Shown: positions 1 to 64,000 of the stretch, in pieces
Layout of the letters: every line of letters begins with the position of its first letter
Position numbering within the stretch: the first letter of the stretch is position 1
Assembly (NCBI GenBank): GCA_026075535.2
Contig: AP026545.1
Coordinates: 1,984,001 to 2,048,000 of the forward strand
Length of the DNA stretch: 64,000 nucleotides
Reading direction: 5' to 3'
DNA from: Tricholoma matsutake
Taxonomy: Eukaryota > Basidiomycota > Agaricomycetes > Agaricales > Tricholomataceae
Translations under genes and position numbers: made by a program
The notes under the pieces: model-generated
What the model was told of the DNA's origin: nothing
What the model saw: only the letters and a program-made list of their open reading frames with translations
The model's database searches: none

Positions 1-3000
1 GAATTCGCAAAAAGTGGCAGATTTGAACTACACCCCCTGGAAAGGACAATCAGGGTCAAGAACATAGATGGAACCCCAAACAAGAAAGGGGAGATCTCCC
101 ACTACACCAAAGGATTCTTAATGATCAACGGAAGATCGTTCCTGACAACCTTCCTCATTGCAGGATTAGGGAAAGAATCAGTTATCCTGGGTCTGCCATG
201 GCTCAGAAGAATCAACCCAGTGATCGACTGGAGAATTGGAACCTTTCAATTCCAAATGACCAACCGTACCCACCCAGAATTCTCATTTGGGAAAGGGAAA
301 ACCCTCATCGGAAGGGTGCGAATGGAGAAATCCGATGACAAACCTCTGGCTTGGCGCCAGAGAACAGTCAAAGAAGAAGGGAAGCCCTTCAAAGAAATGA
401 CAAGAGAGGAGAAATGGGCATGGGCACAAAAGATGGTCGCCCAAGCAAAAGAAAAGATGGGCATCAAGACAGAGGTGAAAGAAGAAGAGCGACTTATGTG
501 GCGCTGCATAGCCACTAAAGAACTAGAAAAGCTTGCCCTCAAAAAGAAATGGAGGAACGAGGAACGGCTAACAAAATGCCAGAAAATTGCAGATAAAGCA
601 AGGCAGATGGGAGAAGCCCTTCGGACTAAGCTGGGAAAGAACACAGTACCCACCAAAATAAGAAAGGCAACCATTGAAGAAGTAGAAGATGAAGAGATTG
701 TGGTCATGACTCTTCAAGATGCAGAGCCCATTGGGCCACAAGATGAAGAAGACACTGGGAAGGAAAACCCAGCACAGGCAAACCACGAACAGGCAATGGA
801 ACAGGCAACGGAACAACTGAAAGAGACACCCGAACTAAAGATTGAAGACGACGAGCTACTAGTTGCCTACATCTGAGGAGAACCCGTCATTGGAATATTC
901 AAACCAGCTAAGACACCGCTGACAGAGGAATATGACGAGCCAAGATACGGATATTCTCGGACGACAAAGACAATCTCTCGGATCGTAAAGGCAAAAGGAT
1001 CACCGCGATATGCTTACGGACAAAATATCTGGATCAGGGCAAAAACATCGGTCTCACAACACCTGACACACAAGAAGGAAGGAGACGCTGAACAGAAGAC
1101 CCTCGACGAGCTACTCCCTGAACAGTACAGGGAGTACCGACAGATATTCGAAAAGGAAGCATCGGAGAGATTCCCAGAATCAAGACCCTGGGATCATGCG
1201 ATTGAACTGAAAACAGACTTTATGGCAAAGGATTGCAGGGTTTACCCATTGTCACTGGCAGAACAAAAGAAACTCAACAAGTTTCTTGATGAAAGCCTGC
1301 AGAAAGGATACATCTGACCATCAAAATCACCCATGGCATCGCCATTCTTCTTCATTGCAAAGAAGGACTCGGATGCGCTACGACCCTGCCAGGATTACAG
1401 GTACTTGAATAATGGAACAATCAAGAACACCTACCTGCTGCCGCTGGTAGGAGACCTGTTGGACAAACTGAGAGGGGTGAAATGGTTTATGAAATTGGAC
1501 ATCCGATGGGGATATCCCAATGTCAGAATCAAGGACGGAGATCAATGGAAAGCAGCCTTCAAGACAAACAGGGGGCTGTTTGAGCCAACGGTGATGTTCT
1601 TCGGATTATGCAACTCACCGGCAACCTTCCAGGCAATGATGAATGAGATATTCCACAACATGATCGGAGAAGGATGGCTCGTGATTTACATGGACGACAT
1701 CCTGATATTCTCCAAGGATCAGAACGAACACCAGGAAAGGACAAAGAGAGTACTGCAAAGGCTGGCAGAGAATAACCTATACCTGAAACCAGAGAAATGC
1801 AAGTTTGACATCCACAAAGTGGAATTCTTGGGTCTGATCATCCGACCCAACGAAATTGCCATGGACGACATGAAACTGGCAGGTATACAGGATTGGCCTA
1901 CCCCAACTAACGTGAAGGCAGTCAGATCCTTCCTAGGGTTTGGGAATTTCTACAGGAAATTCATCGGACATTTCGCAGAGACAAGCAGACCACTTAATGA
2001 ACTAACAAAGAAAAACAAGACGTTTGACTGGACAACCGAATGCGAAAAAGCCTTTCAGATGCTGAAAAGGAAATTTGCAGAAGCACCAGTACTGCTGATG
2101 CCAGATCCAACAAGACCATTCACAATTGAATCAGATGCCTCGAAACATGCAACAGGAGGAGTGCTGAGACAAAGAGACACGAATGGAGATTGGCACCCAT
2201 GTGGATATATATTGCATGCACTGACACCAACGGAACGAAACTACGAAATCTATGACAGGGAACTACTCGCGGTAGTACGATCGCTAGAAACCTGGAGGCA
2301 CTACCTGATGGGTTCAGATCACCTGGTAGTAATTCTCTCGGATCACAAGAACCTGACATATTTCCGAACGGCACAGAAACTAAACAGGAGACAGGCAAGA
2401 TGGAGCTTATTCTTGTCAGAATTTGAATTACAGCTTGTTCATGTGCCCGGATCTCAAATGGTGCAAAGTGATGCTTTATCACGAAGGGCCAACCACGTAC
2501 CGGAAGAAGACAACAACAATGAAGATATCACAATGTTACCAGAGGGTATTCGTGAAATTCATTGACACTGAACTCCATGACCTCCTTGCAGGGAGCATCA
2601 TGAAAGATGACCTGGTGAAGAGCGCAATTGAGGCGCTAAAGACCAAAGGAACACTGCTGATAAAGTTGGCGTTAGAAGACTGGAAGATCGAGGATGGCCT
2701 CCTATTCTTCCGAAATCGATGCTACGTCCCTGACAATGGGGACATATGAAAGAAGCTGGTACAGAAATACCATGAAGGGGTAACCAGCGGACACCCAGGA
2801 CAATGGCAGACAACCGAAATGGTTAGAAGGGACTACTGGTGGCCAGGAATGATGACGTACATCAAGAACTACATCGCCGGATGCGCTACATGCCAGCAGA
2901 TGAAAGTCAACACCCACCCGATGACACCACCCCTACAACCAATCAAATCCAAAGCGACAAGGCCATTTGCAATGGTGACGACCGATTTCATAACTGACCT

Positions 3001-4010
3001 ACCGGAGTCCAACGGTTATGATGCGCTCATGGTCGTGGTAGACCATGGGCTTACGAAGGGGGTAATTTTCATCCCTTGCAAGAAAACAATCGATGCACTG
3101 GGAGCAGCGACCCTCTATCTGGATTACATCTACAAATGGTTCGGCCTTCCAGACAAGATAATATCGGACAGGGACCCCAGATTCACCTCGCAGCTATTCC
3201 AAGAATTAGGAAGATTGCTTGGAATCAAGCTGGCAATGAGTACGGCATACCACCCCCAGACCGACAGAGAAACAGAACAGGTGAATCAGGAAGTAGAAGT
3301 CTACCTGCGGATCTTCTGCTCGAACAACCAAGAGAAATGGAAGCACTTCCTTCAACAGCAGAGTTCACGCACAACCAAAGGACGCACTCCACCCAGAAAA
3401 GCTCCCCGTTCTACCTGATGATGGGCTATGAACCAAAGGTGATCCCACTCCCATACCTGAAAACAAACATACCGGCTATAGAGAAATGAATAGTCGTGTT
3501 GCAACAAGCCTGAGATGAAGCAAAGGCAACTCACGAGTTGGCCAGACAGCTGATGGCAGAAAGAACTACACGGCACTTCACACCATCCAAAGAAGGAGAC
3601 AGGGTGTGGCTAGAAGCAAAGAACCTCAAAACGACGCATGCAACAAAGAAACTCGCACCCAAAAGAGAAGGACCATTCTCCATCGAGAAGGTTCTAAGCC
3701 CCCTCTCCTACTGACTGAAGCTACCAAACCAATGGAAAATACACCTGGTATTCCATGCGGCACTCCTCACCCCATATAAAGAAACCGAGACGCATGGTCC
3801 AAACTTCCCAGAACCTCCGCCGGACCTAATAGAAGGTGAATCGGAGTATGAAGTGGAAGCGATCATCGGACATAAAAAGAAAGGAAGGACCATGCACTTC
3901 TTAGTGAAGTGGGTTGGATACCTGACCTTGGAGAACTCCTGGGAGCCCGAGGGAAACCTGAAACACGCCAAGAAAATCCTTGGAGCATATAAACAGCAAC
4001 AACAGCTGTA
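1..4010 (+). pseudogene. Ty3/gypsy pol polyprotein, decayed
   Basis: The frame is open from base 1, before the first ATG at 121, so the true N-terminus is off-window. The retropepsin C-terminal motif (ILGLPWLRRINP, then VIDW) lies near 185-235, followed by a lysine/glutamate-rich linker to 876. After a TGA at 874 the frame continues into reverse transcriptase; the catalytic YMDDILIFS is near 1687-1713. RNase H spans roughly 2110-2500. A 1-nt frameshift near 2545 moves the rest to another frame. The HHCC zinc domain of integrase (YHEG, GHPG, CATC) is at about 2768-2900 and the catalytic core (TTDF, SDRDPRF, AYHPQTD) at about 2975-3300. After a second frameshift near 3350 come the C-terminal integrase region and a chromodomain (LVKWVGY, NSWEP) at 3840-4008. 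All internal stops are TGA at positions where the family has arginine. Confidence 0.92.
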
Positions 4011-4042
4011 GAACCCCCAGAACCAAGAACCCACACCCCGAC

Positions 4043-4768
4043 ATGGCAGAGCAGACACCCATCATACCCCCCAAATGACGTTTCAACAAACAATTCCTAT
4101 GAGACCCATCGAACATCAACACCCTCCGCACCCACCTCACCCACGACCCAGCCAGATATCATCTTGCAAGAATATGCTTCTACTATCAGAGCACTATTGA
4201 CCGAATGAAGAGAAACCTAGAAGAAGCCATGAACGACGCTGACGACCTCGGTATCAAACAGGCTATCCAAGACATGACCAACGCATGGTCAGACAGAATG
4301 AGAGTGGTTGAAAGAGACCCTCATACCTCCACAGATCACCCCAGACGCCAACGAAACTCTCCCTCGCCCTACAACGGGCAGAAAAACAAAAAGACAACAC
4401 GCACCACCTCTGGAAACGCCTCCCCTTCTACGAGCAACCAGACGAACACCTCCCTAGCGATCATCGACCTCACAACACCAGAACCCGAACCTCGATCAAC
4501 CCAACCACCGTGGTCCCCTCCCCACATGAGAAGCGCCAGATGCTTCATTTGCCACCAGATCAGACATTTCGGCCTCATCTGCCAGAAACACATCTGCAGG
4601 TACTGCAGACAACGAGGCCCCGGGCACTACAGCCCCGACTGCCTGACAAGGCAGCAGACAGAACAGGAGGAGGAACGAAGACGACTGGACTTCCTCAAGG
4701 CGGGATACGATGACTTCAACGACGAAGCGATAGCAAATATGACCGGGGAACCCTACGGGGAAGTGTAG
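4043..4768 (+). pseudogene. Third ORF of gypsy A with two zinc knuckles, downstream of pol
   Basis: A reading frame from ATG 4043 runs to a TAG at 4766, interrupted by two TGA codons near 4076 and 4100; the longest open part is 4205-4768. It is a proline/serine-rich protein with two C-terminal zinc knuckles: C-x2-C-x4-H-x4-C (CFICHQIRHFGLIC) at about 4541-4582, and C-x2-C-x6-H-x4-C (CRYCRQRGPGHYSPDC) at about 4595-4642. Such knuckles normally sit at the end of Gag, before the protease. Here the ORF lies after the chromodomain and before the 3' LTR. It could be a relocated nucleocapsid-like protein or an acquired host-type zinc-knuckle gene. Function is unknown. Confidence 0.7.
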
Positions 4769-4828
4769 GAGGGCGGGGAGAATAGTTCGAAGTCAAAGTC
4801 GGTGACTTCGAAGATAGACGGGAGGCGA

Positions 4829-5435
4829 TGTTATGATTTGTCTACAGGAACCCGCAAGTACAGGCAGTTCATTTTTTCTTATTCGACTCGACTCTCTCCT
4901 GACGGAAGACATCATGATGCATGGTGACTCCATGCACCCGAACCCACTCTCACACGCACAATGGTACGACACCCCCTCTACATGAGGTCCGTGACATCGG
5001 ATGCCTCATGCTATGCATGAGGCCTGTCTTTCTATTGTTCTTTCTATTTATATTGGATAATGATCCTACGATCCGATTGGACGATAGACATCTTCGAACT
5101 ATATATAAGCTGTAGTAATACTGTCTGTATTCCTTAGCTTGACCTAATTCAAATAACGGTCTTAGACTCAACCAGAACACTCGACAGCTTAGGAAGCCCC
5201 TAGCTGTGATAACTCGAACTCGACAGTTGGAAAGCCTCCAACTGTGATACACGAACCAACGGTCTACTCAGAAAGCCTCTGAGTACGGATAGCCATATCG
5301 ACTTAGGAAGCACCAAGTCCCAAACAGAACCCAATACAGTAAGAAAGCCTCTTACTGCAAGAACTGATACAGTTGGAAAGCCTCCAACTGCAGCATACGA
5401 AGACTAGGCTGAGTTGAGACCTATAGTCTTAACAC
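4829..5435 (+). repeat. 3' LTR of gypsy element A
   Basis: It begins TGTTATGATTTG directly after a purine-rich tract and ends CTTAACA, giving the TG...CA termini of an LTR. It contains repeated TGCATGGTGACTCCATGCACC and GCCTCATGC...GCATGAGGC palindromes, and a TATA-like TATATAAG near 5102. That places transcription start at roughly 5130 and puts the hairpin array at 5184-5390 inside the RNA. A diverged relative of this LTR occurs at 19224-19669 plus 25883-25980. The second LTR of A is off-window, so the exact ends are inferred from the termini alone. Confidence 0.85.
5184..5390 (+). repeat. Array of six short hairpins with a constant AAGCC loop
   Basis: Six inverted repeats share the loop AAGCC (AAGCA once) but have different stems: 5184-5207 (bulged), 5223-5245 (9 bp), 5265-5285 (8 bp), 5300-5319 (bulged), 5337-5357 (8 bp) and 5370-5390 (8 bp). 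Four are perfect. Stem sequences change between units while pairing is kept. They lie downstream of the TATA-like box in the LTR, so they would be at the 5' and 3' ends of the element's RNA. A further stem with a longer loop follows at 5401-5432. A seventh AAGCC hairpin is found at 25958-25978 in a related LTR. Confidence 0.85.
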
Positions 5436-7003
5436 TTGGCCAGTGAGGATGAACGGAGCGAAGGAGTCTTTGAGACATCGAGGAGGGAAGATGAAGAAAA
5501 GGCACGAAGCACCGCATTCGACCAAGGGAGAAAGAAGGGAGAAAAACACGGGAGAATGGCCAAAAGAGAGAGTTGGGAGATGAGGCATGGCCTAGACAAG
5601 TGCGAGGAGCAATGGATACAGCTCCAGAAGGTCGGAATTGATGCAAATATGCAAACAAAACCAATGGCCAGCGTAACCATGGACTTGAGTGCACAGATGA
5701 CATCCACCACCACTGTCAACATCAATATGCAAACAGCACCCCACAACGTAACCCCCACCAGTCCATCATCAGCACTGTTGACAATGCCTGCACAGCACCC
5801 ATCAGACACATCGACAATGCTGTTGACAGCCACCACTGCTTTCAACCTGCCCCCAACAGCTCCCAAATGACAGCACTCACTGCCGGCTCAACCTACAGCA
5901 CCCCTGATAACTCCCCAGCCTGTCCTCTTGAGCCCAGAGCCCCACTGTTCCACCACCACATCACAACCTACAATGGCAATGAAAACCATCACAACCACCT
6001 GTGGAACGACTACTAGGGCGATGACTAGCTGCCAGACAACTGCTACCACCTCGTATACTAAGTGCCAGGCCCCAAATGATGTACATAAACAGTCTATAGC
6101 CCAACAAATGATGTTATGCAAGGACGAGCAAATGTGCTCATCAAAACATGTCGTTTACTCAACAGAATGACCCTGCTCACCCCAGCACTCCAAACGAAAG
6201 CCCAGAACACCTCCCAGCATCCCCCATCTCATCCCACAGACCCCCATCGAAATCATTGAACCACCTGGCAAAACTACCATGTCATACTCAACGACCCCCA
6301 CTCCCCCACTCATGCCAGTCTCAGAATAAAACCTGGCACCTGAAAATCGATGGCACACATTCCCTGGACCATCGGTGCTCCCCCAGCTCATTTCCATAAC
6401 CCCTGTTCGACACCCTGAGCCCCCCACTGCCCCTACTATGTCACAGATGATGATGCCAATATCCCCCTGCATTTCCACATCATCTACGCCCCCACCTACA
6501 TTGTCTACACACAGGGAAGCTCCCCATTTGCCGCCTGCATCCCTGTATACCCCAGTTTATCCCAGCTCAACCCTAAACCAGCTGTTTTGCTCCCTCCTGC
6601 ACATTTCGACTGGGCAGAAGATGTGGAATCCCTCCCCATTCCCCCACCTGCTGCACCTGCATCCCCATGAGACCTCTCGGGTCTTCAACCAAATCTCCTG
6701 GGTCCATTTTGGTCCTTACACAGGCGTGTTCAATGATACAACACTGTTCGACGATGACCCCCACCAAATATTTTTTCATCTCATAGATCTTTTCAACCAG
6801 CCCTTCCATTCTGTGACCAGCCTCAAGCATTTATCACCCGACATCACCCTTCTGGTATAGGACCAGGAAAACCTATCGTCATTGTTCCCTTTGGAGCAAC
6901 CCCTACTCCTGCTCCTGTTCTGAAGCTAGACTGGGATCAAGACCCCCAGCTTGCTGACTTGAGTAAGGCCCTTCAGGCATTGGGATGGATACCTCCTTGT
7001 TGA
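5436..7003 (+). pseudogene. Orphan retroelement-type ORF (gag-like?), 5' truncated
   Basis: The open frame begins directly at the LTR boundary, with no convincing ATG, so its 5' end was probably removed or displaced by element A. The first 60 residues are charged and probably helical. A long Pro/Ser/Thr-rich middle follows. The C-terminal segment changes frame between about 6540 and 6600, reads PPAHFDWAEDVESLP near 6593-6637, and ends with LDWDQDPQLADLSKALQ then ALGWIPPC and TGA at 7001. Internal stops (5868, 6168, 6659 and others) are mostly TGA where arginine would fit. Similar low-complexity ORFs accompany retroelements in mushroom genomes; I cannot name a family. It may belong to the same element as the repeat at 7080-7263. 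Confidence 0.5.
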
Positions 7004-7079
7004 GTTTTTCTTTACTTTATTTTTGATACCAACCATAGAATTCTTTTGTCTATATTATTCCTACTTATTGTTTTGCATT

Positions 7080-7263
7080 TTTTTTCTGTGGCAACAAGGA
7101 CATCGCCTTTTTGGAGGTGGGCAAATGGAGTAGTGTGTGTGGGCACACCTACTCCAGGTCACATGAGCATGTAGTCAGTAGACAGCCACATGTACATACT
7201 GGCTCAGGCTATCACTATCACTGTCCCTGCCATAGCTATAGGCAGGAGACTCACTACGTCTCC
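7080..7263 (+). repeat. Terminal-type repeat shared with 45,490-45,670
   Basis: This stretch matches 45,490-45,670 in the same orientation: GGACATYGC..TTTTTGG, then TGGAGTAGTGTGTRTGGGCACACCTACTCCAGG, then CATGTAGTCAGTAGACAG. The TGGAGTAG...CTACTCCA part forms a hairpin in both copies. It follows the orphan ORF and is cut by the MITE at 7264. It is probably the end of the retroelement that owns the ORF at 5436-7003. Confidence 0.6.
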
Positions 7264-7360
7264 AACATGAGCAAATTTGATGTCATGGTCATTTTATGGC
7301 TTCCACAATGGCTTTCTAGCTTGTATTCTGGTGAAGGAAGTGTAGATAAATGGTCTCAGA

Positions 7361-7693
7361 TGTTGAGAGACACACTGTGGAACAACGCATCACTTTTTGA
7401 TGTGTGTGCTATTTTAGCACAACCCTTTGATGCATACAAACAAACACCTCGTTTCCCTTTCTCATTCCCTCTTTGTCTGACTGAACATATATATATAGCT
7501 AGATACATTACCTGCCACCTCAGTTGCTTATACAAGGACTGAGGTGAGTATTATCTTAGAGTGTTGCTTCGCCAGAGTTACTTACTGTACCTTAGTTTAG
7601 CCTTGTCTATTCTAGGTACAGTACAGTTTGTACCTAAGTCACTTATACAAGGACTGAGTTTAGCCTTGTCTATTCTAGGATTCATTTTTTACA
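7361..7693 (+). repeat. 5' LTR of the copia element
   Basis: It starts TGTTGAGAG and ends TTTTTTACA. An 18-bp motif (ACTTATACAAGGACTGAG) is repeated near its 3' end, as is GTTTAGCCTTGTCTATTCTAGG. It pairs with 12443-12776. Confidence 0.93.
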
Positions 7694-7938
7694 GGTTATG
7701 GGCCACTCTCATTGTACTTAGACAATGGTAGAAATATTCCTAGCCACTCAATGTTCATATACATCACACCCTTGATCAGTTCGATCATCTAGATCTCGGA
7801 TCATGCATCGACTCCCCAATCCATCTCCTTTTCTCTTTGTCTCTTGACATTGCCCTACTTGCCACTCACCTCGTCCTGCACCTCCCAATTTCTAATCATG
7901 ACCACTGAAAGCACCCCCCATCCATTTACCCTATTAAA

Positions 7939-8779
7939 TTGTCTGTCCAATACTCGGGGGAAAAGCTTGACAAATTAAAGTCTAACTACAAAGAGTGGTG
8001 TGAGGAGATCACTATTGCGCTCTCTCTAAATGGCCTCTATGAATATGTGACAGGAGATATCATCTCACCCCCTTCTTCAGAGCTGCGTGCACTTGCTAAC
8101 TGGAAATCTAATTTGTGCCTGGCCTATGCATTCCTCACTTCAAGTATTTCCCCATCTGAACACCTGTTTATTGACATCACAAAGGGCCCCGATGAAAATT
8201 GGACAACTCTCAAAAATCATCACCAGAAAGAAGGACCAGTTCATCAGGTCCAATTACTCCAGCAGGTGCTTTCATTACAGTGCACAAAGGACACCCCACT
8301 TCCTGAAACCGCTGAAAAGATCTGCACTCTCATCAAATGAGCTTTCACTATGGGTGACATTAAGGCTGATCTCCTCTGCTGCATTGCCCTCTTAAATTCC
8401 CTTAGCGACAATTTCCCTCACGCACATTCCATCATTTCTCATGACATTGCTGCCTTGACTCCTAGCTCTCCATATGGGTCAAAAGATATCTGCCTGTTCC
8501 TGGAAAATGAACAATCTCTCCTCGAGAATGATCAATGTCATACCTTTCATTCCCCCATTGCACTCACCACTTGGGTCAAACCCAACAAAATGCCCAATGT
8601 CCCTACTTGCAGAAACCCTACTTGTAAACAAACTGGACATACCACAGAGTATTGTATCAAACCAGGTTGGGGTATGGCTGGGAAGACCATTGATGAATCT
8701 AAAGCGGCACGATGGTGTGAAAGTTGGCATTCGAGAAGAAATTGGTGGGCACCACAGCTCCTAAAATTCCAATCACAGT
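7939..8779 (+). pseudogene. Copia gag with zinc knuckle
   Basis: The N-terminal part (YSGEKLDKLKSNYKEW...) is a typical copia Gag capsid region. Near 8605-8655 a zinc knuckle (CRNPTCKQTGHTTEYC) binds nucleic acid. A TGA at 8338 splits the frame at an expected arginine (IK*AFTMGD). Another stop ends the frame at 8779 before the protease. The first ATG of the track frame is not certain: translation may begin at the GTG-like position 7939 or upstream. Confidence 0.85.
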
Positions 8780-11700
8780 GAAGGATGTCAATGGGTGTGC
8801 ATTCACTGTCATGGTGGATCCCGAGCCTACCCCATCCATTGCCCCTCATCCTCAGTTTGCAGGTCTTGCTTCTGATCCAGTTCCCACAGGAACTATTGAG
8901 GAGATCGAGTACAATGGGTGGCTTGTTATTGAGGAGGAGGCTTCCACCACTATTGACTGGTGCCAACACACATCCAGGACTACCGAGGATGCACTTTTGG
9001 TTGAACCTCTCAACCAGGCTCATCAATCACAACTTTCCCTCGACAATCATCCTTTTATCATTGATTCCGGTGCGACAGTGCACATATCCCCAGATAAGTC
9101 GGATTTTCTTTCCCTTCATCTGATCCTGCCCCACACTGTCAGAGGTGTTGGTGGTTTGTCCATTGCTGCCATCGGCGTCAGGGATATCAAACTAAAAATA
9201 GCCTGGGGCTCAACCATTCTCTTATGTAATGCACTCTACATCCCAAACTCAGCCATCTGGCTCATTTCTGTCAGCATCTTGGCAGATGATTCCAATGCTA
9301 TTGCCCATTTTGACAACATGGTGTGTTGGGTCACTCACAAGTCCACTTGTGTGCTGATTGCTTGTGGATCCTGACTTACCAAGAAACTCTACTCACTTGA
9401 TCTCCACTCTGTTGCTGTTGACCATGCCTTCACTGTACACAAATCTCCAACTTTAGAAACATGGCATTGCTGCCTAACTACCAATCCATCTGGGACATGG
9501 CCAAGAAAGGCATGCTTACAGGTGTGCCCATTGTTTCCACCTTGAAGCTGCCTAAATGTGAATCATACATGCTTGGAAAATAGACAAAGACACCTGTTCC
9601 CAAGAAGTGCAGGGAGGGGGAGGGCCATAAGGTGATGAGGAAGTTGGAGAAAGTTTGGGTGGATTTATCAGGGCCACACGCTGTGCAGTCTCACACTGGG
9701 AACTCCTATATAATGGACATAGTTGATGATTATACCTCATTCCCTTGGTTGATACCTCTTTGAAACAAGGATGACACTTTTTCTGAACTTAAAGCTTGGG
9801 AACTCACCCGTGAAAATGAAACAGGACTTAAAGTGGGAACATATATCACTGATAATGGGGAACTTGAATTGCACAAAATGGAAGCCTGGTTAAAAACTCA
9901 TGGAACAGAACAGCATTTTATGGCACCACACACATCAGCACACATAGGTCGCATTGAACACATGCACTGAACGCTTATGGGAAAGGCTTGCACAATGAGG
10001 ATTTATTCTCGCTTACCACCTTATCTCTGGGATGAAATTTACTTAATGGCTTCCCATTTGCATGGGAAGACAACCACTCGCTCACTCAATGGGATTACAT
10101 CTTGGGAACTATGGTTTGAGTGCAGACCTGACTACTCCTATCTACGGGAAATCAGGTGCTGGGCTTTTGTCCTCATTCCAAAGAAAGACAACCCCAAAAT
10201 CTTTGAATGTTCCATTGAATGTGTGCTGGTAGGTTACAACCCAAAATCCAAGTCATACCATTGCTATAACCATACTACTGGAAAAGTCCACTCATCACAC
10301 CATGTAAGATTCCTTGAAAGTCATGATGGTCACTCACCACTACCATCCACTATGGGAGATAGTGAAATTCTTGGCAAGGTCAGTACTTCCAACTTGAATG
10401 CCAATCCTATAATCCCAGACAATGGCAAAACCGAGGAGCCATGTGATGACAATAACATACCTGGTGAGAGTGTTCATGACACTGACAAACCACCAGTGAT
10501 CACACCACTGCCACCCCCATGTTGGTCATCATGTATACACATTCCTACTGAGAAAAACCTAGATGGTGGTCCACCAACTATTAGAACTGCTACTGCCATC
10601 CAGGAATCGTGAGAGAGTGCTGCCCGGGTGAAGGAACAATGACAGGAACAGAGAGCAGCAATAATAGCAACCCAAACGGCAGACCCTGAACTCAATCATG
10701 ATCATGACATCATTGAGGAACTACAGCAATCTCTTGATAATCTCAATCTTGGTGATCAAGCACATCATTCCGAGCCCTCATTCTGGAGATGGCAGACTTT
10801 GATCATGAGTCTCTTCAGTTTGAGGATGACCCCAGGACATGGGAGGAGGCCATAAATTCTGTTGATGCTGAACGATGGAAGGAAGGTTACATTGATGAAC
10901 TGCAATCCCTGAAGGACATGGGTGTCTACAAATTAATTCCTCAGGATGAAGTACCTCAGGGGAAGCAGATCCAAAAAGGGAAACCAGTCTTCCATATTAA
11001 GCGAGATGAGGCAGGAAAAGTGGTCAGGTGGAAAGTATGTCTAGTTTTCAAAGGTTTCAAACAAATATATGGAAAAGACTACACTAAAACTACCTCACCA
11101 ACTGTGCACATGGAATCTTGGCAGATTCTATTACATTGCCACCTCTCTGGGCTGGGATGCCCAACAGATCGATGTTAAGACAGCATTCTTATATGGCTTA
11201 CTACCTGACAATGAAATTCAATATGTGCAACAACCTGTGGGTTTTGAAGAGAGTGGGAAAGAAGACTGGGTGTGGCAGCTTCAGCATGGGCTATATGGTA
11301 TGAAACAGAGTGGATGCATATGGAACCAGATGCTCAATGTGCAGATGATTGCCTGGAGTTTTACTCACCTGTCTTGGGAATCTTGCATATACTATCGCAA
11401 ATCTGACACTGGGATCATTATTGTGGCCATTCATGTCGACAATTTTCTATCCATTGCAGACTCGCAGGCTGAGAACAAACACTTCAAAGGTCAGATGCGA
11501 GAAGTATGGACTATTTCCAAACTGGGTACTGCACATTTCATCGTTGGAATCACTGTCACCTGGGACAGATCTATGTGTACAGTTGCCCTTTCACAAATGG
11601 CTCTTATTGACAAAATCATTGAACAGTTTGGTCAGAAAGACACCCACCCAGTATTGGCTCCCCTAGAGAATGGGTCCAAGCTCCGCCATCCTGATAGACA

Positions 11701-12440
11701 GTCTATAACCCCCAATAATCAATCACAGCTTAACAAACTTCCATATCAATCACTTGTTGGCTGCTTACTATATTTGGCCATATCTATGTGTCCCAATATT
11801 GCCTATGCAGTCCAACAATTATCCCAATATCTTGACTGCTACTCCTTCAATCACTGGGGGACCACTATCAGACTGGTATGTTACCTGAAGGGGACAAGAG
11901 ACCTGAAACTTTATCTCGGAGGAGACAACCCTCTCACCCTCCATGTGTTCAGTGATTCTGACTGGGCTAATTGTCTTGACACGTGTCGCAGTGTTGGGGG
12001 ATATGTATGCTCTCTTGGCTCAGGCGCTATCTCCTGGACTGCCTGCAAACAGAAGGTAGTTGCCACATCCTTGTGTGAGGCAGAGTACATTGCAGCCTTT
12101 GAAGCTGCCAAGGAATGTGTGTGGTTACACACATTGCTTGCCTCTATCGATTACCAACAATTATTGCCAATGACTATCTATTGTGACAACTCTGCCACCA
12201 AGACCTTGTCCAAAGACCCCTCCTTCACTGCCGTGTTAAACATGTCGACATTAAATATCACTTTCTTTGCGAGCATGTCCAGTCCAATGACCTACACCTT
12301 ACATATGTCAATACCCAGGAAAATATTGCTGACATGTTCACTAAACCCCTTGATGTCAAACAATTTACTTACTTATGGGGTCACCTGGGCCCACGATAAC
12401 ACGATTCCATGCGAGGAGGAGGAGTACCACAGTGAGGAGG
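8724..12440 (+). pseudogene. Copia pol: protease, integrase, reverse transcriptase, RNase H (decayed)
   Basis: The protease active site DSGA lies near 9063 (FIIDSGATVHIS). The integrase core spans about 9655-10010, with WVDLSGPH, VDDY and TDNGEL; the GKACTMR stretch near 9980 carries an Arg-to-Cys change relative to the usual GKARTMR. Reverse transcriptase spans about 10790-11700. The usual YVDD is HVDN (near 11436), losing the second catalytic aspartate. RNase H spans about 11935-12230 (SDSDWA, SLCEAEYIA). A 1-nt deletion near 12228 shifts the last conserved block (RVKHVDIKYHFL, then DMFTKPL) into another frame. TGA stops at 9372, 9762, 9968, 10610 and 10639 all fall where arginine is expected. 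A frame break also separates 10789-11178 from 11069-12448. Confidence 0.9.
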
Positions 12441-12442
12441 AG

Positions 12443-12776
12443 TGTTGAGAGACACACCATGGAACGATGCATCACTTTTTGATGTGTGTGCTATTTTTAG
12501 CACAACCCTTTGATGCATACAAACAAACACCTTGTTTCCCTTTCTCATTCCCTCTTTGTCTGACTGAATATATATATATAGCTAGATACATTACCTGCCA
12601 CCTCAGTCACTTATACAAGGACTGAGGTGAGTATTATCTTAGAGTGTCGCTTCACCAGAGTTACTTACTGTACCTTAGTTTAGCCTTGTCTATTCTAGGT
12701 ACAGTGCAGTTTGTATCTAAGTCACTTATACAAGGACTGAGTTTAGCCTTGTCTATTCTAGGATTCATTTTCTACA
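12443..12776 (+). repeat. 3' LTR of the copia element
   Basis: Near-identical to 7361-7693, with about ten differences that are mostly transitions and a 1-nt indel in the TTTTT run. It is followed directly by the TCAGA target duplication. Confidence 0.93.
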
Positions 12777-13032
12777 TCAGAGTGCCATTGTCTGCAAATA
12801 GTTAACTGTGTATAATTTTATACTTCCAAAATAGATCTCTAGAAGATTCTGGCTTGCATATGATCAAATATTGTTATTTCTCAGTACAACACTTCAGAGG
12901 ACATGTTGAATAAAAATTTACTTGGTAGTAAACTCCTAAGACCATTTATATACACTTCCTTCACTAAAATATATGCTAGAAAGCCATTGTGGAAGCCATA
13001 AAATGATTGTGACATCAAATTTGCTCATGTTT

Positions 13033-15160
13033 ATCAAATTTCAGCAACTGTCAAGCTTTATGCAAAGCGCTGTAAACCTAAATTAAAGAAAATGAGCAAA
13101 TATGAAAAGACTTATCAGAGGCCCAAATGACAATAGACATGTCCCCATTGCAGTGTGATGCAGCCCATTGCAGGAGTCATGGCTGCAGCTGTTAATAGGT
13201 GTCTGGTGGCAGTAGAAGGGAGTCAGGGTTGTGTCAGTGTTGTGGTGGATTGATTGGGTGTTGGCTGTTGCCATGTTAAGCCAACCCATGACACTGTGCC
13301 ACAGGTCACAATAATCAGCAACTATTATCATGTGACTCAGATGTCTCACTCGATCAGCTAAGATTACAAAGCTACTTTATTACATAACTAAGGATCAGCA
13401 TGGGTGACACCATGGGTTAAGTTTCATGTATGCACCATACCCATAGCCACCCCCATAGCCACGGGTATGGGTTTGAGCCATGGTATTTATCAGAGACCAC
13501 AGAGGAAACACCATGGTGTTTTAGTAGTTTTCCAGCTCATTTCCATTCAGATAACATTGTATTAGGAAATAAATAGATATAGGACAATGTTGACAGCCAG
13601 GGAAGTGGTGCATTTCAGATATCAGGGTTGCCAGAGTTGGCTGCTTCAATGCAAGGGAGGGTTTATCCATTGTCCATTGTCATCGCTGGACCCTGACATC
13701 TGTTGTGGCCTGTCTCTGTCATATATGCTATCCCATATGTGAGTGGATTCCAGATTTGTGAGAGGAATGGCTGATCTGTTGCTAAGATACAGCATTTCAC
13801 GTTTTTGGGGAGTAGCAGGAGAGCCACTGAGCATGAATGGCTGAACCATTTGGAATAGAAACTGGGGACAATAAAGATGTGCTATATGACAGATGGATTC
13901 CAAGTTTGTGAGAGGAAAGGTTCATCCTCTACTGGGATAGAGTATTTCAAAGTACTACCCATGAAAACCCATGACACCATGGGTATGGGTATGGTATAAC
14001 ACAGGTTGAGTATTTTAGGTACCATACCCATACCTGTATAACCCATGACCTAAACACCACAGGTTTACCCACATGCATGATGATCCCTATACATAACTAT
14101 GCCAAATGTCAACTGCTAGTCAACTGCGAGTTAACCATGAGTCAACCGCAAGTCAACTACAAGTTAACTACAAGTTAACTGCCTCAGGGTTTGCCCATTG
14201 TGATATCTCATAGCAGAAGGAATCCAGTTTCTTTACAACTGTTTGTCTTGTCTGTATGTGTGCCATTATCATTTGTCATGTTAACATTACACATAACAGT
14301 GTTAGTAAAGAAAAGATAAGGACACAAACACACAAATAAAAACACACTGAGGAGCCATCATCCTCCCTACATTAGTTGCCATGGCTGCTTCCCATGCCTC
14401 CTCTCCTCTTGTTCATCATTGTTCTGTTCCCAGCAGCAGTCACTGCTGAATAGCCACTGTGTTACTATAGTAGACAATAGGAAAAAATTTCAGTGAAAAA
14501 AAAGAAAAAGACAAAAGAAAACACACTGGAAGTTTGAGAGGTAGTGCCTCCTGAACTTTGACCTGTACCTTGTTCCTTTCTCCTTGTGTTTGTTGCCATT
14601 TCTGTGGGTAGTGGTGGGTATATGTCATGTGTTATCAATTGTGTACTAGGCTGTTGGAGTTTCAAACTCCAAAAGTGCAATGTAATGATTGTCAGCATTT
14701 CTCAACTGATTTTAAGAAAATTAGAGCATATTTGCAACCACCAAACAGACACTTCCATCAAAAAATTGGTTTGTCCAAATCAGGCTTTGGCAACAAGACA
14801 TCATCTTTCTGAGAGCTTCCACAGCCCACCTATGCACTACTGGTTTGCACAGTATGTTATGGGTATATAATAGAAACATATCCTAAGCTCAAACAAGATT
14901 TTCAAAGGTGATGTGGATGAACAGACATCAAGCAGCAAGTTGGGAAAACCTGAGTGATGATGCCAAATCAGGTTCACAAAAAGAAACATGGACCCTGCTG
15001 TAAGGGGACTATGGGGAACTCGGGGGGGTGCCCTGTGTGTTTCTCCTATTTTTTATGTTCATCCTATATTTTTCCTTACTTCATTTCCCTCTATTCTTCA
15101 TTTTCTATGATTTTTCCTTATTTTATTACTAATTTCCCTTTCTATCACATTCGTGCATGT
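13033..15160. other. Non-coding stretch, low-complexity repeats, no gene seen
   Basis: No conserved ORF was found on either strand. Clusters of CCATACCCATA / TATGGGTATGG occur at 13390-13490 and 13970-14050. A pair of related ~60-bp segments (GGATTCCARRTTTGTGAGAGGAA) lies at 13745 and 13885. An 11-bp tandem array lies at 14107-14183. The rest looks like decayed intergenic or transposon DNA. Confidence 0.6.
14107..14183 (+). repeat. Seven imperfect 11-bp tandem repeats (AGTCAACTGCG type)
   Basis: Consecutive 11-mers are variants of AGTCAACTRCR / AGTTAACTACA. Differences between units are mainly C/T and A/G transitions. This is a short minisatellite with no coding context. Confidence 0.7.
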
Positions 15161-15743
15161 TGTTAAGTACTGAACTTGAAGGGGAAGTCATCGGAATTCT
15201 GGTTGTACCCAGATGATAGAAGTTGTAGAGGATGGATCGAGTAAGACAGGGAATCCTATGGAAATCTGGGGCAGGGTTTACTTGATGTGTCATACCAATT
15301 GGGGAGCAGAAAGGACTTGGCTTCAACTTATAAGAAGTTGCGCCCTTCTCCTCATCAAGTGTCCTAATTTCAAGGCGAGGGTAAGAAAGATGACCAGAGG
15401 TCTGGAGAATTTCTGGAGAGGATGAGTAAGAGTTCGAGATTGACTTAAGAACGTAATTGGAGTTTTAAAGAGGATAAGATTAAGTGGGAGACTTGGTTGA
15501 TTTACAAACTGGTGATACAAAACAAAAGTAGCTAGCTTAAATACTAAAGTCGGAGTTTCCGAGGCTGTGGTTAATACAAAAACCAGCTTCCGAGGCAAAT
15601 CCTGAAACCGTTTCACCTAGTTGGAAATGAGGGAATTTTGCCTCTAGGCAGTGCTGCTGATAGGAGGTGGGCTGTGATGTAAGGCACCCAGGAAGAGGGG
15701 TGGAAAACAATCGGAAGTCCAGTCAGAAGAATCACTCTTGACA
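15161..15743 (-). repeat. 3' LTR of element B
   Basis: It is the near-identical partner of 28046-28629. Differences are almost all C/T or G/A. The minus-strand polypurine tract lies immediately beyond 15743. Confidence 0.92.
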
Positions 15744-15881
15744 GTATTTCCCCCTTAGTGCCGAGCCTATGAGGCACATGAAGGTTCGAATCCAAATTGG
15801 GTAGGTTGATTTTGATGTTGATGGGTTCCCAGGGTTTTTTTTTTCAACCACCACCACACCCCTTCACTCCCTTTGACCAAG

Positions 15882-16590
15882 ATGTCCACTGTCCCCTCGT
15901 ATGCAAAAAAGATAGCGGCCATCAAGGCCCAGCAGGAGTGATTGATGGAAGAGCTCCAGTTGGAAGAAGAGGCCAGGGAAGCTGAGGAGCGCCAAGCAGC
16001 TGAGGAGGCTGCCAAAGTGGAGGCGGCTAGGGTGGAGGCTGAGAAAAAGGCTGCAGAGGAGGAACGGAAGAAGACTGCTGCTGCTAAGAGGGCGGAAAAG
16101 AAGCAGAAAGCTGGAGAAGTGGAGCCTGAAGAGGCTGAAGGGAGCTCCCCCCCCCAAGAAGAAGGCAAAAGGAAAGGTGAGAGTGGAGGTGCCCGAGAAT
16201 GAAGTCCCCTTGCAGCTACAAGCCGCTATTTCATGCAAAAGATGAGTTGCTTTTTATTCTTGTTGCCTTTGTATGCTGACTCCTAGTAGATGTTCAAATC
16301 AAAAGTTGTCGTGTTTCCAGATGGGAACCCGGGGTTGGGCCTGCAAGCCCTGCACAAAAGTGAAGCACAAGTGTGAAGAGGTGGTGTGGGAGGGCCAGGT
16401 GTTGCAGGCGGGACCTGGGCTAGGGGAGAACGAGGGAGTGATGGAGTTGCTTAAGGAGTTGGTGGGGGTGGTAAAAGGGGTGAAGAAAGAAATGCAGGAA
16501 CTCCGGGAGCTCTGGGTGATAAGTGAGGGTGTGATCGGCATCCAAGAAATGATGTCAGACATTGGATCCGGAGTGGAACCAGGAGTCTGA
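15882..16590 (+). pseudogene. Antisense coiled-coil / zinc-cluster ORF inside element B
   Basis: On the plus strand, opposite to pol, ATG 15882 starts MSTVPSYAKKIAAIKAQQE. A TGA at 15939 breaks it, then a strong coiled coil rich in E, A and K continues (15942-16140). A frameshift at the nine-C run near 16148 leads to PPPKKKAKGKVRVEVP and an SCKR motif near 16230. A probable small intron follows, then QMGTRGWACKPCTKVKHKCEE (16320-16380), a CxxC-x6-C pattern resembling a fungal zinc cluster, and a second coiled coil to 16590. Similar coiled-coil plus cysteine-cluster ORFs occur in mushroom gypsy elements. It sits between the chromodomain end and the 3' LTR. Function unknown; binding to nucleic acid is a guess. 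Confidence 0.65.
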
Positions 16591-16727
16591 GGAGGGAGAG
16601 GATGAAGAAGAAGAGGGTGAAGAGGAGGAGGAGTTGGAGGTACAAGGGGAGCTGCCAGGACTCACTGATGAAGCAGGGGGTGAGGGAGTAGGGGAGGAGT
16701 AGGAAATGGGTGGGGAATCCGGAGTTT

Positions 16728-19223
16728 TCATTTAAATTTTCTAATAATAATTTTTGAGGATCTTGTTTTGAAAAGAAGGGTGTTAAGTGGAAAGAGGTCT
16801 GGGTTTCCCTGGGTAACAAGTGTGAAAGTCCATAACAAGTTCCTGGGCATGATCAAGTTCCATAGCTGGAAGCCAGGAGGTTTCTTTGTCAGTTCCTTGG
16901 TAACCTTCCCACTGTACGAAATAGAGTAACTTGCATCAATGGCGGTTGTCAATCTTTGAATTGAGGATTTCCGCAATCTCATACTCCAGTTTGTTGTCTA
17001 TAATGACTGGAGGAGGTGGAGGTTGAATACGATTAGGAATTGTGTTGGGAGTGTCTTCTTCTAGTTGGGAGAGATGGAATACCGGGTGGACACCCTGGAG
17101 GTGATCCAGAAGTCAAAGAGTAACCGAGTGAGTACCCGGACAGGCAATGATCTCAAAAGGGCCATAGAACTTTTCTGAGAGCTTCTTGGAGGGTCTTGTA
17201 GTGTGTAGGTGCTCGCCTTTGACAAAAGTGTAATCACTGATTTTGAAGTCAGGAGCGGGTGCCCAGCATTTGTCTGCAGGACCTTGATAGTGCTTCTGTG
17301 CTTCTGAGAGTTGCTTCCGGAGTTCCTGGTGGAGATCATCAAGGTCAACCACAAAATGGCATGCACGTTGCGAGGCTAGTTCATGCTCTGGGCAAACCAT
17401 GATGTTTGGGTGGTAATCCTTGTTGGCGAAGAAGGGTGAAACTCCGGTGGAAGCTGAGGGAGCATTGTTGTATGCAAATTCCCCCAAGGGTAAAAGCTGG
17501 GACCAGTTGTCCTGTTGGTAGTTGCAGAAGATCTGCAAGTACTGTTCGAGGGTCTGGTTGAGGCATTCAGTTTGTCCATCACCTTCTGGATGGTAACCTG
17601 AAGTGAAATGGATTTTCATGTCCAGGGCTTGCCCAAGAGAGTGGAAGAAATGGGAAATGAACTCGGAACCCCAGTTGCAGGTGACGTGGGATGGAACACT
17701 GTGTTTGGAGAAGACATGCATGATGAAGAGATTAGTGAGTTCTTGTGCCATGATTTCGTTTACTGTGGGGATGAAGATACCCTGTTTGGAGAGTCGGTCT
17801 ACAATGACTAGGATGGCAGTGTGACCATTGGAGTCTGGTAACTGTTCAATGAAGTCCATAGAAATTGAGTTCCAAGGCCTTTCCAGGACTGGAAGTTGCT
17901 TCAGAAATCCATAGGGTTTGTGTCAGGGAGATTTGGAGTGTTTGCAGGTAGTACAAGACTTGCAAAAGTCCTGCACAAAGGTGTGGAGATTGGGCCAGAT
18001 GTATTCCCATCGGATAAGCTGAAGAGTCTTGTTTTGCCCATAGTGACCTGAGAGGATGTGGTCATGCTTGTATTGTAAGACTTTAAGATGGAGGTCCACA
18101 ACATCTGGAATGCAAATCTGGTTGAAGTGGCAGAGAAGTCCACTGTCATCTAGAGACCAATTTGGGGTGGATGGTGAAGGAAGGTGTGAGGAGGAGATGG
18201 GATCAAGAGGAAGTGAAGATTGAATATTGTTGTGGAGTCTTTCAACATACATGAGAATGGCTTGACGGAGGATAGGAGTAGCAAGGAAAGTGGCTTGGAG
18301 GGAGGATGTGAGTTGTTCTTGAGTAAAGACTGGACGGAAGTTGCTCAGATTTACCGAGGCAAAGTTGCTATTTCCCCCTTTGCGGTAGACATCCCAGTGT
18401 CTAGTGAGCACATTGGGTTTAGCCCCTAGTTTACCAGGGCAGAAGCAGATGGCAAGGTTGAACTGTGAAAGGTATTCTGACCACCAAGCTTGATGACAAG
18501 TAAGGAGTTTTGTGGTACTGAAGTATTCCAAGTTTTTGTGATCCGTGACCACATCTATTGGATTTCCGGAACCTTTGAGGTACTGTTGCCAGTGTTTGAA
18601 AGCTTCAAAGATAGCAAGAAGTTCCTTATCGTGGGTGTCATAGTTCAATTCAGCTGGGTTGAAGGAACGAGAGTGGAATGCAACTGGGTGGATTTCTCCA
18701 TCTGAGGTATAGATGGAAAGGATTGCCGCTAAGGCGTAATCTGAGGTGTCTGTCTCCAAGATAATGCGGGAATCTGGTAGCCATTGAGTGAGTATTGGGG
18801 CATGAGTGAATTCTTCTTTTAGTTTGTGGAAGGCTTCTTGACATTTCTTGCCACCAAAGTCCCAAGGCATATGTTTCTGGGTGAGTCTGGTGAGCGGAAT
18901 GACGATGTTGGAATATCTGTGGATGAACTGTCGGTAGAAGTTGCAGAATCCCAGGAAGGATTGGATATCCTTAACCTTTTGAGGTTCAGGCCAGTCGAGG
19001 ATGGTTTTGACTTTATCTTTGGACATCCGGAGCCCATCTGGAGAGAGGATGAACCCCAAGTATTCCACACTGTCTTTATGGAACTTGCATTTCTGTGGAG
19101 CAGTGTAGAGGCCATTCTTCTGGAGTCTCCGGAGGACTTCCTTGATGTGAGCCTTGTGTTGACTCATGTCATTGGAGTAGATTAGGATATCATCGAGATA
19201 GACAATGACACTGACATCTAATA
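16728..19223 (-). pseudogene. Element B pol: RT palm to RNase H, integrase, chromodomain (3' part)
   Basis: Read on the minus strand, it begins abruptly at VSVIVYLDDILIYS (catalytic YLDD near 19,200), exactly beside an LTR insertion at 19,224. It continues through the RT connection (LGFILSPDGL, FLGFCNFYRQFI) and RNase H (ETDTSDYALAAIL). The integrase zinc domain (H near 18,060; CKSCTTCKHSK near 17,940) follows, then the catalytic core (MDFIEQLPDS, GYHPEGDGQTECLNQ) at 17,859-17,500. The C-terminal chromodomain (YEIAEILNSKID, YFVQWEGY, KETSWLPAMEL) is at about 17,000-16,800. Frame breaks lie near 17,925, 17,110 and 16,960. The first third of RT is missing. Confidence 0.9.
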
Positions 19224-20546
19224 TGTTACAATTTTCCTTGTAACTCATGGAACCCGACAGACCCAACGTACCCAACGATCCCCTCCAGACAGGAGGCACC
19301 CCCTGATTCATGCTTAGAGCATGTCCTTGACACCAGACACACACATGATGCATGCCGACAACATGCATTTGATCCCCTTCCCATGGAAGGCACCCTTGAT
19401 GCATGGTGACTCCATGCACCCAAACCCATTCCCACACATGCTGTGATACGACAGCCCTTTGACATGAGGTCCATGATGTCGGACTCTCACAATCGACATG
19501 CTGCGCTGCAGCGTGTCCTTGACATCGGATCCTTGGCATCGGATCCGTGACATCGGACGCCTCATGCAAGGCATGAGGCTTATTGTTTCTATTCTTACTT
19601 GGTATGCATCTATCTTTCCAATTGGATGATAAGGACCTCCCTTGTAGTATAAGTACTGCAACTCGTAGTTGTTAGGAAACCACCCCATTACCTAATAAAA
19701 TTTCATTTTTATTTTATTATGTCAAATTACGCTACATGATGCCAAATGATGCTACACTTTGATAGCGTGAGAATTTTATTTCACATGCATCAAAATGTAC
19801 ACGCATGTACGAGTGCATCGGTAACAACAATGTACAATATATGTAACATAGTATATAAACCCTAAATATATGCCTAGGGGACCCCAGTTGTGTTCTCTTA
19901 GGTATTCCACCTACAATTTCGGTGTGAAAGGCCTATCTCAACAAACTCACCTATTAATAACCCCTTGCATCAAAATCATCAGTTCCCCCATCATGAGCGT
20001 GGATCCTGCCCCCTTCTTGTAGAGAGAACCTGCACGGTCTTAGCTAGCAGATAGTGGGTGTTGCCCTAACAGAAGAACACAACTTCCCATATCAGTGCGC
20101 CTTCTCTTACTTGCACATGTGTCATTGTTTCACTGCACCACATCCGATTACTCATCCTTTTGGCACGAGCTGGAAGTACTTGTACATACATAATCTACCT
20201 TTTCTTTCATAAGCCGACGCCAGGCCTTGCCTTACATTGTGACTGCCAGTGATTGAGAGGCAGCGCTCATCATTAGGACAGCTGCAACCAGACAACCGAT
20301 TGGATCTGGTTTAGTTATGATTTACATCACTCTATTCAGACGACTATTTTAGTTACAAGCCAAATTCAGTGTTATCCCTGAGATCAGGCACTGTTGGAAG
20401 GGTTATTGATCTGAAGTGTCAAATTAGGTGCCTGACAAACAATGAACAAATGACAAACCATCACGTGACCCATAAACATTTGAAGAGGTCTCAAAGAAAA
20501 AATCTTGAATTTGTTGAAGAAGTGATTCATCACAGATTCTACAATT

Positions 20547-21644
20547 ATGTCTGAACCTTCAACTTCTAATCCCGGCCCTAATCCTGTTCCCACACCAGCA
20601 CTAGAGGTGAAAATTGATGCGCTTACAGTGCAAATGTTGCAATTAGTGTCAGTGTTGGCAGCACCACAGCCCAAACAAGTGGAAGTACAACCAGAGACGA
20701 CAGGAGAAAGAGATGATGAGATGGAGGAGATGGTGAAGTGGATATTGCAGGAGGATGAGATGGTGGAGAAATCTGGAAATGGAAAAGCGCGCTTACCTAA
20801 GTATGTGCCCCTGCAAATCTTTGACAGTACCATGGAGAATACAAAATCCTTCATCAGCTCTATAGTATTGTACATCCATGGGAGGAAGCCAGAGTTTCAT
20901 ACAGCTGAGTCTAGGATTATGTTTGCTCTCTCATACATCCAGGGGGGAAAAGCACAGTTCTGGAGAAATGAGGCTATTAATCAAATTGCTGTGGGAAATA
21001 AACCATTTGCAACCTTCAAGGAATTTCTGGAGAGATTGGAGGCACAGTTTGGAGACCCTAATCCAAAGGCGACAGCCAATGCTAAATTAAAGACCATGCA
21101 CCAAGGTTCCCTAATGGCAGATGAATTTATTTTGCAGTTCAAAGCAGAAGCTTTGCAAATGGACATGGGAGAAGCCGCGTTGGTAGAGTTTTTGAAAGCA
21201 GGATTAAATCCCTCTTTATTCAAGTCTATCTACTGACTACCTTCTATGCCAGAGAAGTTGGACGAGTGGTATAATTGGGAAATGCACCTTGACCAGCAAT
21301 ATTGGCAGGAACAGGTGGAGTCAAAGTTGATGTACAGAAGTAGTAAATTTGGAAAGTCATCAGGAGAAAAGTCCAAGAAAGGAAAGGCACCTCAGGTGCA
21401 AGCTCTGAGGGCACAGCCACCAGCCATGGCAGTGACACCTATAGTTACGGAGTCAGCAGCACCAGCAGAGGCAATGGAGGTTGATCAAGCAGGGAGACAA
21501 GCCCCACTTAAATGTTTTAACTGTGGGCAGTTAGGACACATTTCTAGGAATTGTAGGCAGAAAAGAAAGATTAGGGAAGCTACAATTGAGGAAGTGAAGC
21601 TGGAGGAAGGCAAGCAGAAGAATTTTGTGGAAGAGTCCCAGTGA
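20547..21644 (+). pseudogene. Element C gag with CCHC zinc knuckle
   Basis: ATG 20547 starts MSEPSTSNPGPN. A retrotransposon Gag capsid region follows (IMFALSYIQGGKAQFWRNE, FGDPNPKATANAKL). One TGA at 21234 (SIY*LPS) replaces an expected arginine, and the frame then continues. The zinc knuckle CFNCGQLGHISRNC (C-x2-C-x4-H-x4-C) lies at about 21,513-21,555. The frame ends at 21,642; a shift there joins it to the protease frame. Confidence 0.92.
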
Positions 21645-21649
21645 AGGTT

Positions 21650-24600
21650 TCTCCATTGGTGACCCAGAATCATTACAATGTATTAGTATCTGAGGAAATC
21701 AGAAAAGGAAATCGAGGAGGAGTACAACTGTTCTGAATCATGTGACAAAAAGGAGTACAACTGTTGTCAATCACGTGACAAAGAAAATTGTCACACATCA
21801 TTTCCAAAAACCCCTAAATTCTTTATTTGCTCTGTGCGAATAGAACCCAAAATCATTTTGACTGTGGGACTGAAGACAGTGGACACACATTCAGCGATTG
21901 ATGTGGAAGCATTGCTTGATAGTGGTGCTACAGGATTATTTATTAATCGATCCTTAATTACCGGAAACAGTATTAACACATGCAAGCTGGTGCAACCTAT
22001 AATGGTGTACAATATTGACAGAACAGTCAATCATGGAGGAACTATCAAGGAGGAGGTGGTGACTATGGTCCTAAAGTATCAGGAGCATCAGGAGTGAGCA
22101 GTATTCGAAGTGTGCAATCTTGGGAAAACCAATCTAATAATAGGATGTCCATGGTTATGGAAGCATAATCCTGAAATTGATTGGAAAACTGGGAAAGTAC
22201 AAATGACTCATTGTCCTAAAGAATGTAATGTGTATGGGAGGAGGATGAAGAAGGAAAAAAGGAAAAAGAAAGAGAAAGAACATCCAAGAAAGTATTCTGT
22301 TACGATGGAGGAAGTGGAGGATGAGGAAATGCCAAATGAGGAAGTTCCGATCATGATCGAGAAAGAAGAGCAGAAGCAAACCTTTAGAGCAATTCGTGGA
22401 GGACAGTTGTGGGACAAGAATATTGTGAAGGTGGAGAAGCCAGTGGAGAAATGGGTGCCAAAAGTGTATCATGAATATCTGTCAGTGTTCCAGAAGAAGG
22501 AGTCTGAGCAAATGCCGGTGTGGAAGCCATGGGATCATGCGATCAAGATGAAGCCAGGGTTTGTGCCAAAGAAGTTGAAGGTATATCTGTTATCTCCGAT
22601 GGAACAAGAAGAAGTGGATGCATTCCTGAAGGAGCAATTGCGCAAAGGATATATACGACCTTTGAAATCACCACAGATGTCACCAATATTCTTCGTGCCA
22701 AAGAAAGACCAAAGGAAGAGGATGTGTACAGATTATAGGTATCTGAATGAGTGGACAGTGAAGAACGCGTACCCCCTGTCATTGATCTCAGAAATAATTG
22801 ACAAGGTGGGAAAAGCCAAGGTCTTTACAAAATTGGATTTACGATGGGGATACAACAATGTATGAATAAAGAAAGGAGATGAGTGGAAGGCTGCATTTGC
22901 CACGCATCGAGGATCCTTCGAGCCACTTGTCATGTTTTTTGGGATGACTAATAGTCCCCCGACCTTTCAAAATATGATGAATGACATTTTCAAGAACGTA
23001 ATAGACAAAGGTGTGGTAATAATATTTATTGATGACATTCTGATATTCACGGAGGATGAAGGAAATCATGAGGCAATAGTACAGGAGGTGTTACGGAGGT
23101 TGGCGGAGAATGATCTATTTTTGAAACCAGAGAAGTGTGTGTTTGGGGCAAGCAAGATTGAGTTCCTAGGATTATTGATCGGCCCTGACGGGATCAAGGT
23201 ACAGGCAATCACAGATTGGCCTGTGCCCACCTGTGTCAAGGAGGTTCAAGCCTTCTTGGGACTCGCAAATTATTATTGTCGCTTTGTGCACAATTTTTCT
23301 AAAATTGCTGCACCCTTACATAACCTTACACAAAAGGGAGTAGTATGGAGGTGGGGAGAGCAGCAGCAGACAGCATTTGAGGAGTTGAAGAGGAAGTTTG
23401 TGGAGGGACCAATATTAGCCCCAGTAGATTTCACATGCCCTTTGCGAATGGAATCTGATGCATCTGATTTTGCTACTGGAGCAGTATTATCAATGCTGTG
23501 CAAAGATGACAAATGGCATCCTTGTGCATACTTGTCAAAAGGGTTGAATGATGTGGAGAGGAATTATGATGTGCATGACAAAGAGATGTTGGGGATAATA
23601 TGAGCATTGGAGGCGTGGAGGCATTATTTGGAGGGATGTACGCATCAGATTGAGATCTGGACAGATCATCAAAATCTGCAATACTTCATGTCTGCTAAAA
23701 AGCTTAATCACCAGCAAGCACATTGGGCACTACTCCTATTGTGTTTCAATTTTCACTTGGTCCACAAAGTGGGAAGCTTAATGAGGAAAGCAGATGCATT
23801 ATCCAGACATATCGATCATAAAAGGGGGGTGGAGGAGGACAATAAAAATGTTACCTTACTCAAACCTGAATACTTTTGCATTTGTGCTATGCATCAAGGG
23901 CATCTATTAATAGATAGCTCGGAAACAGAAATGTTGTCTAAAATTAGACAATGTTCGGAAATGGATGATGAAGTAGTGGAAGCCATGAAAGCTCTGAAGG
24001 GAGAGAAGAAAGGTAATATCAAAGGAGATGAATGGGCTGAGGAACAAGGGTTGGTATTGTTTCGAGGAAAAGTGTATGTACCAAAGGATCAGGATTTGCG
24101 AAGGGAGATCGTCCGGTTACATCACAATATGCCGATTGCTGGACACCTAGAAAGATGGAGGACATTGGAATTAGTAATGAGAAATTATTGGTGGCCTGGA
24201 ATTTCAAAGTATGTGTTGGGGTATGTGGATGGATGTGATATGTGCATGAGGGGAAAGAAATTTCCAGAAAACTGCAGGAAAATTAATGCCAAACCCTATA
24301 CCTAAAGCGCCGTGGCAAGATATATCTGTGGATTTTATTACCGGATTACCTGAGGCTCAAGGGTATGATGCAATATTTGTAGTATGCGACCGCTTTACAA
24401 AGGAGGTCCATATTATTCCTACTACTATAGAAACCTCATCATTGGGCTTGGCACGCCTCTATCTAAATCAGGTATGGCGGTTACATGGGTTACCCAATAC
24501 TGTTATCTCCGATCGCAGACCACAATTTACTTCCATGTTTATGTGAGAACTAAACAACATATTGGGAATTCAAACTAAATTATCTACAGCATATCACCCG

Positions 24601-25474
24601 CAGACTGATGGGCAGACAGAGAGAATGAATCAGGAGTTGGAGCAGTACCTACGTATGTTTGTCAACTACTGACAAACTGACTGGCCTGAATGGTTGGCAA
24701 TTGCCAAATTTTCCCACAATAACAAATTCCATTTGGCTACTCATGTCACCCTTTTTCGCAAATTATGGATATCATCCTCGCATGGGAGTAGAACCCAGAA
24801 GGGAAGTCAAAGTACAGTCGGTAGAAGATTTTGTATCTAAGATGCAAAAGGTACAAGAGGAAGCAGAGGTGGCATTGAAGAAAGCATGTGATGACATGAT
24901 GCAACACGCGGATCATACTCAAGCATGCGCTCCAGAGTACAAAGTTGGTGACTTGGTATGGCTAAGTACCAAGGACCTGAATATTCCACGACCTTCAAGG
25001 AAACTTACAGAAAAACAAGTTGGCCCATATGCGATCTCTAAAGTAATCTCGCCTAATGTGGTAGTGCTAAAATTACCCTGATCATTCAAGATTGATCCCA
25101 AGATTAATGTATCCTGCCTATGCCCTTACCGTCCACCCACTATTCCTGGCCAACAAACTACTCTGCAACCTCCGATAATAGTAGAAGGTGCTCCAGAATA
25201 CATAGTTGAAGAAATTCTAGACTCACATCTTCGACGGAACAAATTGGAGTTCTTAATAAAGTGGAAAAACTATACCGACAAAAATAATTCATGGGAACCC
25301 AAAGAGAATTGTAAGCAAGCACCTAACGCGATCACCCAATTCTTTAAATGTAATCTGAATGCTCCGCATCGCATTGCAAGAATGGTGGTGTATGAGGGGA
25401 TGAGATTCCGGCCTTACCAAAATTTTACAGAGGGGACAGACACAATATTTTCTTGCCTGGAAGTCGAGGCATAA
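21650..25474 (+). pseudogene. Element C pol: protease, RT, RNase H, integrase, chromodomain (decayed)
   Basis: The protease active site is LLDSGATGLFIN (about 21,913). RT starts near 22,450, with [20 protein letters not shown]; the active-site motif is FIDDILIF (about 23,024) in place of YxDD. RNase H follows (MESDASDFATGAVLS). The integrase zinc domain (LHHNMPIAGH, CDMC) is at 24,115-24,250 and the core ([34 protein letters not shown]) at 24,320-24,640. The chromodomain (YIVEEILDSHL, FLIKWKNY, NSWEP) is at 25,197-25,310. TGA stops at 22,095, 22,863, 23,601, 24,544, 24,670 and 25,079 coincide with expected arginines. A frameshift lies near 24,740. Confidence 0.92.
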
Positions 25475-25957
25475 AAGGGGGGTAATGTTAGGAAACCTCC
25501 CCATTACCTAATAAAATTTCATTTTTATTTTATTATGTCGAATTATGCTACATGATGCCAAATGATGCTACACTTTGATAGCATGAGAATTTTATTTTGC
25601 ATGCATCAAAATGTACACGCATGTACAAGTGCGTTGGTAACAACAATGTACAATATATGTAACATAGTATATAAACCCTAAATATATGCCTAGGGGACCC
25701 CAGTTGTGTTAGGTATTCCACCTACAATTTTGGTGTGAAAGGCCTATCTCAACAAACTCACCTATTAATAACCCCTCGCATCAAAACCATCAGTTCCCCC
25801 ATCACGAGTGTGGATCCTGCCCCCTTCTTGTAGAGAGAACCTGCACGGTCTTAGCTAGCAGATAGTGGGTGTCGCCCTAACAGTAGTAGGGATGTCCTTA
25901 GTTTAGATCTAGGCAATCTACAGCTTTAACTTGTGAACTCACAAACTTACTTGAAAC

Positions 25958-25978
25958 CACTAAGGAAGCCCCTTAGTG
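25958..25978 (+). repeat. AAGCC-loop hairpin in the nested LTR
   Basis: A perfect 8-bp stem (CACTAAGG / CCTTAGTG) encloses AAGCC, the same loop as the array at 5184-5390 but with a different stem. Confidence 0.85.
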
Positions 25979-25997
25979 CATGAACCTGAATGACTAT

Positions 25998-26525
25998 ATG
26001 CAGCTTGAGGTTGTAGGGACGGTGTGGAGGAAGGGTGTCCGCTTTTTGTTTATTGAAAACATCTGCAAACTTGTGATATTCTTCTGGAACATCAGAAAGG
26101 TCCAGGGGATTTCTGGACACTGCCGAGGATTTAGCCGCTAGTCCTTCCAGGGAGAATGTCATCTGAAAAGCAACAGCCCCAGGAAGTTTGCTTGCGTGCA
26201 TGTAAGCAGCAGCATTGATGAAAGAGATCTCAGGAGATACAAGTTTTGAGGGTTTAGTGATTATGGGGTTTTTGCGGGTTTCCACTGGAAGGTTCAAAGG
26301 TGAAGGTAACTCACACAAGATAGGAGAGTCAGAGGATGTCGAGGGGGCAGGACCTCTTTGAGCTGCACAACAGGAATTTATTTGGCCTGAAGACCAGTCA
26401 ATCAATGGATTGTATTGCTTCAGCCAGTTATGACCAAGTCCTGCAGAACAGGAAGAGTCCAACGAGGTTACATAAAATGTCAGATTGAACACTTCACCAG
26501 ACAGAAAAGTGACTGGGAGTTCCAC
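25998..26525 (-). pseudogene. Element B protease and start of RT
   Basis: On the minus strand, retropepsin-type residues appear (AGLGHNWLKQYNPLIDW). A linker follows, then the conserved lead-in to RT (DVPEEYHKFADVFNK, ADTLPPHRPYNLKL). It stops where the nested LTR begins; the sequence up to YLDD is missing. The catalytic DSG lies just upstream near 26,650 (DSGSSHCF on the minus strand). Confidence 0.85.
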
Positions 26526-26815
26526 GACTTGAGTTATGGTGGAGTTACAAGTTCCATCAAATAGTCAGAGTCCGATCAAAGGAATGGTTTTGGTACTAAG
26601 TTGGTTGTCCCACACAAATGATGAATCGAGGAAACAATGTGAGGAACCAGAGTCGATAAGAGTTTGGATTTTTAGGGATTGTTTGGAAAGGGATAACAGG
26701 ATGGTAAGGGATTCAGGATCAGAAAGAGTGGACGCATTGAGATGGATGTAAGCAGCCAGTTGGGAAAGGTCAATGCAACCCTCAGCCCCAATGGCATGTT
26801 CCCGAGGGTTGCGGA

Positions 26816-27970
26816 CTATTTTTTTGGGTCCACAGAGTCCAGCTTGGACTCAGTGACTGCTGCAGCATGGGCTTTGGCCACTTTGGACTTTGGACAATTC
26901 CCGGCTCTATGTACTTTCTCGCCGCAGTAGAGGCAAAGTCCTTCCTTCATGTGGCGTTCATGCTCATCTCCAGTTAGTTTACCATCTTTCCCCAACTTGT
27001 CAGAAATAGAGTTTTTTGGCTTGTCCTTGTTGTAATAGTAGATATCCTTTCTTGAATCAATACCTGCTAGAGTTTTGGGTTGTCCCCCCCATAAGACTTC
27101 TATGTGGAGACAGAGTGGAAGACCACAGAAATCCCAGTCACAAAGAGCAGCCTCATTCCAGTTGACCTGGGAAGCCAGTTCCCAGAAGTCCACATTATAC
27201 TTCACAATTCTTCCACCTTTCTTCATCGTGAGTTCTGAAAGAGCCTTTTCCATGTCCCTGACAGGGTCATGAGGACCAAAATTACTTTCCAACTCACTAA
27301 GGAATACCTCGTAGTTCCACATCCAATAGGCAGAATTTGTTGGGTCATTGAGTCCAGGTTCAAACCAGCTAAGAGCTGACCCTTTGAGGTAGGAAAGGAT
27401 GAATAGAATTTTCTTTTCATCAGAGGTGAATACCTGAAGATGATCATGGAAGTGAAGGTTGCATGAGACTAGGAAGTCCCGAAGTTTCCAGGGATTAGCC
27501 CCATCGAAAGTGTCAGGATCATGAACTTTGATCTTCTTAGTCTTGGGTGCTTGGTTCTGCTGGAGGGTTCAGAGACTATCTGAGAGCTCAAAGAGAGCAT
27601 TGAGAAACCTATCTCCTGGATCAGGATATCCACCAACAGGAGGTAGAGGGTCATCAGGGTCATCAGGATTGGGGCTGTCAGGTCCACCAGGAAGTCCATC
27701 CTCTTTACCTGGACCTTCCTCATCGAAGGGGTTAGGTTGCCCAACATTCTCTACGTACTCAAGTGGAGTCGTATTCTGAGGGTCTCTGGAGGTTGAGACA
27801 TGACATTAGCACTGATGGAGGGTGCTCCAGAACCGATTTGCCTGAAGATGTTGGATGGTCTGGTGGATGCACCAAAAGTTGAAGCGTGTCTAGGGGAAGG
27901 AAGTATGGATCAGTGTATTGCTGATAATCCTGGTACCGCACCAGCATGGTGAGAGTCTCTTGTAGTTTGT
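26816..27970 (-). pseudogene. Element B gag with CCHC zinc knuckle
   Basis: The clearest frame is 27,322-26,816, with capsid sequence (FLSELESNFGPHDPVRDMEKAL, split here for length) and zinc knuckle CLYCGEKVHRAGNC at about 26,925. Upstream parts to about 27,970 lie in other frames because of frameshifts. Gag coats and packages element RNA. Confidence 0.85.
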
Positions 27971-28045
27971 TGGGTTTGTGACTCAGTAGGAGTCATAAGG
28001 AAAGATGGGATGGGTTTGACAAGAGAAGTGAGAGTTTGTAAATAC

Positions 28046-28629
28046 TGTTAAGTACTGAACTTGAAGGGGAAGTCGTTGGAATTCCGGTCATACCCGGATG
28101 ATAGAAGTTGTAGAGGATGGATTGAGTAAGACAGGGAATCCTATGGAAATCCGGGGCAGGGTTTACTTGATGTGTTGTACCAATTGGGGAAGCAGAAAGG
28201 ACTTGGCTTCAACTTATAAGAAGTTGCGCCCTTCTCCTTGTCAAGTGTCCTAATTTCAAGGCAAGGGTAAGAAAGATGACCAGAGGTCCAGAGAATTTCC
28301 AGAGAGGATGAGTAAGAGTTCGAGATTGACTTAAGAATGTAATTGGAGTTTTAAAGAGGATAAGATTAAGTGGGAGACTTGGTTGATTTACAAACTGGTG
28401 ATACAAAATGAAAGTAGCTAGCTTAAATACTAAAGTCGGAGTTTCCGAGGCTGTGGTTAATATGAAAACCGGCTTCCAAGGCAAATCCTGAAACCGTTTC
28501 ACCTAATTGGAAATGAGGGAATTTTGCCTCTAGGCAGTGCTGCTGATAGGAGGTGGGCTGTGATGTAAGGCAGCTGGGAAGGGGGGCAGAAAACGATTGG
28601 AAGTCCAGTTGGAAGAATCGGTCTTGACA
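28046..28629 (-). repeat. 5' LTR of element B
   Basis: Pairs with 15161-15743. The two LTRs differ mainly by transitions at former CpG sites. Confidence 0.92.
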
Positions 28630-28725
28630 GAGAGGCTTATTGTAATGACTTGTGTTCAAGATTTAAGTGATTGAGGCTTGGAACACCCATATTCAAAGTT
28701 TTGCAACACTAGGTGACTTTGCAAC

Positions 28726-29431
28726 CAAGGGTGTCGGGACGGGAATTTTTCATATATGGTATGTTTTAGTCACGTGTTATTTTTTCTACCAAAGATACGA
28801 GGTATTTCTAGGTAGTAGATCACACTCGGCGACACTTAGATGTATTACTTGCTTTACCACTTGGGGGCATATGCAATGCTTCGACGCGAAATCATAGTTC
28901 ATACACGAACGATGATACTAGGCACACAAGTGAGCATTGAGAAGTTGAAAATTCAACGAAGTGGCGCACCCAGACTGTCTCACACCCATGGACCTTGCAT
29001 TTCATCACAGAATCTCCTCCTTGAATCTCAACCTCGGATACACCAGTGCCGCATATGCATGCATGCAAGTCGAATGTTCGTGTCTACTATGCGGCGTGCT
29101 AGAGAATCAGCGCTTATAGTCGGCACCATATATTTTAAGTTTGAATCGGATCTGCATGATCATTAAGATTAGACTTAACATTTCTTCCAGACTTGACCTT
29201 GCTTTCTTCGTCATCTTGAACAGCGACCAACGCGAGCAGAGAAACTCAACCAAAAGTTTATTACCGTCATGTAACTATGGTATCTTGGTGGCTTCGTAGG
29301 GTTAGCTTCTAAAGGTTGTTCCAATAGTTCGCTAGCCCAGTAGGGCACAGTGGCGTCGGTTAATACCTAAGTCAAAAAAAATATTTCGGGACCTACGTCT
29401 GGTTCGGGATTCCCGTCCCGACACTCCCTTG
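28726..29431. mobile_element. hAT-type MITE, 706 bp, 8-bp target duplication
   Basis: Imperfect terminal inverted repeats CAAGGG(A)GTGTCGGGACGGGAAT lie at both ends (28726 and 29431). Flanks are TTTGCAAC (28718-28725) and TTTGCAAA (29432-29439), an 8-bp duplication with one mismatch as expected for hAT. No transposase ORF is inside. It lies about 130 bp upstream of the next host gene's start codon and could affect its promoter. Confidence 0.82.
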
Positions 29432-29560
29432 TTTGCAAAAAGTGCCGTGTCACTAACTCACGTGCGCGTATTCTTGTAGCACGTGCTTGGAATGACGCGT
29501 CTCCGAGTTCTCTCGTTTGTCTCTTGTTCTTGTTCTTGTCCTTCCATTTTCTCGATTCTA

Positions 29561-31951
29561 ATGGCTGTTCCTGTTCAACTCTATGTCTACGATCTCAGCA
29601 ATGGAATGGCTAGGCAAATGTCTCGGCAGCTTACTGGCAGACAAACAGATGGGATTTGGTATGTCTTAATCTTATTCATCTTTATCCTCGTCCATTTCAT
29701 CACATTCTAGGCATACTTCTGTTGTAGTTTATGGGAGAGAGATATTCTATGGTCAAGGAATAGACGTGACGCTTCCTGGTCGTTCACATGTACGTTTGCC
29801 CTCAGGAAGATGTATCGTTCCGATCTCCTCACTTGCAGATTTTCGGTAGCATGGTGCGCCATTGCAAGTGTTGGATATGGGACAAACTTCAATAGATGAA
29901 GACACATTTAACGAATATCTCACGGAGATGAAGGAACATTACACTGCGGATAAAGTAAGTGACAATCTTGTATTCTTATTCACTACAAATGGTTCATTTG
30001 TTTCTGCCAGTACCACCTCTTAGGTCGGTCTCGCTGGTTTTAAAAGTTCAGAAAGAGATAGAGCATCATCGCGGACTCCACAGACTTCAATTGCAATTCT
30101 TTTACAAACGACTGTGTCGGATTTCTAACTGGCGGCTCCATACCAAACTACATCAAAGGTATAAGTCTCCCCCTCCCCTTCTTCTTTATGCCACCTCGCC
30201 CACATATTCCACAGACCTCCCAACGGATTTCCTCTCGACCCCATTCGGCGCAGCCCTCCGCCCCACCATCGACGCAATGTACCGACGACCTTCCCCAGGC
30301 ATGCCAACGCCTGCCCTTCCTTCGCTATTGTCCCCATCAGCCGCAGGTGTCCCGAACCAGCAGCTCGCAGGGTCTATCTTACAATCCGTCGCCTCCCGAG
30401 CCCAAGCCCAAGCCCAACCCGCAACAGAGACGCTCACCGCACCAATGCACGCCATCACCAACCCCGCGTCATTCAACTCCTTCCTGCGCACGCATCGCGC
30501 AGCCGTGGCTTTTTTCACGGATGCGAACTGTGGGCCGTGCAAGATGATTGAACCGGTGTTGGAGAGCCTTGCAGAGGACAAGGGCGCGCAAGAGGGGCGC
30601 AGTGTGGCGTTTGCGAAGATCGATATTGGGGTGGGGATGGGGGGTGCTTTGGCAGGCCAGTACGGGATTAAGGCTACTCCGACGTTTTTGTTCTTTTTGG
30701 ATGGGGAAAAGGTATTACTTAGTTGGGGTCTAGAATATTTGGCGGCTGTCGTTGATCATGGTTTGGTATTTGCAGATCAGCGAGCTGAAAGGTGCAAATG
30801 CCCCTGAATTGCGGACTCAAGTCGATCTACTCCTCTTCCAGGCCTATCCACGTTTGCCCTCTCACTTTTGCCATTGATTCTAACTCACCTATTTTGTAGC
30901 ACATCCGCACACATCACTTTCTCTCCCGGCCGTTGAAACTGTCTCTCTCAACCCCATCCTTTTTAGTCAGGTCCCAGCGCTTGACAGTGTGCTAACCAAA
31001 CTATCGACCTTCATCGATAACGCGCCCTTGCCATCCTCAACTATAAATTCTAAAGCCCAAGTGAAACAAGTTTTATCAGGGACTGTTATTCCATATCTTA
31101 GGGCCCGGTTTGCGCTTGTAACTCCCCAGAAGCAGCTACCGTCCGCAACACCTGCGATCCTCACGCCTTGGGCACAGGTGACTTCCGTGCTCACCGCTGC
31201 GCTGCCCCCAGCCTCTCTCTTCCCACTCGTAGATCTATGGAGGCTAGCGTTGCTCGATCCTGCCGTCGGGATGTGGATTTCGTCCTCTTCCCCGTCCTCA
31301 TCAGATCCTGTAAAGGTATTTTTAGATAAATGCAGTACGGACCCTACCGCTGCACAACAAAGGAATTACATACTCACTCTTCTTCGTTTGTTGTCCAATG
31401 TGTTTTCTACTCCGGTGCTTTCTCGTCGGCTTTTTGCTGTGTATAAGGCGAGTGTGACGAAAGATGTGTTGGTGCCGAGTTTGTTGAATGAGGATCCCGC
31501 TGTGCGGACTGCAGCGGCGAGTTTGGCGTTTAATGTTGCGGGGTGGATGCAGCGGGGGAGGGCGGGGAGGATTGGTCGTGCTAAGGAAGGGATGCTAGAG
31601 AATGAGGAAGATGAAGAGTGGGAGGTGGAGATGGTTAGTGTGATTATAGAAGCTATTGGACGGGAGGGGAACAGTGAAGATGTTGGTGAGTTTGGGTCTC
31701 ACGCTATCTCTGTGAATTGATACATGGCCATACCATAATTTGTAGTGCATCGCCTTACAGCGACACTTGCGCTCCTCCTTCGCTTCTCACCTTCGTTTGA
31801 TACGCAGCTCGTGCCGTTGTTAGAGGTTCTTCAGAGCCGGGAGGTGCTTATGCATAAGATCGGGAAGGGAGAGGGCGGTGTTGTGTGGGGGAAGAAGGTG
31901 AAGGAGGTGAGAAGGCTCGTGGAGGAGGTTGCTGGGAAACTATGTCGGTGA
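29561..31951 (+). CDS. PPPDE peptidase - thioredoxin - PUL domain fusion protein
   Basis: Nine exons splice in frame: 29561-29658, 29711-29789, 29850-29954, 30011-30023, 30084-30158, 30215-30711, 30776-30851, 30900-31685, 31746-31951, giving 644 residues. The N-terminal PPPDE domain (deSUMOylating-isopeptidase type) has its catalytic His in GIWHTSV and Cys in FNCNSFTND. The thioredoxin domain has the CGPC redox motif (about residue 240). The C-terminal helical PUL domain binds Cdc48/p97 in Ufd3/PLAP proteins. The start ATG was chosen because MAVPVQLYVYDLSNG begins the PPPDE fold. This three-domain architecture is known in fungi; the likely role is ubiquitin/SUMO-linked protein turnover in cytosol or nucleus. 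The 13-nt fourth exon is notable. No decay is visible. Confidence 0.92.
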
Positions 31952-32179
31952 AATTGAGTGGGTCGGAATTGTTGGATAACAGTTGAGCTGCCTCTTATAA
32001 CCGTGGTTTGTGGAAATATACTTAGATTGGTTCGACGGTGCTCAGCTCGTCTATGAGACCTTTCTGATTTCATGGCTTGTAAGACAAATTTTGCTTGTGA
32101 AGCGTCTCCCCTCCCGACTACAAGTTGCTTGTTTCTCTTTCTTCCAACTAACAACGGTGTGCAATTGGACTATAGGCTA

Positions 32180-33262
32180 TCCAGCGATGCTGATCACTGC
32201 CGCCATAGATTTCGTATCCTTCTCATTGGCAAGGTCAGTTCGAGTTAGTTCATCTTACATGGATCACACTGAGGATTCTGATTGATACAGTCGGGCGTAG
32301 GCAAGTCATCCCTCATCAATCATATATTCAGTGTAGAATATGATGTAGGATCCTTCCTTTGTCAACTTTACAAAATTAAATATTCATGTCACAGACCGTT
32401 TCACATCGAGAGCATGGAATCTGTGACATCAGCAAGGAAATCATGTCGCCTCAAAATCCGTGTTTTGTCGTCCATGACTCCCAAGGGTTCGAGCCAGGAG
32501 TGGTCGACAATTTGAATTTAGTGAAAACATTTCCTCAACAGCGCGACAATGGCGAGCTGAACGATCAAGTTCACGCCATCTGGCAAGTTTCTTCTTCTGT
32601 GGCTATGGGTTTTGTTGAGTTCTATTCCAGGCTCTGTATCCAAGTTCCATTTGCCGGAGGACGCGTATTCGAGAGAAAGGTGATGAAGAGCTCCTGAAGC
32701 TTGGCCTCAAAAGTGAGTTTTCATGTCATCCATCCTTTTAGGAAATTATTATAACTACTGGATAGCACCAATTGTCGTTGTTTTCACCCAATTTGATCAA
32801 CTTCTTGTTAGGAAAGAGGTGATGAAGGAACAAATTGGAAGAGGAGCGTAGAGCACTTCAAGTCCTTCAACGAGCGAACGATACCTTCCAAAGCTCCTGT
32901 ATTGATCAGCTGGACAAATTAGGACGCAATCTACCCTATGAGAAAGTGTCTGGTCTGGTACTATTTCCTTGTCTACGTATACTTCCACTGATGCTGTAGT
33001 TATCAGTTGAGCCTGACCATAGAGAAACCCTTTTGAAGTTAGTCGATATCACTCAAGAACTTGTCAGCCGGCACGTGGAAGGAGACGTCTGGATAATCTC
33101 TGCAATGGCGCAGCAAGCAAGCGCTCAAGCAAAAGTCAATTCCTCTATAGAGTCCGTTTGTATTTGTTCTCCCTTTCAGTCCGTTTTCTAACATTTCCAA
33201 ATGGCAGAGTTGGCATGAAAAGCAAGTTCAGCACTACGATTTGGAGGAGTCATTTAACTCTC
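32180..33262 (+). pseudogene. G-domain GTPase, disrupted by two frameshifts
   Basis: Spliced segments read as a mushroom-type G-domain protein. The P-loop LLIGKSGVGKSSL is split by an intron at about 32,235-32,291, followed by the switch region (SHREHGICDISKEI) and the DSQGFEPG motif. HAIW is joined by a GC-AG intron (32,584 region, donor GCAAGT) to LCIQVPFAGGRVFE. VVVFTQFDQL (G4-like TQFD) and SAMAQQASAQAKV follow. Frameshifts occur near 32,676 (between VFE and GDEEL) and near 32,835 (before LEEERRALQVLQ). The first exon is not identified. It neighbours the related intact GTPase gene at 34,817, suggesting a local duplication. Confidence 0.75.
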
Positions 33263-34816
33263 ATGTTGTTTCCGTGCAGAAGATCTCAGCACGAGCAAAA
33301 TCCTCCAAAGGAGATGAAAGTCCTTCACAAGGTCCGTCGAGCCATTTGTAAACTAGGACTACTATAGCTGATGTTGTATATAGACGACTGAGAGGCGGGA
33401 TACTCATAATCCCCTTGGCCAATCTGAAGTGGAGAGGAATTGTTGTGCCGTGCAATAGGAAAGCCACAACAAGACCATGGGATCGGTGACTGCAAATCCT
33501 CACTCTTCATTTCATCGTTTATGATTACGAAGAACGATATGATTGGAAACCTATGCAATGATATTCTTACATACGAAATGTTGTCGGACTGCTTCAATAC
33601 CCAAAGTTTGATTCCAAATGATTGCGAGCGTGTTACAAACTTACTTATCAAGTGTCCTACGCTTCCACTCTGACACATGTGATGTTACTTACGGTTTCCG
33701 GGCCAGTACCTTTGCCCCTCCAAAGAAAGGAAGTCTACTAACAAAAAAAAACTTCTTAAGTTTTCGCTACCACATACATTCAGTGTTTGTGTTATTTAAA
33801 ATCTTATGCATACATTCAGTGTTTGTGTACACTATTATGTACATAAAACAAACCCCACGCAAACACGAGAGGGCAGGGCGAGAAGAATATTATTTAATTA
33901 GAACGAAAAAAAAAATCCGCCTCACGCAAAACGCAGGGGAGAGGATCGTGCCATCGTCCTGGGTGCGTCGACGCCGTTGTCTCCTCCTCCTCCTCCTCCT
34001 CCTCCTCGTCGTCGTCGTCGTCGTCGTCGTTTCCCCGTCCCTGTCATCGTCGTCGTGTCCGCTACTTCTCCCCGTCGTCCCTGGCCTTTCTGCGCCCCGT
34101 TTCCACCCCGCGAACAGTTGCTCGCGACGGCGGTTGGGGGTCCGGTGGTGGTGGTGGTGGTGATGGCCGTCCTCGTCCTCACCTTCCCCTGGTCGTCGTG
34201 GTCGTCGCACAGTTGAGGGTGCTGGGTCGTTGCCCTCCTCGTTGTTGTTGTCGTTGTTGGTGTACCCGTTTCCTCCTTTGGCTGCGCTGCTCCCCGTCTC
34301 CACCCTGCGAGCAGTTGCTCGCAGCAGGGGTTGGCCTTCGTCGTCCTTTCCTTCCACCCGCGATCCACCCTGCGAACAGGGGCGAGCAGCGGCAGTGGGG
34401 CTCATTGTTAGCGAAGCACAAACCAAAATAGCAGAACTCAGGGTAGGCAATGAATCTTCTCTGTCTTAGTCCGAAACTCAATGGTGGCAGGTGGGTGCTG
34501 GAGCATCAGAAAACTCTGAAGATTAGGTTCAGTGCACTTTTTCACTTTCTCCTGGTCTAAATTGAAATCAGATCTTTCCAGCCTAATCTTGAATAGAGAG
34601 CCAGCTCACTACTGACTAGATTCATTGCACAGGTTAGATGCGGTGTCGCATATGTGGGTCGTGTGTGCGAGATCGTGGATGATCTAAGTCATGTCCTTCA
34701 CCCGGCCCGGATTGTATCACAAGCATACCCTTTACCTCGTGTCTTCCTCGTGTCAGAATCACCACCGTCACCTACCCTCCTTTCCTTTTCTCCCTCTCGC
34801 CAATCTTCCGATAGAT
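33263..34816. other. Non-coding stretch with triplet microsatellites
   Basis: A decayed tail of the GTPase may continue to about 33,400. 33,981-34,007 is (CTC)n and 34,006-34,031 is (GTC)n; a short GTG run lies near 34,143. These give long spurious ORFs. Three copies of a dispersed hairpin repeat lie at 34,103, 34,300 and 34,363. No supported gene. Confidence 0.7.
34103..34390 (+). repeat. Three copies of a dispersed CCACCC(Y)GCGARCAGTTGCTCGC hairpin repeat
   Basis: Copies lie at 34103-34130 (stem CGCGAAC/GCTCGCG, one mismatch), 34300-34328 (perfect 7-bp stem TGCGAGC/GCTCGCA, loop AGTT) and 34363-34390 (degraded). The same motif with a different stem occurs three times at 42,214-42,445. Confidence 0.7.
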
Positions 34817-37800
34817 ATGAAATTTAAGAGACTATTGGCACGGCTCTTTCGCGGTCGTCGGATGAAGAGACAAGTAACACATTATCTCCTCATTGCAACT
34901 TGAACTGCGAGTGACCGGCACTGCTGTAACACAGGTAACGGCGCTCCCTCCAGAAGTAGAACCCAATCCAGAGGTAGAAGAGCCTGATGCAGAGGTAGAA
35001 GAGCCCGATACAGAGGTAGAAGAGCCCGATACAGAGGTAGAAGAGCCTGATACAGAGGTAGAAGAGCCCGATACAGAGGTCGCATGCAGCACTGATCCAC
35101 ATGCTATGATTATACACTCATCATCCGTTTGCAGATGAACAGAGCTATCGAAATACGCAGCCAATGTCGCCATTTTCGCATTCTTGTAATCGGACGAGCA
35201 AATGCTGGGAAGACTACACTATTGAAGAAAGTCTGCGAGTCCACAGATGATCCAAGGATTTATGGTGCCAATGGGAAAGAGGTTGGTCTTATATATTAAT
35301 ACATAGTGGTCAAATCTTACTGTTTGAGTTACTATTCTGTAGATTGACACATCGGTTGTGGCACCCTCTGAGCAGGTATGTCCTTCATTCACCCTTTCAA
35401 GCTTCAGGATAAAATACTGCTCTAGCGTGGGCTTCATGATATTGAGAACCAATTGGTGTTTGCAAGCAACCCACAGTTTGTCTTTCATGATTCCATGGGA
35501 TTTGAAGCAGGTGGTACTGGAGAACTAGAAGCTGTCAAAGCCTTCATTGCTAGCCGAGCAAAAGCAACCCATATGTCAAGGCAGCTACATGCAATTTGGT
35601 GCATTTTATGTTGAATTTATTACTACTAATAGTTCAAACTAATGTTTTTGGTTGTTGAAACCAGGTATTGTCTTCCTACTGACACCAACAGACCACTTTT
35701 AGCAGCTGACCACATTTTCTTTGAAGAATGTGGTACTGGAAAAGGTCAGGCAAATTATTTGCTGATAGGGCTCATTTCTTTAATGGAACCATATTTCTAA
35801 GTCCCAGTTATTGCTATTTTCACCAAGTTTGATGCTCTCATTACCACTGCATTTGGGGAACTTCGGAAACAGGGTCACACATGGGCAGATGCAAAGGACA
35901 ATGCTTCAGTTCTTGCAGAGCATAAATTGAAGGAGGATTATATTGATCAACTTCATAAATCCAAGTACAAACCCAAGAAGCATGTTTGGCTGAAAGGTAC
36001 CTTAAATATATTTGAATTTAAAATGTGGCTTCTAATATATTTTCTTACATATAGACATGCAGCAGGATGCAACAACCTGCCTGGAATTGATTGAAGAGAC
36101 AGCACAGGCTATTGACAATAATGCTCTCAAGCTGCTGTTTGTATCAGTCCAACAAAGCAACATTGATCTTTGCATTAGGGCTGCCATAGAAGAGTATTAT
36201 TTATGTGGTCTTTTTGTTTAGCAAAATCTCACCTTATCATAGATCTATTGGTAAACATCACATCAGCCTTCCAAAATGTTGGGAGCTTATCTAAGACTGT
36301 TGTTTACAGGCAATTTCCGAATAGAGTTGAATGATGAAACTCTTGAGAAACTGGTCAGGAGGACAGCTGCATGGTTTCCACATGTGTGGGTGAGTTCTCA
36401 AGTTGATATAGGTTTCCTTGGTATTAACTGACATAATCCATAGTTACATGTAAGCAGACTATGTCTTTGTTTTGATTATATAGTTGCTCTAACAAGTTAT
36501 CTGGGGAAATTTCTTAGGATGTAGGTACCCAACTATGATACATAATAGGTAAATGTGGCTAATATGCTCTATCCAAGACCTACCAGTGGGTGAGGATTAC
36601 ATTACAATAATAAAAACCTTACTCAATAGTGGTTAATGTTGATATTGAACCAAAACAGAATGTATGTGTTAAATATTCTTATTCTTAAAAGTGTACTTAC
36701 ATACAGCATAGGATGTAAGTTATATATCTAAATAGATATTGTGACTACTACTTATTACTATGTTATAATTGCATATCCATTTCTCAGGTGAGTACTGATT
36801 TTTGAATAACTGGTAACAGATGCTGAGTATGGACTGCAACTTCTACAGGATGTAAGTGGCTGTTTATTGATCAAATCTGTTTGCTCAGCACTGACTGCAA
36901 CTTCTACAGTTTGTAAGTGGTTGTTTATTGATCAAATCTGTTTGCTCAGCACTGACTGCCACTTCTACAGGAAGTAAGTGGCTGTTTATTGATCAAATCT
37001 GTTTGCTCAGCACTGACTGCCACTTCTACAGGAAGTAAGTGGCTGATTATTGATCAAATCTGTTTGCTCAGCACTGACTGCAACTTCTACAGGGAGTAAG
37101 TGGCTGTTTATTGATCAAATCTGTTTGCTCAGCACTGACTGCAACTTCTACAGTTTGTAAGTGGCTGTTTATTGATCAAATCTGTTTGCTCAGCACTGAG
37201 TGCAACTTCTACAGCGGGTAAGTGGCTGTTTATTGATCAAATCTGTTTGCTCAGCACTGACTGCAACTTCTACAGGAAGTAAGTGGCTGTTTATTGATCA
37301 AATCTGTTGGCTCAGCACTGACTGCAACTTCTACAGTATGTAAGTGGCTGTTTATTGATCAAATCTGTTTGCTCAGCACTGACTGCAACTTCTACAGTAT
37401 GTAAGTGGCTGTTTATTGATCAAATCTGTTTGCTCAGCACTGACTGCAACTTCTACAGTTTGTAAGTGGTTGTTTATTGATCAAATCTGTTTGCTCAGCA
37501 CTGACTGCCACTTCTACAGGAAGTAAGTGGCTGATTATTGATCAAATCTGTTTGCTCAGCACTGACTGCAACTTCTACAGGAAGTAAGTGGCTGTTTATT
37601 GATCAAATCTGTTTGCTCAGCACTGACTGCAACTTCTACAGTATGTAAGTGGCTGTTTATTGATCAAATCTGTTTGCTCAGCACTGACTGCCACTTCTAC
37701 AGTATGTAAGTGGCTGTTTATTGATCAAATCTGTTTGCTCAGCACTGACTGCCACTTCTACAGGAAGTAAGTGGCTGATTATTGATCAAATCTGTTGGCT

Positions 37801-38843
37801 CAGCACTGACTGCAACTTCTACAGGGAGTAAGCGGCTGTTTATTGATCAAATCTGTTTGCTCAGCACTGACTGCAACTTCTACAGTATGTAAGTGGCTGT
37901 TTATTGATCAAATCTGTTTGCTCAGCACTGACTGCCACTTCTACAGAAAGTAAGTGGCTGTTTATTGATCAAATCTGTTGGCTCAGCACTGACTGCAACT
38001 TCTACAGTTTGTAAGTGGTTGTTTATTGATCAAATCTGTTTGCTCAGCACTGACTGCAACTTCTACAGTTGGTAAGTGGCTGTTTATTGATCAAATCTGT
38101 TTGCTCAGCACTGACTGCAACTTCTACAGTTGGTAAGTGGCTGTTTATTAATCAAATCTGTTTGCTCAGCACTGACTGCCACTTCTACAGGGAGTAAGTA
38201 GCTGTTTATTGATCAAATCTGTTTGCTCATCACTGACTGCAACTTCTACAGAGAGTAAGTGGCTTTTTATCAATCCAATCTATTTACTGTGCACTGACTG
38301 CCACTTCTACAGTTTGTAAGTAGCCATCTATCTCATTAAATTATTATCACTTGATACTGTGCTATAATCAGGATGTCAATATCTCTGCTTTCACCAAAGC
38401 ACTTCAACCACTTTTACATCAGGTTTGTCATACAAATACATGTTGCCTTCACTGCTGTCTTTTTATTGCACATGATGCCTAGGCCAATTCATTGCTACCT
38501 GATTTTCAGGTGTTCTTTATGGGTGTAGGTATGTTTTTTTCAGTTATACATTTGTTTCAGGTCCTTTATTCTTTATCTAGTTATCCTCTTATGTATCAAG
38601 CATACAGTGTCATTGGCAGAAGATGCCACTGTATCACTTGATAGAAGCTTTCCTGTTGCCATCCAGCATTATCAAGAACAGGGAATTTTCAACAAGGTGT
38701 TGGAATTTTTCAAGGACAACTCAGGTCTATCTGAAAACAAAGATAAATATAATCAGTTGTGGGCACTGATCCAGGATAATTGCTGTATGTGTTTTATTAT
38801 TCTTCAGCATGCCCATCCAAAGGTTTTTTCCCTTGTGCTGTAG
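34817..38843 (+). CDS. G-domain GTPase with a tandem mini-intron / microexon array
   Basis: Exons: 34817-34873, 34935-35078, 35135-35281, 35343-35375, 35426-35598, 35665-35744, 35802-35996, 36055-36207, 36310-36389, then the intron array, then 38372-38422, 38483-38528, 38608-38843. All junctions are in phase; without microexons this gives 464 residues, and each microexon adds one. The N-terminus holds EVEEPDT repeats. The P-loop is GRANAGKTT (G1), with DSMGFE (G3), TKFD (G4-like) and a helical C-terminal half, as in mushroom G-domain proteins; the substrate is GTP and the cellular role is unknown. The FPHVW exon ends at 36389 and the DVNISAFTKAL exon starts at 38372, both phase 0. Met at 35135 is an alternative start. 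Everything outside the array is open, so the gene looks functional. Confidence 0.85.
34960..35078 (+). repeat. 21-bp coding tandem repeat (EVEEPDT)
   Basis: About five units of GAGGTAGAAGAGCCYGATRC A encode a strongly acidic heptad, EVEEPDT/A, ahead of the GTPase domain. Units differ by one or two transitions. The number of units probably varies between strains. Confidence 0.8.
36390..36848 (+). other. Irregular leader of the microexon array
   Basis: After the FPHVW exon, candidate introns are 36390-36443, 36450-36517, 36521-36658, 36662-36711 and 36715-36848. They leave possible small exons TTACAT (36444-36449), GAT (36518-36520), AAT (36659-36661) and GAT (36712-36714), all multiples of three. 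At 36787/36788 an acceptor CTCAG abuts a donor GTGAGT with no exon between, a recursive-splice-site arrangement. These units are diverged from the regular array and may be older. Splicing is inferred from motifs only. Confidence 0.45.
36849..38315 (+). repeat. Tandem array of 58-nt introns separated by 3-nt microexons (25 microexons, 24 introns)
   Basis: The period is exactly 61 bp with no indel over 24 units. Each unit has a variable triplet, donor GTAAGT (GTAAGC once), branch site CTGAC about 16 nt from the end, and acceptor CTACAG. First bases and triplets: 36849 GAT, 36910 TTT, 36971 GAA, 37032 GAA, 37093 GGA, 37154 TTT, 37215 CGG, 37276 GAA, 37337 TAT, 37398 TAT, 37459 TTT, 37520 GAA, 37581 GAA; 37642 TAT, 37703 TAT, 37764 GAA, 37825 GGA, 37886 TAT, 37947 AAA, 38008 TTT, 38069 TTG, 38130 TTG, 38191 GGA, 38252 AGA, 38313 TTT. 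A last 56-nt intron (38316-38371) leads to the next exon. The alternative reading is one 1,982-nt intron made of a minisatellite. Confidence 0.9.
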
Positions 38844-39403
38844 AACTTTGATATTCTCACCTCCTGCTAGTTGCCTTTTTCCCCTTTGAATTGTTACCAG
38901 TTATCATGTTCATTTGTCTGCCTAGTTTTGATAGGATCCATCCTTTTTATATTTACAGTTCTTTACTCTTACAAATATGAAATCTATTTCAAGCATTCTT
39001 CAAGGCTGTTCTCATACCTAGCTGAGAAGTAGCTATATCCATGTCAATTTAAGTGAATTGATGCTAAATTGATGACATTGCAGAGTTGCCACCTCCTGTT
39101 GTTTGATCTCATCTAATAAGCCTTTGGGATCTTTCTGATTTCACATGCCAGGCATCTCATGGACCAAATCCTGTCAACAGATGAGATGGCCCTCCATTTG
39201 TACAGTCATAATATGATGCTATTCAATGTGGTATATACTTAGGACTTATATATTTAAACTGGTGTTGTAAAGCTGATAATATGATGAAATCCTTGACCCA
39301 CAGTCTTACCTAGATCCCAGTGTGATGTGAGAACCATCAAATGTTCATATTTCACTGAAAAACATGTTCCTATGATGGGAAGCAAGCAAATTCGAGGGCA
39401 TCA
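38844..39403. other. 3' flank of the GTPase gene, no gene seen
   Basis: AT-rich sequence without a conserved ORF, probably 3' UTR and intergenic DNA. Confidence 0.5.
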
Positions 39404-40309
39404 ACAGTAGAAATTTTTGGTTCAGATTATAAACTGAACTTGAAAACTGAACTGGAATTTGAACTTGAAAGTGAACTTGAAAATCTAGGCAACAAGTTCA
39501 GATTATTTACAGTTCAGATTGTTACAATTAATATTAGTTCAGATCAAATTTTGTAGTTCAGATTCTGACAAGTGCACATGATGTTTGTTGATCCCACACC
39601 TTGAATGTGCAGCATGCCATTGGCAGTGATCACTGTCCAGTCTGTTATCATCGCGGTGGTCCATGAGCTCTTATGGTCTTGCCTCTGCCTCTCGAGTACC
39701 ATGTTAAACCTCCTTCTCATTGTACCCCAGTCTAGCCAAGATAATTACTCTCGGTGACATCAATAAATTTCTAGGCCTTGTTTGTCACTTCCTCACTGAA
39801 ATCCAACTTCATGTACCACTGAACACCAAAGCACTGCCATATCAATTGCCTATCTACATTCATAAACTATTCTGCAGCTATCTTGGCCTTGATGACAACA
39901 ATGTGGTTTGCATGTGGGACGTACTGAAAGATGTGATTTGGGAGGACCCTGAGCAAGGCGCACATTATGGGCTTTCAATGGGCGATATAGATGAGATAGA
40001 TCTTCATGGAGGGGTGTCAGTTTGTCTGGAGGAGCAGCCAAATGCCACCCAGTGAGCCATTATCCTTGAACCAATAGACAGTGGTTTGGTGGCCAGCATA
40101 TATGAACAATGAGAAAATGTAGCGACACAACCAGACCAAGACATGACATGATGTGTTAATGTCACGTGGACAGATGATCTGAACTCGACTTGGAGCACCC
40201 ACAAGTTCACTTTCCTGAAGTTCACTTTCTCACAATTAAGTTCAGTTTCTGCATGTAAGTTCAGCTTTTGAAGTTCAGAAAATAATCTGGACTGAAAATT
40301 TCTACTGTC
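39404..40309. mobile_element. KDZ-associated element with long subrepeated inverted ends
   Basis: The left end (ACAGTAGAAATTTTTGGTTCAG...) matches the reverse complement of the right end (...CTGAAAATTTCTACTGT). Both arms carry several AACTGAACTTGAAA-type subrepeats over about 120 bp. The interior holds part of a KDZ-associated ORF. No clear target duplication was seen (flanks CATCA / CAAAG). Confidence 0.6.
39720..40055 (+). pseudogene. CxC5-like, KDZ-transposase-associated fragment
   Basis: A 111-residue reading frame (SLAKIITLGDINKFLGLVCH, later LPIYIHKLFCSYLGL and VVCMWDVLKDVIWEDPE) resembles the N-terminal part of CxC5 cysteine-cluster proteins linked to KDZ transposases in mushrooms. 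The cysteine cluster and the transposase are absent, so this is a captured or deletion-derived fragment. Identification is from recalled family patterns. Confidence 0.5.
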
Positions 40310-42180
40310 AAAGTTCTGGCAAATTCAGCAGCTTTAAATCAGAATCAGCTAACTGACAGCTGAGCTGAATTTCCTTAAATCAGGCTTAAATTGAGCTTAG
40401 ACTGAGTTGGTTCACATTAAATTGCCCAGGGATAAGTTACTTAGCCCTCAAATTGACACTTATTTCCACTTATTGGTTTGCAAACAGATAGATAGATAGT
40501 GTTTTAAGGTCTGGTTAGGTCCAGTTTTTTGACCCCAAACTGGGTAGACCGTGATCGTAACCAGTCCAGGACCAACCCAGATATTGGTAGGGCAAGGCAG
40601 GGGTTATCCCTGGGTGTCAAATCTCATACCCTTACCCCTGGGTAAGGGTATGGAAACATATAAGGGTTGCCAAGGGTATGGGAGGGTTTGTCAAGGGTAC
40701 AAGGGTTTGGCACAAAATCAACATATTTAGAGCAAAATTCATTTGAAAAGTGTTGATAACTATTGTATTTACTATTAATATCACATATTAATACCTCTTA
40801 TTAACATATGAAAGCCATTATCCTGTTGGACAATCCCAAAATCTGAATTTAATTGACGAAAATCTTGAATATGAGTCTTTGTAGCTGAAAAAATCAAATG
40901 ATATTCTTACATAAGCATACTCCTGGCATACCCCTGTACCCTTAGTAAGGGTACAGGTGTATGCAAAGGTATGAACTTCCAAACCCCTACCCTTACCCCT
41001 CATACCCTTAGCCCCAAAACACAAGGGCATACCCCTACCCCTGCCTTGCCTTAGATATTGGGGGACCATAACTGGACCAACTCAGACCAGTTTTTTGTTG
41101 TAAAATTTATCATACTTATATAACCCATAGGTATCTTGGTAACCATTATTCAGACCTTATAGCCATTGTAAGGTGGGTTAGATACTGTAATTCCCCGTCA
41201 TTTGGTCCAACTTTTAAGAGATTTCATCAAGATTTGATCTAGTTATGCTTTAAACAAAGTACATTGCATTCAAGTTGTGTCTGTAGTTTGTAATTTGTAG
41301 TATGTAGTGTTTGAAAGTCTGGTCCAGTCTGGTTTTTTTGACCCCAAAGGGGGCAACCATAGACCAGACCGGTTGAACTCATTTCAAATATCCATGCAAC
41401 TGACAACTGGACTGGTGTAAACTGGTCCAGTGCGGTTGCCTATCAGATGCTGGACCAGTTGTGACTGGTCCAACACTGAGTTGGTCTGGACCAGTTATAA
41501 ACTGGTCTGGACCATTATATAATATGTATTCTATGAGATATTCTACAATAACTAAATGCCCCTCACAGTGTGAGTGGCCATGTTGATGATTAAATAAATA
41601 ATAAACTAAAGTAAACCCCTACCTTGCAAGATGCAAGGCAAGGGGAGTCCATGATGGCATTTGCAGGCATCATTTAATTTGTGCTGATGCTGGTGTTGGC
41701 AGCATTGGTGAGCAGCAAGGGTGCTGGGCAGCTTTTTGTGAAGAAGCAAGCATGACCGCTCATTGTCGAGCTGTTGGGGTAGTAAGTGATGACGTGGCGG
41801 GCTTACAAGCTAGTAGGGTGCTTACCTCACATATATCCTGCATGGGCCTTTCACCCCTCTCATTGCCCATCATCCATCATTTGTGGGTACTTGTTAAACC
41901 TACATTAGAAGAAAAAACAATAAAACAACAAAAAAGAAACTTACCTTGGTTGTTGCACACATATAACATGTGTGACATGGCACTTCAAGGTTGATTAGGT
42001 GTGGAGGTGGCTGAGGTGGGTCGCTGGTATAGGGCCACATTGTATCATTGCTGTCCCATGTCCTATTACAAGAGCGGGGTCAGTGATAATGCACTAGGTT
42101 TATGGGATTGGGGTGTACTTACCTCACGTGTGTGCCACTGGGCCTGCCCTGCTGTCATCTTATCTCCCTTGTCATAGTCA
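40310..42180. repeat. GGTCCAGT-rich repeats with an inserted hAT MITE; no gene
   Basis: Two related segments, 40,500-41,100 and 41,308-41,515, share GTCTGGT..GGTCCAGT and TTTTTTGACCCCAAA. Each has inverted copies of GGTCCAGTT at its other side. The first is split by the MITE at 40588-41053. 41,560-42,180 holds no recognisable feature. Confidence 0.6.
40588..41053. mobile_element. hAT-type MITE, 466 bp, TSD GATATTGG
   Basis: Terminal inverted repeats TARGGCAAGGCAGGGGT lie at both ends. A perfect 8-bp duplication GATATTGG is at 40580-40587 and 41054-41061. The interior is rich in TACCCTTACCCC-type repeats and has no ORF. Confidence 0.88.
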
Positions 42181-42213
42181 TTGTCTACCATTGTTGTTCA
42201 AAATAGCACTGAC

Positions 42214-42445
42214 GATCCACCCCACAAGCAGTGGCTTGTGAGGCTGGACATTGGTGCTTTGTCATGTGGCTTTGTTGTTGTTGTTGTCTCTGACATTGTT
42301 GAAGATAGCATCAATGATCCACCCCGCGAGCAGTGGCTCGTGAGGCTGGACATCGGTGCTGGGTCATCATCATCTCTGTTCATTGGCCAGCCCAGTTGTC
42401 CATCGTTGAAGACCCACCCCATGAGCAGTGGCTTGTGAGGCTGGG
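42214..42445 (+). repeat. Three copies of the CCACCCC-R-GAGCAGTGGCTYGTGAGG hairpin repeat
   Basis: Hairpins at 42223-42240 (CACAAGC/GCTTGTG), 42325-42342 (CGCGAGC/GCTCGTG) and 42420-42437 (CATGAGC/GCTTGTG) all have loop AGTG. Pairing is kept through compensatory or G-U changes. Two copies are followed by GGCTGGACATYGGTGCT, so the repeat unit is about 50-110 bp. Confidence 0.75.
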
Positions 42446-42785
42446 GTGGTGGGGTCATTGTTATATTTAAACCTACAAAAGAAGCAAAGAACAACATTTA
42501 GAAAAGAGAATAATAAAAACAAGAAACAAGACTTAATTATAACATGTTGGTGCCTTCTCCAACATGGATGTTGGTTGTCAAACATGTAGAACACATGTAA
42601 TATGGCACATTTGCAGCCACAGTGTGCCGTTTGTGGTAGTTGAAGGGGTATGTCAGGTCATTGATGTGGGCAGTATATCCTTAGCTCCCTCCTCCGTATC
42701 TGAGATCATTACAAAGATTGACTTCTTTCTCGCTACTCCAGGCTGTTCTCCATCCCTTTGAGCATGGCAGTGCCTAGCTGGACAC

Positions 42786-43418
42786 TTGAACTGGATGTTA
42801 AATGTGCTTCCATGGGGACGACCAGCCTTGTCAGAAATGTATTGCAAGATTAGTGACAAATCCTGGTTGCACCGTGGAATTCCCATCAACACAGCTGTCA
42901 TAATTGACTTAATGTGGTTGAAAGGTATCATTCCGGCAGTGATTGGGATCCACTTTATTGATACAGGATTTTGGGCTGATCACGACACTGACATGGTAAT
43001 GTGGATGGATGCTAGTCTTCGCAATGCCTTGGCATTTGTCTATTCTAACAAGAACTTCATCTATCCCATTAGGCCTCCTCCCGTGGGGGTCAATTGCTAG
43101 CCATCGCATCAGCCATTCACCATGCAGGTTCTCTTGCACATCCCCTATGACACATCCTCATCTGGACAGACAGTCTGGATTCTGTGGCTGTTCTGAACTC
43201 CCTTCATACAGCTGAGTCACTGCACAATGCCCCACTGCTGGCCATCACAGATATCATTCTTCATACTGGGATGGATCTTCGTGTTCAGTTTATTGAGGGC
43301 AAGAAGAACATGTGTGCCAATATGTTATCTTGTCTGCTGATAGATGAGTATCAGAGCAAATTCTCTGCTGACTGCGTCAAGAGCTTTACTCCTCCATGGG
43401 TGCTTCTGCCAGCATGAT
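42786..43418 (+). pseudogene. DIRS-like element: RNase H / RT end (decayed)
   Basis: Broken frames read as the RNase H part of a tyrosine-recombinase retroelement: WMDASLRNALAFVYSNKNF (about 42,998-43,060, split here), then WTDSLDSVAVLNSLHTAES, DIILHTGMDLRVQFIEGKKN and MLSCLLIDEY. Several frameshifts and stops are present. The RT domain itself is not recognisable upstream. Confidence 0.65.
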
Positions 43419-44421
43419 GGAGAGAGTACTTTTGAATGCGCTGGGGGGGAAGGAGGCCACTCCATGTGTACCTTGCCCCCCCATGGAGCTGGCAGACCTT
43501 GATGCCCATGCTCTTCATCTACAGGTTAACTCTATCGAATGCTCAACATCCAAGAACTATGCCACAGGTGCTCAAGATTACATTAATTTCTGCATTCTCC
43601 ACTCCCTTCCTTTGGATTCTACACCCACCACGTTATCTCGCTATGTCGCTTATTCATCTCAGTTCATCACCTCTTCACCAAAATATCTCACAGGAGTCCA
43701 ACATTTTCTCAAGGACCTGTACCCTGATTTCGATGCTAATCGCGCTCACCATCTCGTAAGCTCCACCGTTCATGGCTCAAAGAAAGCATGAGTGGATCCT
43801 GTCGTGAGGAGACTACCACTTCGTCTAGCTCATTTGCAGTCTTTCATCAATGTGGCTCACTGTACAGGAACCTATGACAACTTCTTGTTCATTGTTCTGC
43901 TTAGTTGTGCTTTCTATGGATGCCATCACATGGGCAACCTGGTCCAGAAGAGTGATCACAGCTTATTTGATTGGAGGAAGATCATCAAACAGGCCTCGCT
44001 GACTTTTGATGATGGTCATGCACAGTATCACCTACCATATCACAAGGGTGATCCTTTCTATTGAGGTTCTGATGTCATCTTCACAGCCCAGGATGTTGCT
44101 GACCCTGTATCACTGCTTTGGATTTACATGCAACTTCGTGATCATCTCCACGGTGCTAAGGCGGCATTATTCCTTCATGAGAATGGCTCTCACCCTGCTC
44201 GTTCTTGGTTTGAATTGAAATTCTTTGCAGTCCTCAACTGGCACTTTGGTGGACATTCCCCATGGACAGGATATGCTGCCTTCCTTGCCTCACTAGGTAT
44301 TCCAGAGTCTATCATCCAAGCAGTGGGATGATGGTCATCAGAAGCTTGGAAATTTTATATCCGAGAAAACCCCGCGGTTAGAGTTGAACAACAACTGGCA
44401 GCTCTTCGACTGCATAATTAA
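43396..44421 (+). pseudogene. DIRS-like tyrosine recombinase, decayed, catalytic Arg lost
   Basis: The frame starts at ATG 43396 (MGASASMMERVLLNALGGKE). An N-terminal SAM-like core-binding domain (STSKNYATGAQDYINFC) is followed by a catalytic domain (SCAFYGCHHMGNLV, then FELKFFAVLNWHFGGHSPWT). The expected second catalytic arginine in HSxR is W (HSPWTGYA; CGG to TGG). The following GRWS is G-stop-WS (TGA at 44330). Catalytic tyrosine YIREN is kept. TGA codons at 43789 and 44062 also sit at arginine positions. The enzyme family integrates circular cDNA by recombination; this copy is dead. Confidence 0.8.
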
Positions 44422-46135
44422 TCACACTGATCTATGCTCCTCACTTCCCATCTCCTCTCACCTCCATCACCCCCACACACAACACTATCAGTACTTTTAG
44501 CGCTTTGCTCCCTTGCATCTATTTTATTTTGGGGTTTGCCTAGGCAGATCTTGGTTTTCCCACTACTGCCACACTCTGAGCCAGCAGCAGAGGTCGTCAT
44601 GAAGGTGGGTTCCGAGGGTAAGGAGCCTTTTTGTAGGCCTCTGTGCCACCTCATGATCATGCGACTAGCTCCGCTATCTGCGCAGAGCCTTGCTTGAATC
44701 CCCCTTTTCGCATGGTCTGTGCCCTGGTGCTAGGGGCTAGCAGATGCTGGGGTATAAGACAGTTCAAGTGTGACTAGGGGCATCTGTGTTGCTTCCTCTT
44801 GTCTTCCACCACTCATGAGCAACACAGGTAAGCACTTTGTGCTCATACTGCAGACCAGCTTCTTATTCTCACAGTATCATTACCTAAGGCTTCACCTAAT
44901 CGAATAACATTTTACTCACATTGTAAGAACTTTTGCAATTCCTCCAGGTCGATCTCAACTAGATTGTCACTTTCAGGATTCACCTGGCTTTTTTGTTATA
45001 GCTTCACTATTTGATCCAGCTGAATCTTGATAGTGAGTGGATACCTCTATCCATTTCTATCTGAGAACCTGACAGGGTCATATGACAGCATCGAATCGTT
45101 CATTTAACGTTTGATTTTCTTGGCCCTCCCTTCCTTCCCTTGTTATTTCTCTTTCTTTTCTGTGATTTGTTGTTCTTTATCATAGTTGTACTGTATCATA
45201 GGAAAACTGTGCCGATCTGCTTAGACATTACAGAGGATAGCACTGTTTGTATTTATATCTGTAGCACTTTGCTCCCTTGCATCTATTTTATTTCGGGGTC
45301 TGCCTAGACAGATCTTGGTTTTCCTGCTACTACCACACTCTGAGCAAGCAGCAGAGGACACCACCAGGCTGAGCGTCTTTATTTTATTTTTATTATTCAC
45401 TGCATATATCATTGGACATTTATTCACTGCACATAACATTACCAGACATTTTAGACATCATCTCCTATTTAGAGTTCCATTGCAATGAGGACGTTGCATT
45501 TTTTGGACATGGGTAGATGGAGTAGTGTGTATGGGCACACCTACTCCAGGTAGTCATGTGACCATGTAGTCAGTAGACAGTCACACATGTACATAGAGTC
45601 ATGCTTAGGCTATCACTAGAGCATCCCACCACTCTGCTATAGGAGACGGATCCGCCGTCTCCAACAGGTAAGCACTTCATGCTATATATTGTAAGTTGTA
45701 ACAGTGCCTTACCTTTTCAGTAGTTGTTATTTAGGCTTCGCCTTGAGGTCATCCTCTCGACAATAACAACTACTCGCATCGTAAGAACTTTCACAATCTT
45801 CGAAGGGATAGACTCATCCAGGATCTCACTTCACAGGATATCATTTGCTGCCTCGCCCAGTTGAATCCTAATAGTGAGTGGTGCCAACACCTATTCCCAT
45901 GAGTCTTTTCCTTACTTGGTTACATCTGGGCTTCATTGACATCAATGTTTCGAATAGTTCAGTCAACTTTCGATTTTTGCAGCCCTCCCACGTCTCCCTT
46001 TTCTTTGCTTTGGGTGTGTGTAATTCTTGTATTTGTAGCATGTCCACTCCCTTGCCTATTTCATTTTGGGGTCCATCTTCCCGGACCTCAGTTTCCCGCT
46101 ATACCTCACCTTGAGCAAGCAGCAGAGGTTTTATT
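44422..46135 (+). repeat. Repeats flanking the DIRS-like element
   Basis: A ~95-bp block (GCTCCCTTGCATCTATTTTA..., AGATCTTGGTTTTCC..., GAGCMAGCAGCAGAGG) occurs at 44,503, 45,268 and, more diverged, 46,045. A second block (AGGCTTCRCCT..., CGTAAGAACTTT, CCAGG, ...ATAGTGAGTGG) occurs at 44,885-45,040 and 45,730-45,880. The TGGAGTAG...CTACTCCA hairpin repeat at 45,510-45,545 matches 7,111-7,150. This arrangement suggests two or more overlapping element ends. No gene. Confidence 0.6.
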
Positions 46136-46638
46136 GAGATCGAGCCTTGTGAAGCTACTAGTCACGAGCATGATGACCTATTATAATAAGGCTATTACTG
46201 TGGGAAGGTCAGGTGTGACAACTAAAAATGTCCAGGGTTCCAGGACCCCAAGAGTGGTTGTGGGAATGAGGATCAATTGCCTTATGTTGACCATGTCCTT
46301 CTCGTCAATGGTAGGGGGCACTGAGATGGACGAGGTACAGGGGGGGGAGGTGTGTTTTTGGCACTCAGACCAGGAGGTCGGTAGTTGGTCTGGCATGTGC
46401 AGAAGATAGCATTGCAACTATGACGCGAAGAAAAAGAAACATTATTACGATACTTAGTTTGTTTACATAATAGGAAAAGAGAATTGTGGAAGGATTACTA
46501 GGTAGCGTAAGGTAATGAAAAAATCCATAGTTCGTTCGGCACAGAGAGTAAACAACCCTGAGAGCAGATCGTGATCATGTCTTGCATACCCTGAACTTTG
46601 GTGACCTGTTTCCCTATAGTCAAACCAGGTTAGCGTTG
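46136..46638. other. Intergenic, no gene seen
   Basis: A transition from repeat DNA to the 3' flank of the minus-strand Kre9-like gene. The open frames here show no family resemblance. Confidence 0.4.
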
Positions 46639-47200
46639 TCATCTGGAAGAGTCATCGAAGATAGATACCGAGTCACCGAATACTGTTTATGCGAACATGA
46701 GAGATGGAAGAGTACAAGAAGGGAAAATAAACTCACAGACAACAAAGTAATCGTCGCGGCATGGAAGATTTTGGGGGATGGTGACGCCCACCCATCCCTT
46801 GTCGATTGAGAAGTACGTAGCCAAAGGATGATCTATAGGGGAATATGTCGGATTCCGTCGTACGAAATTTAGAGACGGCATTGACGAACCAATGTCAAGG
46901 TTCTCGCTGTTATTAGCATAGTGACCGATCATAAGCATGCCAGTCGAACCATGTTTCTCGCGAGGAATGTTACTCGTGTCTAGAGGATAACAGTATTTCA
47001 CAACTTTGGCACCCGTGATAATAAACAGCCTACATACCCCATGTCACGTTGTGTGTAGAACCCCTCGGCCAGAGAATGGCCGCTTTGGGCGACGTTATAC
47101 GAGGACTGAAGACGGTAGCGGACTGTGCGCTCAGGGGTGCAGCATTGGACGAGCTCCAGGCGAGAAAAAATGTTAAGATAATGGTAATGCAAAATATCAT
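46639..47200 (-). CDS. Secreted Kre9/Knh1-like protein
   Basis: Minus-strand exons 47200-47038, 46979-46890, 46832-46737 and 46682-46639 splice in frame to 130 residues ending TGA. The ATG begins MIFCITIILTFFLAWSSSNA, a signal peptide. The Kre9/Knh1-type N-terminal domain follows: ITSPKAAILWPRGSTHNVTW, then DTSNIP, MLMIGHYANNSENL, DHPLATYFSIDKGWVGV, and the closing YFVVLFGDS pattern. The family is linked to cell-wall beta-glucan assembly in yeast; mushroom members are usually small secreted or GPI-anchored proteins. There is no room for a Ser/Thr-rich tail or GPI signal after the domain, so it is probably secreted. All introns are 52-59 nt with GT-AG ends. Confidence 0.85.
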
Positions 47201-48029
47201 GATGTTTGAAATATTAGATGGATCGTTTGGAGGGAACTAGAAGGATTGGGGATGTAGGAGGCGGCGAAAAGAGAAAATGAGTTTGAAAGAATGGCGGGAT
47301 GGGTTTAGGACTTTTTATATCTTCATGGTGCTTCGGAGCAAATCGAGCTACACTTCTTTTTCGTTTTCGGGGTTATTCAATCCTCGCATCGCGGAGTCTA
47401 GTCCCTTTGTAGATACCAATCCTCGGCACGAGGCTCAGGTAGCTTCTCCCGCTTTTGGGTAATAGATAGGTGTACACGTTGATCTACGAAGCATGTTGTC
47501 GCCAACGTTCACGGTTTAAACGTTCACACGTCATGGGTACACTGCAGGGATGGGAGGAGATTTTTACTGAGTGGCCAGAAGCTTGCTGGTATAAAGACAT
47601 ACCGCCAAGTATATAACCATCTCCCTACAACTCATCCCTCCGTCCAATTACTACAACAACAACAAAAAGGACGAGAATCCGACAACGACAAATTGATCGC
47701 CCTACATGCTTGAATCAGACGTGGATTCGCGAAGTGATCCTCGAACGATGCATGGATACATCATTACTCACTGATCTTCATTACCTACCGTCGATGAACA
47801 CAGACAATGCAAAGGCAAATAGCTAATCGCCATCTTCTTCAACGCCGCCAGAAGCCATCACGCGAATCGAGAAAGCGACGATTAAGTAGTGTATTGACAG
47901 TAGAGAACCAAAGAATTATATGGCAACGTATAAGCCAATAGAAAGCGTGGCCGAGTCGCATATATTATGTTCTGGGATGGATGAGTGTAACATGGAAAGC
48001 TGGACTGCGCGCCTATTCCTAGACGAGAG
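47201..48029. other. Intergenic region between the two Kre9-like genes
   Basis: It contains the presumed promoter of the 47200 gene. A TATA-like GTATATAACC near 47,610 on the plus strand is followed by a CAACAACAAC-rich tract, but no substantial ORF follows. Confidence 0.4.
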
Positions 48030-48562
48030 GCGAGTCAAGCGCAATCGACTTTCAAAATTGCAATGTCAACTCACAGACTATGGTACACTTGTCTCTGGGG
48101 ATCTGGGATGATTTTTACCTTGACGTATATCGAAGCCATCCGCGAGGGGGGGTGTTCAAAGGTGGCGGACAATAGAAGAGATTAAGATGACATACTGAGT
48201 TCGAGGTGTTCATCAGAGTTACCCTCTTTGATGGTACCCAAAACGACCTTTCCGTTCGGGTTGGTTATTGTTTTGGGAATGTCATCGAGTTTCCTGTATT
48301 GCACAACACATTAGAGAATCAGGAAACGGAAAGGGGTATCGTTGATGACCATGTGTAATGCTCAATTGTCGTTCGACATCCAACAGTCCACATCGTTGAA
48401 GGATCTAGGTTCGTGATCTTCGACGAATAGACGTCGGCCAGCCGATTCAGAGTACCAGATATCTTTAAATCTGCGACACGGAAGACAAGCACCATCAGCG
48501 GAGCGAATGCTTGCGGTAAGTATCGCCAGAAGAAGAGAAGCCATAAACACATGGAACATCAT
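48030..48562 (-). pseudogene. Second Kre9/Knh1-like gene, decayed
   Basis: A signal peptide begins MMFHVFMASLLLAILTASIR at 48562. The conserved domain is in another frame: DVYSSKITNLDPSTMWTVG (about 48,440-48,384), TTIEHYTW, an intron (GT...ACAG, 52 nt), then KLDDIPKTITNPNGKVVLG and GNSDEHLEL. The next block LADGFDIRQGKV is visible near 48,150 but lacks a usable acceptor. A DKCTIV motif near 48,075 parallels DDYFVV of the neighbouring gene. A frameshift between the signal peptide and the domain and the missing splice site indicate decay. Confidence 0.6.
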
Positions 48563-49336
48563 GGCCAGGGTGAGTTCTGAGATCAAAAGCGCGAATCAAA
48601 GGTTATATATAGCAAGTTAGGTAAACGATAGTCAAAAGGTGAGGCTTACAATCGGCCAGATACCCTCTTTATAGGAACGATTTCAAAGTTGAACGTTGAC
48701 CGGCGGAGAGGAGAAGCAGTCGGTTCACAAGATGCACGCTCAGCGCTCAGCCCCCAACCAGCCTCCAGTAGGAATTTCATCCAACCCGCCGTATGGAAGA
48801 TGATCTATGAGCCCCAGGCTGGCGCTCTGTATCGCAGCGAGCGCAAAGAGAGACTTATAATTTGAGAACTTGACTTCTTTACGGAAACTGGATTAAGAAT
48901 AGATATTCGAGAAGTGGCAATTATTTGTGTAAATAAATAAATAATAATATGAGTCAGTCACGGCGCTCGTGATAGCGTGCACTGCTCGTCACAGTCGCGA
49001 CACCTCGTGACTTTCCTCTTGTTTCTCGTTGGCGACGGGTTTGGCTCTAAAGCTTGAAGCTTGAAGTTGCACTACCTGTATATAAAGTGAGTACTGCTCT
49101 GTATCTTCAACTTCCAGAGTTCTCGGGAGTCGCACCATTCTGACTGACTCTTGACTAGCTTGACTTCGGCGATACAGTCAGACAACAGTGACGTGAACAG
49201 TGACTGATATCGAGTCTATCACTTGTAGGTTCCTGGCTAACACGATAACCTATAAACCCCTCCCTCTCCCTTCGTCTAACCTGCAACAACTACAAGAACA
49301 TCACTTTCCTTTCTTCGGACGATCTGGATTGGATCA
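48563..49336. other. Divergent promoter region (Kre9-like / RIF1)
   Basis: No ORF of note. Short TGACT repeats and AGCTTGAAGCTTGAAG lie at 49,050-49,190. It presumably carries the RIF1 promoter and 5' UTR. Confidence 0.4.
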
Positions 49337-49363
49337 ATGCAGGGCGCAAGAAGTCAGACATGA
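49337..49363 (+). CDS. Eight-codon upstream ORF overlapping the RIF1 start
   Basis: ATG 49337 opens an 8-codon frame (MQGARSQT) whose TGA stop overlaps the main ATG at 49360 as ATGA. If it is in the transcript, it would favour termination-reinitiation and could tune RIF1 translation. Transcript start is unknown. Confidence 0.4.
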   Translation: MQGARSQT

Positions 49364-52300
49364 CACTTCGTGGTATTTTCTCAGAAAGTCGAAAAGCCAA
49401 TTTTTCTAGCTTCAACATTGCCCCCATTCGAACACTGGCTGAAGTGAAAAAGGCGACGAAAACTACAACAATGCCTGGAACATCTCCTTCTAACACTAAC
49501 ACAACGTGTCTTGTCGCGTCAGGAGCTGGATTAGCCAATCCCGCTAATCCTATGATGTCTTCGTTGTACCTATCGTCACCGTTGGACACCATCATAGAGT
49601 CTATGCAGGATCCTAACTCGCATCACGTCTCCCTTCACGACCTCATTGAGGCATACAGTGTCCTTTCAGCAAGGATACGATCCCAGTTACGTGTGATATT
49701 ACGGGCTAACCATCCTCTTCCCGCTTTAGCGCCGCTCAAGGAGCACACCTTTCTTTTTGCGCGAGCGTTAGCGAGAGATGTACGTCGTGCCCTTATCGAC
49801 CCCTCGAACAACCTTCGGAAAACCCCCCCGTCAGGAGAATCATTTCTTACGACCGTTCCCATGACAGATCATGAGATTCAGTATGCGAGAGATCTTGCCA
49901 CTCTTTGCCATCACGCCGTTCGATTTGTGTCCGATGTATTCGCCTTCCAACCCTTGTATTCGATATTTGCAGGTATGTACGGTACAATGTATTTGTCCAA
50001 TATATTTGCTTTAATTTGAAATACAGAACGAGAGATTCAAGACCTCTTCAATGACCTTTTGAAAATTGCCTTGACGACCAGTTTGCCTACTCCGCATGCC
50101 AACAAGACCTGGTCACTCGTATTCTGGACGATCCAAGTCCAAAACCTCCCAGTGGCTGTTTTCGCTTCAAAGAAAGTTGAGATAGTAAAAGCTCTAGGAC
50201 AGTCGGTTTCCGACCAAAATGGGCTGCAAGCTAAACTTGACAGCTTTAAGGTCGTCTGTTTCGCCTTTCAACAGTGCATGGTGCATACTGACATGCTTCA
50301 TCTATAGACGATTCATAATTTACTGAAAAGACATTCGAAACAATTTCTATCGCCCCTATTGGAGATCCTCCCATCAGTACTCGAAAACCTTACCTCTAGA
50401 TTTGTCGAGTGCAGAAGACAGGCAGCGCATGCACTTGGTGGATTCGTCCTTGCCAAGTTGAACCTGCTCTCTGCAGTGGACTACCCTCACGAAAGGATAG
50501 TCGGAACGCTCCGAGTGTTCATCGAGGAACAGTCCTTGAAGCAACATTCGTCTCAAGACGTACATCTTCCTGGCCTAGTGATTGACGCCTTATCAACAGT
50601 CGATTCTCCCACAACCAAAGGGCCTTCCTGGGCGGTGGTAGTTCTTGCGTCCCTGGTCATACTCTCCGACGCGTCTGTGTTTTTTCATTCGCGATCCATC
50701 AAATTTGTGATGAATTCTCTGCGGTATGCGTCAAGGCACGAGAACCGAAATATATGCACAGCTCATGCCGTTGTATGGCGCACTTTTATCTGGGCGTATG
50801 CTCGACTGTCTCCGGAACTGAGCATGAAGCGGCGGGACGACAGCGGAAAGCTGGCTGATCCAGATAATACCAGGGATGGGGTATTCAAAACTATCAGCCA
50901 AGAGCTGAAAGGCGGTATTGGAATCGCTCTAGTCACACTACTACTTGGGTCAAACAACATAGAAGCGTCAACTGACGTTGCGAGAGCCCTAATAGTCATC
51001 AAGGGGATGATTTCGGAGAGAAATCATGCTGATCACCGTGAAGGAATCTTGCTTCTGAACAGGATTGTAAGCGCGATCGGTATTCCCTTCACGACTGAGG
51101 TTCGGGATAACAGATGGCTCGGAAATATCGGATGTTCACAACATCTGTTCGACGGAACGGTTATAGATGCTAGCCTGGATAATCTGGGGACAGTCCTGAG
51201 CTCTCTTGTTGACGTAAACGTCGATCGAGTTCGACAACTCTCCGAGACTGAACTCCTTCGCCACTGGAATGATCTCATCGCCATCTGGATTGAAGGCGTC
51301 GAAAAGTTCCTTCGAGATCCGTCATTCTCCGTCTCTGTGAGTGATTTGTCTCGTTGCTGTGGAATATCGCTCAACATGGCGTAATAAGGGAGAGCTTCTT
51401 CACATCTGGCAATCTCTTCTGCTCGTTCAGGCACATCTAACGCAGGAGCATAGTCATCTAACAGCTTCGTCTACTTTTGCTCGACAAGTTGCTTCGATTG
51501 TTTCACAATTTATCATTCAGGTAGATGATCCTAAGGTCCAACTACGACACATAGAGTTCGTGCAGAAATTATGGGCTGTGCTAAAGAACGTGTTCTCGAG
51601 GGCCTGGCTTTCTCCCCCCGCGGAAATCATTCTCTCAGCAGTGCTGAAACGCAATTTCACCTTGGCTGACGAAGAGGTCAAACTCGGTTGGAGTCAGTTA
51701 TGTGCTGATTTGATATCTGTGGGCATTCCGACGCTTCTGCATGTTGTCAACATTCGTAGTGGACGTACAGAAGGATTGCAGGTGACAAGACAACTTTGGA
51801 CGGTTGTTGCAAGAACTTTCCAAGCTCCTGATGATTACGTGGATTGGGACGATGTGGTCTGCTTCCTTGTAATACCCTTCAAGTAAATCTCAGCAGCTTC
51901 CCTAGCTTGTGCGCAACTGATTTGAATGTCGACAGGGCGTGGGTTATGTCAGACAACGAGTTAAAGGTCTGGGACGTCACACTCCGCAAGGCGATCTCTA
52001 TGGCCAGTGAGACGGGTACAAAAGCAAGCGCAGTCGTCAGCCACATGCTCAGGCGAATGAATGGGGAAATATCGAAGTGCTTAGTCTTACTCTGTAATTC
52101 CATTTTCACATTGGCGCTCATGTGTCTTTTAGGTTAATCTGTTTCCCCAAGGCAGTGGCCATTCTGTTGGGCCATGTCGACTTTTCCGATGTTGATGATC
52201 TACCTGTGGACATATTATCAATGGTAAACGCTGTACTGGTCTCTGCTTATCCGCCACCACCTGAGTCATTAGTACCATGCCTCGAGATTCTCCGACATAC

Positions 52301-54404
52301 GGGACAGATCATCAGTGCTACCCCCGTTTCTATGCTCATCCAACTCCTAACGACCATGGGGGAGAGTCTTCGGCTCTGGATCACTGACGTCGATCAGGTG
52401 ATGCTCGAGTCTGAATTTAACACCGTTGTACGATTTCACGTTTTTGTGCTCTATGTCTGACTAATCTGCTCTTCCTGCATAGGTGAACGAGGTATATTGT
52501 CGTGCACTCGTTTCTCTGAGCCGTTTGGAGCCTTCTCTAGAACGGTTGATCGCTGTCTCTCCTTTCCTTGCGACTGCTTTCGTTCGCGTACCCCATCCCG
52601 CTAGCGGGCCAATGGCCTTTGAAAGTTTCTGGCGAGGAACGTATCACGGTCTTCCACAATATAGGCCGTTCTACCCGGACTGCCTCAACGCATGCCTGAT
52701 GGGCTTCGCTGATGTCTGTGGGGGTAGCCTAGGCGAAGGTTTATCAATGGGCACCGAAACTCAGATCACTGTACGTCCCTACAAATGTTATGATCTCCCT
52801 TAATTAATTAGTTTTCAGCAATTGTCGACTGTGCCTGATTCGCAGCTAGCTTATTGTGAAGTGGGCGAAACTCAAGGATTCGAGACGCGAATATCGCAAA
52901 ATCAAAACCCTCTCCGAGATACGTCGACGGCCTGCGATCTGACGCTACCTGCACCAGGCTCACTCGATTTTTTACCCGACTCGAAAGGGCGAGTACAACA
53001 CCATCACGGCCCCATGGCAGCCCTACGGCAACTAAACGACTACGATAGCCAGAATGACTACGACAGTTGGCAGGATGAAACACTCTCGGGCAAACACTCC
53101 GCCCCTCAAGATGATCTAACTCCACATCGTTATCCCCGCTTGTCGACATCGCCATCCCCCAAGATTTGGAGGCGAGAACACAGGACCTCTTCTAGTAGGA
53201 GATTATTATCGCCGCTACGCATCAATTTGCGGGACCAGCCCACTTCGTCACAGGCTCCTGAACGCAAACGACCATTTGAATCGAGCGAAGGTGCGTTTTT
53301 GGCGTGCCTCGCTCGCGGGATACTTGACTGAGCAATGAGCAGATGGCCCGTCCGTGAAACGACGAAAGACCGATACTGAGATCTACCTCAAGCGCCCCTT
53401 CGTACGAAACATTCAAAAGCCACAATCTCAGGATGGTTTGGAGCCATGTCTGATCAGTCTCGAACCGATGTCATCTTCTCCCATGGAGAACGAGACACGA
53501 GACCTTGCATCCCGGGGAGTGGTTTTATATCGGGACGAACGACCATCTTCGCCGTATTTTCCTACAGAAGACCCTCCAAGTACACCTGCACCAAGGAACA
53601 GTTGTGGTTTGGATAAACTAAATACCACGCCCCCGTCGCCCTCCTCTGAAGACTACAACAGTTGGGAGGCGGGCGTGTCAGTTGAGGAAATGCAAAAATT
53701 ACGGCGTGAATTTGTTGGTGGTAAGTCGTGAACACGCACATATTCTTATGCTTTCCAACCACATTCCTGCTAATAGATCTGGAGGCCCTCAAGATAGAAT
53801 CGGACGATAGGTCTGAACGAGATGAAGATCCCGAGTCCGACGAAGGTACGTGGATTTCATTATTTATGGCGTTCAAACCTCTTGACTGGTTCTCTGTTCT
53901 CTGGCAGCTGTCCATGATACAACTCTCCTCAGTCCTTTCCTTAGGCCGACTACCAGCGAAAGACAAACTACCAGCCAAAGACAAACTACCAGCCAAAGAC
54001 AAACTACCAGCCAAAGACAAACTACCAGCCAAAGACAAACTACCAGCCAAAGACAAACTACCAGCCAAAGACAAACTACCAGCCAAAGACAAACTACCAG
54101 CCAAAGACAAACTACCAGCCAAAGACAAACTACCAGCCAAAGACAAACTACCAGCCAAAGACAAACCCGATCTCAAACCGCACCAGATGCCATTCCCCTT
54201 CGCCCTCATCTGTCGCCTCCTCTACGAAGACATCAGACCACTGGTACGTCGACGCGCATGGAAGCCCTCCAGCGCGCGTACACTGCCGTCATGAACGACG
54301 AATCCCAAGTGCCGGTGGAAGATTTGGTTCAAGCGACTGCACTGGTAAACAGGATTGGGACGAAGCTTGATGAACAGATGAAGAAAAGACTCAAGGCTTC
54401 GTAA
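49360..54404 (+). CDS. RIF1: Rap1-interacting factor 1 (RIF1) homologue
   Basis: Eleven exons join in frame: 49360-49972, 50027-50250, 50308-51336, 51389-51882, 51936-52076, 52133-52427, 52483-52770, 52819-53290, 53343-53720, 53777-53845, 53908-54404, giving 1,499 residues. The N-terminal two-thirds is a helical-repeat region matching Rif1_N; the most typical stretch is LLEILPSVLENLTSRFVECR with QAAHALGGFVLAKL (about 50,360-50,470). The C-terminal third is disordered, with a basic cluster (SVKRRKT), many SQ/TQ motifs and the 12-unit repeat at 53,953-54,168. It ends with a helical MEALQRAYTAVMNDES...KLDEQMKKRL. Rif1 controls replication timing, telomere length and double-strand-break repair in the nucleus. 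No clear PP1-docking RVxF/SILK motif was found. Confidence 0.85.
53953..54168 (+). repeat. Twelve 18-bp tandem repeats encoding TSQRQT in RIF1
   Basis: The unit CCAGCCAAAGACAAACTA is repeated 12 times without indels; only the first unit (CCAGCG) and the last base pairs differ. In the RIF1 frame, set by the splice at 53,908 and the conserved C-terminus, it reads TSERQT once and TSQRQT eleven times, each giving an SQ dipeptide. Other frames are also open but are not the spliced frame. Confidence 0.85.
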
Positions 54405-55518
54405 TTGCAGGCGTGGTTAAAAGGTGATTAAATCCCAAGACGACAAGCTCCCTGAGTGAAACTTGTCCGACTCCTTTCGTATTATGCACACAACCCCTTG
54501 CTGATGACAAGGGCCTGAATATGATCCAAATATCTTTATTTTATCCTTATTCGCGGGTTTCCGGGTTTTCCTTTGCATTTGTATTTTTATATCATTAGCA
54601 CGTATGATCTCGCTTCTGTTTGACCTGCAAGACTCCAATTCAGCATATTAACAGCGCTTCATAATTATTTCGACCTTTGAGAGTGCTAGTGAACTCTTTA
54701 AAGTCAAGGTATGTAAAATGCGCAGAACTTTGGCATTCGTTTGTTCAGTAAAGATTACGATCTTCGGCCTGAGGCTGAAGGTACTCAGGCCTTCAATTCA
54801 CGCTCATATCTGCCCAATCAGCCTCTTTCATGCACTAACGGAATTGCCAGTACGGGAAATATCATATTTCATACGCAGGGCGCATTCACGAATACATTGA
54901 TAGAACTAAAAATAAACCAAACCGCCGGCGCGGGATCAAAATCGACGTGATAATGATGCGGATACAATAAGAGATAAGGGAATATAGAAATGTGCAAGCC
55001 GGGGGAATCAGGAATTTACTGGGGGTTTACAGGTTGGCAGCAGGAAATTCATCAGGAAGATGACAATTTAGTTTTCAGGTTTTCACACATTTCCAGGTTT
55101 TTTGAATACTTGGAAACTTGGAAACTCAGAAACTTACTATAATAAGCATTTTTCCTTGGCTGTACTTTTGAGGTTTCCAGAGAATGCTTGCTAGTGAGGT
55201 TTCCAGAAAAAGTGACTTAAGTTTCAATTAAGTTTCCAGGTATTCAAGTTTCCAAGGTTTTCTGTGGTTTTTGAGGTTGTTTTGAGGTTGAGAAACCTCT
55301 GGAATCTTGTCAACTTCCTGATGAGTCGTATATGAGTTTCTGATTTGCTTCTGGAATCTGTTGAACATTATTAAGTCCCCTCTTCTTCAGTTGACTGCGT
55401 CTCTTCGTGGCTATGCTCACGGAATTTCGGAGAAAACATGAGAGAGATAAGATAAAGCCTGACCGGGAAAGCGATCGGAGATCAAGGCACCAACGGAAAC
55501 GGAACAACGAAATGGAGA
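54405..55518. other. Intergenic with GTTTCCAG repeats
   Basis: 55,060-55,260 has repeated TTTCCAGG and an inverted pair (TTTCCAAGTATTCAA type at 55,097-55,128 versus 55,221-55,258), likely a decayed MITE. No gene. Confidence 0.45.
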
Positions 55519-55961
55519 AGGACCCTGGATTATGCCTACCAAGCCTAGATCCCAAAAAGTCGCAATTTCAGCTTTTCTGTCCGGACACTTTTGTTTGATT
55601 CCTGTCCGGATTGTAGCACCTAGCCTCCACCGGCTTTTTGGGCTCCACACCTTCCTAAAAAGGAAATTTTCGGCTGATGGACGTGAAGAAGCTCACAAAA
55701 CCGTCCAAAATGCATCAAAAATGCCAAAAATCAAGTGTTTTGACATCTTTCGTGACAATTTCAAAGTTCCCTGGAGCACCTTGGATGGGTTTTGGAAAAA
55801 AATTTGGTCTGACCCACCACATCCTGTCCGGACTGGACCCAGCATCTGGCCCACTGGCCCCAACTTTTGTCCGGACATCCACCAAGCTGGGATCTGGCTT
55901 ATTGGCTGCAAATGTCCAAAACCTGTCCGGATTGGGCTTGGTAGGGATAATCCGGGGTCCT
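55519..55961. mobile_element. hAT-type MITE, 443 bp, TSD AATGGAGA
   Basis: Terminal inverted repeats AGGACCCYGGATTATSCCTACCAAGCC lie at both ends. A perfect 8-bp duplication AATGGAGA is at 55511-55518 and 55962-55969. The interior carries five copies of TGTCCGGA, which may be transposase-binding sites. The internal ORFs show no transposase. Confidence 0.92.
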
Positions 55962-55969
55962 AATGGAGA

Positions 55970-56843
55970 TCGTGTGCACACGGGAAGATTGCGCGAAGAC
56001 GCGAAGACGCGAGAAAATATTTTCAGAGGGATTGTCCAACCAAGGGGAAGTGTTGGAATGGTTGGCCGGACAATCTCAAGGACCGATTCTGATTGATCCA
56101 GTCACAAATTCTACAATTCATAAATGCATCTCAAGATAGCATCGAGTACAGTAGTAGAATAACCGAGTAAAATTTGAGTAGGATATGAGTAGGACTACAT
56201 AGCACAACAATTAACCTTCCATTGAATTTGGGCACCACCATTTCGCAGATCATTGCTATTAGTGGGAAAAGCGTTGAATGATGTGTTCAACGCATGTCCG
56301 TTTCCGTTATCACCGGAGTTACATAATATATCGACACATTTATTATATTGCCTGATAAGTTGAAAAACAAAATGACGTTGAGCGGCAAGGTTTCCAGAAA
56401 CGGCTGTAATAAATAAATAATCCAATCAGCGAGGGATTGACTCGTTCTGCTTCTCAAGATCTCATGGACGAGGAATAGGAAAGGATGACGCGGCAGACCA
56501 TGGTGCAATTGATTTATAATCAGGGCACATCCCTCTAGAAACCTGGAGGACGGTTGACATTATATATATAGGTATACATATATGCCCTCTCGCATGCGTT
56601 TATACATCCCCTGAATTTCGATTCTATGTAGTGGGTGGAGTCAACTTTTGACTTCATCGCTGATCTGGAGTCAGGGCGTTATCATTTTCGTCTCACGGTA
56701 CTTTCACGAGATAAGGGGAACTTTATAGTTGCATGGATTCCGCAATAAGCACCGATAAGTGATAACAACACAGGCTTCAAATTATTTGAGATTTGGAGGG
56801 AAGTGTTGGCCGGCGCTCCCCATCACACCATTCCTCATACGCA
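55970..56843. other. Intergenic region upstream of the NCS1 permease
   Basis: No conserved ORF. TATATATATAGG near 56,560 lies about 280 bp upstream of the permease ATG and may be core promoter. Confidence 0.4.
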
Positions 56844-58833
56844 ATGTTTGACTTTGACACATTCTATCAAGATAAAATCGTGCTACGGCCGGACAAGAGT
56901 TCATTCACTGCTGAGGGCCAGTCAATTGGTTTGAGTAACAAGGATTTGGACCCCGTTCCGGCAGACCAGAAAAAGTGGGAGTGGTACCATGTGGCTGGAT
57001 TCTGGGTCGCCGAAGGATTCAGTGTTGTCCAGATGGAGGTTCCTTCCAGTGCCGTCACTGTGGGATTAAATCCTGGCTATGCCATACTCGCCTGCCTTAT
57101 TGGCAATCTCATAGTCACCATTCCCTGCTGTATCACTGGATGGATAGGATCGAAGGTGACCGGGGTGTTCATCATCGTCGAACGAATGGTGTAAGCTAAA
57201 AGGCGTTGCAAAATAGTACTCCATTAATTTTCCTGTCATCGCGAGATCGTCAGTGATGTCTGTCCCTTATACTTGACCTAATCTAACCGACTCCGACCGT
57301 AGCTCTTTTGGCATCAGAGGCGCGTATTTTGCCATGGTATGCATTTAATCTCATGCTGTGTCATTCGCCCGACGTACTGGTCGTCATTGCAGACGGTGCG
57401 TGCCATAGTCTGCATCATCCTTTATGGCATCCAGGCCTCTCTCGGAGGGAATGCTGTCCAATGCATGATCGAAGCCATCTGGCCGTCCTTCAAAACTTGG
57501 CATCTAAATGCCCTGCCCGCGAGCTCCGCAATAACGGCTCCGCAGTTGTTGGGTTTTAGCATCTTTTGGCTAGCTTCCCTTCCCTTCCTCTACGTGAGCG
57601 TTCCTGCTCTTCGTTGGATGTTCTTGGCCAAAGTCGCCATCATGCCTTTCTTCGGCGTTGCGCTCTTCACATGGGCACTCACTGCTGGGCATGGCTGGGG
57701 ACCAGTCTTCAGTCTTCCAAACAAACCTGTTGGCGGCCGTACAGTCGGCTTTGTGTTCTGCTCCACCATTACAGCGACCATATCTGGGAAAGCCAGTAAG
57801 TGAAGGCGCGTATTTATTGACGCGTTTCATGCTCATGACATTTGTAGCACTCGCTGTCAACATGCCTGACATTACTCGGTACACCCGCAGCCCGCGTGCA
57901 GCATGGGTTCCGCAGGTCATTGCCCTCCCTTTGACGTTCACCTTAACGCAGCTTCTCGGAACTGTGATGGCTGCTTCAGCACAAGTCATTTATGGACGAG
58001 TGCTCTGGAACCCTTTGCAAGTTGTTACACTGTGGGATAACAGGGCTGCCAAGTTCTTCGCCGGCCTTTTCTTTGCCTTCGCCAATATTGCAACCAATGT
58101 GACCGGCAACAGTGTTCCATTTGCGAACGACTTGACGGGTATGTTCCCGAAGTATATAAATGTCAGGCGTGGCCAGTTCATCTGCGCTATTCTCGCCTTC
58201 GCCATCTGTCCATGGGAGATCGAAGCCAAAGCGACACGTTTCCTAGCATTCCTCGGCGGGTATACTGTATTTTTGGGTCCCCTTCTTGGAAGTGAATTTT
58301 CTGTCCAGTATATTTTTCTTATAAGGTTGTCACTGACACGTCCTTGTTAAGTCATGTTATCGGATTTCTTTCTTGTTCGGAAATGCAAGGGGTTCCACAT
58401 CCGCAGTCTGTTCAGATCTAGTGGACTTTACTGGTTCACTGCTGGTTGGAACCTGAGGGCCCTAGCTGCCTTTGTTACTGGGGTAGCGCCGTTACTTCCG
58501 GGTCTGATCTTCAGCATTAATACTGCCACGGGTGGGATTGGTCAAGGCCTTCGGAACCTCTACACGTTATCCTGGCTCGTAGGAATCGTTTTCTCAGGGT
58601 GAGCTCTTCCTGTGACTTACAACTTGTCGCTGATCGGGGAATCTCGCAGTCTGATGTACTATATAATCTTCCTCGCCTTCCCTTTCAAGACACAGACAGA
58701 TGAGGAAGACTATATCCCTGACGTGATAGAAGGTCTCGACTATGAGGGCCGTGTAGCTGCAAGCGTTGAAAGCGGTGTTGACGTTAAACATGAAAAGACG
58801 GACGTGACAATAAGTGTGGTGCACCAGGTCTAG
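56844..58833 (+). CDS. NCS1-family nucleobase/allantoin permease (Fur type)
   Basis: Exons 56844-57190, 57303-57336, 57393-57795, 57848-58291, 58352-58598 and 58650-58833 give 552 residues. After a short cytosolic N-terminus, about 12 membrane segments follow. Family motifs include FSVVQMEVPSSAVTVGLNPGY (helix 1, split here), SFGIRGAYFAM, the DITRYTRSPRAAW loop and NDLTGMFPKYINVRRGQF, plus IMLSDFFLVRK and GWNLRALAAFVTGVAPLLPG. These are typical of Fur-like uracil, uridine, allantoin or uric-acid proton symporters at the plasma membrane. The exact substrate cannot be read from the sequence. The start was chosen at MFDFDTFYQDKIVL; an upstream in-frame extension has no ATG. The C-terminal tail is acidic. 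Confidence 0.9.
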
Positions 58834-59128
58834 TCCGAGTCATTATGTAACTTACTTTTGTACATATAACATACACGGAAATAGCCGTCTAAAAAATTCC
58901 CTGTGTGTCGAAAACGGCCATCACTGCGTCAATTCTGAATTCCCCTTATGTATATATAGAGCGACGTAGCGTTATCGAGATTCGACCTGCATGCCAAGGT
59001 CGAAAGTCGGACTGTCACTCAGAGGCAAGTGGTTACGAGTCCTTAGGCTGAGGCTCAGGTACGCTCAGGTACGAGCACTTGTCCTTTTAACTCCACCAAC
59101 CTGTCAGGAAAAGTGAAACGTCTTCTCA

Positions 59129-60115
59129 ATGAGTAGTTCAGACTCTGCCAGCCCTACACGAACATCTGAACTATGTGAGTCCCATTGACACTCACAGTCT
59201 TTCATAATTACACACACACACACCACAGTCTGCGGCCAAGACTCTGATGTCACCTTCCAATCTAGCAATGGTGTTCTCTTCCACGTCCATAGAACCAACC
59301 TAGATGCCAATACCGCAGGCTTCCCTCCCGCCGGCTTAGATAAAAACAAAGTTGTCCACCTCACAGAGGACTCTAACACCCTCGAGCTACTATTCCAATT
59401 CATCTATCCCAGGCGCCATCCAGACCTCGCAAACACGACCATCGAAGTCCTCGTGCTGCTAGCCATGGCTGCAGAGAAGTACGAGGTATTTCCTGCGATG
59501 AATATTTGTACGATTCGTTTAAAGTGCATGCTTCAATATCCAGTTGTGTTGTCAATGCTGATAATAACGACAGATACGCCCTCTCTGCACACCCTTACGA
59601 AATCTTGATATGGGCGGCGAAACACGGCTATTCTGAAATGGTCGCAGAGGCAGCACCCCTTTTGCTAGATGAGCCGTTGAGCGAGATGGTACAAAAACTT
59701 CCACAAAATATCGCTATCCCCTGGGCATGTACCTCCTTTTTCTTTCCCCTTTTGTAATCGTCTTATTACCTTGCAGGTTCTGTACTACGAAAAATGGAGA
59801 GAGGTATTAAGAAAGGCCTTATCTCAGCCTACCTGGGTGACGAGCGGGCGGTCGGCACACTTTCAGACATTCCTTGACGACCGTGGACAGAACGTGACGC
59901 AAAAGCAATGGTTGTGCCCTTCCTGCAACATCAACCTCGACCTCATCTTCGCTACCTTCATTCAAAAGCTGACAAGTTTGGAAAGTTTGCCTAATCTCGA
60001 TACCCTTGGAGATGATATTTATTGTTGCACCCATGTCCGTCTCCTCATTCAGACGTGGAAATCGAAGATGAAACAACAAATCCAGCAAATTCCTACGTTT
60101 GACAAATTTCTGTAA
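59129..60115 (+). CDS. BTB/POZ domain protein
   Basis: Exons 59129-59174, 59229-59523, 59574-59724 and 59777-60115 give 276 residues. The BTB core is visible in FCGQDSDVTFQSSNGVLFHV, LLFQFIYPRRHPDL, EVLVLLAMAAEKYEVFPAM and the C-terminal helical region to IPTFDKFL. BTB domains mediate dimerisation and often Cullin-3 binding; mushroom genomes hold many stand-alone members of unknown target. The third intron (59725-59776) has no usable GT in phase and fits a GC-AG intron (donor GCATGT). Start ATG is the first in the frame with a 46-nt first exon, which is common in this family. Confidence 0.85.
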
Positions 60116-61064
60116 AGGTTTATCAATAAGACGCAGGTGCACGGCTGGGATTTGAGGCTTGCAGGTTGACAAGGAAGAGGATAGACAGTGTCTTACTGTA
60201 ATTCCGATCTTTAGCTAAGACAGTAGATAAGATAGATGGAATCAGAGAACAGTAAGTCGGAAAATATTCGGGAGGTATCAAAAGATATTGTAACTACTAG
60301 TCATATTGCCGACCTTATCGTGACAATAGGTTCTGGTGAACCGCAGAGTTGAAAACAAACATGTTTTTTCACCAATTATGGACAAGCAGTTCTTGTAGAG
60401 AATCCACCTAGACAATATATGAATAAACTCAGTCTGCATCTAATGGACTAGATCTGATTACTACTGTCACTGGCTGCACAGCAAGATACTTCTGAGAAGG
60501 TATGATATCAGTATTCTGGAAGTACTCCTAATACTGCCACCATAGTCACCAAGGGATATTTTGCCAGTACGCATACCAATCTAGAATACTACTTCAGTAC
60601 CTTCAGTACTATCAAAATATAGTACAATACTGTCAAAATCCCTCTAGTGATTCAGTGAAGTATGTTGACAATATTAGGAATACTGTCAGGATACTTTCAC
60701 AGTACTTCTCAGGCAGTATTGTGCCTTGCACCCAGTGTGTATATGAATGTTGGCAGACAAGCCGATATCAGGCTATAGGTAATAGGAGTATCCTATCACT
60801 GTATATAAGACGTCCACTCCATAGGGGTAATGTATTAGATTGTCTCCCTCACTCTCACAAGCACCTATCATATTCTCATACTATACCGACTACAGGTTAT
60901 GGGCCCTGCAGCCCTGCTACACCAAAACATATAACTGAAAGACACTTGAAACATATAAAAACACTCATTGAACATTGAACCCTCATCTCTTGAAGTACAA
61001 GCCCCTGTAATGAACAATGTCTGACTTTGAACAAGACATTGAAGAGGGCTTACAGAGTCCTACC
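60116..61064. repeat. Intergenic, AGTACT/ATACTG-rich repeats
   Basis: 60,480-60,730 contains many AGTACT, AATACTG and CAGTATT words, partly as inverted copies (AATACTGCC at 60,530 versus GGCAGTATT at 60,713), suggesting a decayed MITE. No gene. Confidence 0.45.
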
Positions 61065-64000
61065 TAGTGATGTGCAGGGCCCAGCTTGACCCAGCTCAGA
61101 CTTTCATATATTGTGAGCCAGGCCTTGGTAGCAGGCTCAGGCTCAGGCCAGGGCTTAGGGGCCAAAGGGCTTGGAGAAATGTGTAATAGATGTTAGTACA
61201 GTGTTGTCAATGACCCAGGTAATTACTTTTTGGGTAATAATTCAACATGTGTAAATTTTAATTACTATATATTACCATAGGTCAGTTGTAGGTCAGTGGG
61301 GTAATTTGACTGAAAAAATAGAAAAAATTATTGCTGTCAATCTAGTGGTTCTAACCATCATCATCAACTTCCAAAGGGTCCATAGATGCTCCAGCATGAT
61401 TAGTAGCATGACCAGGTCCATCGTTTCCTGTATCTGGACCCAGCTGACTCAGCATCTCATAGAATTCCAGCTCCTCGCAATAGTTTCTTACTCCCTGTAT
61501 CCAGAATGTATCCCACCCAGCTTTGACAGATCAGTTGAACATGTCCACAATGGTAATTGGTGTCTTCTGACCAAAATATACTCTCACCTATTAATAGCAT
61601 TAAGTCAGATTATTGATATAGCAGTGGGAAGTGCCCACCCGATGCATGGTTATGGAAGGTTGGTTGTTGAGCAAGGATCCTTCACCCAATTCAGTGTCTT
61701 CATCATCGGAATCAGACCCAGAATCTGCTTCAGCATCCTTCTCAAACTGGTGGGTAATTGCAGCAAACGAGCAGCTTCCTCCTTCACCCTCATCCTCTGA
61801 GGCCTCATCAGTATCGTTCTCATCTTCACTCACTCTGAGTCCATTGGCGGCATCTCGCTCAGCTGCTTGAACGATATCTTCATCTTCAACATGACTGCCA
61901 GATTTGTTGGTATCAGCAACAGTAGGGCTGGAATTGCCACACTTGTGTTTGAGTCAAATATGGGCTGTGCCTTCTGTTGTGTGTAGTCGTCAAATCTCAC
62001 CCTTGACCAAAGCACAAACCCATAACTTCTGAACACCAAGCCTGTTCCGCTTCTTGGTTTTGATATCTCCCATGCTGGAGAATAGTCATTCTGTTAACAC
62101 AGAATTGGGAACAAAGCTGAGAATAAGAATTGTGAGGCTGATGAGCGGATTCTGTCTATCTAAAATCTTCCAGACACAGATCAGATCATTTGAACCATCC
62201 TGATTGAATGTGTTGAATATCTGCATGCACATCAACAAGAAGCTACATACTGGTTCTTTCAGAGACTCTTTAAGCTCTGAGATAGGCCATTTTGCATCCA
62301 AAAAAACTCCCTCATGTGTGTGGTAGTTGTAAAATTGAGACATGAGATCAGTAGGGCACTCTGGTGGTTCAAACACTCGCATGTACAGCTGCTTGATGAT
62401 CCCCATTAATAGGGCAACTGTGAGATTGTTGCTATTGCATAGGGCTGGGTTGATGAATGGGTTGAGGAAGAAGCAGGCAATAAACAGATCTTGGTCAAGC
62501 TTGAGCCATCGCTTCTCTGTGCTGTCCAAAATAGACATAACAGGGTAATCAGCATCTTCTTTGGCTCTGTCAGGATGACTATGATCCTTAATTCTGCACT
62601 TGGTGTATATACGTTACAGGTTGCCAAGGGTGAGAACGACATGATCACATCAAGTATTTGCACCTTGGGTGACATTGACAGCGATAGTGAGAGGCTCAAT
62701 GTGAGTTTTGATGCTGTGCTAACCATTGTTCAGCACTGATTTGAGCGCTAATCGAAACTGTGAGCTTACATGACAACCTTATCCCACCACGCATCATCCC
62801 AGACACATCGCAAGATCTTCTGTGCCTTCCTTTTTGCCTTTTCCTTGGGACTGACAGTTGGAATGATCTCATCACCATGCTTCATTGATGTCACTTCCAA
62901 TGCTTTGTAAGTCTCCAGCAAATGTGTCAAGACACAACAGTGAGCAGTCCATCTGGTGACAGCAGGAGTGATCAGAGCACAGACTTTTCCTTTGTAGATA
63001 TCCTTCTGCTCTTCATTAAACTTTTCTAGTGCATACAAGTGATTGTTGAACCATTTTGCAACCTCACTACATTCATCCATTATTTTTGTAACCTCTGGAT
63101 TCCCTTTCTGATAGTCTACAAGGATCAGAGGAACCTGTCATGCAAATCTTCAATCCTAGATATGGGGCCAGTGTTTCATCAATGTACTTGGTGGCCCCAG
63201 CAATCTGCTATAAGCATGAACCGGTATTCTTTTGCAGTTAATCATTGGCCTTTACGTTTGTCCCCTCCAGCATCTCCAGCTACTCCTATCACTTTCACTC
63301 CAAGACTGCAAAGATACTCAATCTCCTTCTTGATATACTTGAAAATATTTTCTCCAGTTTTTTGCTCAGAAGACTGATCATGAACATGCATCAGATGGGC
63401 CTAATGCAGTCGAGGATTAGGCTGAGATCAAGTCAGAGAGTTTCTAGACACTGCACCTCACAATTGGCTGTGACCATGAAAGCTAGGAGGTGCTTCTTTG
63501 AAATATCCTTCCACCAATCAGCCTGCAGTGTCACATAGTGTCCTTTAACAGCTTCTTTAACTGAACCTTCAACTTTGATGACCTCACATTTAAGGATAGA
63601 AGTTGGAAGCTTTCTACAATCTGGTATAACTGCGCCTGGAATAAATGCGGCAAACAACTTGCAGACCTCAGGGTCATTGAGTGAATTGAATGACCAACCC
63701 ACAGAAATTGATGCTCACAAAAGCATGTTTTCAAATTCTACCTGCTTCATGGGACTAAAGGTCACAGCCTTTGCAGTTACCACTGTAAAAGATGCCTGCT
63801 TTTTCTTCTTTGCATTCCCTGCATGACCCCCAGATGCTGAAAGCCTTTCCCAGTTTCCTTTGACATATGAGATGCAATGTCAACAGGATTGAGCTCATGA
63901 TCAGAATCTAACTCCTTGCCATCCTTCAATGCCCGCACTTTCTTCTTGATGTTATCAGGGCAATAGTCGCATTCAAGTAGATGGTTGACCATGACTGGTC
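61065..64000 (-). mobile_element. hAT DNA transposon, 5' end beyond the window
   Basis: The end near 61065 (TAGTGATGTGCAGGGCCC) has the form of a hAT terminus, with G/C-rich subterminal GGGCY repeats behind it. The transposase runs on the minus strand and leaves the window at the right edge, so the other end and the target duplication cannot be checked. Confidence 0.7.
61351..64000 (-). pseudogene. hAT transposase, decayed, N-terminus off-window
   Basis: Reading down the minus strand: a BED-type zinc-finger end (VNHLLECDYC) near 63,985, and GWSFNSLNDPEVCKLFAAFI (about 63,700-63,640). HYVTLQADWWKD follows, then KKEIEYLCSLGVKVIGVAGD near 63,300, the hAT signature RWTAHCC (about 62,950), and FFLNPFINPALCNSN near 62,450. 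An acidic tail ends in EVDDDG at 61,351. Frames are broken several times. At least one stop is TGA at an expected arginine (63,727 region, LL*ASIS). The enzyme would cut and paste the element; this copy is inactive. Confidence 0.75.

Follow-up and report, generated by a model that had tools for sequence, protein, structure and literature searches.

The question raised by this locus of Tricholoma matsutake is whether a row of triplets inside a GTPase gene, each enclosed by the splice sites of short, nearly uniform introns, is read as codons or belongs to one long non-coding intron. The probable answer is that the triplets are one-codon exons arranged in series, whose predicted serial splicing would encode a hypervariable linker that leads from the G domain to the C-terminal helices. 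At the level of sequence, this reading is grounded in the 3-nt spacing, the recurrence of the design as four families in 16 paralogues, the lack of stop codons, and triplets that vary where the introns are uniform.

The array and the gene around it

Within the window, the 64,000-nucleotide stretch of DNA analysed here, 25 triplets follow each other at a step of 61 bp between positions 36849 and 38315 of the plus strand, with an acceptor AG immediately before each and a donor GTAAG immediately after it. The in-step triplets between introns from 36849 onward, first pointed out in the initial annotation, were recovered both by Tandem Repeats Finder (36832-38321, period 61, 24.4 copies, 93% matches, 0% indels) and by a script that located 25 CAG-NNN-GTAAG junctions from 36849 to 38313, spaced 61 bp throughout. 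When both strands of the 64-kb window were scanned for chains of YAG-N(k)-GTRAG (at least three junctions, 48-95 nt spacing, k = 0 to 12), chains were found for k = 3 only and at the array site only. In order, the triplets are GAT TTT GAA GAA GGA TTT CGG GAA TAT TAT TTT GAA GAA (1-13) and TAT TAT GAA GGA TAT AAA TTT TTG TTG GGA AGA TTT (14-25), which spell DFEEGFREYYFEEYYEGYKFLLGRF. The annotation had placed a complete 58-nt intron on both sides of each triplet; this holds for the 24 inner introns, whereas the first intron is 61 nt long (36788-36848) and the last, which is not an array unit but is conserved in all five 61-bp paralogues, 56 nt (38316-38371). Similarly, the motif GTAAGT...CTGAC...CTACAG had been ascribed to every unit; all 24 of the 58-nt introns end in CTACAG, but the GTAAGT start and the internal CTGAC are each found in 23. 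The flanking exons are indeed both in phase 0, the upstream exon ending at 36389 (...TTTCCACATGTGTGG) and the downstream exon starting at 38372 (GATGTCAATATC). Since each array exon is a whole codon, any subset of them keeps the frame.

Upstream of the G domain, a 21-bp repeat of about 5.9 copies (34958..35080, plus strand) is open as EEPDTEV repeats and is likely an N-terminal exon; in four paralogues the repeat is present in 2.5-4.9 copies. The G-domain exons (35135..36389, plus strand), which run from MNRAIEIRSQCRHFRILVIGRANAGKTT... to ...AAWFPHVW and are separated by short introns, were delimited with homologues and by tblastn pieces at 35135-35287, 35423-35608, 35663-35998, 36054-36203 and 36285-36392. 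The G1 motif GxxxxGK[ST] and the TKxD motif of P-loop GTPases are represented in the homologue P0001 by GRANAGKTT and FTKFD; MMR_HSR1 scores 20.1 bits in this protein, just under the Pfam cut-off of 21.9, and in a Pfam scan of four homologues the best family was MMR_HSR1 or Arf. Among the folds listed by a separate search, the indication of membership of the immunity-related GTPases (IRG), which join a G domain to the IRG helical domain, was weak. On the C-terminal side, also on the plus strand, are a first exon at 38372..38422 (DVNISAFTKALQPLLHQ), a likely short exon, VFFMGV, ending in phase 1 (38510..38528), and the C-terminal exon VSLAEDATVSL...WALIQDN (38608..38783, 3' end approximate). 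Between FPHVW and DVNISAF the full product would carry 31 residues, LHDWND followed by the array peptide; a database search in which the whole C-terminal product predicted here served as query gave no match. In a structural model of a homologue, confidence is low where the insert falls, a segment modelled in part as helix, with the G domain on one side and the C-terminal helices on the other.

The residues LHDWND would be supplied by the region before the array, 36390-36848, which had been taken as one 459-nt intron. This is probably wrong, as the region parses into a ladder of seven short introns when splice motifs are chained by dynamic programming with exon length left free. The predicted introns (plus strand) lie at 36390-36443, 36450-36517, 36521-36586, 36590-36658, 36662-36706 or 36662-36711, 36715-36787 and 36788-36848. 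Between them are a putative 6-nt exon TTACAT encoding Leu-His (36444..36449; GTACAT in L039 and TCACAT in L040, two of the paralogue loci), the predicted 3-nt exons GAT (36518..36520), TGG (36587..36589) and AAT (36659..36661), whose residues W and N also occur in P0001, a further GAT (36712..36714), and a zero-length junction CTCAG/GTGAGT (36787..36788), also seen in L039, L040 and L042, at which an acceptor abuts the next donor. The second GAT becomes an 8-nt exon (CATAGGAT) with the acceptor at 36706, which the program chose; it is 3 nt in L039, L040 and L042. The same procedure predicted exons of 6,3,3,3,3,0 nt in L039 and L042 and of 3,3,3 nt in L048 and L050. The ladder is nevertheless irregular in places: for the window the program picked the 8-nt exon, for L040 it picked one of 2 nt, and in L047 it found no ladder; the loci parsed besides the window were L039, L040, L042, L047, L048 and L050. 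When the regions of L039 and L042 were shuffled (200 times each), any ladder at all appeared in 2/200 and 4/200 trials, and no trial produced one in which at least four exons were present and every exon was a multiple of three.

Related arrays in paralogous genes

The same design recurs in 16 GTPase paralogues of the T. matsutake genome, the window and 15 of the 19 paralogue loci that were fetched, with between 9 and 35 triplet units per array. By unit length the arrays form four families (61, 68, 71 and 76 bp) whose introns are barely alike between families. The 61-, 68- and 71-bp introns are distantly related to one another, and the four families are therefore not four independent origins. 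Introns are closer within than between loci in 4/5 of the 61-bp arrays and 4/6 of the 76-bp arrays, and the order and number of codons vary even between close paralogues. Among the loci, L041 has undergone rearrangement, while L053 is truncated at the array. When the paralogue search was repeated with a protein of the 76-bp family, it returned no locus that the first search had not.

Codons or non-coding repeat

An unlikely alternative is that the array is a non-coding minisatellite within a single long intron, 36390-38371, removed whole or never, so that neither the AG-NNN-GT arrangement nor the triplet has a role in the protein. Such repeats are common, and the direct 36389-38372 junction would likewise keep the frame. 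Genome-wide, moreover, YAG-N3-GTRAGT (4,184 occurrences) is not in excess over the N2 (5,022) or N4 (5,548) spacing; these counts cannot place other arrays, since recurrent strings turn up among the first 100 places given for each spacing. Across recent paralogues pN/pS lies close to 1 in both halves of the gene, at 0.91 for the G side and 0.80 for the C side, and neither half shows strong constraint. With the latter value, purifying selection on the C side was dropped as proof of read-through.

Against this stands the structure of the units. The 282 recognised introns (56-83 nt) leave 266 gaps, of which 260 are exactly 3 nt, and the remaining six parse as 3 nt, a variant intron and 3 nt; the spacing and the splice sites are retained across four families whose introns have diverged far. 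The constancy of exon length, the triplets being never longer or shorter, is weak as a stand-alone proof, since a stretch of 3 nt should acquire few indels anyway. Stop codons are absent from the 260 triplets, where 18.4 would be expected from position-specific composition and 128 triplets are one substitution away from a stop; counted by kind, with 30 distinct triplets and none a stop, the absence is unremarkable (P = 0.144) and weak as evidence. The triplets differ at 0.54-0.62 per site against 0.03-0.16 for intron interiors, a 4- to 19-fold excess. Splice dinucleotides are retained far better than the interiors, with 4 of 1,040 letters lost in 260 units (L041 at 4072, L043 at 5923, and L052 at 4296, to GC, and at 4824) where about 56 would be expected from interior deviation, a count in which only the interior sequence was used to identify units, 30 partial matches are unscored, and the weighting and register calls are our own judgement. 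Set aside by eye were, as register effects, the first introns of the window, L041, L042, L048 and L050 and a 2-nt length variant in the 68-bp family, and also a partial duplication in L050. The units therefore carry position-specific constraint that a non-coding minisatellite would lack, and the lead-in, which parses as an intron ladder with exons mostly in threes, also argues against such a repeat. The proposal that the triplets are whole in-frame one-codon exons, none of them a stop, is by contrast well supported by the comparison of the 16 paralogues and four array families. The rates of the exon before the array, pN 0.142 and pS 0.059, are counted in favour of this reading too.

Homologous proteins that span the site bear on the same question. 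P0001, a transcript-like protein of a close relative (a 1302-nt contig with joined exons, 81% identity over 77% of the query), has in-frame residues at the position of the supposed long intron. It reads FPHSW-VQWNYSEDVA-VSSCLVIKSVCSALTATSTV, that is, ladder-like residues followed by one array intron in translation. The match to the ladder has a P of about 0.0006-0.0009 against random peptides, and shuffles of the protein's own residues match in 4% of trials; the first D of the ladder is missing and there are extra residues. Known as a protein only, the insert could be one ordinary exon, and a search with its tail found only P0001 itself. Two more distant proteins, P0069 and P0116, carry low-complexity inserts of 69 and 45 residues after WFPH, and P0069 perhaps also carries a retained intron.

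That exons of the array are kept or skipped freely, yielding many peptides per gene, as the initial annotation suggested, is improbable. Whole-codon exons would leave every subset in frame, and in P0001 one ladder residue is missing and one intron is retained; the sequence of this protein fits inclusion of the exons together with retention of a single intron, and shows no alternative choice. Donors and acceptors, however, are nearly uniform in each family, so that there is no evident basis for selecting among exons, and the codon order that differs between genes already provides diversity. Alternative inclusion is possible but so far unsupported.

It is very unlikely that copies of an introner-like intron invaded successive codon boundaries, leaving the triplets as remnants of a continuous coding stretch. 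The introns do appear homogenised without their triplets, units with identical downstream introns having the same triplet in only 43/239 pairs, near array backgrounds. Yet a genome search for the unit, as proposed in the initial annotation and run with the 61-bp unit only, placed it at five or more loci, all of them paralogues of this one GTPase family, and among the junction places listed (100 of 115), allowing up to one mismatch adds only two genes of the 68-bp family. Invasion would also need an extra rule for the strict 3-nt steps and sits poorly with close paralogues that differ in codon order and number, while the close paralogues L044 and L045 have 7/8 triplets in common at matched units, as inheritance of whole units predicts. 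Least credible is a splicing brake, in which the array slows splicing, retained introns truncate the protein or trigger mRNA decay and the codons are incidental: the retained intron directly after included residues in P0001, and perhaps in P0069, fits this, but if the codons were incidental, neither their lack of stops nor their far greater variability than the introns would be expected, P0116 continues beyond its insert to a complete C-terminal domain, and the C-side exons are open in 5/5 of the 61-bp paralogues, bar a stop read at the next-to-last codon of L039 and L040, whose exon ends are approximate.

Comparison with known systems

The initial annotation knew of no described system of this form, and the literature searches agree, having listed none. 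Among the nearest systems, Schistosoma micro-exon genes encode variable proteins through serial very short exons of 3-81 bp, with introns of up to 5 kbp and mixed exon sizes (PMC10526429); here as well, successive short exons with lengths divisible by three are predicted, but with 56-83-nt repeat introns and 3-nt exons, and both the host and the protein class differ from mushroom GTPases. In the Podospora het-d/het-e/hnwd genes, WD repeats are near-identical save for four variable, positively selected codons and are reshuffled within the family (PMC1805685). Concerted repeats with hypervariable codons are found here too, although the Podospora repeat is a protein module and the present one an intron whose coding part is one codon. 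The NACHT or NB-ARC domain with WD repeats that marks those incompatibility genes was not seen in four homologues scanned with Pfam, where no WD family was listed and NACHT reached only an E of 0.14 in one. PRDM9-type zinc-finger minisatellites likewise combine homogenised repeats with hypervariable contact codons, in a continuous exon without introns between the repeats; in the array, introns separate the codons. Fungal introner-like elements and stwintrons are families of near-identical spliceosomal introns spread over many gene positions (PMC4457414, PMC8469720), whereas the present introns were found within a single gene family, where they alternate with 3-nt exons. A stwintron proper has a splice signal interrupted by another intron; array introns lie 3 nt apart, and the zero-length junction at 36787/36788 could fit. 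Finally, Xlr2 of Trichoderma has a single very short exon that acts as a switch (PMC11121469), which is similar in being a tiny exon of a fungal gene but is not an array.

Predicted splicing, proposed diversification and significance

If the array is a row of serially spliced one-codon exons, each intron would be removed by intron definition, and removal would be stepwise, every excision adding one codon to a growing exon, since simultaneous occupancy of sites only 3 nt apart is scarcely feasible. The AG/GT zero-length junction is a possible re-splicing point. The arrays may change by unequal exchange between repeats, with the introns providing homology so that whole codons could be gained, lost or rearranged with the reading frame intact, and selection would maintain the diversity of codons. 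Selection combined with repeat turnover is preferred over hypermutation of the triplets, against which stand the L044/L045 comparison and ten paralogue pairs with the same triplet at 24/82 matched units (9.3 expected); triplets are accordingly inherited for a time. Intron-precise copying is left as an alternative. A recognition role for the hypervariable peptide is a guess by analogy with other fungal repeat-diversified genes. More tentatively still than serial splicing, one may envisage a large and rapidly changing GTPase recognition repertoire in which each residue of the peptide has its own exon, the introns are a conserved, recombining scaffold, codons are swapped as cassettes at no risk to the frame and dozens of stepwise splicings assemble the message; with introns homogenised up to the splice sites and codons free, such a repertoire would imply intron-precise copying or a diversification process directed at codons.

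Splicing as predicted would join about thirty exons of 3 or 6 nt serially in one gene, which, if true, lies far outside standard models of exon recognition and current gene annotation. This could also be the reason that models of the family end soon after the F-P-H-V-W-like motif: among the best 120 homologues listed, the motif is present in 52, 46 of which end within 35 residues past it. The array enables direct study of the sequential splicing of adjacent introns. If the prediction is true, the introns would be recombination spacers for a protein segment that changes one codon at a time, and the family would have a way of writing a protein segment with one codon per exon.

The triplet-intron array

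Between the exons of the G domain and the C-terminal exons of a GTPase gene in Tricholoma matsutake, window positions 36849-38315 are occupied by 25 triplets and 24 introns of 58 nt, set at steps of exactly 61 bp, as the initial annotation had described. Translated, the triplets read DFEEGFREYYFEEYYEGYKFLLGRF. In the genome (161,040,721 bases, 13 contigs) the 61-bp unit was found at a minimum of five loci, the window gene and L039-L042, every one a GTPase paralogue, its junction having been examined at the best 100 of 115 places. All five arrays begin with GAT and finish with TTT, and the array ends are fixed within this family. The second-best homologue of the window gene is likewise a matsutake protein, P0002 (85% identity over 71% of the query).

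Matches to the unit and a protein-based search together yielded 19 paralogue loci, of which 15 have arrays, making 16 with that of the window; beyond the 61-bp family the layout is identical and the units differ, being 68 bp in three genes, 71 bp in two, and 76 bp in six. L053, of the 76-bp family, retains only the ladder of short introns that leads into the array, homology ending at the array start (from 4385, reverse-complement coordinates), and L055, L056 and L057 have no array. When chains of junctions were scanned at spacings of 0-12, spacing 3 alone was recovered, in the window and at 16 of the 19 loci.

The triplet, gap and splice-site counts come from related copies, on which probabilities would overstate: gaps between recognised introns are 3 nt in 260 of 266 cases, the remaining six parsing as 3 nt, a variant intron and 3 nt; no stop occurs among 260 triplets, against 18.4 expected from composition, an absence that is unremarkable when counted by kind (30 distinct triplets, P = 0.144); and the splice dinucleotides of 260 units, located solely through their interior sequence, total 1,040 letters, of which 4 have been lost where the mean interior deviation predicts about 56, with 30 partial matches left unscored and with the weighting and the exclusion of register shifts being the analyst's own choice. 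Per-site differences amount to 0.54-0.62 in triplets versus 0.03-0.16 in intron interiors. These figures are taken as signs that the array is coding and spliced.

Several other features of these loci were recorded. In L041, part of the G-domain 3' exons is repeated in inverted orientation (3395-3809) between the last G-domain exon and the array, and the one donor loss counted among the 61-bp-family arrays is also at this locus. A 21-bp repeat (EEPDTEV) lies just upstream of the G domain (window 34958-35080) and near the 5' ends of L039-L042, its copy number of about 2.5 to 5.9 across the five paralogues being a second repeat length variation in these genes. L055 carries a 167-bp tandem repeat of about ten copies between its G-domain exons (2365-3998, reverse-complement coordinates), and at window 53949-54166 an 18-bp unit is repeated 12 times almost perfectly (99% matches). 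A distant GTPase gene of another type adjoins several array genes (window 32401-32589, +; C12:1691832, +; C4:3296463, -; C4:3721510, -), which suggests conserved pairs.

The lead-in

The single lead intron previously drawn at 36390-36848, between the last G-domain exon (ending FPHVW at 36389) and the array, probably gives way to a predicted ladder of short introns, as parsed by a splicing program that allows internal exons of 0-9 nt without favouring multiples of three. For L039 and L042 the program reads introns of 50-73 nt and exons of 6, 3, 3, 3, 3 and 0 nt; for the window, exons of 6, 3, 3, 3, 8 and 0 nt, the 8-nt exon becoming 3 nt if the acceptor 5 nt downstream is used, as in the paralogues; and for L040, where the acceptor is altered, a 2-nt exon at the corresponding position. 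Within the 76-bp family, L048 and L050 show exons of 3, 3 and 3 nt ahead of the array and L047 returned no solution; the anchor pattern did not occur in L046, L049 and L051-L054, and the parse covers the window, L039, L040, L042, L047, L048 and L050. After single-base shuffling any ladder at all was recovered in 2 of 200 (L039 region) and 4 of 200 (L042 region) sequences, and at least four internal exons all in threes in none of the 200 shuffles of either region. A zero-length junction, CTCAG/GTGAGT, at window 36787/36788 is kept in L039, L040 and L042, and looks like a re-splicing (ratchet) point.

Homologous proteins

The 1302-nt source contig of the homologue P0001 looks like cDNA, since the G-domain exons are joined in it. 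After FPHSW this protein continues with VQWNYSEDVA and then VSSCLVIKSVCSALTATSTV, which is near the translation of a 61-bp-family intron. VQWNYSED was compared with LHDWNDD and VHDWSDD, the peptides that the ladder is predicted to encode: its resemblance to them is equalled by 6 to 9 in 10,000 random peptides, but by 4% of the peptides made by reshuffling its residues. The short-contig homologues P0029 and P0011 have TNAEYD and ANFEYD after FPHVW, similar to NYSED of P0001 and perhaps the conserved start of an insert.

Two further homologues, P0069 (contig 2583 nt) and P0116 (1727 nt), have inserts of few amino acids after WFPH, 69 and 45 residues long by bounds drawn by eye and known from protein sequence. 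Among the 120 homologues listed, the P0069 insert is lower in complexity than all 27,847 other windows, and the P0116 insert than all but 21 of 30,728, those 21 lying in P0069. P0116 runs on past its insert into the C-terminal domain; its structure model has high confidence in the G domain and in the C-terminal helices (about 368-451) but low confidence at about 301-370, where the insert (302-346) is partly drawn as helix. Among the folds listed, immunity-related GTPases, septins and EngB-like GTPases come nearest, and none of these matches is decisive. The FPHVW-like motif is present in 52 of the best 120 homologues, and 46 of these end at most 35 residues past it, as if gene models fail there.

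Evolution of the arrays

The 61- and 68-bp-family introns are distantly alike (P = 0.001), as are those of the 68- and 71-bp families (0 of 2,000 shuffles as good), and at least three array families may therefore descend from one old array; the likeness of 61 to 71 is not significant, and the 76-bp-family intron matches none of the three.

Where two units have the same downstream intron, their triplets agree in 43 of 239 pairs across all 16 arrays, and in the four arrays with most such pairs in 36 of 222, versus backgrounds of 12-21%; codons are uncoupled from their adjoining introns. At matched units, 7 of 8 triplets are common to L044 and L045, which are close paralogues, and across ten paralogue pairs the triplet is the same in 24 of 82, against 9.3 expected. 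Taken together, sharing at matched units and non-sharing beside identical introns argue that codons travel with units for a while and later diverge or reshuffle far faster than introns.

The exon directly 5' of the array has pN 0.142 and pS 0.059 among the five paralogues, and pN/pS is 0.91 for the whole G side and 0.80 for the C side, the pairs not being independent. These values point to a gene evolving fast on both sides of the array, the C side showing no greater sign of decay than the G side.

Proposed mechanism and known systems

Serial splicing of one-codon exons into a hypervariable linker is, in our judgement, the probable outcome. It is unlikely that two splice sites separated by 3 nt would both function at once. 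As the sites here have just that spacing, array introns would be taken out stepwise, and the 3-nt exons of the pre-mRNA would be joined serially into the linker peptide.

The nearest known system in splicing is the micro-exon genes (MEGs); the arrays lack at least one defining feature tested for each of MEGs, introner-like elements and WD-repeat genes. In the comparison with stwintrons, array introns have 3 nt between them, and the zero-length junction at 36787/36788 could be taken as one intron interrupting a splice signal of another. The earlier remark that its author knew of no such system in the literature agrees with the titles and abstract openings of open-access literature on introners, tandem or repeated introns, microexon arrays, MEGs, and basidiomycete or mushroom microexons, which present nothing of such form. 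The nearest system in evolution is the WD repeats of Podospora het-d and het-e, which are homogenised, diversified at few codons and reshuffled in a family (PMC1805685); the arrays resemble them in combining repeat homogenisation with codon diversification, but what repeats in the GTPase genes is an intron, and each unit contributes one codon. In like manner, the array repeats would be homogenised, with few codons diversified and reshuffled within the gene family, and from this likeness to het-d and het-e one might guess at a role of the linker in recognition.
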